NCBI RefSeq assembly: GCF_003011885.1 | Contig: NZ_PXXO01000017.1 | Coordinates: forward strand, 1-42,395 | Source of the DNA: Cyanobium usitatum str. Tous | GTDB lineage: Bacteria > Cyanobacteriota > Cyanobacteriia > PCC-6307 > Cyanobiaceae | Length of the DNA stretch: 42,395 nt | Direction of reading: 5' to 3' | Part shown: positions 1-42,395 of the stretch, piece by piece | Layout of the letters: each line of letters starts with the position of its first letter | How positions within the stretch are numbered: position 1 is the first letter of the stretch | Notes under the pieces: generated by a model | Seen by the model: the letters and a program-made list of their open reading frames with translations, nothing else | What the model was told of the DNA's origin: nothing | Databases searched by the model: none | Translations under genes and position numbers: made by a program

Positions 1-686
1 CGATTCATCAAGACTTCCTTCTCCCTCCACACGACTGAATTGATCATCTACTACCGATGCCACAGGTCCATCATCCTGGATCCCTAGCAGCGATCCATTT
101 CCTAGATTCACTCCACCGGCACTCGTTACTGAATCGCCGTCCTGATCTATAATCGTCTGCTTCACAAGCAGTGATCCACCTTCTCCTGTATTTAGGAACG
201 TCTCCTCATCATTTGATCCAGTATTTGAATGATATATATTATCTGGATTTGTTGTATCACTATAGGCAAATGTCACCACACCCGTGCTGCTATCAACGCT
301 GATAACAAATACCTCATTCGTCTCGTTTCCAAACTCCACTCCGAACACCTTCCCAGCATTAGCTCCACTCCCACTCACCAGCACAATCGCATTGCCAGGC
401 AATGACGCATCTGATGCATTCAGTAAATTAAGACCAGAGCTGATCGATTCTCCTGACAGCACAAGACCATAGGACTCTGTAACTCCAGGGACGTCTGTTC
501 CAACCGATCCAATACTTCCGCCAGGCGCGCTGAATGCTACTGATACATCTAACGTCGTGCTATAAATTCCATCACCCTGACCAGACGCTGGCATCGTTCC
601 TAACAGCTCCGATTCATCAAGACTTCCTTCTCCCTCCACACGACTGAATTGATCATCTACTACCGATGCAACAGGTCCATCATCCT
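1..686 (-). repeat. Tandem domain repeat in adhesin gene, 609-bp period
   Basis: Bases 1-77 and 610-686 are identical except for one position (61 versus 670). The offset of 609 bases is exactly 203 codons, one domain. The shared part encodes the start of a domain (DDGPVASVVDDQFSR and onward). Similarity stops at the left of the conserved block (base 78 versus 687), where one copy leaves the repeat array and joins the divergent first domain. Only one full repeat plus the start of the next is inside the window. Confidence 0.85.
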
Positions 687-2160
687 CAAAGACAAAAATA
701 CCTTGCCCAATATTCAGATTACCGAAGGCCTGATCTCCATCAAAATCAGTAACGATCTGCTGAACCTGAAGGAGATCGGCATCAGCCAAATTGAGCAGAA
801 CGGAATCATCGTTAGACGACGAGTCGGGATGCCAGATGGCTGACGATTGAGAGAGCGAGAGCAGACCAGCGGGGCTGATGGTGATCTGAAAATAAGTAAC
901 ACCACCTGCTGAGCCGATCACCGAGGTAGGTGATGCCTGCGAGAGCAATATCTCTGCACCTGGAACACCGACACTACCGAGTGCAAACAAGCCCGAGGGG
1001 ATACCGATGCCGTTTAGTACCAACCCATAAGAGACCGTTCCAGGCCCATCAGCCCCAAAACCAAACTGAGTGCCAGGATCAGCGCTGCTGTCAAAGAACT
1101 GGCTGACATCGAGAGACACCGTGTCGAAGCCAGCAGCGTTCTCAGAACCATCAGGCGTGCCGATCTCACCAACACTCTCATCCACGATCAGCTGAGGGAG
1201 CTCATCAGTGGAAGCCAACACAAACGGCGTGGCATCCACAATCCGAATGCCGCCAGTAGCGGTTGCAGTAGCACCGCTTAAGTCTGTAACGGTGGCAGAT
1301 ATCGGCACAAAGGCCGAGTTCTGATCAATATTTGGATTGCCCAGGGGATTGGTGTTGTTCACCGGGCTGGTGAGCGTGAAGCTGAAGCTGATCACGCCAG
1401 TGACGGGATCAAAGCCCTGCAGGGTGAGCACCCCTTCCGTTTCCGTGTCACCGTCTCCGGCTTCCAGGGGGATCTGGAAGGTGGGGCTAAGCGGATCGAT
1501 TGTGAGCAGCTGGCTGAGCGTGAACAGCTGTCCAGCTATCAGCACGGTGGCGATGTCGCCAATGCCATCGGGATCGCCGATCACGATGGTGCCCTGGCTG
1601 GTGGCAAACTGCGACAGACCAGCTTCCAGACCAACCTCAGACACCAGGCCGGAGGGCAGCTGGGTCAAAGGATCGCTGCGTAGCCCCTCGTTGAAGTTGT
1701 CGTCGTTATTACCCGGATCGCTGTCACCATCACTTGGCTCAGCGGGATTTTCCGGCAGCACGTCCACAGTGGGCGGACTGTTGGCTTCCTCACCAGCGGC
1801 TAGAGGAGTGAAAGGACTCAGCGCAGGATCGTCCTGAGCCACACCCGTCTGCACCACCCTGGGCTGATCAGGATTCTCGGTGGTGGTGGTGCCACCTGCT
1901 AATCCACCACTACCACCACCGACGTCGGTTTCGGGCTCAGGAATATCTTGAGTCACTCCTACAGCAGGGGGCTGGCTCTCCGGGGCCTGCTCGGTGATCG
2001 TGTTGTCGGTAGCTCCGCCCGTTGGGGTGCTGCCACCGGGATTGTCCATGCTGCCGGCGGTATCTACCACCGCGGCGTCCTGCATGTTGCCTGCCAGACG
2101 GCTCTCATCTTCGGCTGCTTGGGCGCCGTCTGTGAGCATGGTGATTAGATCTTCCGCCAT
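1..2160 (-). CDS. Large repeat adhesin, type I secretion substrate (N-terminal part, runs off window)
   Basis: Reading the minus strand from the ATG at 2160, the frame stays open for 720 codons to base 1, so the gene continues beyond the left edge. An in-frame stop lies about 45 bases upstream of the ATG, which limits the start. The first ~200 residues are acidic and rich in Gly, Thr and Pro, with no signal peptide, as expected for a protein exported by a C-terminal signal. From about residue 320 there are ~200-residue beta-type domains joined by DGDQAF/DGDSVT and DDGPVA motifs, resembling the DUF5801/T1SS-143 repeats of giant RTX-like adhesins. The second domain is complete and the third has just begun. 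The gene follows HlyD and the ABC proteins in the same direction but is separated from them by a terminator, so it probably has its own promoter. The role in surface attachment or as a cell-surface layer is inferred. Confidence 0.8.
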   Translation of the reverse strand, partial: MAEDLITMLTDGAQAAEDESRLAGNMQDAAVVDTAGSMDNPGGSTPTGGATDNTITEQAPESQPPAVGVTQDIPEPETDVGGGSGGLAGGTTTTENPDQPRVVQTGVAQDDPALSPFTPLAAGEEANSPPTVDVLPENPAEPSDGDSDPGNNDDNFNEGLRSDPLTQLPSGLVSEVGLEAGLSQFATSQGTIVIGDPDGIGDIATVLIAGQLFTLSQLLTIDPLSPTFQIPLEAGDGDTETEGVLTLQGFDPVTGVISFSFTLTSPVNNTNPLGNPNIDQNSAFVPISATVTDLSGATATATGGIRIVDATPFVLASTDELPQLIVDESVGEIGTPDGSENAAGFDTVSLDVSQFFDSSADPGTQFGFGADGPGTVSYGLVLNGIGIPSGLFALGSVGVPGAEILLSQASPTSVIGSAGGVTYFQITISPAGLLSLSQSSAIWHPDSSSNDDSVLLNLADADLLQVQQIVTDFDGDQAFGNLNIGQGIFVFEDDGPVASVVDDQFSRVEGEGSLDESELLGTMPASGQGDGIYSTTLDVSVAFSAPGGSIGSVGTDVPGVTESYGLVLSGESISSGLNLLNASDASLPGNAIVLVSGSGANAGKVFGVEFGNETNEVFVISVDSSTGVVTFAYSDTTNPDNIYHSNTGSNDEETFLNTGEGGSLLVKQTIIDQDGDSVTSAGGVNLGNGSLLGIQDDGPVASVVDDQFSRVEGEGSLDES

Positions 2161-2452
2161 GGTCTCGATACATTCGTCTGTATCCAAACTATGCAAGTCA
2201 ATTCAGCTAATCAAGGGGAAAACCGCCCATTGGCAGCTCACCAGGGGGCCCTGGGCTTAGCAGAGGATCCAATAAACCTGGGAATGACTGCAGTAGAGTC
2301 AGTTTGGGGTTTCTGAGAGGTGGCTGAGAAGTTTGCCCGATCAGGGTTTATTACAAATCGACGCAAATTAGAATGCTATTTTGGGAACACAAACACTGTT
2401 GAGCGAGTTCGGAGCAGCCAAAGCCGCCGTAGTCAATTCTTATAAAACATAC
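2161..2452 (-). promoter_or_regulatory. Upstream region of the adhesin gene, no gene seen
   Basis: This stretch of about 290 bases between the HlyD terminator and the adhesin start has no credible coding frame. Because the HlyD gene ends in a hairpin followed by a T-run, the adhesin promoter should lie here. On the minus strand TTGACT begins 41 bases before the ATG, but no convincing -10 box follows at the right distance and no Shine-Dalgarno sequence precedes the ATG. The promoter position is therefore unresolved. Confidence 0.35.
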
Positions 2453-2477
2453 AAAAAAGGCCACCCATGGTGACCTT
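2453..2477 (-). terminator. Rho-independent terminator after the HlyD gene
   Basis: On the minus strand, AAGGTCACC and GGTGGCCTT form a 9-bp stem with one mismatch and a 3-base loop (2457-2477), followed by a run of T residues (six A on the plus strand at 2453-2458). It lies 27 bases past the HlyD stop codon, so it probably separates the exporter operon from the adhesin transcript. Confidence 0.75.
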
Positions 2478-2503
2478 AAGAACCAAAAAGAGAAAGCCAA
2501 GTA

Positions 2504-3910
2504 TCAGCGCGATTCACGCAGTGCTGAATCAAGGGTACGGGTGAATGGCTGGAAGATGTAGCGCAGTACGCTGCGCTGGGGACCCTTGATGTCGGCCACA
2601 AGTGGCATACCAACAGCAATTGGGTATTTACGATTGGCCACATCTACAAACTGGCGGTCAAGCTGGATACGAGCATTGTAGTAGTACTTGCGGTCGTCGG
2701 GGTCTTGTACTGAATTACCACCGATGCTCAGCACCCGACCGGGGACCGAGCCATAAATAGTGGAATCAAAGGGCTGTAGTTTTACATCCACCTTTTGGCC
2801 TGGCTTCACAAAGCCGATGTCACCAGACGGAACCCGCACCTCCACCAGCCTCTGAGTGCTGTTCGGCACCACCGACAGCACCACAGCACCAGGACCGACC
2901 ACGCCACCAGGGGCCTTAAAGCGCAGATCGCTCACCACCCCATTCACTGGAGCCGTGATTTTGGTGCGCTCAAGCTGGTTACGAGTCTTCTTAATGTTTT
3001 CAGCCACTACAGCCTCCTCATTCACCAACTGAGCAACCTGAGAGTTCTGCTCAAAGACCAAACCAGATTGAACTCCATTTAGATTTGCCTCCGCCTGGGA
3101 GAGAGACTTCAGCGACTCATTACGCGCACCACGCATCTCCGCCAGCTTGGTATCGATGTCGAGCAGATTGAGCCGGGAGGCGGCGCCAGAAGCAACCAAA
3201 CCAGCCCACATCGCCCGCTGCTTCAAATACAGAGCGATCTGGTTGTTAAGGCCTGTGATCTCAGCCCGCTTCTCCGCCACCACAGCCTGGGCTGCCTTGA
3301 TCTGGTCGTTCCGATTGTCCATGCGGCTATTGAGCAGGTCCACCTGGGCCTGGCTCACCTTGTTGCCCTCCTTGATGCCCTCAGTGGGAGGCAGCACCCG
3401 CTCACCACGGATCGCAGCCTGCAGCTGCTGTTGCTGCAGCAGCAGGTTTTTGAGCTGTTGCTCAGTGGCGCGATATTCGCTTTCCACCAGATTGGGGCGC
3501 AGCTCCAACATCACCTCGCCCACGCGCACCTCGTCACCGTCGCTCACATCAACCCGCGACACAATGCCGCCTTCAAGGTGCTGCACCACATTCACTTCAC
3601 CTTCGGGAATCACCTCGCCGGAGGCATTCACCACCTGGGTTATGGGTGTTAGCGCCGCCCAAGGGAAGAAGATCAAGGCCGCTGCTCCAAGCACGTAAAG
3701 GCTGAGTCGTAGGTAGCGGTTGTCTGGTTTTTCCTCCAGCTCCAGGGCCTGACTGAGCCGGCTGCGACCAACCAGCGTGATCGCATCAGGGCTATCCATG
3801 CCGGGCAGCCGAGATAGCAGGCCGCCAGCGGGCGGTAAGGCAAGGGAAGAGGGATCAGACAGGGCGCTGCCAGAAATGGAGTTGTGGCCGTTGGCGGGTA
3901 TGGAAGTCAT
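2504..3910 (-). CDS. HlyD-family membrane fusion protein of type I secretion system
   Basis: The 468-residue product is a periplasmic adaptor that would link the inner-membrane ABC exporter to a TolC-type outer-membrane channel. A ~65-residue cytoplasmic N-terminus precedes one membrane segment at about residues 70-86 (LYVLGAAALIFFPWAAL). The lipoyl/barrel-sandwich half-motif with VVQHLEGGIVSRVDVSDGDE follows at about 108-127, then a long glutamine-rich coiled coil to about residue 310. The second half-motif (ITAPVNGVVSDLRF) and a beta-barrel with GMPLVADI near the C-terminus are typical of HlyD/LapC/PrtE proteins. The gene lies 36 bases downstream of the 710-residue ABC protein in the same direction, so they are probably co-transcribed. 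No TolC homologue is in the window. Confidence 0.92.
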   Translation of the reverse strand: MTSIPANGHNSISGSALSDPSSLALPPAGGLLSRLPGMDSPDAITLVGRSRLSQALELEEKPDNRYLRLSLYVLGAAALIFFPWAALTPITQVVNASGEVIPEGEVNVVQHLEGGIVSRVDVSDGDEVRVGEVMLELRPNLVESEYRATEQQLKNLLLQQQQLQAAIRGERVLPPTEGIKEGNKVSQAQVDLLNSRMDNRNDQIKAAQAVVAEKRAEITGLNNQIALYLKQRAMWAGLVASGAASRLNLLDIDTKLAEMRGARNESLKSLSQAEANLNGVQSGLVFEQNSQVAQLVNEEAVVAENIKKTRNQLERTKITAPVNGVVSDLRFKAPGGVVGPGAVVLSVVPNSTQRLVEVRVPSGDIGFVKPGQKVDVKLQPFDSTIYGSVPGRVLSIGGNSVQDPDDRKYYYNARIQLDRQFVDVANRKYPIAVGMPLVADIKGPQRSVLRYIFQPFTRTLDSALRESR

Positions 3911-3946
3911 GGCGGTTAAGGGGGTGTTAGATCAAAAAAAGGGGAA

Positions 3947-6079
3947 TCAGGCTGTTATCTTTTGCATACGCGCTCGCAGCTCCTCAGCCGTGCCCTGGAA
4001 AGAGGTGACGCCTTTATCAAGAATGCAGAGACGATCGGCCTTCTCCAGCAGCATCTTGTTGTCTGTTGCCATAATCACGCTGCGATCCTGGCCACTAAAG
4101 GTGCAGCGCCGCATAGACGGAAGAGCGTCCAATACCGCCTGGAACTGATCAGGAGCCAAGCCCTGACTGATGTCGTCTATCAACAAAATTGGCGTGTCCT
4201 TGATCAACGCCTGGGCTAAAGCCATAAGCCGGCGCACCCCATTGGGCAGCTGATAGGCAATCTCATCGGTGAGCGGCGTGTCGAAGCCTTCCGGTAGGCC
4301 ATCGAGAAAATCGAGCAGGCCCAGGCTGGTGCAGATCTGCCGAACCCCGTCCACAGTGACGTCAGGATTCATGGCCGTGAGGTTGCTCCAAATGGTGCCG
4401 GGCAACAGCTCGCTCTGGGGCATCAGGTATGCGATGTTGCGCTGGATTGCTTCGGCGCTGAACTGGCGGTAGTCCTTACCGTCAAATAGCAGGGTGCCGC
4501 TCACCAGCGGGTAAAGCTGGTCGACAACCCTCAGCACCGTGCTCTTGCCGCAACCGGCATTGCCGGTGATCGCCAACAGTTCGCCGGGTGCCACCGAAAG
4601 CGACACCCGGGTGATCGCTAGGGCAGCCTCGCCGCCAAGCCGGCAGGCCGCTGAATCCAGCAAGATCGATCCCCGCATACGCGGCGCACTCACCAAGGCA
4701 CCGGCAGGTCTCGTGCTGCTGCGCAGTCTGAAGAACTGATCGAGCTGGCCATACTGCTTACGCATCGAATCGAAGCGCAGCAAGGCATTCATCAACTGTT
4801 GAAACGGTGTAAATACCCTAAAAACGAAGAACATGGCGGCAATCAAGTTGCCCATGGCCGCCGGGCCCTGACCACTCGAATAGGCCAACCACACACCGAT
4901 AGCCAGGGTGAGCACGCTTGCCAGTTGGGAGGTGGTGCTAACGATTACTTGCAACCGGCCCACTTGACGGTTGATCGTGAGGCCACTGCTGGTGCTCTGG
5001 GCCGACAGCCCTCGCAGCCGCTGCAGCCACACCCATTCGACATTGGCCAGCTTCACTTCAAGGAAACGATTCACCAGCTCCTGCTGGGCCTGGGTGATGC
5101 CGATGCCCGTGGCCAGATTGATCTCGGAGGCACCGGTGTAGTAGCGAGACAGCAACCACACCAGCAGACCACTGAGCACCATCAACACCAGAGGCACAAA
5201 CACCAGCGGTCCTGCAATCATTGCAATGGCGCCTAAGTAGATCACCACAAAGGGAAAATCCAGGCAGGCCAGCGCTAGGGGGCCCTGCAAATAAGCCAGC
5301 AGGCCGTCAAGGTTGCGCTGCCGGTTGATGAGGCCGTGCTGGCCAAGGGTCTCGATCTGGCGGTAGTCGAGACCAAACAGCTTCTCCACCAGATTCACCC
5401 CCAGCAGAGCATCGAGCCGGCCCGAGAGCTGGGAGAGCAGGTTGGTGCGCCACTGGCGCAGGATCCAATCGAGCACGAATAGCAGCACGACCCCCAGAAA
5501 GATCCAGAAGGTGGAGAGCACACTGGTGCTCGGGATTGAAACGTTGTAAATAGCCCGGAGGTAAAAGGGCAGTGTCATCGCCAGCAGCGCCAAGGCGAAG
5601 CTGATGCCGTAGAGCACTGCTATGCGATTGGTGAAGCGGTAAAGAATCTGCTGAAGAAGGGTCACCCGCTCGGTGCTGCCTTTGTCCTGCAGAAACATCA
5701 ACCTGCCACCGGCCGGCACGGTATGAAGTTCGACGCGACCATTGACGTTGCCGGCTACAAGATCCCCCTTAGTGGTGATCGACAGCACGTAGGGCACGTT
5801 GTCTGGAGCCACATACAAGGCTGGCAGCAGCTGGGGGTTGAGCTGGCTCCAACTCTCGAGACCTTCCAGACGGCTGCCGTAACCGAGCCTCAGCAGCAAG
5901 TTGCGTGCATCGACCAGGTCCATGTGGCGAGGGTCGTTGCCGAAGAGCTCAAACAGCTCATCGGAACGGCCTGTCCAGAGCATCTGCTGAAGTAGCAGCC
6001 TTATGCAGAAGGCCATCGGCGCTTCTGAACTGAGCGTTAGATCGCGCAGCAACGTTGAGCGGGATGCAGAAATAGTCAT
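3947..6079 (-). CDS. Type I secretion ABC exporter with C39-like domain and degenerate ATPase motifs
   Basis: The 710-residue protein has the order seen in HlyB/LapB-type exporters: an N-terminal C39-peptidase-like domain without catalytic Cys/His (about 1-135), a membrane domain (about 150-440) and a nucleotide-binding domain. Walker A is intact (GNAGCGKST, about residue 505) and the Q-loop is present (YLMPQSELLPGTIW). However, the signature is LPNGVRR instead of LSGGQ, Walker B reads ILLIDDIS with Asp at the catalytic Glu position, and the H-loop is MATDN with Asp in place of His. Its ATG overlaps the stop of the upstream 582-residue gene (ATGA), which implies translational coupling and a heterodimer. 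It probably binds ATP but may hydrolyse it poorly. The likely substrate is the adhesin at 1-2160. Confidence 0.9.
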   Translation of the reverse strand: MTISASRSTLLRDLTLSSEAPMAFCIRLLLQQMLWTGRSDELFELFGNDPRHMDLVDARNLLLRLGYGSRLEGLESWSQLNPQLLPALYVAPDNVPYVLSITTKGDLVAGNVNGRVELHTVPAGGRLMFLQDKGSTERVTLLQQILYRFTNRIAVLYGISFALALLAMTLPFYLRAIYNVSIPSTSVLSTFWIFLGVVLLFVLDWILRQWRTNLLSQLSGRLDALLGVNLVEKLFGLDYRQIETLGQHGLINRQRNLDGLLAYLQGPLALACLDFPFVVIYLGAIAMIAGPLVFVPLVLMVLSGLLVWLLSRYYTGASEINLATGIGITQAQQELVNRFLEVKLANVEWVWLQRLRGLSAQSTSSGLTINRQVGRLQVIVSTTSQLASVLTLAIGVWLAYSSGQGPAAMGNLIAAMFFVFRVFTPFQQLMNALLRFDSMRKQYGQLDQFFRLRSSTRPAGALVSAPRMRGSILLDSAACRLGGEAALAITRVSLSVAPGELLAITGNAGCGKSTVLRVVDQLYPLVSGTLLFDGKDYRQFSAEAIQRNIAYLMPQSELLPGTIWSNLTAMNPDVTVDGVRQICTSLGLLDFLDGLPEGFDTPLTDEIAYQLPNGVRRLMALAQALIKDTPILLIDDISQGLAPDQFQAVLDALPSMRRCTFSGQDRSVIMATDNKMLLEKADRLCILDKGVTSFQGTAEELRARMQKITA

Positions 6080-7824
6080 GCGAACACCTCCCGGCCCTTG
6101 GCCGGCATATCGATTTGCTGATCACTCAACGAACTGAGCACCCTTCCGGCGCCGCTGATCAGCACAGTCGTGCGGCCTTTGGTGCGGCTCAAAATTCGCT
6201 GCAGGCCGTCGATGAATTCCTTGCCATAAGAGCAATCGCTCAGATCCAACAGCAGCACCTGGGGTGATCGAGCGAGGGCGGTGACCACCTGGAAGAGCTG
6301 CTGGGCATCGCGCGACAGCCCAGAAGGCACCGAGGTGCCCATTGCCGTGTCGTATCCATGGGGCAAGCCCCTCACCTTGGTATCCAAGCCGGTGAGGAAG
6401 GTCCAGAACAAGGCCCGGCGCTGGTAGCGGCGCGGCTGATAGCTGGTGATGTTCTCCAGCAAGGTCCCCTCAAAAAACTGGCGCGCGGGGTCTACATGGC
6501 TAATGCAGGCGCGCAGGGCCTCGCGTTGATAACTGGCCACCGGCAGACCGTTGAGCTGCAGACGAGCCTCAGGCTCGATCTGAATCAGAGCCATAAACAG
6601 GTGGCGGGCGCTGGCGCCAAACTGCTGATTGCCCAGCAGGGCCACCGAACCATTGGGAATCACCGCCAGGGGCTGGCCATCGAGAGCAAGGCTGAGAGCG
6701 CCATCAGTGGACATGGCCAGTTTTTTATCGCCGCCTTCCCCTTCCACCGGTGTGGCCATCAGTGCGTCGTATTCGTCGCGGGAATGAGCCAGGCGGCGGT
6801 AGCTGCTCCACAAGCCCATGGCCTGCTGCCAAGGGCTGAGGATTTTGCCGGCCAGCAGCAGGGCTGCCGCCAGGGCACCCACCAGCAACCTTCCCTGGAT
6901 CACCAGCAGGGCACCCCAAGTAACAATGCCAGCAAATGTGAGCTGGCTCATCAGCGAACCAAACGCCTGGTATCTACCGCTGAAGTTGTTGTTGACCATG
7001 CGCTGCCAGGCCAGCTCCTCCTGCCGCTGTTCGTTGCCCACCCGAAACTGACGGCCCAAGCCGTTCGACTTGATCAAGTCGATAGAACCCATCAACTTTT
7101 CTTGGTAGCTAAGCCGCTCGAGCTCCAGTCGGTCTCGCTGCTTGCTGATCCCCTCGTATTCGCGAGCGAATGCCAAGGCCCTCAGCACATAAATCACAAT
7201 GGCAATCACCGCGACGAAGCCGACGCTGCCTGCAATCAGGAACAGCACCAGCACGAACAACAGAGAGAAAACCAGGTCTATCGCGGTAGTGAGAGACTGC
7301 AGAGCACTCTCATCGCGCAGCAGGTTGATGCTGTTGAGGCGCTCCAGGTGGGTGGCAGGCGAGACGCTTAGGTAATCGCTTAGGCGCATCTGGGAGAAGT
7401 GGGCCAGCCCCTCAAGGCGCCGCTGATGCTCTAGCCGGGCTCCGTCGCCTCCAGTGAAACCAAGCCGCACGATCTTGAGCCAGCCGCCCAACACCATTAG
7501 CAGCACCACGACCACCGTCATTACCACCAGGCTCGACATCGCACCACTGGGCAGCACGGACGTATAAACGATATTGATATAAAGAGGGGACGCCAGCTCC
7601 AGCAGATTAATTAACACCGAGGCGATCAAGATCGGACCCAGCTGGTAATTGCTCCAGTCAGCATCGCGAAGCGACTGGAAGAAGCGGTGGCCAACAAACT
7701 CTTCGATCAGATCAAAGCTAGTATTCCAGGCACCTCGAATATTGGAGGCCAACCGGCCTACCGCCTGAGTAAAGATATACAAAGGAAATCGGCTCTGCTC
7801 TCTGACCTCTAGTGTTCTTATCAA
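6076..7824 (-). CDS. ABC exporter half-protein with pseudo-ATPase domain
   Basis: The 582-residue protein has an ABC-exporter membrane domain (hydrophobic segments between about 60 and 340) and a C-terminal domain that aligns by position with an ABC ATPase but has lost the catalytic residues. The P-loop is GNQQFGASA with no Lys, the Q-loop glutamine is absent (HVDPARQFF), the signature is PSGLSRDAQ, Walker B is VLLLDLSD without Glu, and the H-loop reads LISGAG without His. It should therefore be a structural or regulatory partner of the 710-residue protein, whose gene it overlaps by four bases. The frame opens with TTG at 7824, preceded by AGAAGAG. No ATG is available before the membrane domain, so this start is likely. 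It is the first gene of the operon. Confidence 0.85.
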   Translation of the reverse strand: MIRTLEVREQSRFPLYIFTQAVGRLASNIRGAWNTSFDLIEEFVGHRFFQSLRDADWSNYQLGPILIASVLINLLELASPLYINIVYTSVLPSGAMSSLVVMTVVVVLLMVLGGWLKIVRLGFTGGDGARLEHQRRLEGLAHFSQMRLSDYLSVSPATHLERLNSINLLRDESALQSLTTAIDLVFSLLFVLVLFLIAGSVGFVAVIAIVIYVLRALAFAREYEGISKQRDRLELERLSYQEKLMGSIDLIKSNGLGRQFRVGNEQRQEELAWQRMVNNNFSGRYQAFGSLMSQLTFAGIVTWGALLVIQGRLLVGALAAALLLAGKILSPWQQAMGLWSSYRRLAHSRDEYDALMATPVEGEGGDKKLAMSTDGALSLALDGQPLAVIPNGSVALLGNQQFGASARHLFMALIQIEPEARLQLNGLPVASYQREALRACISHVDPARQFFEGTLLENITSYQPRRYQRRALFWTFLTGLDTKVRGLPHGYDTAMGTSVPSGLSRDAQQLFQVVTALARSPQVLLLDLSDCSYGKEFIDGLQRILSRTKGRTTVLISGAGRVLSSLSDQQIDMPAKGREVFA

Positions 7825-7878
7825 ATCTCTTCTGCGGCTATTGCAAGGGTAAGCCTGTCAAGCTGGCCTGGCCACGAA

Positions 7879-7900
7879 TTCTCAGAAAGTTCTCAGAAAG
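7879..7900. promoter_or_regulatory. Tandem palindromic operator candidate between divergent secretion and MshEN-like genes
   Basis: TTCTCAGAAAG occurs twice head to tail (7879-7889 and 7890-7900). Each copy contains the perfect 9-bp palindrome TTCTCAGAA, and the centres are 11 bp apart, one turn of the helix. The site lies 55 bp from the TTG of the exporter operon and about 95 bp from the ATG of the divergent gene, where a shared regulator would bind. A second inverted repeat, ACTGCA-AGCCG-TGCAGT, is at 7960-7976 near the start of the plus-strand gene. The regulator is unknown. Confidence 0.5.
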
Positions 7901-7995
7901 GAATTATCCTTACCAAGGCAAACTGGCAAATCAAAGCTAGGCTGAATTTTGAGTCCACTACTGCAAGCCGTGCAGTATTAGTTCAGAGCTGAGCT

Positions 7996-8667
7996 ATGTA
8001 CCGGTTCCGTTTGAGTTCGGATCAAGTCCAATTGGAGCTAGTTGCCAACGGCAACAGTGCCCTCCTGCCATTTCAGGTAATTGGCCCCACTACGGAGGTG
8101 GCCTTTCTTGAAGAGCTGATCGAAGAAAGTCTCGGCAGCCTCACCCTTAACCCGCGCGAGCTGTTTGGCTTCCTTGGCAGCGACCCATGGGTGAAGGGGG
8201 CTTTCCAAGCGCCTCAGGTGGTGGAAGGCGATCTAAATGCCGCTGCCAGCACCGAAACCAGCTTTCAGCGCCAAACCCTCGGCAGAAAGCTGGAGCAGGC
8301 CGGAGTGCTCGACATCGAAGAGCTGGAGCAGCTGCTAGTGGACTACCGCCCCTTCGCTGAAACCCAGCGCTTTGGCGAATTCCTACGGCTCAACCTGCAG
8401 GTGCCGCCCCAGATGCTGGATCTGCTACTCAACCCCGCCCTGTTCGATGAGCAGGGCTTCAATGAGAAGCGGCTGGGTGAGCGCCTGGTGGAAATGGGCT
8501 GCATCACCCCTGAGCAACTTGATCAGGCCCTCGACCTGCAACGCAGCAAGGGCGGCCGGGTTGGCGAACTGCTGGCCGAGCTGGGCTTCATCTCCACCAC
8601 CACGGCCCGCTTCTTCTCGCTGGCCAAAGTCAACGAAAAAGGTCAGATCGACTACCAGGCCGGCTAA
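7996..8667 (+). CDS. MshEN-like (GspE N-terminal-like) protein, possible c-di-GMP receptor
   Basis: The 223-residue soluble protein has no membrane segment or enzyme motif. Residues 159-182 begin RLGERLVEMG and end in LDLQ, matching the published MshEN pattern RLGxx[LVI][LVI]xxG[LVI][LVI]xxxxLxxxLxxQ at every fixed position except Cys-169, where an aliphatic residue is expected. A weaker copy starts at residue 94 (TLGRKLEQAGVL). MshEN domains bind cyclic di-GMP in MshE-type ATPases, but here there is no ATPase domain, so the protein would be a stand-alone sensor or adaptor. It is divergent from the adhesin exporter operon across 171 bp, which suggests a regulatory role there. It overlaps the folP 3' end by three bases tail to tail. 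Family membership is inferred from the motif only. Confidence 0.6.
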   Translation: MYRFRLSSDQVQLELVANGNSALLPFQVIGPTTEVAFLEELIEESLGSLTLNPRELFGFLGSDPWVKGAFQAPQVVEGDLNAAASTETSFQRQTLGRKLEQAGVLDIEELEQLLVDYRPFAETQRFGEFLRLNLQVPPQMLDLLLNPALFDEQGFNEKRLGERLVEMGCITPEQLDQALDLQRSKGGRVGELLAELGFISTTTARFFSLAKVNEKGQIDYQAG

Positions 8668-9494
8668 GCGGGCCGAAGCGCATCGGCCATCCGGGCAACC
8701 TGCACGATTGGCCCAACGTCGTGCACTCGCAGGATGCGGGCCCCCTGGGCAATCGCCTGGCTGCACACCGCCGCCGTGCCCCACAGCCGAGCACGGGGCC
8801 TGGGCTCGTTCAACACCGCGCCGATGAAGCGCTTGCGCGAAGGCCCCACCAGTAGGGGAAAGCCTTCCACCGCCAGGGTGCCTAGGCCCCGGAGCAGATC
8901 CAGGTTGTGGTCGGTGTCCTTAGCGAAGCCCAACCCCGGATCCCAGATCAGCTGCAGCGGGCGCACCCCCGCCGCCAGAGCCATTTCAGTGGCCGCCATT
9001 AGGCCAGCCCGCACCTCCGCCACCACATTCTCGTAGTGGGCAAGGGAGTTCATGCTGCGGCTATCGCCACGGCTGTGCATCAACACCAGTGGGCAGCCGG
9101 CAGACGCCGCCAAGCGCAGCAGGGCCGGATCACGCCGGCCGCCGCTGACGTCGTTGATCCAGTGGGCGCCCGCCGCCAAAGCCGCCTCAGCCACCGCCGC
9201 ATGGAAGGTGTCGATCGAGAGCAGGGCGCCTGGATGGGCAGCGCGAATAGCAGTAAGAGCGGGCAGCAGCCGCTCAAGCTCCCGCTTGGGCCCCACCTCC
9301 TCGGCGCCGGGCCTGGTGCTCTGGGCGCCGAGATCCAACACATCGGCCCCCTGGGCCAGCATCCGCCCAGCGGCGCGCACCGCCTGCGCCACGCTGGCGA
9401 GGCGGCCGCCGTCGCTGAAGGAGTCGGGGGTGAGGTTCAGCACCCCCATCACTGCGGTGCGCTCGCCCCAGGCAAAACGGGGTTGATCGATCAC
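8664..9494 (-). CDS. folP: Dihydropteroate synthase
   Basis: The 276-residue cytoplasmic enzyme joins dihydropterin pyrophosphate and p-aminobenzoate in folate synthesis. The two family signatures are clear: MGVLNLTPDSFSDGG near residue 17 and VLDLGAQSTRPGAEEV near residue 56. IDTFHAAVAEAAL, WINDVSGG, IWDPGLGFAKD and LLVGPSRKRFIG follow in the usual order. The length is normal for the family. It lies 26 bases downstream of tpiA in the same direction, and the S4-tpiA-folP set is probably one transcript. The ATG at 9494 is the natural start. Confidence 0.97.
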   Translation of the reverse strand: MIDQPRFAWGERTAVMGVLNLTPDSFSDGGRLASVAQAVRAAGRMLAQGADVLDLGAQSTRPGAEEVGPKRELERLLPALTAIRAAHPGALLSIDTFHAAVAEAALAAGAHWINDVSGGRRDPALLRLAASAGCPLVLMHSRGDSRSMNSLAHYENVVAEVRAGLMAATEMALAAGVRPLQLIWDPGLGFAKDTDHNLDLLRGLGTLAVEGFPLLVGPSRKRFIGAVLNEPRPRARLWGTAAVCSQAIAQGARILRVHDVGPIVQVARMADALRPA

Positions 9495-9520
9495 GGGGGG
9501 CCAGTCTCAGGGAGCCAGTC

Positions 9521-10249
9521 TCAGCGGCCGTAGTTGACGATGCGGGCAAAGCTCACCGGATCGAGGGAAGCCCCACCCACCAAGACGCCGTCGATGTCGC
9601 TCTGGGCCATCAGGTCGTCGATGGTGGCAGGGTTCACCGAGCCGCCGTATTGAACCGTGACGCCGGGGTTACCCACCCAGCCCCGGATCAGGCCGCAGAT
9701 GCGATTGGCCTCCTCAGCGGCGCAGGTCTTGCCGGTGCCAATCGCCCAGATCGGCTCGTAGGCCACCACCACCTGGGTGGGATCCACATCCTCAAGGCCC
9801 TGTTCGATCTGGCGGTGGATCACCCGCTCGGTTTCATTGGATTCCCGCTGGTCGAGGCTTTCGCCCACGCACAGGATCGGGATCAAGCCATGGCGCTGGG
9901 CATTGCGGGCGCGCAGGTTGATCTGCTCATCGCTTTCGCTGTAGTACTTGCGCGGCTCACTGTGGCCAACGATGGCGTAGCTCACCCCGTGCTCCAGCAG
10001 CATCGGCGCCGAGATCATGCCCGTGTAGGCCCCCTGGTCTTCCCAGTGCACGTTTTGCCCAGCAAACTTCACACCAGCACCCTCCAGGTGGCGGCAGAGC
10101 GTGGGAATCGAGGTGAAAGGCGGAGCGATCACCACCTCCCGATCGTCTGGGGAGTCGGCAATCAGGGGCCGAAACGTGGCCGCAAATACCCGCGTCTCAG
10201 CGCAGGTCATGTGCATCTTCCAATTACCCGCGATCACGGCCTTACGCAT
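9521..10249 (-). CDS. tpiA: Triosephosphate isomerase
   Basis: The 242-residue enzyme interconverts dihydroxyacetone phosphate and glyceraldehyde 3-phosphate, serving the Calvin cycle, glycolysis and gluconeogenesis. AGNWKMHMT with the substrate-binding Lys is at the N-terminus, the electrophilic His is in [10 protein letters not shown], and the catalytic Glu is in [12 protein letters not shown]. The phosphate-binding loops YGGSVNP and [10 protein letters not shown] are near the C-terminus. The SEPRK segment departs slightly from the common SERR. The gene sits between the S4 protein gene (28-base gap) and folP (26-base gap). Confidence 0.98.
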
Positions 10250-10277
10250 CGGCCCTCTCCAGCACTGTCAGGAAAAC

Positions 10278-10520
10278 CTAATGGGCCGGCGGCCTGGTCC
10301 CCATAAACAGCAGCTCGCGGCCGTCGATGTCGACCGCATCACCGGGGGCCAACTGACGACCGCGACGGGTTTCGATGGCGCCATTCACCCGCACATCACC
10401 GCGCTGAATGCGCAGCTTGGCTTCGCCGCCGGTGCCAGCCAGGCCTTGGTATTTGAGGAATTGATCGAGTTTCAAGGGGCGGATTGGGGGAGCAGCGATA
10501 GCGTGACCGCATGCTTGCAC
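10278..10520 (-). CDS. S4-domain RNA-binding protein (YbcJ-like)
   Basis: The 80-residue protein is essentially one S4 domain: IRPLKLDQFLKYQGL, then GGEAKLRIQRGDVRVNGA, then RRGRQLAPGDAVDIDG. Small S4 proteins of this kind bind structured RNA, often rRNA, but the target of this one is not known. The start is GTG at 10520, which lies inside the first codons of the divergent ABC exporter gene (10-base head-to-head overlap), so each gene's translation start lies in the other's coding sequence. It leads the S4-tpiA-folP group. Confidence 0.85.
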   Translation of the reverse strand: MQACGHAIAAPPIRPLKLDQFLKYQGLAGTGGEAKLRIQRGDVRVNGAIETRRGRQLAPGDAVDIDGRELLFMGTRPPAH

Positions 10521-12250
10521 CCTCGCCGGCCGGGTTTCGACACCTCTGGCCGCTGCTGAAACCCCACCGCCGGCGCCTGCTGGCAGGTGGGCTGTGCATG
10601 GTGATCTATGTGGCCTGCTGGCCGCTGCTCGCCTGGCTGGCGGGCCAGCTGATTCCAGCCATCGGCGCTGGCAACTTCCCAGTGGTGCTGCGCACTATCG
10701 CCGCGGCCCTGGGACTGTTTTTGGTTCAAAAGGCGGCCCAGTTCGGCCAGGACACCCTGCTGGCAGGGCCGGCCCTGCGGGTTAGTCAGGAGTTGCGGCG
10801 TGGCCTATTTGCCCGCCTGCAACGGCTGGAATTCGGCGCCCTCGAGAAGCTCTCAGCCGGCGACCTCACCTATCGCCTCACCGAAGACGCCGACCGGGTG
10901 GGCGAGGTGATCTACAAAACCATTCAAGACACCACCCCCAGCGCCCTGCAGCTTGTGGTGGTGCTCGGCTACATGGTGTGGCTCGATTGGCCCTTAGCCC
11001 TGGCCACCCTGCTGCTGGCGCCAGTGGTGGTGCTGCTGGTAAGCAGCTTTGGCGCCCGGGTAATGACCGCCGCCGAACGCAGTCAAAAGCAGGTGAGCGA
11101 GCTGGCGGGCCTGCTGGGCGAAGCGATCGGTGGGCTGCCTTTAGTGAGGGCCTTCGCGGCCGAACCGTGGCTGCAGCAGCGCTTCGACACCGAAATCGAC
11201 CTGCACCGTCGGGCCCGCTACCGCACCCTCAAACTGCTTGCCCTGCAGCACCCGGTGGTGGGCTTTCTGGAAGCAGCCGGCATCCTCACCGTGCTGCTGC
11301 TCGGCGCCGCCCGGATTCAGGCCGGCGGCCTCAACAGCCAGGGCTTCAGCAGCTACGTGGCGGCCCTGCTGATGCTGATCGACCCGATCTCCCACCTCAC
11401 CACCAACTTCAACGAGTTTCAGCAGGGCCAGGCCTCGCTTCGGCGACTGCGGGCGATCGAGGCGGAACCGGTGGAGGCTCCAGACCGGCCCTCGGCCCAG
11501 CCGCTTGGCAGCGTGCGCGGCGAGCTGGTGCTCGAGCAGGTGCGCTTCGGCTACAACCCCGCCCAACCGGTGCTGCACGACCTGGATCTGCAGGTGCGGC
11601 CTGGCCAGGTAGTGGCCCTGGTGGGCCCCTCCGGCGCCGGCAAAAGCACCCTGTTTTCCCTGCTGCTGCGCTTCAACACCGCCCAGCAGGGCCGGGTGCT
11701 GCTGGATGGCCACGACCTAGCCGATCTGCGGGCGCGGGAGCTGCGCCGCGCCGTAGCCCTGGTGCCCCAGCAGAGCAGTGTGTTTTCTGGCACGGTGGCC
11801 GAAGCGATTGCCTTCGGCCGGCCCGCCAGCGAGGCTGCCATCCGCCAAGCCGCCAGCCTCGCCAACGCCGCCGGCTTCATCGAGGCCCTGCCCCAGGGCT
11901 ACGCCAGCCGCATCGAAGAGCGGGGCAGCAACTTCTCTGGCGGCCAGCTGCAACGGCTGGCCATTGCCCGCGCCGTGCTCGGCAACCCGGCGGTGTTGCT
12001 GCTGGATGAAGCCACCAGCGCCCTCGATGCCGAAGCGGAGGAGGCGGTGCAGCGGGGCTTGGAGCAGGCGATGGCGGGCCGCACCGTGCTGGTGATTGCC
12101 CACCGGCTAGCCACCGTGCAGGGTGCAGACAGAATCCTGGTACTCGATGGCGGTCGCATCGTCGAACAGGGCAGTCACAATGAGCTGATGGCGCAGGGGG
12201 GCCGCTACCGCGAGCTCTGCGAGCGCCAATTCATTCATCTGCAAGCCTGA
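10511..12250 (+). CDS. ABC exporter, permease fused to ATPase (MsbA/multidrug-like)
   Basis: The 579-residue protein is a homodimer-type half transporter: six hydrophobic segments in residues ~20-310 followed by an ATPase domain. All catalytic motifs are canonical: Walker A VGPSGAGKST, Q-loop LVPQQSSVF, signature FSGGQLQRLAIARA, Walker B VLLLDEATSALD and H-loop VIAHRLAT. This gives an in-window contrast with the degenerate secretion ABC pair at 3947-7824. Export of a lipid or drug-like compound is plausible, but the substrate cannot be read from the sequence. Its stop overlaps the start of the next gene by one base (TGATG). Confidence 0.92.
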   Translation: MLAPSPAGFRHLWPLLKPHRRRLLAGGLCMVIYVACWPLLAWLAGQLIPAIGAGNFPVVLRTIAAALGLFLVQKAAQFGQDTLLAGPALRVSQELRRGLFARLQRLEFGALEKLSAGDLTYRLTEDADRVGEVIYKTIQDTTPSALQLVVVLGYMVWLDWPLALATLLLAPVVVLLVSSFGARVMTAAERSQKQVSELAGLLGEAIGGLPLVRAFAAEPWLQQRFDTEIDLHRRARYRTLKLLALQHPVVGFLEAAGILTVLLLGAARIQAGGLNSQGFSSYVAALLMLIDPISHLTTNFNEFQQGQASLRRLRAIEAEPVEAPDRPSAQPLGSVRGELVLEQVRFGYNPAQPVLHDLDLQVRPGQVVALVGPSGAGKSTLFSLLLRFNTAQQGRVLLDGHDLADLRARELRRAVALVPQQSSVFSGTVAEAIAFGRPASEAAIRQAASLANAAGFIEALPQGYASRIEERGSNFSGGQLQRLAIARAVLGNPAVLLLDEATSALDAEAEEAVQRGLEQAMAGRTVLVIAHRLATVQGADRILVLDGGRIVEQGSHNELMAQGGRYRELCERQFIHLQA

Positions 12251-12549
12251 TGTCTTGGGAATACCGGGTGATCCACATCAACGTGGAGAGCGGCAATCCG
12301 CCGGGTCCTCCCTCACCCAAGGCAGATAGTGAGCGGCTCGGCGGCGCCCTGAGCCCGGAGTTTCTTAAGAAGGAATTCCCGCAGCAATACGACGCCGCAG
12401 CCACCAAACCACGCCACCCAGCCGAACAGCTGCAGTTTTTTCTCAATGCCCTCGGCAAGGAAAACTGGGAGATGGTGGAAGCAGCCCAGGTGGGCCCGCT
12501 GCTGATGTTTTTCTTCAAGCGACCGGGTGGCCTGCCACCCGTATCCTGA
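12250..12549 (+). CDS. Small hypothetical protein, DUF4177-like
   Basis: The 99-residue protein begins MSWEYRVIHINVES and ends with LNALGKENWEMVEAAQVG and LLMFFFKRP. This pattern (a short strand, then 'LN.LG.. WE.V', then a strand ending KR) is that of small DUF4177-type proteins of unknown function. It is translationally coupled to the ABC exporter gene (TGATG overlap) and probably co-transcribed with it. No catalytic residues or membrane segments are evident. Confidence 0.7.
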   Translation: MSWEYRVIHINVESGNPPGPPSPKADSERLGGALSPEFLKKEFPQQYDAAATKPRHPAEQLQFFLNALGKENWEMVEAAQVGPLLMFFFKRPGGLPPVS

Positions 12550-12572
12550 GGGCTGAAGATTTTTTGCCACTC

Positions 12573-12806
12573 GTGGACAACGTCGCCCAGCAATCCGACA
12601 ACCAGCCGCCCGTGCTCACCTTCGAGGGCAAGCGCTACGACCTCAACGGCTTGCCGGATGAGATGAAGGAGCTGGTGCGTGGCATGCAAGTAGCTGATGC
12701 CCAGCTGCGCATGCATGAAGACACCCTGAAAGTGCTTGCCGTTGGCCGCCAAGCTATGGCAAGCCAGCTCAATGACAAGCTGCAAAACATCACCCCCCTT
12801 CCTTGA
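12573..12806 (+). CDS. Small hypothetical protein, DUF6447-like
   Basis: The product is about 77 residues long. A short strand segment (VLTFEGKRYDLNGLPDE) is followed by a helix (ADAQLRMHEDTLKVLAVGRQAM), which resembles small cyanobacterial and proteobacterial proteins grouped as DUF6447, of unknown function. There is no ATG. GTG at 12573 or TTG at 12564 are the candidates, and I favour GTG. It lies 23 bases after the preceding gene and completes the ABC exporter operon. The stop codon is inside the following hairpin. Confidence 0.65.
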   Translation: MDNVAQQSDNQPPVLTFEGKRYDLNGLPDEMKELVRGMQVADAQLRMHEDTLKVLAVGRQAMASQLNDKLQNITPLP

Positions 12807-12819
12807 AAAAGGGGTGATG
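12788..12819. terminator. Hairpin between convergent genes
   Basis: CATCACCCC (12788-12796) pairs perfectly with GGGGTGATG (12811-12819) around a 14-base loop. It lies between a plus-strand stop (12806) and a minus-strand stop (12835), so it could end transcription from both sides. There is no strong T-run, so efficiency is uncertain. Confidence 0.45.
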
Positions 12820-12834
12820 CGATGGGGGTGGGCT

Positions 12835-13848
12835 TTAGCTCACCACCTTCTGGGCTTCCTTGATCAGCTCCTCAGGCAGCGTTACCCCGATCGCTGCGGC
12901 GGTGGCCTTGTTCACCATTAACTCCGTTTTGGTGAGGGGCTCGAAGGCCATCTTGGCCGGCGATTCTCCCTTCAATACCCGCACCGCCAGCTTGCCTGCT
13001 GCGTAGCCGTCATCGAAGTAGGCCCAGCCGATCGTGGCAAGGCAGCCGGGCAGCTTGATGTCGTCGGCATCCACCGAATACACGGGAATCTTCTTCTCTA
13101 GGCCCACCTTGGCGATCGAGCCGAAGCCCTGAATCGTGGCGTAATCGCCGATCTTCACGAAGGCCTCTACCTTCTTGTCGGCCAGCACTTGGGCGGCTTG
13201 CAGCACTTCGCCGGAGTTGGCCACCGACTGCTCCACAACGGTGATGTTGCGCTTGGATGCCTCCTCCTTGAGCACCTTGGCTTCATATTCGGAGTTGGGC
13301 TCGCCGGGGTTGAAGATCAGGCCCACGGTCTTGAGCTCAGGGTTGATTTGGCGTGCCAAATCGAGCTCCTTGCCCACCGGGTTGGTGCCGATCGTGCCGA
13401 CCACATTTGGCTTGTGCTGACCCACGGCACCCGGGGGCGTGCCCGCGCCGGCACCCCAGGGATTGGAGCAATAGCAGAACAGCACAGGAGTGGTTGCTGG
13501 GGCCACCTTCATGGCGGCCTGCAGGGGCGGTGTGCCAACCGCCAGGATCATGTCCACCTGGTCGCCCACAAACTGCTTCATCACCAAGGTGGTGTTGGGC
13601 AGCTCGCCGGCGGCATCCTTCTGGATGAAGTTGACGTTTTTGCCAGGGATGTAGCCAGCTTCTGCCAGGGCCGCTTCAAAGCCTTTGCGGGTGTTGGTTG
13701 GAGGCGGGGCTTCCACCATCTGCAGCATGCCGATGGTGGGGCCTTTAACCTTGGTGCCACCGCCGAGCTTGCCGCAGGCGGAGAGCACCACCGTGCTCAC
13801 GGCGCCGGCCCCTGCCAGGGTTAGAAATTCACGACGCTGAAGACCCAT
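12835..13848 (-). CDS. ABC importer substrate-binding lipoprotein (ABC_sub_bind/TrpX-like)
   Basis: The product is about 337 residues from the ATG at 13848; the longer frame opens only with TTG at 13875. The N-terminus has a twin-arginine-like RREFLTLAGAGA stretch and a lipobox (VLSAC), so it should be a lipid-anchored periplasmic protein. The mature part (IGMLQMVEAPPPTNT, VGTPPLQAAMKVA, VGLIFNPGEPNSE) matches the ABC_sub_bind family, to which the tryptophan-related TrpX belongs. The ligand is probably an amino acid or similar small molecule, but that is inference. It follows the ATPase gene with a 20-base overlap, giving the order permease-ATPase-binding protein. Confidence 0.88.
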   Translation of the reverse strand: MGLQRREFLTLAGAGAVSTVVLSACGKLGGGTKVKGPTIGMLQMVEAPPPTNTRKGFEAALAEAGYIPGKNVNFIQKDAAGELPNTTLVMKQFVGDQVDMILAVGTPPLQAAMKVAPATTPVLFCYCSNPWGAGAGTPPGAVGQHKPNVVGTIGTNPVGKELDLARQINPELKTVGLIFNPGEPNSEYEAKVLKEEASKRNITVVEQSVANSGEVLQAAQVLADKKVEAFVKIGDYATIQGFGSIAKVGLEKKIPVYSVDADDIKLPGCLATIGWAYFDDGYAAGKLAVRVLKGESPAKMAFEPLTKTELMVNKATAAAIGVTLPEELIKEAQKVVS

Positions 13849-14692
13849 CTGCGGCACTGGAAGACTGCGGCGCAACTATGGCTGCTCCATACATCGCCCG
13901 CAACGCGGCCGGTTCGAGATATTCACGCTCGGCAGCATTCCAGTCGCCGATCAAGCCACCCTCATGGAGCATCACCAACCTGTCGCCGTGTCTCAGGGCC
14001 TGCTCGAGGCTGTGGGTCACCATCAGGGCGGTAGTGCCCAGCTGACGAACCAACCTGTCGGTGAGCGCCATCACCGTTGCTTCGGCCCGGGGGTCAAGGG
14101 CAGCGGTGTGCTCATCAAGCAGCAGCAGATCCGGTGAACCCAGGGTTGCCATCACCAGGCTGAGGGTCTGGCGCTGGCCACCGGAAAGCTGACCCACCGG
14201 TTCATCGAGACGGTCGGCCAGGGGCAAGCCCAGCTCGCCCAGCAGCTCGCGGTAGCGCCTGCGGTCGCCGCCATTGGGATGGATGCCCCCAAAGGCACTA
14301 ATCAAAAAACCTGCTGCAAACCTGGCTGGCCTGTTGCGCCGCTCCGCCAGCCGCAGGTTTTCTGCCACGGTCAGCCCCGGACAAGTTCCCTCCAGAGGGT
14401 TTTGCATCACCCGGCCGATCCAGCGAGCCCGCTGGTGATCTCGCAGGCGGTGCAGGGGGCGACCGCCCAGGTGGATACGGCCAGCACTGTGGCGCAGGGT
14501 GCCAGCCACCAGATTGAGCAGGGTGCTCTTGCCGGAGCCGTTGCTGCCAATCACCACCAGAAACTGGCCGGGGGGGCAGCTCAGCGAGAAACCGCTGAAC
14601 AATTGCCGCCAGCCCGATCCAGGCAGGGGATGGCCCCAGCTGAGCTCCTCAACGCTGAGACCAGGGGGGCTGAGATGAGGGGCGGAACTCAT
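13829..14692 (-). CDS. ABC importer ATP-binding protein
   Basis: The 287-residue cytoplasmic ATPase has complete motifs: Walker A VIGSNGSGKSTLLNLV near residue 50, signature QLSGGQRQTLSLVMA, Walker B LLLLDEHTAALD and H-loop MVTHSLEQAL. The DEHTAALDP form is typical of ATPases paired with ABC_sub_bind lipoproteins and branched-chain-type permeases. Its ATG overlaps the permease stop (ATGA) and its end overlaps the lipoprotein gene, so the three are tightly coupled. Confidence 0.92.
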   Translation of the reverse strand: MSSAPHLSPPGLSVEELSWGHPLPGSGWRQLFSGFSLSCPPGQFLVVIGSNGSGKSTLLNLVAGTLRHSAGRIHLGGRPLHRLRDHQRARWIGRVMQNPLEGTCPGLTVAENLRLAERRNRPARFAAGFLISAFGGIHPNGGDRRRYRELLGELGLPLADRLDEPVGQLSGGQRQTLSLVMATLGSPDLLLLDEHTAALDPRAEATVMALTDRLVRQLGTTALMVTHSLEQALRHGDRLVMLHEGGLIGDWNAAEREYLEPAALRAMYGAAIVAPQSSSAADGSSAS

Positions 14693-15579
14693 TGCTCCTG
14701 CCTCCCCTGATCTGCCGAAAGACCCGGTATGCGCAGCCGTCCGAAGGCCAGGGCGATCAGCAGCAGCAAGGCCGTTGCCAGCTTGAGATCAACCGGTTCG
14801 AGGCCCAACTGCAGGGCGATGGCGATCATGGTGCGGAACAAAATCGCCCCCACCGCCACCGCCAACAGGGCCCGCGGCAGCGAGCGCGGCCGCAGCACGG
14901 CTTCGCCAATGATCACCATGCCTAGTCCCAGGATCAACGAGCCGATGCCCATGGTCACATCGGCAAAGCCCTGATAGGTGGCAACCAGCGCCCCGGCCAG
15001 TGCCACCAGACCATTAGCAGCGGCGATACCCACCGTGAGCCCGCGGCGCTGGTTGATGCCGTTGGCGCGGGCCATGGTGGGGTTGTTGCCCAAGGCGCGC
15101 AAAGACAAGCCGAAATCTGTGGCCATCAGGAAGGAGATCAGCAGGATCATCCCAACGGTCGCCAGGCTTAATCCCACGGCCCATTGACCATCCAGGCCAA
15201 GGCCCAGATCGGGGAGGGCCAGAATTCCAGCTGGGGTTTCAGACAGGGGGATGTTCGAGCGCCCCATCAGCCGCAGGGTGATCGAATAAAGGCCCGTGGT
15301 GGTGAGGATGCCTGCAAACAGATCATTCACACCCAGCCGGGTGTGGATCAGGCCGGTAACCATGCCAGCCAGGCAGCCAAACAAGATCGCCAGCCCCAAG
15401 GCCACCGGCACCGGGGCACCCTGGCTGATCAACACCGCAGCGGTGCCACCTCCCAGGGCAAAGGAGCCATCCACCGTGAGGTCTGGGAAGTTGAGAACGC
15501 GCAGCGTCAGGTAGGTGCCCAGGGCCAGGCCGGCATAGGCCAAGCCCTGGTCGTAGGCACCAATCCAAAGAGAAAACAT
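14689..15579 (-). CDS. ABC importer permease (branched-chain amino acid/TrpY type)
   Basis: The 296-residue integral membrane protein has about eight hydrophobic stretches. FPDLTVDGSFALGGGTAAV near residue 32, the LGVNDLFAGILTTTGLYS segment and the LRALGNNPTMARANGIN loop (the ATPase-coupling EAA-like region) are characteristic of the BPD_transp_2/LivH-like group that works with ABC_sub_bind proteins. It is the first gene of the importer operon. Substrate unknown; an amino acid is the usual suggestion for this group. Confidence 0.9.
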   Translation of the reverse strand: MFSLWIGAYDQGLAYAGLALGTYLTLRVLNFPDLTVDGSFALGGGTAAVLISQGAPVPVALGLAILFGCLAGMVTGLIHTRLGVNDLFAGILTTTGLYSITLRLMGRSNIPLSETPAGILALPDLGLGLDGQWAVGLSLATVGMILLISFLMATDFGLSLRALGNNPTMARANGINQRRGLTVGIAAANGLVALAGALVATYQGFADVTMGIGSLILGLGMVIIGEAVLRPRSLPRALLAVAVGAILFRTMIAIALQLGLEPVDLKLATALLLLIALAFGRLRIPGLSADQGRQEQ

Positions 15580-15611
15580 GGCTGCATTGTGCCTAGCAGC
15601 GGCCTATTGGC

Positions 15612-16373
15612 TTAAGCCAAGGGGGCAAGATCCTCGAAACGAAACACCTGGCGGCCGGCAGGAGTTTCGCCATGGGCCTCGGTCTCAACCACCCGCTCGC
15701 TCAGCACCCAGGGGCCAGCCTCGGTCAGCGGCACAAAGGTGTCGTTGAAGCGGCTGGTGCCACCCTTAGCTTCGCCGCTGGCGGGGTCGCTGTACTGGCT
15801 GGTGTAGCTGCGGCTCAGGTAGCCGCTGCCGGTGTCTGTTGTGCTCTCGGTGAAGATCGTCACCACGGTGCCGTGGATGTGGCGGTGCACCATCGTCACC
15901 ACGTCGTTCTGGATCCGGTAACGGTCACCGGTGTTCTTACCGCCCACAACCACCTCGGTGCCCACTGCATCGGTATCGCCAGCGGTGAAGGTGTTAGCAC
16001 CGTGGGTTTGCTCAAAGCTGCGCCGCACCCGGTGGATTGCCACCTCCCACAGTTGGGAAGCCAGGGCCTTGTGAATCTCCTCATCGGCGACGCCAGCCAC
16101 CGTGGCCTTGAGGTCGGCGCCTACCACGAAGGTGCCCTCTACGCGCTTTCCGTCTTCACCGGCATCACCGGCTTGCTCCCAGATGCAGCGGCCCTGATAG
16201 CCACCGAAATCCGGTTCCCAGGTGTAGCGATTTTCATAGGCGGCCCGGAAAGCCGCCGTGCAGTCGCTGCCTGAGGTGATCTGGTTGCTGACTTGGGTGC
16301 TGGCTGTCAAGGCGGGATCTATCGGGTCCCTAACCCTAACGAGTGAGTCCGGGGTGGATGTCCTGCAGGGCAT
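15612..16373 (-). CDS. DUF3386-family protein, cyanobacterial, function unknown
   Basis: The 253-residue protein resembles the cyanobacterial DUF3386 family: [15 protein letters not shown] near the N-terminus, a core of alternating strands ([33 protein letters not shown]) and a terminal [16 protein letters not shown] region. No signal peptide or membrane segment is evident. The ATG at 16373 lies inside the end of carB (38-base overlap). A TTG at 16310 would avoid the overlap but lacks a ribosome binding site, so the first ~21 residues are uncertain. Confidence 0.7.
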
Positions 16374-19300
16374 TCACCTCAATCTTCTGCTGCTGCAACG
16401 CCGTGATCGCCTCGACAGCGGCCCGGGCCCCGGCCAGGGTTGTCACCGTCGGCACGGCGTAGTCGAGGGCGGCCCGGCGCAGATATTTATCGTCGTGGGC
16501 AGCCTGGCGGCCGATCGGGGTGTTGATGATCAGCTGAATGCGGGCCGAGCGGATCGCGTCTTCAATATTGGGACGGCCCTCATGCACCTTGAGGATTGAT
16601 TCCACCTGCAGGCCAGCGGCTCGCAGGGCCTCGGCGGTGCCGCCGGTGGCGATCAGGTCAAAGCCCAGCCCCACCAGCCGCTCCGCCACCGGCAGCAGGG
16701 CCTGCTTGTCGCGGTCGTGGGTGGAGAGAAACACCGTGCCGCTGGTGGGCAGGGCCTCGCCTGCGGCCAACTCGGCCTTGGCATAGGCCATGCCGGCGCT
16801 GCTGGCGATGCCCATCACCTCGCCGGTGCTGCGCATTTCAGGGCCCAGCAACGTGTCGGAACCCGGGAAGCGCTTGAACGGCAGCACCGCCTCCTTCACC
16901 GTTTGCAGAGGCGGGATGGGCTCGGCCGTGAGCCCCAGCTCCGTCAGGGTGCGGCCGGCCATCAGCTGGCTGGCCACCTTGGCCAGGGGCACGCCAGTGG
17001 CCTTGGCCACAAACGGCACCGTGCGGGAAGCACGGGGATTGGCCTCGATGATGAACACCCGCTCGCCCTGCTCAGGGTCGATTTGCACGGCGAACTGCAG
17101 GTTGATCAGGCCGCGCACCCCAAGGGCCAGGGCCAGGGCCCGGCTCCACTCGCGGATCGTGGCCAGGGCTGCCTCGCTCAGGCTCACCGACGGCAGCCAG
17201 CAGGCCGAATCGCCCGAGTGGATGCCCGCCGGCTCGATGTGCTCCATTACACCGCCGATCACCACTACCCCCTCCCGATCGCAAAGGGCATCCACATCCA
17301 CTTCGATGGCGTTATCGAGGTATTGGTCGATCAGCACTGGGTGGTCGGGCTCCACCTGCACCGCTTCCACCATGTAGCGGTTGAGCTCGGCTTCGTCGTA
17401 GACGACCTCCATGGCGCGCCCGCCCAGCACGTAGCTGGGGCGCACAACCACTGGATAGCCCACGCGCGCAGCGATGGCCCGGGCCTCGGCCTCACTGCGG
17501 GCCAAGCCATTGCGGGGCTGGCGGATCTCCAGCCGGCGCAGGATCGCTTCAAATTGCTCCCGGTCTTCGGCCGCGTCGATCGATTCAGGTGAGGTGCCCC
17601 AGATGCGAGTTCCGGTGGCCAGGCCCTCGGGCGAAGCCAGCCAGCGCAGCAACGGGATCGCCAGCTTCAGCGGTGTCTGGCCGCCGAACTGCACGATCAC
17701 CCCCTCGGGATGCTCCACCTCAATCACGTTGAGCACGTCTTCGAGGGTGAGCGGCTCGAAATAAAGCCGGTCGGAGGTGTCGTAATCCGTTGACACCGTC
17801 TCCGGGTTGCTGTTCACCATCACGGTGGCGAAGCCCTCGGCCTGCAGGGCGAAGGAGGCGTGCACGCAGCAATAGTCGAATTCGATGCCCTGGCCGATGC
17901 GATTTGGCCCGCCGCCCAGGATCATCACCTTGCGGCGGCTCTCCGGCTGCACCTCGTTTTCGGGCGGCACGATCTCCAGCTCACCTGCCGCATTGAGCCG
18001 CTCCAGCGGCCGCTCGTAGGTGGAGTAGTGATACGGCGTGCTGGAGGCAAACTCCGCCGCACAGGTATCGACGGTTTTGAACACGGCATTGATGCCCAGC
18101 CCCTGACGGTGGCGCCGCACCGTGAGTTCATCGCTGCCAGTGGCCCAGGCGATCTGGCGATCTGAGAAGCCCAGCTGTTTGAGCTCCAGCAGGGCGGCGG
18201 CATCGAGTTGCTCGAGCTGGCGGCCCCGCAGCAGCCGCTGCTCAGCTTCGAGAATGCAGCGCAGCTTGGCCAAAAACCATGGATCGATGGCGCTGAGCTG
18301 GTGGATCTCGTCGTCGCTGCGGCCGACGAGCATCGCCTCGCGCACGGCGAAAATCCGCTCAGGCGTGGCGGTGCGCAGGGCCCGCTCCAGGGCGGTGGGA
18401 TCGGGGGCAAGCGTGAGGTCACTTGCGGCATCGGGGCGGTCGCAGCCCCAGCCGGCATGGCCCGTTTCCAGGGAGCGCAAAGCCTTTTGGAACGACTCCT
18501 CAAAGCAGCGGCCGATCGCCATCGCCTCCCCCACCGACTTCATCGAGGTGGTGAGCACCGCCGGGCTACCGCGGAACTTCTCAAAGGCGAAGCGGGGAAT
18601 CTTCGTGACCACGTAATCAATCGTGGGCTCGAAGCAGGCCGGGGTGGCACCGGTTATGTCGTTGACGATTTCGTCGAGGGTGTAACCCACCGCCAGGCGG
18701 GCGGCAATCTTGGCGATTGGAAAGCCTGTGGCCTTGGAAGCCAGCGCCGAACTGCGCGATACGCGCGGGTTCATCTCAATCACCACCACGTCGCCGTTGG
18801 CGGGGTTGATCGCAAATTGAATATTGCTGCCGCCGGTATCAACGCCGATCTCGCGGATGATCGCGATCGACTGGTCGCGCAGCCGCTGGTATTCGCGGTC
18901 GGTGAGGGTTTGGGCCGGTGCAACGGTGATCGAATCACCGGTATGTACCCCCATCGGATCGAGGTTTTCGATGCTGCAAACGATCACCACGTTGTCGGCG
19001 CTATCGCGCATCACCTCCAGCTCGAATTCCTTCCAGCCCAGCAGCGACTGCTCCACCAGGATCTGGGAGACGGGGCTCGCCTCCAGGCCGCTTTTGCAGA
19101 AGGCGCGGAACTCCTCGGGGTTGTAGGCGATGCCACCGCCGCTGCCGCCCAGGGTGAAGGCTGGCCGGATGATGCGGGGATAGCTGCCGATGACCTCGCC
19201 CACCCGCTCCGCCTCCTCCAGGGTGTTGGCGATGCCCGAGGGACACACCGCGACGCCGATTCGCTCCATCGCCTCCTTAAAGAGCAGCCGGTCTTCCGCC

Positions 19301-19674
19301 TTGCGAATCGCCTGCAAGTTGGCGCCGATCAGCTCCACCCCGTGCTTTTCCAGGGTGCCGTTTTCAGCCAGGGCTACCGCCAGATTGAGGGCGGTCTGGC
19401 CGCCCATCGTGGGCAGCAGGGCATCGGGCTGCTCGATCTCAATCACCCGGGCCACCACCTCGGGCGTAAGTGGCTCGATGTAGGTGCGATCCGCCATGTC
19501 CGGATCGGTCATGATCGAGGCAGGGTTGGAATTCACCAACACCACTTCGAAGCCTTCTGCCCGCAGCGCTTTACAAGCCTGGGTGCCGGAATAATCGAAT
19601 TCGCAGGCCTGGCCGATCACGATCGGCCCCGAGCCCAGCAGCAGGATGCGCCTGAGGTCCGTGCGGCGGGGCAT
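16336..19674 (-). CDS. carB: Carbamoyl-phosphate synthase large subunit
   Basis: The product is about 1112 residues from the ATG at 19674; an upstream TTG at 19692 is less likely. It makes carbamoyl phosphate from bicarbonate, ATP and ammonia supplied by CarA, for arginine and pyrimidine synthesis. Two homologous ATP-grasp halves are visible: the first begins [20 protein letters not shown] and the second [20 protein letters not shown]. The C-terminal MGS-like allosteric domain contains [15 protein letters not shown] and LIINTPIG. The length is close to other cyanobacterial CarB proteins. carA is not in the window. Confidence 0.97.
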
Positions 19675-19771
19675 AGGGGGTGGGCAAGCCAAACCTGCCT
19701 AGCCTCTCACGCCCCCATGGCAGCAGCTGGGGCTGGAATCGCTAACCTGATTGATAACGCGGAAGCCCTAG

Positions 19772-20407
19772 ATGAGTGAGCTCCAGCGCCTGAAAGGGCT
19801 GCTGCCCCCTGAATTACAGAGCTGGGTGTTTGTTGAAGCGGCCGCCTCGGTGGAACCGCCCCTGATCACCATCGAGGAGATCGGTCGCGATGAAGTCGAA
19901 ATTCAGGTCGACCTGGAAAGCTGGGACGGGCTGGCGATAGACCATCGCAACCTGCTGTTTTGGCACGAGGTGGGCCGCGTCCAGAACGATGCAGTACCCC
20001 GCGACGGTTGGGAAATGGCGGCCCTGGCGATCGGCCTGGGTGGAGCCATCGGTGAGCTGTGGGTGCAGGACGGCCTCCTCCTGGTGATGGCCCTGGGCCT
20101 ATCTGGCTTTGCCGGCTACCGCCTCTATCTCAAAAACAACTCCGAAAAGCGGTTGCAGGACGCCATCGCCGCCGATGAGCGGGCCATCGACCTGGCCACC
20201 CGCTTCGGTTACACCCTGCCCAATGCCTACAAGAGTTTGGGCGGCGCCCTCAAGGAGCTGGTGGAGCAGACCCGCAAGAAAAAGAAGCGCGCCTTCTACG
20301 AAGACCGGCTAGAGGCACTGCGCAAGAGTGCCGGCAAGGCCCGGGCCGAAATGGCCCAGCAACAGGGCTCGCGTCAATCCGTCACCAGTGAGAACGTCTA
20401 TGGCTGA
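19772..20407 (+). CDS. DUF3318 membrane-associated protein
   Basis: The 211-residue protein is of the cyanobacterial DUF3318 type: an N-terminal soluble part (LQRLKGLLPPELQSWVF), HRNLLFWHEVGRVQND near residue 63, two close hydrophobic segments (ALAIGLGGAIGELWV and LLLVMALGLSGFAGYRLYL, about 84-121) and a charged C-terminal helix. FWHEV resembles the HE pair of a zinc-peptidase helix, but no supporting ligands are evident, so I do not call it a protease. It begins a run DUF3318-rsfS-CGLD27-asparaginase and overlaps rsfS by eight bases. Confidence 0.8.
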   Translation: MSELQRLKGLLPPELQSWVFVEAAASVEPPLITIEEIGRDEVEIQVDLESWDGLAIDHRNLLFWHEVGRVQNDAVPRDGWEMAALAIGLGGAIGELWVQDGLLLVMALGLSGFAGYRLYLKNNSEKRLQDAIAADERAIDLATRFGYTLPNAYKSLGGALKELVEQTRKKKKRAFYEDRLEALRKSAGKARAEMAQQQGSRQSVTSENVYG

Positions 20408-20810
20408 TTCCCCCGCTGGCAGGCCCACGACCCACCAGGAGCTCGACAGCGAGCAGCTGGCCAAGCTGGCGGCGGAAGCCTGCGACGACCGCAAGGCCGT
20501 GGACATTCGCCTGATCCGCGTTGACGAGGTGTCGTCGTTGGCCGATTGGTTTGTGATCTGCAGCGGCCTCTCCGATGTGCAGGTGCGGGCCATCGCCCGC
20601 TCGGCTGAGGATCAGATCGAGGAAACCACAGGCCGGCTACCCCTACGGCGCGAAGGCCAGAAGGAGGGCCGCTGGATGCTGCTCGATTACGGCGAAGTGA
20701 TCGTGCACGTGCTCACCCCCAGCGAGCGCACCTACTACGACCTCGAATCCTTCTGGGGCCACGGCGAACAGGTGCGCTTCGTAAGCTCAATTCCAGCAGT
20801 TTCTCCCTGA
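20400..20810 (+). CDS. rsfS: Ribosomal silencing factor RsfS
   Basis: The product is about 136 residues from the ATG at 20400; the open frame extends upstream but the earlier part is the shadow of DUF3318. RsfS binds uL14 on the large ribosomal subunit and blocks subunit joining in starvation or stationary phase. ADWFVICSGLSDVQVRAIA, the EGRWMLLDYGEVIVHVL core and TYYDLESFWG near the end are diagnostic. The start overlaps the preceding stop by eight bases, indicating translational coupling. Confidence 0.95.
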   Translation: MADSPAGRPTTHQELDSEQLAKLAAEACDDRKAVDIRLIRVDEVSSLADWFVICSGLSDVQVRAIARSAEDQIEETTGRLPLRREGQKEGRWMLLDYGEVIVHVLTPSERTYYDLESFWGHGEQVRFVSSIPAVSP

Positions 20811-20815
20811 ACGCC

Positions 20816-21298
20816 ATGCCGTGCCCGGTGCCGCCCGAGCAACGGCCCCTGCAGGAATACGAGCAGTTGCTGACCTCCTGGTTTTTTGTTTGGCCGTCCC
20901 ACGACCTGCCAGGTCTGTTGCGCCCTTTAGCCACCAGCTGGCTGTTGCTGCTGCCCCTCTCCACCTTGGTGGCAAGCGGCAGCTGGGTGCTGCGCCACCA
21001 CCCGGCCCAGCTGGTGCTGGCGGGCATGGTGGCTGCAGTGGCGTTGCCGATGCTGCTGCTCGTGCGCCAGTGGCTCGGATGGAACTACGTGCACCGCCGC
21101 CTGGTCTCCGAGCGGGTCGAATACGAGGAATCGGGTTGGTATGACGGACAAGTGTGGGAAAAGCCCCTGGCCTGGCGCCAGCAGGACCTGCTGGTGGCCC
21201 AGCACCAGGTGCAACCGGTGCTGCGGCGGCTGCAACAGGGCGCAGCCCTGGCGGTAATCCTGGCCCTGGTGGGGGCCAGCCTCTGTCAGGCTCTTTAG
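20816..21298 (+). CDS. CGLD27-like (DUF1230) membrane protein
   Basis: The 160-residue protein has the strongly conserved pattern of CGLD27 ('conserved in the green lineage and diatoms'): CPVPPEQRPLQEYEQL at the N-terminus, LLVRQWLGWNYVHRRL, then VEYEESGWYDGQVWEKP and LLVAQHQVQPVLRRL. Two hydrophobic segments lie at about 40-80 and one at the C-terminus, so it is an integral membrane protein, probably thylakoid or plasma membrane. Plant and algal homologues have been linked to iron limitation, but the molecular function is unknown. The gene starts five bases after rsfS. Confidence 0.9.
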   Translation: MPCPVPPEQRPLQEYEQLLTSWFFVWPSHDLPGLLRPLATSWLLLLPLSTLVASGSWVLRHHPAQLVLAGMVAAVALPMLLLVRQWLGWNYVHRRLVSERVEYEESGWYDGQVWEKPLAWRQQDLLVAQHQVQPVLRRLQQGAALAVILALVGASLCQAL

Positions 21299-21316
21299 AT
21301 CAGTTCCTGGGCTTTT

Positions 21317-22288
21317 GTGACCCTGTCCTCCAGTTTCGGTGGCACCGCCCGCGGGGGCGTCCCTCCCTTGGAGGTGCGGCTGCTGCGCAACGGCATCGTC
21401 GAATCGCGCCACCGGGTGCATGCGGTGGTTTGCGACGGCCGCGGCCGCGTATTGATGCGGGCAGGCGAGCCCCAGCAGCTGAGCTTTGTGCGCTCTGCCC
21501 TAAAGCCCTTTCAGGCCACGGTTTTTGTGAGCAGTGGCGCCGCCGACCATTGCAATTGCGGCGAGCGGGGCCTGGCGATCGCCTGCGCTAGCCACACCGG
21601 CACGGCCATGCACGCCCGCGAGGCCTTCAAGCTGCTTTGGGGCGCTGAAATCGAGGCCGAGCAGCTGCAATGCCCCGTTCCCGACTGCGGCAAAAGCCCC
21701 CTGGAGCACAACTGTTCCGGCAAGCACGCCGCCTTCCTGGCCACCTGCCGGCAACTGAACTGGAGTACCGAGAGCTATCTACAAAAAGAGCATCCTCTCC
21801 AGCAGGAGGTGCTTAAGCGCGTGGGCGATTTGCTCGCCCTGCCCGCCGCCGAGCTGCTCACCGCCCGCGACGACTGCGGCGCCCCCACCCTGCAGCTGCA
21901 ACTGGCCCAGATGGCCCTGCTCTACGCCCACCTGGGCGCCGGCAGCCAGGCCGACCTGGAGCGCCTCAGCCGGGCGATGCTGGCCCACCCCGAACTGGTG
22001 GCAGGGGAGGGGCGCTTTGACACCGAACTGATGCGCGGCGGCCACGGTCAAGTGGTGAGCAAGGGCGGAGCTGAAGGCATCCAGTGCCTCAGCCGCGTCG
22101 GCGAAGGCATGGGGGTAGCGATCAAGGTGGAAGACGGCTCCGCCCGAGCCAAGCAAGCCGTAGCCCTGCACCTGCTCGAGCAGCTCGACTGGCTAACGCC
22201 GATAGCTCTCGAAGAGCTGCGCACTCGCTTCTTGATCCCAGCCCCCCATCTGCGCCTGGAAGTGATCGGAGAGCTGCGCTTCGACTGA
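21317..22288 (+). CDS. L-asparaginase family II protein (Asparaginase_II, PF06089)
   Basis: The 323-residue protein starts at GTG 21317. Motifs of this bacterial asparaginase family are present: GDxxxxxxRSxxKPFQ-like SFVRSALKPFQA near residue 60, CASHTGT near 95, HNCSGKHAAFL near 137 with its Ser-Gly-Lys-His core, and DDCGAPTLQL near 190. Family members are proposed to hydrolyse asparagine to aspartate and ammonia, although few have been tested. It is the last protein gene before the tRNA and is probably co-transcribed with the DUF3318-rsfS-CGLD27 group. Confidence 0.92.
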   Translation: MTLSSSFGGTARGGVPPLEVRLLRNGIVESRHRVHAVVCDGRGRVLMRAGEPQQLSFVRSALKPFQATVFVSSGAADHCNCGERGLAIACASHTGTAMHAREAFKLLWGAEIEAEQLQCPVPDCGKSPLEHNCSGKHAAFLATCRQLNWSTESYLQKEHPLQQEVLKRVGDLLALPAAELLTARDDCGAPTLQLQLAQMALLYAHLGAGSQADLERLSRAMLAHPELVAGEGRFDTELMRGGHGQVVSKGGAEGIQCLSRVGEGMGVAIKVEDGSARAKQAVALHLLEQLDWLTPIALEELRTRFLIPAPHLRLEVIGELRFD

Positions 22289-22331
22289 GCGGCAGTACTA
22301 GGCACTTCGACTGGTATGGTTAAGAGGTCGA

Positions 22332-22408
<77 letters not shown>

Positions 22409-22414
22409 CTTCCC

Positions 22415-22444
22415 AAAGCCCCGGCAGTCTCCTGTCGGGGCTTT
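22415..22444 (+). terminator. Terminator after tRNA-Met
   Basis: AAAGCCCCG (22415-22423) pairs perfectly with CGGGGCTTT (22436-22444) around a 12-base loop, and the stem ends in T residues followed by GTTGTTTG. It begins six bases after the tRNA CCA end. Confidence 0.7.
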
Positions 22445-22492
22445 GTTGTTTGAACGTTCACCTGCGCTACCCCAGCGATCACCGCCCAGAAA

Positions 22493-24139
22493 ATGGCCAT
22501 CCCCGCCAGCGTGACCCAGCCCGACGCCATCGTGGTGGGCTCCGGCGCTACCGGCGGTGTGGCTGCCATGGTGCTGGCCGAGGCGGGGCTGAGGGTGCTG
22601 GTGCTGGAGGCCGGTCCCGAGCTCTCATCCCGCCAGGCCTTCGGCAGCGAACCGCTTAATACGGCCCGGCGTGTGGCCAGCATCGCCAGCGGCCAGCAAC
22701 GCCTGCAGCGCCACCATCCGGGCTTCTGGAAACACAATCCCCAGCTGTTCGTCGATGAGCGGCTCAATCCCTACTCCACCCCAGACGACGCCCCGTTTTT
22801 GTGGAGCCGGGGCAGGCAGGTGGGGGGCAAAAGCCTCACCTGGGGAGGCATCACCCTGCGCCTATCCGACTACGAATTTGGTGCGGCTGAGCGCGAGGGT
22901 CAGGGGGCAAGCTGGCCGATCGGCAGCGCCGAGCTAGCGCCTTACTACACCCGCCTTGAGCAGTTGCTGGAGGTGCATGGAGCCTGCGACGGCCTGCCCC
23001 AGCTGCCCGATGGCCACTTCCAGGCGCCCCTGCCCTTCACCCCAGGCGAGCGCCACCTGCAGCGCCGCATCGGCAACGAGCTTGGCTTGCCCCTGATCCA
23101 CTCGCGCGGCTTCAACCTGCACCGGGGTGCGGGCTGGCCCCGCTCCGCCAGCCAGGGGCGCACGTTGGCACGGGCCCTGGCAACAGGGCGCACCCAGGTG
23201 CGCAGCAACGCCGTGGTGAGCCACCTACTGCTCGACGGCGAGCGGGCCCAGGGCGTGGTGCTGGTAGATGGCAAAACGGCAGCCCGCGAGCGCATTGAGG
23301 CGCCCTTGGTGGTGCTCTGCGCCTCAACGATCGAGACCCTGCGGATCCTGCTGCACTCGAGCGAAGCCCACCAACGCGGCGGCCTAATCGATCCATCCGG
23401 CAGCCTCGGGCGCTATCTGATGGATCACATCTCCAGCAGTCGCTTCTTTTCGATTCCCGGGGTGCCGGCCCTTGATGGGCCCAGCGAACTTTCTGGGGCT
23501 GGTAGCTGCTTCATACCCAACACGGTCAACCTGGATGCGGGCAGCGAAGCTGATTTCAGTGGCGGCTATGGCCTCTGGACAGCCCTGCAGCGCTTTGATC
23601 CACCCGCCCTGCTGCAGCGACGCAGAGGCGAGGCGGTGGGTTTTCTGATCGGTCACGGCGACGTGCAACCCAACGCCGACAACCAGGTGACCTTGAACGG
23701 CGAACATCTCGATGCCTGGGGGCTACCCACCGCCCACATCAACTGCCGCTGGGGTGCAAACGAGCAGCGCCTGGTGGCCCACATGCACCGGCGCATGGAG
23801 GCGGTGGTGGCAGCTGGTGGGGGGCAGATCCGGCCCATCGAAGAGCTATTTGTGCTGCCGCTGCTGGAGCCCTGGATCCGCACCAGCCTGGCGGTGAGTC
23901 CCGAGGCGCCACCACCTGGCTACTACATCCACGAACTCGGCGGCGCCCGCATGGCAAGCCAGCCCGAGACAGGTGTGGTCAATCACCTCAACCAGTGCTG
24001 GGGCGCCCCCAATGTGCTGGTAGTCGATGGGGCCTGCTGGCCCCGGGCCGGCTGGCAGAGCCCAACCCTCACTGAAATGGCCATCACCTGGCGCGCATGC
24101 GAAGCCGCCGCCGCCAGGTTGCGCCAAGGAGACCCATAA
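22493..24139 (+). CDS. GMC-family FAD-dependent oxidoreductase
   Basis: The 548-residue protein has the Rossmann dinucleotide fold at residues ~12-40 (IVVGSGATGGVAAMVLAEAG, then LVLEAGP). The GMC loop WSRGRQVGGKSLTWGG follows near residue 105, and the C-terminal GMC_oxred_C block has ELGGARMASQPETG and DGACWPRAGWQSPTLTEMA. These enzymes oxidise alcohols, sugars or sterols using FAD. The substrate here is unknown and there is no signal peptide. The gene stands alone between the tRNA terminator and a strong terminator at 24237. Confidence 0.92.
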   Translation: MAIPASVTQPDAIVVGSGATGGVAAMVLAEAGLRVLVLEAGPELSSRQAFGSEPLNTARRVASIASGQQRLQRHHPGFWKHNPQLFVDERLNPYSTPDDAPFLWSRGRQVGGKSLTWGGITLRLSDYEFGAAEREGQGASWPIGSAELAPYYTRLEQLLEVHGACDGLPQLPDGHFQAPLPFTPGERHLQRRIGNELGLPLIHSRGFNLHRGAGWPRSASQGRTLARALATGRTQVRSNAVVSHLLLDGERAQGVVLVDGKTAARERIEAPLVVLCASTIETLRILLHSSEAHQRGGLIDPSGSLGRYLMDHISSSRFFSIPGVPALDGPSELSGAGSCFIPNTVNLDAGSEADFSGGYGLWTALQRFDPPALLQRRRGEAVGFLIGHGDVQPNADNQVTLNGEHLDAWGLPTAHINCRWGANEQRLVAHMHRRMEAVVAAGGGQIRPIEELFVLPLLEPWIRTSLAVSPEAPPPGYYIHELGGARMASQPETGVVNHLNQCWGAPNVLVVDGACWPRAGWQSPTLTEMAITWRACEAAAARLRQGDP

Positions 24140-24236
24140 CCCGGTTGCGATCCGGTGTCTATCGCCACAACCAGCTTGAGCAACCCTGCTCACAATGGCA
24201 ACGTCGACCTCAAAAGGGGTCGGGCAAGGGAGTCTC

Positions 24237-24267
24237 AGGCGGAGGTTGGCCCCTCCGCCTTTTTTTT
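24237..24267 (+). terminator. Strong rho-independent terminator after GMC gene
   Basis: AGGCGGAGG (24237-24245) pairs with CCTCCGCCT (24252-24260) around a 6-base loop and is followed by an uninterrupted run of eight T. It lies about 100 bases past the GMC oxidoreductase stop. Confidence 0.9.
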
Positions 24268-24292
24268 GTTATCCGCCACCAGATTTGAAAAT

Positions 24293-24562
24293 TCAGGGGC
24301 GCAGGAACAGGCCGTTGAGGTAATGCTGGCTCACCCCCTTATCGGAGCAGCCGTGCTGAAACAGGAAGCTGGACAGCGCTGAGGAGATCAAGCGGTATTG
24401 ATCCCACTGGGGGTGGCTGCGCAGGAACTCGCGCATGCCATCGAACAACACCTCTGGCACCTCCGCCTCCAGGCTGATGCTGCCGGCTTCTGCCTCCACT
24501 AACCCTTCTGCGCAGCTGGGCTGCTCCATACATCGTTGGAGGTGACTGCGCTCGGCTGCCAT
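24293..24562 (-). CDS. DUF2811 protein, small, cyanobacterial
   Basis: About 89 residues from the ATG at 24562 (a second ATG is at 24529). The core ISLEAEVPEVLFDGMREFL, then HPQWDQYRLISSALSSFLFQ and VSQHYLNGLF, matches the small DUF2811 family found mainly in cyanobacteria, of unknown function. The frame is open for a further 47 codons upstream, but that segment is basic and unlike the family, so I exclude it. The 3' end faces the terminator of the GMC gene. Confidence 0.75.
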   Translation of the reverse strand: MAAERSHLQRCMEQPSCAEGLVEAEAGSISLEAEVPEVLFDGMREFLRSHPQWDQYRLISSALSSFLFQHGCSDKGVSQHYLNGLFLRP

Positions 24563-24918
24563 AACGAAACACGGGATGGGGTGACTCAGTAGGCCACATC
24601 GCTGAAGGTCCGTCAAAGCCTGAAGGCCAGGGCGAAACCACACCGTTCTCAACTGAGATTGCCTGTGCCGGCGGCTCCGTAACGACGCAGCGAAGCTTTT
24701 CAAAGCCTCCGAGGGCGACCGCTGGTGGTGATGTCAAGGCCAGACTGAACAAAAGCAGTTATTCCCCAACTGCCAGGCCTAAACTGGCTTAAAAGCCTCA
24801 TTTCTGGGGAAAACCCCTAATAAACCGGGGAAAAGACGGCAAAATTGTGGAAAGGGATAACCAATCAGCAGAACTGATGAGCTGGAGTCTCGCGAGACTT
24901 CCGGCAAGCTGAGAAGAC

Positions 24919-24945
24919 TGAGCCTCGGCAAACCGAGAGGGCTCA
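24919..24945 (-). terminator. Hairpin at the end of the CbiX gene
   Basis: TGAGCC...GGCTCA with an inner CTCGG-CAAA-CCGAG forms a two-part stem with an AG bulge. It includes the CbiX stop codon. A T-rich tract does not follow closely, so termination is plausible but not certain. Confidence 0.4.
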
Positions 24946-26082
24946 GCTGCTGCCGCCCTGGCGCAGGGTTGTGGGACCGAGGGGATGGTCCGCGTGGGGG
25001 TAGGGCAGATGGTGATGGCTCTGCCCGTGGTCGTAGCTGAGACCGTGGTCGTGGCTGTGCCCAGGAGAGTGGTCGTGATCGTGGGAATGGTCGTGGGTGT
25101 GTCCGCCCACTGGAATCGGCACGCCATCGGGCTGGCAGGCACCGGTGCACTCGCGCTCACAGAGGTCACAGCCGTCGGTGAGCCCTTCCACGTGGTGATG
25201 GTGGCTGTGCTGGGGCGCCCCAACCTCAGTCTCAAAGCCCAGCACCTGGGCCCGGTATTTGCACAGCGAGCAATTCATGTTGGCGTCACCGCGCACCACC
25301 TCGGCCACGCGCTCCACAAAGGTTTCAAGCACCAGGGGGTGATCTGCCAGATAGGAGGCCTTCAGGAACTCCACCTCGGGATGGTCCTGGGCCACCCGCT
25401 CGGTGTGCTGCTGGATCCGACTCACCAGCACCCCGGAAAACAGGAAATAGGGGAAAACGACAACCCGGCGATAGCCAAGTCTCACCAGTTGGCGAAGTCC
25501 GGGCTCCACCAACGGAAAGGTGACCCCGGAATAAACCGTTTCACCCCAGCCAAAACCAAAACCCTCCACCAACATCCGCGTCACCTTGGCGACATTGGAG
25601 TTGGCATCGGGGTCGGACGAGCCCCGGCCCACCACGACCAACATGGTTTCGTGCAGGGGCACCTCTGTGGCTGCCCCATCAAGGACTTCGCGAATCCGGG
25701 CCCCGGCGGCCTGAATCATCTTCAGGTCAACCCCCAGTTCTCGGCCGTAGTCGATGCGCAGACCCGTCTCCGCCGCGTAGGTATTGAGCACCGAGGGGAT
25801 GTCGTTTTTGGCGTGGCCCGCTGCAAACAGCATGGCCGGCACGGCCAGCACGTGGCTTACCCCCCTGGCTCGCAGCGCCTCCAGGCCATCGCGCAGGATC
25901 GGCCTGGCAAATTCCAGGTAGCCGTATTCCACAGGCACCTCGGGCAACAGCGCTTGGAGCCCCTTGGCCAGCTCGGCAAACTCGGCCACTGCCAGCCGAT
26001 TGCGGCTGCCGTGGCCGCAAACCAGCACCCCAATCGAGCCGTGGGGACCGGCACTCAGGTCGGGATGGGAGAGGGAAGCCAT
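24943..26082 (-). CDS. cbiX: CbiX-type sirohydrochlorin chelatase with Fe-S motif and histidine-rich tail
   Basis: About 379 residues from the ATG at 26082 (the frame opens at GTG 26094). Two CbiX modules are visible: the first starts VLVCGHGSR with the metal-binding His, and the second starts MLVVVGRGSSDPDANSN. The enzyme inserts Co (or Fe) into sirohydrochlorin for cobalamin or siroheme synthesis. The C-terminal extension is of the long CbiX type: MNCSLC (MXCXXC, about residues 268-273) and a second Cys cluster CDLCERECTGAC, then about 40 residues with many His (HTHDHSHDHDHSPGHSHDHG). In the Bacillus megaterium long CbiX an MXCXXC site holds a 4Fe-4S cluster. The His tail probably stores or delivers metal. 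The gene is divergent from the ParB-like gene. Confidence 0.93.
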   Translation of the reverse strand: MASLSHPDLSAGPHGSIGVLVCGHGSRNRLAVAEFAELAKGLQALLPEVPVEYGYLEFARPILRDGLEALRARGVSHVLAVPAMLFAAGHAKNDIPSVLNTYAAETGLRIDYGRELGVDLKMIQAAGARIREVLDGAATEVPLHETMLVVVGRGSSDPDANSNVAKVTRMLVEGFGFGWGETVYSGVTFPLVEPGLRQLVRLGYRRVVVFPYFLFSGVLVSRIQQHTERVAQDHPEVEFLKASYLADHPLVLETFVERVAEVVRGDANMNCSLCKYRAQVLGFETEVGAPQHSHHHHVEGLTDGCDLCERECTGACQPDGVPIPVGGHTHDHSHDHDHSPGHSHDHGLSYDHGQSHHHLPYPHADHPLGPTTLRQGGSS

Positions 26083-26159
26083 GGCCACTCGCACTTGAGG
26101 CCGACCTTATTCCGGGAAGCAGCGGGTCAGGATGGGGATATCCGGGCTGCCTAGCCGCC

Positions 26160-26822
26160 ATGGCCCTGCGCCTTCCCCCATACCAGCCATTGCCGGCACC
26201 GCGCCCGGGGGGTGAGCTGCTTGAGGTGCCCATCGCCCAGCTGCGCCCCACCCAGCTCTGTGTGGGACTGGCTGAAGTGCGCAGCAGGCTGCGCGATTTC
26301 GGTGCCGAAAATGCCCGCGAACGCCGCTCCTACCTGGGCAGCAAGCCCGTGCCGCTGGTGCGCAGCGCTGATGGCAGCGTGTGGATGGTCGACCGCCACC
26401 ACCGCCTACGGGCCCTGATCGAGATCGAACCCGGCGCCACCGCCTTCGGCTACGTGGTGCTCGAGCTCGACAGCCCCGACCCCCAGCAGGTGCTTGCTGC
26501 CCTGCATCAACGCGGCTGGCTCTACCTCTATGACGGCAGGGGCTTAGGGCCCCTCCCCCCCAGCGCCCTGCCCGAGCAGCTCACAGGCCTGCAGGACGAC
26601 CCCTACCGCAGCTTGGTGTGGAAGCTGAAGCAGGAGGGGGTGCTGGCCGCCGCCCCTCTGATTCCCTTCCACGAATTCCGCTGGGGGGCCTGGCTGCGCA
26701 GCCGCCCCCTGCCGCCATTCAGCTCCGAGCAACTCGAGCCGGCCCTGCCCCGCGCCCGCGCCCTGGCCCGTTCACGAGCCGCCGCCCACCTGGCTGGCTG
26801 GAAGGGCTCAGGCAGTTGCTAG
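26160..26822 (+). CDS. ParB/Srx-like fold protein (ParBc_2 family)
   Basis: The 220-residue protein has EVPIAQLRPTQLCVGLAEV near the start and VWMVDRHHRLRALIEI near residue 75, where the HHR pair corresponds to the nucleotide-binding or catalytic motif of ParB/sulfiredoxin folds. It lacks the helix-turn-helix and C-terminal domain of true chromosome-partitioning ParB, and no parA is nearby. A role in segregation is therefore unlikely; the activity is unknown. The stop lies in a 17-bp tandem duplication. Confidence 0.75.
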   Translation: MALRLPPYQPLPAPRPGGELLEVPIAQLRPTQLCVGLAEVRSRLRDFGAENARERRSYLGSKPVPLVRSADGSVWMVDRHHRLRALIEIEPGATAFGYVVLELDSPDPQQVLAALHQRGWLYLYDGRGLGPLPPSALPEQLTGLQDDPYRSLVWKLKQEGVLAAAPLIPFHEFRWGAWLRSRPLPPFSSEQLEPALPRARALARSRAAAHLAGWKGSGSC

Positions 26823-26846
26823 GCGGCGCCAGTTGCTAGGCGGCGC
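26813..26846. repeat. 17-bp perfect tandem duplication at the ParB-like stop codon
   Basis: CAGTTGCTAGGCGGCGC occurs at 26813-26829 and again at 26830-26846. The first copy contains the TAG stop of the ParB-like gene. CAACTG at 26847-26852 pairs with CAGTTG in either copy, so a hairpin can form in two registers. It ends 43 bases before the UspA start. Confidence 0.8.
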
Positions 26847-26889
26847 CAACTGCCCCAGGCTGGAGCTCCACCGCTCCCCTGCGCCGTAA

Positions 26890-27336
26890 ATGCCATACAG
26901 CCACCTGCTGGTGCCCACCGATGGCTCCGAGCTCTCAGACAAGGCCGTGCAGCAAGCGGTGGCGCTGGGCCAGAGCCTGGGAGCTCGCATCACCTTTTTG
27001 CACGCGCAATCCAACTTCCCCATCTCCCTGGTGGGCGTGGGTGAGCTGGTGGACCCCAATACGGTGACCGCCCTGGTGCAAGCCGCTCGCCATGGCGCCG
27101 AGCAAATCCTGGCGGCAGCAGCAGCAGTGGCCCAGGCCGCCGGGGTGGTCAGCGATCAGGACACCGTGGTTAGCTCCATGCCCTACGCGGCAATCGTGGA
27201 GGCGGCCAATCGCCATGGGGCTGATCTGATTGTGATGGCCTCCCATGGCCGCCGCGGCCTGGAGGGGGTGCTGCTGGGCAGCGAAACCCACCGGGTGCTT
27301 ACCCACAGCAGCTGCCCGGTGCTGGTTGTGCGTTGA
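26890..27336 (+). CDS. Universal stress protein, UspA family
   Basis: The 148-residue single-domain protein begins with HLLVPTDGSELSDKAVQQAV. Near the C-terminus MASHGRRGLEGVLLGSETH carries the ATP-binding loop G-2x-G-9x-G-S, with Ala in place of the first Gly. SSCPVLVVR closes the fold. The near-complete loop suggests the ATP-binding subclass. The role in stress survival is general to the family; nothing here shows the trigger. Confidence 0.95.
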   Translation: MPYSHLLVPTDGSELSDKAVQQAVALGQSLGARITFLHAQSNFPISLVGVGELVDPNTVTALVQAARHGAEQILAAAAAVAQAAGVVSDQDTVVSSMPYAAIVEAANRHGADLIVMASHGRRGLEGVLLGSETHRVLTHSSCPVLVVR

Positions 27337-27372
27337 GCTCCGGCCACTACGCTGCCTGCGACAGCAACAGGC

Positions 27373-28044
27373 GTGCCGGTGGCTAAGGACGAAACGAGCA
27401 GGGGTGAAGAACTGCAGGGCTTGGGCTGGACGCCTGAGGAGGTGCGCCAATACGAGGAGCTGTGGGAATACCGGCAGCGCTGGGGCGCCATCAACCTGGA
27501 GCCGGAAGATCGGGTGTTGCTGCGGCGAGCTGAAGCAGCCCTGCCCAAGCGAGTTGCCCATGGCAAGAGCTCGCTCAAAAAAACACTGCAGCAGAAATCT
27601 CACTACCGCTGGCTATGTCTCTATCGAGACGCCATGCTCGCCGCCGCCGAAGGCCTTGGCCTCCAGCCCGGCGAAGAAGCCGCCTGGGTGATTCTGCTCG
27701 AGGCCGAGTTAAGGGCCCTGGATCACTACGAGCCGGTGCTGGGCTTGCCTGACACCCTCAAGGCCAAGGCCCTTTTGCCGGTCCGGGAGGCCTGGATCGC
27801 TGCCATCGCCACCCAGGGACGGGAGCTCAGCTTCGACTTCGACGCACCTCTGGACGCCCTCAAGCAGCAGGAAGCCACCAGCTGGAAGCCCCTGCGCAAC
27901 GTTGGGGCCCGCTCCTATCCGGTGCTTGAAGCTGGCGCCGCTGCCAACTTCCGCACCCAGATGAACCAGGAGGTAGCCCAGCTGATCCGCTCCAGCTTCC
28001 CCTCGCTTAAGGACAGCGACAAGCCGGAGCCCACAAGCGCCTAA
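27373..28044 (+). CDS. Hypothetical protein, conserved-looking, unknown function
   Basis: I do not recognise this 223-residue protein. It starts at GTG 27373 and is largely helical and charged (WTPEEVRQYEELWEYRQRW, PEDRVLLRRAEAALPK), with no signal peptide or membrane segment. Base composition and codon use match its neighbours, so it is probably a real gene. It follows uspA by 36 bases and overlaps the glgP stop by four bases tail to tail. Confidence 0.65.
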   Translation: MPVAKDETSRGEELQGLGWTPEEVRQYEELWEYRQRWGAINLEPEDRVLLRRAEAALPKRVAHGKSSLKKTLQQKSHYRWLCLYRDAMLAAAEGLGLQPGEEAAWVILLEAELRALDHYEPVLGLPDTLKAKALLPVREAWIAAIATQGRELSFDFDAPLDALKQQEATSWKPLRNVGARSYPVLEAGAAANFRTQMNQEVAQLIRSSFPSLKDSDKPEPTSA

Positions 28045-30440
28045 GGCGCCGGGGCGCCGGCGCTGGTCTGCACCGGTACCCGGCCCACCTTCCAGATGCG
28101 CTCGGCGTAGTCAGCGATCGAGCGGTCGCTGCTGAAGAAGCCACAGCGCATCGTGTTGTGCAGCGACATCCGCGCCCAGCGGCCCCGGTCGAGCCAGGCT
28201 TCATCTACGGCGTTTTGAGCGCGGCGGTAGTCGGCCACATCAGCCATCACCCGGAAGGGATCGTGGCTGGTGAGGCTGGCCAACAAGGGGTGGAAGAGCT
28301 CCCTATCACCCTCGCTGAAGTAGCCAGAGCCGATCAACTCCAGGGCCTGGCGCACGGCCGGGTCCTGCTCGATCCAGGGCATCGGGTGATAACCGCTGTG
28401 GCCCAGCTGCTCGATCTGCTCTGCGGTGTGGCCAAAGAGGAAGAAGTTCTCAGCACCAACGCAATCGCGGATTTCGATGTTGGCCCCATCGAGGGTGCCA
28501 ATCGTGACCGCACCATTGAGAGCCATCTTCATGTTGCCGGTGCCGGAAGCCTCCTTACCAGCGGTGGAGATCTGCTCAGAGAGATCCACCGCTGGATACA
28601 CCAGCTGGCCCAAGCTGACGCTGAAGTTGGGCAGGAACACCACCTTGAGGCGGCCATCCATGGCCGGATCCATGTTGACCACGTCGGCGATACCAACCAG
28701 CAGGCGGATGATCAACTTGGCCAGGGCATAGCCCGGAGCCGCCTTGCCACCGAACACAAAGGTGCGCGGCGGCAGGTCTTCACCGGCGCGGATGCGCAGA
28801 TAGCGCTCAACGATCTGCAGGGCCGCCAAGTGCTGGCGCTTGTATTCGTGGATGCGCTTGACCTGCACATCAAACAGGGAGGTGTGATCAACCAGCACCC
28901 CCAGCTCGCGGCGCATGTACTGGGCGAGGCGCTGCTTGCCGAGGTCACGAACCGCCTGCCAGCGCTCCAGGAACGCAGAGTCGTCGGCAAAGGCGGCAAG
29001 ACCTTGCAGCTCCTCGAGGTGGGTGCGCCAGCGATCGCCGATCGCCTCATCGAGCAGGGCCGCCAGCGGTGGGTTGGCCACCGCCAGCCAGCGCCGCGGT
29101 GTTACGCCGTTGGTGACATTGGTGAAGCGCTCCGGCCAGATCCGGGCAAGATCGGCAAACAGGTTCTGCTTAAGCAAGGTGCTGTGCAGTTCGGCCACGC
29201 CGTTGACGTGGTGGCTGCCCACCACCGCCAAGTGGGCCATGCGCACCCGGCGCTGCGGGCCCTCCTCAATTAAGGAAATGCGCTGCAGGATTTGGGAATC
29301 GCCGGGATAGCGAATCCGGGCCATGCGCAGGAAGCGGGTGTTGATCTCGTAAATGATCTCGAGCTGGCGGGGCAGCAGCTGCTCAAACAGCTCCACGCCC
29401 CAGGTTTCCAGGGCCTCGGGCAGCAGGGTGTGATTGGTGTAACTGATGCTGGCAGTGGTGATCGACCAAGCGGTATCCCAATCGATGCCGTACTCGTCCA
29501 TCAGCAGCCGCATCAACTCAGCCACGGCGATGGCTGGATGGGTGTCGTTCAGCTGCAGCGCAAACTTGCGGTGGAAGTCGGTCACCTCCAGCCCCTGGCC
29601 CCGCAGGATGCGGAACATGTCCTGCAGGGAGCAGCTGACGAAGAAGATCTGCTGGGACAGACGCAGCCGCTTGCCCTGGTCCAGCTCGTCGTTGGGGTAG
29701 AGGACCTTTGAAAGGGTTTCCGCCTGCATCTTGCGCAGCACCGCCCTGGTGTAATCGCCGGCGTTGAAGGAGGCGAAGTCGAAGGCCTCGGGAGCCACCG
29801 CCGACCAGAGCCGCAGGGTATTGGCGGTGTTTACGCCATAGCCGAGGATTGGGGTGTCGTAGGCGACGCCGATCACGGTGTGTTCACCTATCTGCACCGG
29901 ATAGCTCCACTCAGGCCGGATCACCTCCCAGGGATTGCCATGGGCCAGCCAGGGATCGGTGCTCTCCACCTGGCCGTGGGGGGTGATCTGTTGGCGGAAG
30001 ATGCCGAATTCGTAGCGGATGCCGTAGCCGATCGCTGGCAGCTCCAGCGTCGCCATCGACTCCTGGAAGCAGGCGGCCAGTCGACCTAAGCCACCATTAC
30101 CAAGTCCGGGTTCGGGCTCCTCGGCGATCAGCTCCTCAAGGCTCAAGCCCAAGCTGGCGCAGGCCTCCCGGGCTGCCTCCACCAAGCCCAGATTCACCAG
30201 GTTGTTTTCCAGGTGCGGGCCCAGTAGGTATTCCGCCGACAGGTAGGTGGCCGTGCGGACATGCTCGCGGGTGTATGTGTCTGCGGTGTCGACCCAGTTT
30301 TTGAGCAAGCGATCACGCACCGCCAAAGCCAGGCAGCGGTAATGGTCGTGGCTGGTGGCAAGGGAGCTGGACTTGGCCTGACTGAAGAAGAGATGCCCTT
30401 GCATGGACTCCTTCAGAGCCTGGCTATCGGCTGAGGCCAT
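28041..30440 (-). CDS. glgP: Glycogen phosphorylase
   Basis: The 799-residue enzyme releases glucose 1-phosphate from glycogen using pyridoxal phosphate. RTATYLSAEYLLGPHLENN near residue 65, GNGGLGRLAACF near 116, the KRIHEYKRQHLAAL region near 540 and the cofactor site KEASGTGNMK with its Schiff-base Lys, followed by DGANIEI, are all present. The protein is slightly shorter than E. coli GlgP, with no internal gap in motifs. It is divergent from glnN across 177 bases, which places carbon release and nitrogen assimilation genes on one intergenic region. Confidence 0.97.
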   Translation of the reverse strand: MASADSQALKESMQGHLFFSQAKSSSLATSHDHYRCLALAVRDRLLKNWVDTADTYTREHVRTATYLSAEYLLGPHLENNLVNLGLVEAAREACASLGLSLEELIAEEPEPGLGNGGLGRLAACFQESMATLELPAIGYGIRYEFGIFRQQITPHGQVESTDPWLAHGNPWEVIRPEWSYPVQIGEHTVIGVAYDTPILGYGVNTANTLRLWSAVAPEAFDFASFNAGDYTRAVLRKMQAETLSKVLYPNDELDQGKRLRLSQQIFFVSCSLQDMFRILRGQGLEVTDFHRKFALQLNDTHPAIAVAELMRLLMDEYGIDWDTAWSITTASISYTNHTLLPEALETWGVELFEQLLPRQLEIIYEINTRFLRMARIRYPGDSQILQRISLIEEGPQRRVRMAHLAVVGSHHVNGVAELHSTLLKQNLFADLARIWPERFTNVTNGVTPRRWLAVANPPLAALLDEAIGDRWRTHLEELQGLAAFADDSAFLERWQAVRDLGKQRLAQYMRRELGVLVDHTSLFDVQVKRIHEYKRQHLAALQIVERYLRIRAGEDLPPRTFVFGGKAAPGYALAKLIIRLLVGIADVVNMDPAMDGRLKVVFLPNFSVSLGQLVYPAVDLSEQISTAGKEASGTGNMKMALNGAVTIGTLDGANIEIRDCVGAENFFLFGHTAEQIEQLGHSGYHPMPWIEQDPAVRQALELIGSGYFSEGDRELFHPLLASLTSHDPFRVMADVADYRRAQNAVDEAWLDRGRWARMSLHNTMRCGFFSSDRSIADYAERIWKVGRVPVQTSAGAPAP

Positions 30441-30495
30441 CCCTGACTACCTGGAAAGTGAAAGTCTGGGGCTGGCGACTCAAATTCGCAGCAGC

Positions 30496-30509
30496 GTGGT
30501 CACGGTTAC
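30496..30509 (+). promoter_or_regulatory. Possible NtcA binding site upstream of glnN
   Basis: GTG-N8-TAC (GTGGTCACGGTTAC) differs from the NtcA consensus GTA-N8-TAC at one base. It lies in the glgP-glnN intergenic region, about 110 bases before the glnN ATG. glnN is NtcA-regulated in other cyanobacteria. No good -10 box (TAN3T) is found 22 bases downstream, so this is weak evidence. Confidence 0.3.
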
Positions 30510-30617
30510 CGCACACGCCAAGCCAGGGCCAATCGCGCCGCTGGTATCAACCGCAGCAAAGTTTGGAGGGGGGAACAGCTTTGGGTAGGGGGAGTGACGT
30601 TCAGTGGCGAACTCCCC

Positions 30618-32786
30618 ATGCCCTCCCAACCACGCCTTCAAGCCCTCGAAAAGATTCTCAGCCGCCCCGCCGCCCTTACAGCACCGATTCAGCCCCTCGA
30701 TGAGCTCTGGGCTAGCGACGTATTCACCCTCGACAAGATGAAGGCGGCGCTGCCGAAAGAGATCTTCAAATCGGTGCAGCGCACCATTAAGGAGGGCAGC
30801 AAGCTCGACGTGTCGGTGGCAAACGTTGTAGCCCAGGCGATGAAGGAGTGGGCCACCGCCCGAGGTGCCCTGTATTACTCCCACGTTTTTTATCCGCTCA
30901 CCAACTCCACTGCCGAGAAGCACGACGGCTTCATCTCACCCCAAGGCGACGGCACGGTCTTCACCGAATTCACCGGCAAGGTGCTGGTGCAGGGCGAGCC
31001 CGACGGCTCCTCCTTTCCCAATGGCGGTATCCGCTCCACCTTTGAAGCTCGCGGCTACACCGCCTGGGACATCACCAGCCCCGCCTGGCTGATGGAGACG
31101 CCCAACGGTGTCACCCTCTGCATCCCCACCGTCTTCGTCTCGTGGACCGGCGAGGCCCTCGACAAAAAAACCCCCCTGCTGCGCTCGATCGCAGCCGTAA
31201 ACAAACAGGCCCACAGGCTGCTCAGCCTGCTGGGGGAAACCACCATTGCCCCGGTCAACTCCAGCTGCGGCGCCGAGCAGGAGTACTTCCTGATCGACAG
31301 CGCCTACGTGCCCCTGCGGCCAGACCTGCTGTTGGCCGGCCGCACCCTGTTCGGTCGCCCCTCCGCCAAGGGCCAACAGTTTGACGACCACTACTTCGGC
31401 GCTATCCCGGAGCGGGTGCAGGTGTTCATGCAGGAGGTGGAGCGGCAGATGTACCGCCTGGGGATTCCGGCCAAAACCCGCCACAACGAGGTGGCCCCAT
31501 CCCAGTTTGAGATTGCGCCTTTCTTCGAGGCCGCCAACGTGGCCACCGACCACCAGCAGCTCACCATGACCCTGCTGCGCAGCACGGCGAAGAAACATGG
31601 TCTGGCCTGCCTGCTGCACGAGAAGCCCTTCGCCGGCATCAACGGCTCTGGCAAGCACGTCAACTGGTCGATCGGCAACGCCACCCAGGGGAACCTGCTC
31701 GATCCGGGCAAGACGCCCCATAAAAACCTGCAGTTTCTGATGTTCTGCGGAGCGGTGATCCGCGGCGTGCACATGTATGGCCCCCTGCTGAGGGCCGTGA
31801 TCGCCACCGCCAGCAACGACCACCGCCTCGGAGCCAACGAAGCGCCCCCGGCAATTATCTCGGTGTATCTGGGCAGCCAGCTGGAGGATGTGTTCAACCA
31901 GATCCGCGAGGGCCGGCTCTCCGGTTCGGCCCTCGGCGGCGTGATGGACTTCGGTGTGGATACCTTGCCGGAATTCGACAAGGACGCTGGTGATCGCAAC
32001 CGCACCTCGCCCTTTGCCTTCACGGGCAACCGCTTCGAGTTTCGCGCCGTCGGCTCCAACCAATCGGTGGCTGGCCCGCTTGTGGCCCTGAACACCATCC
32101 TGGCCGATTCCCTCGCCTGGATCTCCAGCGAGCTGGAGGCAAAGCTGGGAAGTGGCTACGGCCTTGAGGAAGGGGCTCTGGCCGTGCTCAAGACCCTGAT
32201 CGAACAGCATGGCGCCGTCGTGTTTGGCGGCAACGGCTATTCCGATGAGTGGCACCGCATGGCCGTGGAGGAGCGGGGCCTGGAAAACCTGCGCACTACC
32301 GCCGATGCCCTGCCGGTGTTGGAGCGCCAATCAATGCGCGAGCTGTTCGAGCGCACCGGCGTGCTCTCGGCCGTGGAGCTGCAGAGCCGCTTCGAGGTTT
32401 ACGCCGAGCAGTACATCCTGGCGATCGATGTGGAAGCCAAGCTGGCCGTCCAGATCGCCCGCACCCAGGTGTATCCGGCGGCGATCCGCTACCTCGGCGA
32501 ACTAGCTGAATCCCTGCAACTGCAGAGTTCCCTAGGCATCCAGGTATCGCCGGAAACCTCCAAGGAGGTGGCTGGACTGTGCCAGTCGTTGATGGACATC
32601 AGCGGCCAACTGCAAAACGCCATCGACCATCCCCCCCACGGCACCGAAGCCCACATGCGCTACTCGGCCGACACCCTGGTGCCGTTGATGGCCGACTTGC
32701 GCGTGGCGGTTGACGGCTTGGAGGCCCTGGTCGACGACAACCTCTGGCCCCTACCCACCTACCAGGAGATGCTGTTCGTGCGTTGA
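30618..32786 (+). CDS. glnN: Glutamine synthetase type III
   Basis: About 722 residues from the ATG at 30618; a GTG at 30594 is an alternative. The enzyme makes glutamine from glutamate and ammonia. Length and motifs are those of GSIII rather than the ~470-residue Gln[20 protein letters not shown] in the N-terminal part, [17 protein letters not shown] near residue 216, [16 protein letters not shown] near 288, [12 protein letters not shown] near 343 and [20 protein letters not shown] near 456. The helical C-terminal extension of the family is present. In cyanobacteria GlnN is typically induced by nitrogen shortage. glnA is not in the window. Confidence 0.97.
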
Positions 32787-32802
32787 GCCAGGCTGCGCCC
32801 GC

Positions 32803-33516
32803 TCACTGCGGAAAAACGCTGATGCGGGCGCGTTCTACGTAGCTGGGGTCGGCCATGGTGTCGACCTCAAAGCTGGTCCAGGTGGCACTGGGTGCGGGGC
32901 TGCGCTCAAGCAACGGCCATTCGATACGCCGGCGCTGATAGGTGAGGCCCACACAAGTAAGCGCCTGGTCATCGGCCATCAGCGACCAGAGCACGTGCAC
33001 CTCGCCGCGGTCATAGGCGATCGGAAGCTCCTGCCCGCCCTGCTCTGGCAACCATCCCGGAGCGAGGGTCAGGCCAGTCTGATTTTCCCAGCACAGGTAA
33101 GAGCCGTTATCGGTGGGATAAAACCAGCAGGTCTCATTGGCTGCCTCAGCCAGCGGAAAGCGATCCAGCAGCTCCACCTGCTGCACTTGCAGCCAAGAGC
33201 CTTCGGCGGGGCCCCTAACGGCGTAGACCCCGATCCACAAGGAGGGCACGTCAAACTGCGTCACAACGGCATCGCAGATCAGGGAACGCCGCTCTGGCGC
33301 TGAGCCGAGGGGATCTTCACCGGCGATGGTGGCGCAGCTATTAGCCACCAACTCATCGAGGCTGCCCTGCCATTGATCTGGCATCCGAAACAGCCTCAGA
33401 CCCCGGCCGCGATCAGGACCCTGGTGGCCTTGGGCCGCAACCAGAGCCTGCCAATCAACGCCCTCTTCGGGCAACTCCTGGACCCTTGTCAAGAGAAAGG
33501 CTAGGGAGTGGAGCAT
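32803..33516 (-). CDS. Hypothetical protein of unknown function
   Basis: About 237 residues from the ATG at 33516 (an upstream GTG at 33528 is possible). I do not recognise the family. It is soluble, rich in Trp, Leu and Glu, with apparent beta-strand runs in the second half (SLWIGVYAVRG, SYLCWENQTGLTLAPGW, EVHVLWSLMADDQALTCVGLTYQ). This pattern could fit a small beta-barrel such as the lipocalin-like phycobiliprotein lyases, but no diagnostic motif supports that. It is convergent with glnN (16-base gap). Confidence 0.6.
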   Translation of the reverse strand: MLHSLAFLLTRVQELPEEGVDWQALVAAQGHQGPDRGRGLRLFRMPDQWQGSLDELVANSCATIAGEDPLGSAPERRSLICDAVVTQFDVPSLWIGVYAVRGPAEGSWLQVQQVELLDRFPLAEAANETCWFYPTDNGSYLCWENQTGLTLAPGWLPEQGGQELPIAYDRGEVHVLWSLMADDQALTCVGLTYQRRRIEWPLLERSPAPSATWTSFEVDTMADPSYVERARISVFPQ

Positions 33517-33597
33517 GGGTGCCTGCACAGGTCAGGGGCGCAGTAAAAGCGGACCCTAGAAGCCCTGACTGTTTAAGGCGGTGTTCTTGGCTGCCGG

Positions 33598-33666
33598 TCA
33601 GAGCACCAACTCCACGATCACAAAGCCCACAAGGGCCGCCAGAGCCAGCAGGGATGGCACACGCAT
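33598..33666 (-). CDS. Candidate 22-residue membrane micropeptide
   Basis: The frame encodes MRVPSLLALAALVGFVIVEL plus VL and a TGA stop: two basic or polar residues, then one hydrophobic span long enough to cross a membrane. Cyanobacterial photosynthetic and NDH complexes contain many subunits of this form, but this sequence does not match PsbI, PsbM, PsbT, PsbX, PsbY, PetL, PetM, PetN or PsaM as I know them. No clear ribosome binding site precedes the ATG. It lies 81 bases upstream of the unknown gene at 33516, in the same direction. Confidence 0.35.
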   Translation of the reverse strand: MRVPSLLALAALVGFVIVELVL

Positions 33667-33796
33667 CGAATTCTGCACTGCTCAATTCTTAAGCAAATCC
33701 TAGGAGCGCTGGCTGGCCCTGGTTTGGGATCGGGGAGGTCTTCACATCTCTTGCTCCTGAGAGACTGGGGTCATCAGCAATCCGGCACCCCAGGCG

Positions 33797-34000
33797 ATGC
33801 AAAGCAGCGAGGGCAGCCACCGCACAGCTTTCAGCCTGGTGCTGCTGCTCGGGGTGGCCATCGGCCTACACGTTTATGCCCTACGGGTGAAAGAGGTAAA
33901 ACCGAGTCGCCAGCTGCCAAGAACCAGCCTTAGCCCCGATGGCCAGGGGCGCGTGGCCGGGTCCCAATCCAGCCGGATTCAGCGACTACTTGAAAACTGA
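33797..34000 (+). CDS. Small single-span membrane protein, unknown
   Basis: The 67-residue product has one hydrophobic segment at about 11-29 (AFSLVLLLGVAIGLHVYAL) followed by a basic, Ser-rich tail (VKEVKPSRQLPR). An N-in or signal-anchor orientation is plausible from the charges after the span. I do not recognise a family. The gene is convergent with the PilZ-like gene (nine bases between stops). Confidence 0.5.
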   Translation: MQSSEGSHRTAFSLVLLLGVAIGLHVYALRVKEVKPSRQLPRTSLSPDGQGRVAGSQSSRIQRLLEN

Positions 34001-34009
34001 AAGCCAGCC

Positions 34010-34342
34010 TCAGCGCTCGAAGGCAAGGCCCACCAAAGAACGATTGGCACCCTTGACTTGCCAGCAGCCCTTCACCGGCCTGTAGCCACAGCCACGGCCA
34101 TGGGCCTGGGTGATAAGTACGCCATGGCCGCCTGGACACAAATCGAGCTGCGGATCAACCCATATCGCCACGCCACCAGCACTGAAGTTGGCGATATCAA
34201 CGGGAATTACAGGCAGCACCCTGCCCTCCCACTGCAACCAGCCCTCCATGGGTTGCTCCACTGGCCAACGCTGACCCTCGCGGAGGTTGGCGAACCCAGC
34301 CAGAGGCCTGTTTCGCAGGCGAAATCTGGTCAGCGATCTCAT
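34010..34342 (-). CDS. PilZ-like domain protein
   Basis: About 110 residues from the ATG at 34342; the open frame continues upstream through non-coding-looking sequence. VIPVDIANFSAGGVAIWV contains the PilZ second motif [D/N]xSxxG (NFSAGG), and SLVGLAFER at the end matches the closing strand of PilZ domains. The first motif RxxxR is present as RLRNR near residue 8, but at the usual distance before the barrel the sequence is QRWPVE, where the second Arg is replaced by Glu. c-di-GMP binding is therefore uncertain. No other domain is attached. Confidence 0.6.
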   Translation of the reverse strand: MRSLTRFRLRNRPLAGFANLREGQRWPVEQPMEGWLQWEGRVLPVIPVDIANFSAGGVAIWVDPQLDLCPGGHGVLITQAHGRGCGYRPVKGCWQVKGANRSLVGLAFER

Positions 34343-34532
34343 AAAACCCCCACTACGCAGGCCAGAGAAGACCGATCGCGGCAAGCGCGCCTCACCTCTT
34401 CTTAAGTTTAGACCCATCTGACACTGGATAGGATGAGGTCCCGGCAGCCTTGTCATAAGACGCTCCAGAAGCGCAAGGCACAAAGATCTCGCCCCTAGCC
34501 AGCCATGAGCGTCGCCTAGGCCACCACGGGGC

Positions 34533-34979
34533 TTGCCGGCCATGGAGGACAGTGGATATATCGCGGCAGAGCTGATGCCCCAGACCATGCAAGCCAATTT
34601 GACCGGTCTGGTACCGACCCGATCGCCACGGGCCGCTGCCGCGCCAGCTGAAGAGACAAGCCAGTCCCAGCGGGGATTCGGCGGATCGGGCCAGAGCAAG
34701 TCACGACGCAAAGGGGGCAAAAAGCGCAGCCCTGCGCTGAGCAAAGCCGACTGGGGCCCTCTGGGTAAGCATCCCGATCTTGATGCGATCGTGGCGCGTC
34801 AGCGATTACACCTGCCCCTGGCCGGGCGCATCGGCGCCGACGAAGTCAACCGAGCTTGGAAGAGCGCCGCCGCCGAACACCACCCAGACCGCGGTGGCAG
34901 TCACGACACAATGCAACGGGTTAACGGGGCGCGGGATCTGCTGCTGGGTCGCAGCACCGTGGTGGAAAGGTCAGATTGA
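34533..34979 (+). CDS. J-domain-like protein
   Basis: The longest frame gives 148 residues; ATGs at 34575 and 34587 are also possible starts. The first ~75 residues are low-complexity and basic (SQRGFGGSGQSKSRRKGGKK). The C-terminal ~50 residues form a J-domain-like unit: DEVNRAWKSAAAEHHPDRGG with the HPD tripeptide (about 117-119) that stimulates Hsp70, then MQRVNGARDLLLG. The domain is placed at the C-terminus, unlike in DnaJ, and the glycine-rich and zinc regions are absent. It may be a specialised co-chaperone. Its stop is in the same frame as the downstream lipase gene. Confidence 0.7.
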   Translation: MPAMEDSGYIAAELMPQTMQANLTGLVPTRSPRAAAAPAEETSQSQRGFGGSGQSKSRRKGGKKRSPALSKADWGPLGKHPDLDAIVARQRLHLPLAGRIGADEVNRAWKSAAAEHHPDRGGSHDTMQRVNGARDLLLGRSTVVERSD

Positions 34980-35030
34980 GTAATTGAATCGGATGGTGGT
35001 CCCATCGCCGATGCAACCCCCCTGGTTCTG

Positions 35031-35600
35031 GTGCACGGGCTGCTCGACAGCCCCGCGGTTTTCAATGCGCTTAAGCGCTGCCTGGGCAACCAGCGCCAAC
35101 CGCTGTTAATCCCCGAACTACCGCTGCGGTTTGGCCTCACCCCTATCTCCGAGGCGGCCGAACTACTCGGTAGTCATATCGAAGCGGCCTTCGGGCTGGA
35201 GCAACCCATTGATCTGCTGGGCTTTTCGATCGGCGGCGTAATCGCCCGGACCTGGATCCAGCTGCTGGGCGGCCAACACCGCACCAGGCGCTTCACCAGT
35301 GTGGGAAGTCCCCAGCAAGGCACCCTCACCGCCCAGCCCTGGCCGGGCCGCCTACTGGCGGGTATCGCCGACCTCAAATCGGGCAGCCCCCTGCTCACCG
35401 AGCTCAACGGCAACCTCGACGCCCTGGCCGGGATCGACTGCTGCAGCTTCTATTCGACCATCGACCTAGCCGTACTGCCCGGCTGGCGGGCCGTGCTGCC
35501 TGTGGGCCGCACCCAGATGCTGCCGGTGTGGGCCCATCCCCAGTTGCTGCGCGCTCCCAAATCGGTGCAGCTACTAGCCCAGGAGCTGTTGCGGCCCTGA
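35031..35600 (+). CDS. Lipase-like alpha/beta hydrolase, 5' end uncertain
   Basis: The annotated frame starts at GTG 35031 (MHGLLDSPAVFNALK), but the conserved strand before the oxyanion-hole HG (PLVLVHG) is encoded just upstream in the same frame with no ATG, GTG or TTG available. An ATG at 34993 would reach it only if the C-tract at 35017-35022 had one more C, so a frameshift or sequencing error is likely. The nucleophile elbow GFSIGG is clear near residue 64, and VGSPQQGTLTA matches lipase/esterase relatives acting on triacylglycerol-like or acyl substrates. It overlaps the CrtO-like gene by one base (TGATG), so the two are coupled. Confidence 0.75.
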   Translation: MHGLLDSPAVFNALKRCLGNQRQPLLIPELPLRFGLTPISEAAELLGSHIEAAFGLEQPIDLLGFSIGGVIARTWIQLLGGQHRTRRFTSVGSPQQGTLTAQPWPGRLLAGIADLKSGSPLLTELNGNLDALAGIDCCSFYSTIDLAVLPGWRAVLPVGRTQMLPVWAHPQLLRAPKSVQLLAQELLRP

Positions 35601-36070
35601 TGACAAACCTTTCTCCGCTGATGACAGCCACCTCCAGCGCCCTGGGCTGGCTGCTCTGGAGCCTGCTCGTGGGCTCCCTGGCCAACAGGCTGCCAGCCGC
35701 TTGGTTAGAGCGGGAGCACTGGTTTATGCGGCGGCCATGGAGCGAAAGCCGTCAGGGCTTCGAGAGCCAGCTGGCGATCCGCAGCTGGAAGCCCTGGCTG
35801 CCCGATGCCGGCCACGCCCTGCCCAAAGGGATCGCCAAGGCAAGCCTGGTGGGCCGGGAGAGCATCAAGCTGGAGCGGCTGGTGCTGGAAACTCGCCGGG
35901 CCGAGCTAGTGCATCTAGCCCTGTGGCTTTTCTGGACTATCACCCCCCTGTGGCTGCCGCCGGCGGGGGTGCTGATCAACCTCGCCTTTGCCACCGCCTT
36001 CAACCTGCCCTGCCTGTGGGTGCAGCGCTACAACCGCCTGCGGCTGCAGCGCCTGCTGGGCAAAGGCTGA
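35600..36070 (+). CDS. CrtO-like glycosyl-carotenoid acyltransferase family protein
   Basis: About 156 residues from the ATG at 35600, coupled to the lipase stop (TGATG). The pattern SWKPWLPDAGHALPKGIAK, then LVLETRRAELVHLALWLFW and FNLPCLWVQRYNRLRL at the C-terminus, is that of glycosyl-4,4'-diaponeurosporenoate acyltransferase (CrtO of Staphylococcus). There are two to three membrane segments (about 15-30, 110-145). In staphylococci CrtO esterifies the sugar of a carotenoid glycoside. The substrate in this organism is unknown. Its stop codon abuts the GH3 stop with no base between. Confidence 0.8.
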   Translation: MTNLSPLMTATSSALGWLLWSLLVGSLANRLPAAWLEREHWFMRRPWSESRQGFESQLAIRSWKPWLPDAGHALPKGIAKASLVGRESIKLERLVLETRRAELVHLALWLFWTITPLWLPPAGVLINLAFATAFNLPCLWVQRYNRLRLQRLLGKG

Positions 36071-38251
36071 TCAGGGGCCCAGATCCGTTGCCTCGCAATT
36101 GATCTCCAGCAGCACCCCCCAATCTTCACTGTGTTGGCCAACCCGCAGGCGATGGCAACCCGACTCCAGCCAAAAGTGGCTGGAGGCTTCATCGAAATAG
36201 GCCAGTTGACGCAGCGGAATGAGCAGCTGAAGCCGCCGGCAGTTGCCTGGCTCCAGCGCCACCCGAGCAAAGCCCACCAGGCTGCGCTGGGGCCGCTCCA
36301 GCACTAACCCAGGCGGTTCGGCGTACACCTGCACCACAAACTCACTGGCCAGCAGGCCGGCATTTTGGGCAGTTACAGCCAGCCGAATTTGATCTGGCTG
36401 CAGCTCGGCCTCCGCCTGGCTGAGGCGCAGCTCTGCGTAGGAGAGCCCAAAGCCGAAGGGGAAGGCGGCCGGATTGCCCTCTCGCTGCAGGCGGCGGTAG
36501 CCGTGCCAGAGGTCGTAGCGCACCTGGGGAGCCCGGGGCTTGAAATCAGGCAGGTGGTCGGCGCTGGTGGGAATGGCGAAGGGCAGGCGCCCACTGGGCG
36601 ACACCTGGCCGAACACAACATCGGCCAAGGCCTCACCGCCCCGCTCCCCCGGGTACCAGAGCAGCAGGATCGCCGGCACAGCACGGCGCCAGGCCTCGAT
36701 CAAGATTGCCCCACCTCCCATCAACACCACCACTGTGCGGGGGTTTGCCGCCAGCACGGCCTCGATTAAGGCCACCTGCTCAGCGGGCAGCTCCAGGTTG
36801 GTGCGGTCGCCGGCGGCGAAATCGCCCCCCTGACGCGCCGAGCCGTAGCTGGTGATGGCGGCAATGGCCCGGGCCACCGGCGGCCACCAGCGCCGTAGCA
36901 GGGGATGGGGGGGCGGTATCTGGCGCAGGATCGGCGCGATGTCGCCGGGATGGATGTGCTCCCCCTCCAGGCGCCAGTCGAGGCCCACTACCAGCAGGGC
37001 CGCCTCACAGCTGGCGGCCAGGGCAGTGGCTTCAGCCAGCCGCTCGCCACTGGCGTAACGCACAGCCCCCGGCGCAGCCGCTGCCTGCAGCCCCTGCAAG
37101 GGTGTGACCACCACGCCTGGCTCGGGCCGGGTGTCGGAGGAGCCGCGATCGCCCAGGTTGGCGATGGCGGCCAGGCTGCCTACCACCGCCAGCGAGCGGG
37201 CCGGATCCAGGGGCAACAGGGGGGGGCCATGGGGGAAGGCCTCGTTTTGAAGCAGCACGATCGACTTGGTGGCAGCCTCCCGGGCCAGGGCCCGGTGCTC
37301 GGAGCAGCCGCGCAGGCTGGTGGGATAGGGACCCTGGGGCACGGCGAGCTGCACCCGCAGCTGGCGCAGCACGGCGTCATCCACGCGCTGCTGCGGCAGC
37401 CGACCATCAGCAACGGCAGCCGCCAGGCAACCGGCAAAGATCATGCGGAAGGGCATTTCCAAGTCCTGGCCGGCCCGCACCGCGGCAACGCCATCGCGCA
37501 TCCCGAAGATGAAATCGGTCACCACGAAGCCCCTGAATCCCCAGCGCTGCTTGAGGATTTCGTTGAGCAGCGCGGGGTGCTGGCCGCACCACTCGCCATT
37601 CACCTGGTTGTAGGCGCTCATCAGCGAGCCCGCCCCGGCCTCTACGCAGGCGCGGAAGTGGGGCAGGTAAAGCTCGTGCAGCACCCGTTCACTCACCTGC
37701 ACGTCCACCAGGAAGCGAGAGCTGTCGATCGAGTTGAGGGCGAAATGCTTGACGCAGGCAACGGCGTGGCGCTGGATGCCGCGGGTCATTGCCGCCCCCA
37801 AGCAGCCGAGCAGCACCGGGTCTTCGCCATAGGTTTCCTGGGCCCGGCCCCAGCCGGGGTGGCGCAGCAGATTGACGCACACCGCCGCCAGCCAGTTGGC
37901 CCCGAAACTGCGGGCCTCGCGGGCCATGGCCACGCCGATCCGCTCCTCCAGATCCACGTCCCAGCAGGCACCGCGAGCAATCGGAGCGGGGAAGGTAGTC
38001 GCCCCGCCCTGGAGCACCACCCCCCGCGGGCCATCAACAAACTGCAGACCGGCTAGCCCCAGGCGCGGCAACACTCCCGCTGGCCAGGGGTGCAGGTGGG
38101 AGGCGTCGCGGCTGGCAATTTCCACCATGCCGGGCCAGAAGTCGGTATCGCCCTCCAGCAGGGCAAGCTTCTCGGCAACGCTGAGCTGGGCCAGCAGCTC
38201 TTGGGCCCGGCGCTCAATCGACTGCTGATCAGTCTCTGGTGGCGCCGTCAT
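36071..38251 (-). CDS. Glycoside hydrolase family 3 (beta-glucosidase-like)
   Basis: The 726-residue protein has the GH3 (alpha/beta)8 domain: LQFVDGPRGVVLQGG, ETYGEDPVLLGCLGAAM, VKHFALNSIDSSRF and the nucleophile region GFVVTDFIFGMRDG (Asp in VTDF). The second domain contains KSIVLLQNEAFPHG and the Gly-rich region with VLMGGGAIL. A fibronectin III-like C-terminal domain carries PFGFGLSYAEL and VVQVYAEPPG. There is no signal peptide, so it probably acts in the cytoplasm on a glucoside or glucolipid. The gene is preceded by a structured RNA with a terminator whose T-run ends 20 bases before the ATG. Confidence 0.93.
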   Translation of the reverse strand: MTAPPETDQQSIERRAQELLAQLSVAEKLALLEGDTDFWPGMVEIASRDASHLHPWPAGVLPRLGLAGLQFVDGPRGVVLQGGATTFPAPIARGACWDVDLEERIGVAMAREARSFGANWLAAVCVNLLRHPGWGRAQETYGEDPVLLGCLGAAMTRGIQRHAVACVKHFALNSIDSSRFLVDVQVSERVLHELYLPHFRACVEAGAGSLMSAYNQVNGEWCGQHPALLNEILKQRWGFRGFVVTDFIFGMRDGVAAVRAGQDLEMPFRMIFAGCLAAAVADGRLPQQRVDDAVLRQLRVQLAVPQGPYPTSLRGCSEHRALAREAATKSIVLLQNEAFPHGPPLLPLDPARSLAVVGSLAAIANLGDRGSSDTRPEPGVVVTPLQGLQAAAAPGAVRYASGERLAEATALAASCEAALLVVGLDWRLEGEHIHPGDIAPILRQIPPPHPLLRRWWPPVARAIAAITSYGSARQGGDFAAGDRTNLELPAEQVALIEAVLAANPRTVVVLMGGGAILIEAWRRAVPAILLLWYPGERGGEALADVVFGQVSPSGRLPFAIPTSADHLPDFKPRAPQVRYDLWHGYRRLQREGNPAAFPFGFGLSYAELRLSQAEAELQPDQIRLAVTAQNAGLLASEFVVQVYAEPPGLVLERPQRSLVGFARVALEPGNCRRLQLLIPLRQLAYFDEASSHFWLESGCHRLRVGQHSEDWGVLLEINCEATDLGP

Positions 38252-38270
38252 GGCCTTTTCCCAAGCGGCA

Positions 38271-38308
38271 TAAAAACTAGGAAGCCCGGAGCGCGTGCCC
38301 CGGGCTTC
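38271..38308 (-). terminator. Terminator of the structured RNA, before the GH3 start
   Basis: A perfect 9-bp stem GAAGCCCGG/CCGGGCTTC with a 10-base loop is followed on the minus strand by CTAGTTTTT. The T-run ends 20 bases before the GH3 ATG, so transcripts from upstream would be stopped just before the gene unless the stem is prevented from forming. Confidence 0.8.
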
Positions 38309-38516
38309 TGTTGACCCAGCTGTGGCGTTTGCCCGGAGGGGTGGGGCGCAGCTGGGCGCAAGTTAGATAGCAATCAGATCGTGAGATCTGGGTGTCTTCA
38401 GTTGTACTGCGGAGCTGCTGACGCAAGCACCTGAGGCCAGGTGACCAGTGGGACGTCTCGATTAATCCGGGGCACCTAAGGCGGCGCAGTGGAGGCTTTT
38501 CAGCCAAGAGACGTCA
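38271..38516 (-). ncRNA. Highly structured RNA candidate ending in terminator, upstream of GH3 gene
   Basis: Read on the minus strand this segment holds five consecutive hairpins with no coding frame of quality. In order: GACGTCTC/GAGACGTC (38508-38515 with 38452-38459) enclosing GGCT-GAAA-AGCC, a GNRA-loop hairpin at 38494-38505; CACCTG-GCCT-CAGGTG (38428-38443); CAGATC-TCAC-GATCTG (38375-38390); CCCAGCTG/CAGCTGGG (38315-38356) with an inner GCCC/GGGC; and the terminator stem GAAGCCCGG/CCGGGCTTC (38281-38308) followed by CTAG and five T. It could be a free small RNA (6S RNA is one option) or a leader that controls the GH3 gene by termination. The 5' end is a guess. Confidence 0.55.
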
Positions 38517-38806
38517 GAGATCCGTCGAGAGTGTTGGAGCAGGGGCCGGATCGTCAGCGCACTCCTGGCAAATGCTCAGGGGGGGTGTCTTCCATCAGTG
38601 GAGCCTCCGAATCCCGATGTCCACACGATCTCTCCGCCAAACCAAAAAGGCAACCATCCATACCGCTGCCGCAATGGCTCTTCACCCGCGGCAATCAGAC
38701 TTCATGAAGGCCGCTTCACATCTGAGGCTGGAAAGGACCCAGGATTTCGATCAGCTACTTCGGCACCCTTGAAGAGAAAATCCAGGCTGGGGATTCTGGC
38801 CCTGGC
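38517..38806. other. Non-coding stretch, nothing recognised
   Basis: No coding frame here has convincing composition, and I see no tRNA or clear repeat. It may hold the promoter of the structured RNA on the minus strand, but no -10/-35 pair stands out. Confidence 0.4.
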
Positions 38807-39095
38807 GTGAAGGTAGAAACCCTGAGCCGCAGCGATCGCTCCTGGAATGGGGACCTATTGCCCAAGCTCAACGGTGTCCAAGCCGAAGTAGGTGATCAAC
38901 CAAACGGGCGACTTTCTATTCATCCCAGCGGGCACCACCCACAGGCCGGCAAACCTCAGCGCCAGCGAGGCGGCCATTGCAATCGTGGCCCGCAACGATG
39001 CCAACGAGCAAGAGCATGTGGAGCTGCACGCCCCTCCGGGTAAGGCCGAGAGCGCACCAGATACATCAACCTGTGCAGCACCAGGCCACAAATAG
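38807..39095 (+). pseudogene. Cupin gene relic, chimera of two cupin pieces in different frames
   Basis: The first piece (38807 to about 38890, opening with GTG) reads VKVETLSRSDRSWNGDLLPK, like the N-terminus of small cupins of the 'KVETLLKSxxSWDGxxLP' type. The second piece, in another frame (38892-39095), reads GDFLFIPAGTTHRPANLSAS then IVARNDANEQEHVEL, like the C-terminal half of a different cupin with its GDFxxIPAGxxHR metal-site motif. The middle of both proteins, with the HxH metal ligands, is missing. This looks like a deletion that fused two remnants. It is non-functional as read. Confidence 0.6.
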
Positions 39096-39390
39096 TTATT
39101 AAGGCCTGCAGCGTCAGGGGGAATGCGGCGCCGCCATGGTGGGCGATGGGGTAAACGCCGCACCGGCCCAAGCTAATGCTGGCAGGAGCAGCAAAGGCGC
39201 TTAGCTCTCTTTCAGAGATAGTGAATTAATCGCTACTACGCAATTAAGACAGCATCAAGCTTGGCCTTCATGGGAATCCCCCATGCCGCGCTGCCATTAA
39301 CTACATCACTACCGAAACAGCCAAAAGATCAAATGCTTGTACTTGACAAGCTTAACCGCATAAGCTATTTACAAGATAGCGAATGATAAT
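39096..39390. other. AT-richer intergenic stretch, nothing recognised
   Basis: The composition becomes visibly more AT-rich after about 39200. No coding frame of quality, tRNA or terminator is evident. Confidence 0.4.
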
Positions 39391-39489
39391 CTAGACCGGC
39401 GGGGTTAGACCTCTGGTTAGCAGATAAACTCCTACATACAAAAACAGAAAGATCAAAAGCAAGCCACCAACAAATAATTTCCCATCCAT
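39391..39489 (-). CDS. Candidate 32-residue single-span membrane protein
   Basis: The frame MDGKLFVGGLLLIFLFLYVG plus VYLLTRGLTPPV ends at a TAG. It has a short polar N-terminus, a ~19-residue hydrophobic span and a short tail with Arg, which is the usual layout of small photosynthetic or NDH subunits. The frame is open for about 40 further codons upstream without a start codon (ending WRKLNQLPP before the Met), so it may instead be the end of a decayed longer gene. There is no clear ribosome binding site. Confidence 0.35.
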   Translation of the reverse strand: MDGKLFVGGLLLIFLFLYVGVYLLTRGLTPPV

Positions 39490-39689
39490 CGGTGGTAGCT
39501 GATTTAGTTTTCGCCATCCTATCCAAGCAGAACCGGCCTCATCAGCGCATTGGAGCGGGACGAGAAGGGTTAAGAGGTGCTGCTCCTCAAGCAGATAGAC
39601 CCGCCCAAGTCATTCAGCTGCAAATCCGAGGTAATGATTGATAGTTCCAGTCCCTCTCCCTAAGGTGAAAATTCTCCTCAGGTAACTGA

Positions 39690-40790
39690 GTGTTAATTGG
39701 CTGGCTGGAGGTGTCGCTGCTGGTGCGCTGGCTGCTGGGCTGGATTCTGGCCTTGAGTCTGCCGTCCCTTCCGGCCTCCATGCCGCTGCACCAACGAACA
39801 GTGTCCGTGTTGATACCTGCCCGAAATGAGGCAGCAACCTTGCCGAATCTACTGGCGGCCCTCAGCAACCAGGTTCTCAGGCCCGCTGAAGTGATCGTGG
39901 TCGACGATGACTCCAGCGACGGTACCGCCACCATCGCCCGCCAGAGTGCTGACACGCTTGCGATCAAGGTGATTCAGCCACCTCCTCTTCCCGAAGGCTG
40001 GTGCGGCAAGACCTGGGCTCTTCACCACGGGGTGCAGGCCAGCCGAGGGGATGTGTTGGTTTTTCTCGACGCCGACACCGAGCCTGCCCCACAGTTCCTA
40101 CAGCGGCTACTCGCCCAACACGAGCAGCAAGGAGGACTGGTCTCGGTACAGCCCTATCACCGCACAGAGAAGCCTTACGAGCAGCTCTCTCTGCTCTTCA
40201 ACCTGGTGGGGCTGATGGCGGTAAGGCTGGGGCCGGGCTGTGGGGTTGCCTTCGGGCCAGCGATGGTGAGCAGTCGGGCCGACTATCTGCGCGCCGGCGG
40301 CCATGAGGCAGTGGCAGACAAAGTGGTGGAGGATTGGTTCCTAGCCCATCGCTACGAGCAGCTCGGCCTGCCCGTGAGCGCCTGGCTCGGCAGCGATTCG
40401 ATCGCATATCGCATGTATCCCGGCGGTTTGGCCGACATGGTGGCCGGATTCGATAAGAACTTTGCGACGGCCGCCGGAGAAGTTCGCTGGCCCTGGATGC
40501 TGGCGATGCTGCTGTGGCTTTCGGGCCTCTTCTGGGCGGCCTGGTGTCTGCCTGCCGCCTTGCTGGGCTGGCCTCTGGTGGGCCCCCCCGCGATCGGCCC
40601 AAATGCATTGATCTATGGCGCCTTTGCTGTGCAGTTGCTGCTGCTCAGCCGCCGGGTAGGGCGCTTCCATTGGATCAACCTGATCTTTCCGATTCCAGTG
40701 CTGTTCTTTCTAGGGGTGTTCATCCTCGCGATCTTCAAGCTCGAGCGAGGACATGTTGAGTGGAAGGGAAGGCGATTCAAGGCACGCTGA
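39690..40790 (+). CDS. Family 2 glycosyltransferase, CrtQ-like
   Basis: The 366-residue membrane enzyme starts at GTG 39690. An N-terminal hydrophobic segment precedes the GT-A domain: VSVLIPARNEAATLPNLLAA, VIVVDDDSSDGTATIA, VFLDADTEP (the DxD site) and VVEDWFLAHRYEQLG (the ED site). IAYRMYPGGLADMVAGFDKN, then three C-terminal membrane segments, match 4,4'-diaponeurosporenoate glycosyltransferase (CrtQ) and related lipid glycosyltransferases. With the CrtO-like gene 4 kb away it may glycosylate a carotenoid or other isoprenoid; the acceptor is not proven. Confidence 0.88.
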   Translation: MLIGWLEVSLLVRWLLGWILALSLPSLPASMPLHQRTVSVLIPARNEAATLPNLLAALSNQVLRPAEVIVVDDDSSDGTATIARQSADTLAIKVIQPPPLPEGWCGKTWALHHGVQASRGDVLVFLDADTEPAPQFLQRLLAQHEQQGGLVSVQPYHRTEKPYEQLSLLFNLVGLMAVRLGPGCGVAFGPAMVSSRADYLRAGGHEAVADKVVEDWFLAHRYEQLGLPVSAWLGSDSIAYRMYPGGLADMVAGFDKNFATAAGEVRWPWMLAMLLWLSGLFWAAWCLPAALLGWPLVGPPAIGPNALIYGAFAVQLLLLSRRVGRFHWINLIFPIPVLFFLGVFILAIFKLERGHVEWKGRRFKAR

Positions 40791-40823
40791 GGAGCCTTAG
40801 GAGGCGTGATCTGCGGGTTGATA

Positions 40824-40862
40824 CAACCTTGCGGGCCTGCTGAGGCAGCTCGTGCAAGGTTG
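40824..40862. terminator. Long hairpin after the glycosyltransferase gene
   Basis: CAACCTTGC (40824-40832) pairs perfectly with GCAAGGTTG (40854-40862), and inside it CTGC-TGAG-GCAG forms a second stem. It begins 34 bases after the glycosyltransferase stop. No T-run follows on either strand, so it may be a processing or protein-binding structure rather than a simple terminator. Confidence 0.45.
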
Positions 40863-41259
40863 CTATGGCTGCTCGATTAGTGGGTATTTAAAAGAGGGCT
40901 GATCACACATCTGCTGCCGATCCGCTGATAAAGCTGAATTCCAGCAATTTGATGAGCATCATAGAAAAAACAAGCAGTTTTAATGTGCACCCACATGACT
41001 TGACAGGGGAAGATCTCTAGCCTGGATGCGCGCCAAGGCCTTAAGACGATTTTAGCCAATGCACGGGAAAAACTGCGGCGCTGTGCCTCACCCTGCAGCA
41101 GATTACAAAAATCCGCATAAACTTGAGGCCGTGGGCAGCATAAATACTCCAAATAAGTGCAGATTCTCCCAGGGATAAACGAATATGATTATTTCACCAC
41201 TCGCAAGAGTGCCGCTTCTGCTTAATTTTGCCCCCCCCCCAGATCGATAAAGTACTGCA
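40863..41259. other. Gene-poor stretch before the RHH gene
   Basis: A 91-codon minus-strand frame (41152-40877) is present but is rich in Cys and His and matches nothing I recognise, so I do not call it. A C10 tract at 41231-41240 lies 19 bases before the ATG of the next gene. I see no RNA gene here. Confidence 0.4.
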
Positions 41260-41529
41260 ATGAACGATAAACTACGAATTCTTCAGCGCCAACCACGCAG
41301 GATCTCAATTACATTAAGCTACAATGTACATGAGGCTTTGATAAAAAGATCAGACGAAGAGGGCCGCTCTGTTTCCAACCTTTGTGCATTCCTGCTTGAA
41401 GATGCTTTAAAGGATCAGAGAGAACTGATAGGCATACACAGTCGAGACAATATAGTGGATGGTTTGGCCGGTAAAAAGTTGATGCTTAACGGTGATTCCG
41501 TGTCTAATGGATTTTCTCGACGACAGTAG
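41260..41529 (+). CDS. Ribbon-helix-helix DNA-binding protein
   Basis: The 89-residue protein has the RHH pattern RRISITLSYNVHEALIKRS (strand, then helix 1), EEGRSVSNLCAFLLEDAL (turn and helix 2), similar to small CopG/Arc-like proteins of cyanobacteria and their plasmids. It should bind DNA as a dimer and may act as a repressor or antitoxin. No toxin gene is beside it. Its tail after residue ~55 is not conserved in type. Codon use is more AT-rich than in the rest of the window, in line with an accessory region. Confidence 0.75.
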   Translation: MNDKLRILQRQPRRISITLSYNVHEALIKRSDEEGRSVSNLCAFLLEDALKDQRELIGIHSRDNIVDGLAGKKLMLNGDSVSNGFSRRQ

Positions 41530-41556
41530 AGCATGCGGCAATTCCAGCCAAGCATC

Positions 41557-41691
41557 TTACGCAAGGTACAGGGCTGGCTCAATAGCCCTCCTTAGCTTAT
41601 TAGGTGCTCGCCACTCTACAGGCTGAATATGTTGCTTTGCCTTACCCGTTGATTTTGCAATATCGACAAAAAGCCATTCGCTTTTTAACAC
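41557..41691 (-). CDS. Candidate 44-residue small ORF, unknown
   Basis: A GTG-initiated frame encodes a basic peptide (MLKSEWLFVDIAKSTGKAK, then HIQPVEWRAPNKLRRAI). No ribosome binding site, family or partner is recognised. It may be a real small gene or a remnant in the decaying contig end. Confidence 0.2.
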   Translation of the reverse strand: MLKSEWLFVDIAKSTGKAKQHIQPVEWRAPNKLRRAIEPALYLA

Positions 41692-41777
41692 AAAGTCGGT
41701 GGCCTATCAGTTCTTGCTCATCTGCAGAAAGCAATCTCAGACATTACTGAATCTATCATTGTCTTGAATAAACCTAA

Positions 41778-42158
41778 TTATAGATTGCTTAATCCCTCAA
41801 TATCCATAGGCAGAAAGCGATAGCCCCTGGTCGGATCAAATTTTTCCACGGCTCGCACAAGACCCTTATTGCCTGCCTGAACAAGATCAATCATGCCAAT
41901 TTAGTCACCCCTTGTCCGAAAACTATATTGCTTGACAACACTAACAATGAGCCTAAGGTTACCATTCATTATCCGGACGAAAGCACGGCGTCCCCTTCGC
42001 TGTTTGACGCTCGCGATGTTGTCAAAGTCTCGCCATTTTCTATTCATTCGCCCAGGCTCAACCTTTTCCTCTTCACGCAGTAGCGGAATGCCACCATTCG
42101 CCTGTTTATAATCACTTAAGCAATCAGCCATGGAGACCAGCGAAGCAACTGTGGTCAT
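41778..42158 (-). pseudogene. Broken sigma-70 factor gene (regions 1.2 to 2.2 only)
   Basis: From the ATG at 42158, preceded by GGAGGAG, the frame reads MADCLSDYKQANGGIPLLRE (region 1.2-like) and RRAFVRIMNGNLRLIVSVVK (region 2.1, usually NLRLVVSVAKKY), then meets TAA at 41901-41903. The same frame continues with [20 protein letters not shown] then TRGYRF (region 2.2), and ends at a TAA at 41778 where FSTYA and the promoter-recognition regions 2.3-4.2 should follow. The segment between 1.2 and 2.1 is also shortened. It resembles a group 2 cyanobacterial sigma factor that has decayed. Normal members are over 300 residues. Confidence 0.8.
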
Positions 42159-42226
42159 GCTCCTCCAGAAGCCTCGACTTTAAAATCAAATCAGCACATA
42201 TGCTTACTTAGTGCCGCGCTGCGCAG

Positions 42227-42395
<169 letters not shown>

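Follow-up and report, generated by a model that had tools for sequence, protein, structure and literature searches.

The window analyzed here is a stretch of 42,395 nucleotides from Cyanobium usitatum str. Tous (contig NZ_PXXO01000017.1). Its minus strand carries the genes of two half-exporters, A (710 aa, 3947..6079), with a peptidase-like N-terminus, a transmembrane domain and a degenerate nucleotide-binding domain (NBD), and B (582 aa, 6076..7824), with a transmembrane domain and a degenerate NBD. As stated in the initial annotation, both open reading frames are free of internal stops and overlap by ATGA. The same strand encodes an HlyD-type periplasmic adaptor of 468 aa (2504..3910; above the TIGR01843 cut-off) and the start of a giant acidic repeat protein (1..2196) that is cut by the contig end, matches DUF5801 and has a sub-cut-off match to the T1SS-143 repeat. 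Divergently, on the plus strand, lies the gene of a 223-aa protein (7996..8667) of the MshEN type, a domain predicted to bind c-di-GMP. Beyond it, on the strand opposite the operon, a canonical MsbA-like exporter gene (10511-12250) was recognized by its motif pattern. No helper ATPase was found inside the operon among the open reading frames listed, a list in which antisense frames displaced some genes. The N-terminal region of A is peptidase-like and may be of the CLD type, judging from its place and modeled strands.

Both A and B are present in 26 of 300 sampled genomes of the window's family, representing 11 genera, and their genes are adjacent in the 26 loci of our neighborhood survey. An HlyD gene follows A in every one of these loci, and giant, very acidic open reading frames, some of them partial, were found farther along near the pair in the 13 loci inspected, the combination of an HlyD and a large repeat protein being that of a type I secretion operon. 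The A profile matched 7 of 386 genomes of the phylum, every one of them in the window's family. Named environmental strains of Cyanobium, Synechococcus and Vulcanococcus are among the carriers.

In half-exporter A (all positions on the minus strand), the Walker A lysine K512 (4544..4546) is kept in all 26 orthologs, as is the first Asp of the Walker B pair D635 and D636 (4172..4177), while all 26 have Asp in place of the catalytic Glu. The signature position reads LPNGV instead of LSGGQ (residues 611-615, 4235..4249), with Pro for the signature Ser in 25 of 26 orthologs, and the H-loop His, which is D673 in the window (4061..4063), is missing throughout (Asp in 22, Glu in 2 and Ser in 2). The alignment thus agrees with the three substitutions that the initial annotation had listed for A. 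Its statement that A keeps the Walker A motif and the Q-loop holds fully for the former; the Q-loop Gln is present in the window (as MPQ) but in only 9 of 26 orthologs, counting the window, and is not a conserved feature.

Half-exporter B has a degenerate P-loop, GNQQFGASA (6607..6633, minus strand), and lacks, as had been noted from the window, the P-loop Lys (0/26 orthologs), the Q-loop Gln (0/26), the catalytic Glu (0/25 orthologs having that region, with Leu in 25) and the H-loop His (0/25). Its signature, previously read as PSGLS, falls into another register in the profile alignment to HlyB, where LSRDA (6304..6318, minus strand) aligns with LSGGQ. Within this LSRDA/LSSDx motif, Leu (26/26) and Ser (25/26) are kept and the Gly-Gly-Gln is lost. 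Since even the better register is non-canonical, and neither a signature nor an H-loop of canonical form was seen near the degenerate positions of A or B, a hidden canonical motif was rejected. The catalytic losses of both proteins were confirmed by alignment to a canonical exporter. Neither A nor B combines the P-loop Lys, catalytic Glu, His and LSGGQ of a competent NBD, and a canonical set of motifs was found in none of the 26 orthologs. Judged by these motifs, neither composite ATP site is complete in the 26 A or 25-26 B orthologs, in line with the initial reading of the window, and the pair lacks the one complete consensus site that, according to a review, is kept in heterodimeric exporters with one degenerate site (PMC7756269).

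This degeneracy was set against 18 other ABC exporters from the window's genome and from a second carrier, G092. Sixteen were motif-complete, that is, had the Lys, Gln, signature Ser, Walker B Asp, catalytic Glu or Asp, and His; the two exceptions constitute a separate degenerate pair in G092. Two of the 16 carry Asp for the catalytic Glu with the remainder canonical, and the Glu-to-Asp change alone is therefore not rare.

The same motif losses extend to orthologs as little as 51% (A) and 43% (B) identical. The NBDs of both proteins are under purifying selection, with dN/dS of 0.048-0.137 for A and 0.054-0.220 for B (12 comparisons each), and the transmembrane domains are strongly constrained as well (0.012-0.154). 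A sister pair, A'/B', at about 31% identity to A, is degenerate in both subunits as well; the P-loop Lys that A keeps is missing in 7/7 A' and 6/6 B' examined, and an HlyD gene lies beside A'/B' in 6/6 loci. In a quick tree, A with A' and B with B' each formed a group (SH-aLRT 100), suggesting that the paired degenerate state is old. This tree was built from 13 A and 13 B rows, out of 26 each, together with 7 A' rows and five of the 6 B' rows; row L078 was of the A' type, and L165 (wrong strand) and the canonical rows L171, L167, L169, L110 and L119 were left out.

The best NCBIfam family for both proteins is TIGR03375, with 279.1 bits for A and 200.0 bits for B versus a cut-off of 693. This cut-off is strict for the group, since the canonical exporters of about 1000 aa in these genomes also score under it (0/29 genomes above). 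In a sequence-profile comparison, ABCB1-type chains rank highest for A, ahead of PrtD and HlyB. AlphaFold models of moderate confidence (pLDDT 69.2 for A and 61.8 for B; shallow input alignments of 14 and 13 rows), used for fold only, both show an exporter fold with a RecA-like NBD. The A model matches HlyB (7sgr_B) with Z 24.9 and rmsd 14.4 over 527, and its NBD matches that of HlyB (2fgk) with Z 21.4 and rmsd 2.9 over 218 residues, the fold of this domain being kept; the B model matches 7sgr_B with E 2.8e-15 and TM 0.55.

The giant acidic repeat protein is probably the substrate of this exporter. The A/B-linked giant open reading frames have a median Lys plus Arg content of 0.0175 (12 values) versus 0.037 (11 values) for RTX-like or low-K+R frames beside canonical exporters (rank test p 0.006), a weak difference between related rows, several of them partial and one (L098) with masked letters, and with controls from 7 of 18 neighborhoods chosen by a filter that favors low K+R. 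A partial frame of 387 aa (L071), three A'/B'-linked rows and control continuation pieces were left out of the comparison. RTX-type proteins encoded next to canonical exporters are likewise acidic, and substrate acidity was accordingly rejected as a distinctive sign of an electrophoretic drive.

The MshEN gene has exactly the distribution of B: it was found in all 26 genomes with B and in none of the remaining 274 of the 300, a co-occurrence that is new here. The domain scored above the cut-off in 7/7 neighbors scanned, barely so in one genome (G231, 38.4 versus 38 bits). Neighbors of this kind contain the motif RLGxxLVxxGxI, the consensus of which was taken from PMC10519070, and the Arg of the first RLG is conserved in 12 of the 15 listed (replaced by Lys in 2 and by Pro in 1). 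In the window, the match covers residues 159-202 (8470..8601, plus strand) and consists of a complete first motif, RLGERLVEMGCITPEQLDQALDLQ, a spacer of 5 residues and a second copy starting RVG. By sequence, the 223-aa protein looks like a c-di-GMP receptor and would bind this nucleotide. GGDEF proteins are encoded in 25/25 A/B genomes searched, and the position immediately upstream of B, usually taken by the MshEN gene, is occupied by a PAS-GGDEF gene in Synechococcus lacustris (L075). No MshEN protein was found with A'/B' in the loci and genomes searched, and this protein therefore cannot account for degenerate NBDs in general.

Several known systems resemble this locus in part. HlyB, LssB (LapB) and PrtD share with A/B the best match to TIGR03375 and an operon with HlyD and a giant repeat protein, HlyB being the top PDB match for the sequence of B and for the folds of both models; unlike them, A and B are encoded as a pair, have two degenerate NBDs and score far under the family cut-off. 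TM287/288, TmrAB, TAP and BmrCD likewise consist of two different half-exporters with Glu replaced by Asp in one Walker B. These exporters keep one consensus site, whereas A/B has lost the second site as well, along with the P-loop Lys of B. The LapA/LapBCE system with LapD/LapG also combines a giant adhesin-like substrate, an LssB-like exporter, HlyD and a link to c-di-GMP. It differs in that the receptor-like protein at the A/B locus is of the MshEN type, the exporter NBDs are degenerate and no LapG-type protease was found (Peptidase_C93, PF06035: 0/25 A/B genomes; the control search was positive in 1/14 named genomes, Caulobacter). The 223-aa protein shares its domain match and motif with MshE, GspE and NfrB; unlike these, it is small and stand-alone, is linked to a type I system and gave no match to an ATPase or glycosyltransferase domain above a Pfam cut-off, though there were weak, partial matches to NfrB-type models. 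No literature on this A/B exporter system was found among the open-licence PMC matches listed (for one search, the first 12 of 211).

We tentatively favor the reading that A/B is a type I exporter that lacks a normal ATP-hydrolysis cycle, is gated by a c-di-GMP receptor and is driven by another source of energy, for example proton-motive force or extracellular folding, and consider its likelihood somewhat short of even. The operon would encode a type I secretion system devoted to a giant surface protein that is acidic and rich in repeats, with an A/B heterodimer as its inner-membrane exporter. The NBD dimer would contain at most one ATP-binding site, in which the Walker A and B motifs of A face the Leu-Ser of the B signature, and no competent catalytic site, and the NBDs would have been retained not as a motor but to serve as a gate or docking platform. 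The small MshEN protein, encoded back to back with the exporter, would sense c-di-GMP and open or permit the exporter. Transport, the most tentative step, may be driven by proton-motive force and/or outside folding of the acidic repeats, not by hydrolysis at the A/B NBDs.

This reading is supported by the loss of catalytic residues in 26/26 A and all testable B alongside the kept P-loop Lys of A, by purifying selection on both NBDs and by the doubly degenerate sister pair, as well as by the constant HlyD neighbor, the kept NBD fold of A, the matching distribution of the MshEN protein and B, the GGDEF proteins of all A/B genomes searched and the PAS-GGDEF gene of S. lacustris. In HlyB, the H662A variant is quoted at under 0.1% activity (PMC9751043), and HlyA secretion reportedly draws in part on proton-motive force (PMC3034196). 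Conversely, the invariance of the Walker A Lys of A and of its Walker B Asp pair argues that ATP binding, and possibly slow hydrolysis, still matters in this lineage; the Glu-to-Asp exporters, the MsbA-like neighbor with a working ATPase, the acidity common to RTX-type substrates, the marginal MshEN match of G231 and the failure to find an MshEN protein with A'/B' also count against the favored reading. A more specific version, in which c-di-GMP, via the MshEN protein docked on the dead NBDs, opens the conduit while membrane potential and outside folding pull the polyanionic protein out, appears to us doubtful.

The main rival explanation is slow hydrolysis at the one possibly ATP-binding site, where the Walker motifs of A and the LS signature of B would turn over ATP slowly owing to the Glu-to-Asp change, sufficiently for a few giant molecules, while the other site is dead; A/B would then be an extreme version of one-site-degenerate exporters. 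It agrees with the invariance of K512, D635 and D636 and the near-invariant Leu-Ser of B, and a review describes Glu-to-Asp sites in other exporters as seemingly able to hydrolyze ATP, much more slowly than transport proceeds (PMC7756269). We nevertheless regard it as rather unlikely, given that the H-loop His of A is missing in 26/26, the B signature lacks Gly-Gly-Gln, and A' has lost even the P-loop Lys while its HlyD neighbor persists.

It is improbable, in our estimation, that A/B dimers assemble with canonical exporter dimers, encoded nearby or at a distance, which would hydrolyze ATP on their behalf. The model for such an arrangement is HlyB, which reportedly forms a trimer of dimers together with six HlyD, with ATP hydrolysis in all three dimers and channel function in only one (PMC9751043). 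Potential partners exist: exporters of the type I class of about 1000 aa occur in most A/B genomes searched, and at least 14 of the 26 loci have a canonical MsbA-like gene in the vicinity of the operon, a lower bound as counted from a motif pattern. Both, however, are also present in genomes without A/B, and in the window the MsbA-like gene lies on the other strand beyond the MshEN gene. Moreover, G092 (99% complete, one contig) carries the A/B pair, HlyD and the adhesin, yet its best other TIGR03375 match scores 326 bits in this family versus 435-437 bits as an MsbA/cyanophycin-type exporter, and its sole HlyD above the family cut-off adjoins A/B. No second exporter at a canonical type I class score was found in G092, which speaks for the favored reading; the helper ATPase suggested initially is thus not supported by this genome as a type I exporter partner. 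The MsbA/cyanophycin-like gene of G092 is located 5-7 kb from a weak HlyD-like match and an OEP/TolC gene.

That A/B has ceased to export and instead works in the membrane as a sensor or as a platform retaining or regulating the giant surface protein, which would leave by another route, would fit the lost ATPase motifs and the constant pairing with a receptor-like protein, but is highly improbable in view of the HlyD gene kept beside A in 26/26 loci and the strong constraint on the transmembrane domains. Local decay to a pseudogene remnant, or sequencing error, has next to no likelihood and was rejected: one in-frame stop among 26 A orthologs (G121, L018) stands against the same losses in 26 genomes of 11 genera, open frames in 25/26 A and 26/26 B examined (one B partial), dN/dS far under 1 and an equally degenerate sister pair, bearing out the initial view that the locus is not simply decayed.

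ATP hydrolysis at paired NBDs is the defining property of ABC exporters, and this picocyanobacterial one, with both NBDs degenerate, may be switched or powered unusually. A conserved, selected, doubly degenerate pair together with a more degenerate sister provides a natural test of what in the ATP cycle is indispensable to type I secretion, and of whether proton-motive force or outside folding can drive it; with named environmental strains among the carriers, these ideas are open to testing. The MshEN protein would be a new way of tying c-di-GMP to adhesin export, unlike LapD/LapG.

In transcription order on the minus strand, the operon comprises genes for two half-exporters, B (582 aa, 6076-7824) and then A (710 aa, 3947-6079), followed by one for a HlyD-type adaptor (2504-3910) and one for a giant acidic repeat protein, of which the first 732 codons precede the contig end; the window is the entire contig 9, from a picocyanobacterial genome of 2.5 Mb. 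TIGR03375 (LssB) was the top NCBIfam model for both A (279 bits) and B (200 bits), both far under its cut-off of 693 bits. At an E-value of 0.001, the Pfam domain ABC_tran matched A and not B, and ABC_membrane matched B and not A. Since both the TIGR03375 cut-off and the catalytic motifs fail, we file the A/B locus as a variant of type I secretion outside the canonical family; searches of the open-licence literature brought up no description of such a system. The exporter fold is retained in the structure models, which were built on shallow alignments (pLDDT 69.2 for A and 61.8 for B), and the nucleotide-binding domain (NBD) of A superimposes on that of HlyB (2fgk) with Z 21.4 and an rmsd of 2.9 over 218 residues; these models are uninformative on activity.

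Key motif columns were read off an alignment of 26 A and 26 B orthologues (one B partial), seven A' and six B' proteins of a sister pair and, drawn from two genomes, 18 other exporters, with the window's own canonical MsbA-like exporter (10511-12250) as a reference. The initial annotation, which described both ATPase domains as degenerate, is correct except on two points, the placement of the B signature and how far the Q-loop of A is conserved. In A, the Walker A Lys and the first Walker B Asp are invariant (26/26), the catalytic Glu is replaced by Asp in all 26 proteins, and the H-loop His is never present (Asp in 22, Glu in two, Ser in two); the signature Ser is kept in one protein and replaced by Pro in 25, while its second Gly is kept in all 26. 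The Q-loop Gln that had been credited to A is not a conserved feature, occurring as MPQ in 9 of 26. B lacks the P-loop Lys and Q-loop Gln (0/26 each) as well as the catalytic Glu and H-loop His (0/25 each), and keeps the Walker B Asp in 24 of 25. Its signature had been placed out of register: a profile alignment to HlyB puts LSRDA opposite LSGGQ, so that Leu and Ser are retained and Gly-Gly-Gln is lost. Canonical residues are retained in 16 of the 18 other exporters, two of these 16 having Asp for the catalytic Glu.

Each ABC composite site pairs Walker motifs from one NBD with the signature from its partner (PMC7756269). Judged from these residues, the site formed by the A Walker motifs and the B signature could bind ATP, and lacks the catalytic Glu and His; the opposite site, of B Walker motifs and A signature, is devoid of almost everything. 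Glu-to-Asp sites seem capable of slow hydrolysis according to the same review, and for H662A, an H-loop mutant of HlyB, an activity of <0.1% is quoted in PMC9751043. Given these precedents and the missing residues, ATP hydrolysis by A/B should be very slow at best.

Calcium-driven folding is said to act as a ratchet in secretion. The proton-motive force is reported to contribute to HlyA secretion (PMC3034196). With these contributions and the exporter set of one carrier, G092, in mind, we tentatively favor A/B acting as a gate, with transport powered by outside driving forces, although this reading falls somewhat short of an even chance. It is also possible that A/B joins canonical exporters in a mixed assembly, by analogy with the HlyB trimer of dimers, as most A/B carriers also hold canonical type I exporters of ~1000 aa. 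However, G092 (a single contig, 99% complete) possesses, besides A/B, exporters only of MsbA level on TIGR03375 plus a second degenerate pair; its best other TIGR03375 match scores 326 bits, above the 279 bits of A, and MsbA-type models fit that match better (435-437). Its sole HlyD above the cut-off is that of the A/B operon, weaker adaptor matches being present; outer-membrane OEP proteins are encoded.

Decay of A/B is contradicted by the motif losses shared among 26 genomes from 11 genera and by low dN/dS. Among 300 genomes of the family, A matched 31 (E <= 1e-60) and B matched 26 (E <= 1e-40; 11 of 59 genera); in the five that matched A only (G177, G193, G236, G253 and G264), the sole match has ~31% identity and is of the A' type. 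Nei-Gojobori dN/dS values, from 12 comparisons each for A and B between pairs hand-picked among closer relatives, were 0.048-0.137 and 0.054-0.220 for the NBDs of A and B, respectively, and 0.012-0.154 for the transmembrane parts; the B NBD is mostly less tightly constrained than its transmembrane part, yet clearly constrained. An in-frame stop in A was seen in G121 (L018), the only such case among 26 orthologues. Searching 386 genomes of the phylum with an A profile gave seven matches, all within the family. Carriers include Synechococcus sp. CS-1330 and CS-1328, Cyanobium sp. FACHB-13342, T1B-Tous and Morenito 9A2, Vulcanococcus limneticus LL and a Synechococcus lacustris MAG. One contig assigned to a Flavobacteriales MAG (L076, JAAESS010000350.1) has an A/B pair that shares 87-88% identity with the pair in L097, from a genome of this family, and is probably misbinned.

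Seven A' matches were found in the genome search; six were studied with their neighborhoods, that of G236 being left out, and the seventh A' studied comes from a MAG contig (L078). The P-loop Lys of A' is replaced by Thr, Arg or Ser (7/7), and its H-loop position holds Asp or Glu (7/7), like most A; B' lacks the P-loop Lys and the catalytic Glu (6/6 each) and has His at the H-loop column in one of six. HlyD is close to A'/B' in all six loci. In a tree of 51 rows, A+A' and B+B' each received SH-aLRT 100 and were separate from canonical exporters, this being a quick, midpoint-rooted likelihood tree without bootstrap and with a warning for long branches. On the simplest reading, a pair with an acidic residue at the A-type H-loop would predate the split of A/B and A'/B'. 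Related AAA_21-type ATPase genes lie close to HlyD in three A'/B' loci (L101, L103 and L104; two scanned), and an MlaD gene lies close to the pair in L103 and L105. The second degenerate pair of G092, a third kind of adjacent exporter pair besides A/B and A'/B' (L156 and L160, C1 about 116000-121000; open frames of 911 and 753 aa), keeps Walker A and lacks the signature, catalytic Glu and His in both NBDs; the C39 peptidase Cys of the 753-aa frame (L160) is apparently intact.

The neighborhood survey covered 26 loci, made up of the window, the 13 regions L087-L099, L106 and 11 further contigs; 25 of the loci are within the 26 B genomes and L076 is within none. G096 has the pair on separate contigs and is absent for that reason. 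At all 26 loci, HlyD comes after A on the same strand. Substrate-like ORFs, inspected at 13 of the 26, are long and very acidic (K+R 0.1-3.0%, 0-2 Cys), and the two scanned gave DUF5801 or weak T1SS-143 matches. Giant-ORF continuations in G092 and G045 (L190, L191) are likewise acidic, with K+R of 0.015-0.022 in the matching pieces and 0-4 RTX-like motifs each. Some loci also encode an OmpR-type response regulator and a small acidic protein close by: the protein, of ~130 aa (L087:16900-17286 and relatives), is conserved near the giant ORF at several loci, has no Pfam match, and is followed by the regulator in three. The MsbA-like exporter gene of the window belongs to a folP-tpiA block close to the operon, past the MshEN, folP and tpiA genes, and such a gene is close to A/B at 14 or more of the 26 loci.

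Back-to-back with B, a 223-aa gene (7996-8667, plus strand) gives an above-cut-off match to the MshE-related c-di-GMP-binding domain of NCBIfam (64.8 bits against a cut-off of 38, the lowest of seven scanned being 38.4 in G231), and its residues agree with the MshEN consensus given in PMC10519070. The gene is divergent from and adjacent to B in 24 of 26 loci, lies ~7.5 kb away in L094, and was not found at the L075 locus in this survey; in L075 (S. lacustris), a PAS-GGDEF gene is directly upstream of B and the MshEN gene is elsewhere in the genome. A search of the 300 genomes located it in all 26 that have B and nowhere among the remaining 274 (Fisher p 5e-38, an unfair test as the genomes are related), but five genera (g1, g5, g6, g10 and g35) include genomes both with and without the A/B-MshEN set. 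GGDEF proteins are encoded in all 25 A/B genomes searched (all but G096). We take the MshEN protein to be a dedicated partner of A/B and a putative c-di-GMP receptor, which would dock on the NBDs of the pair.
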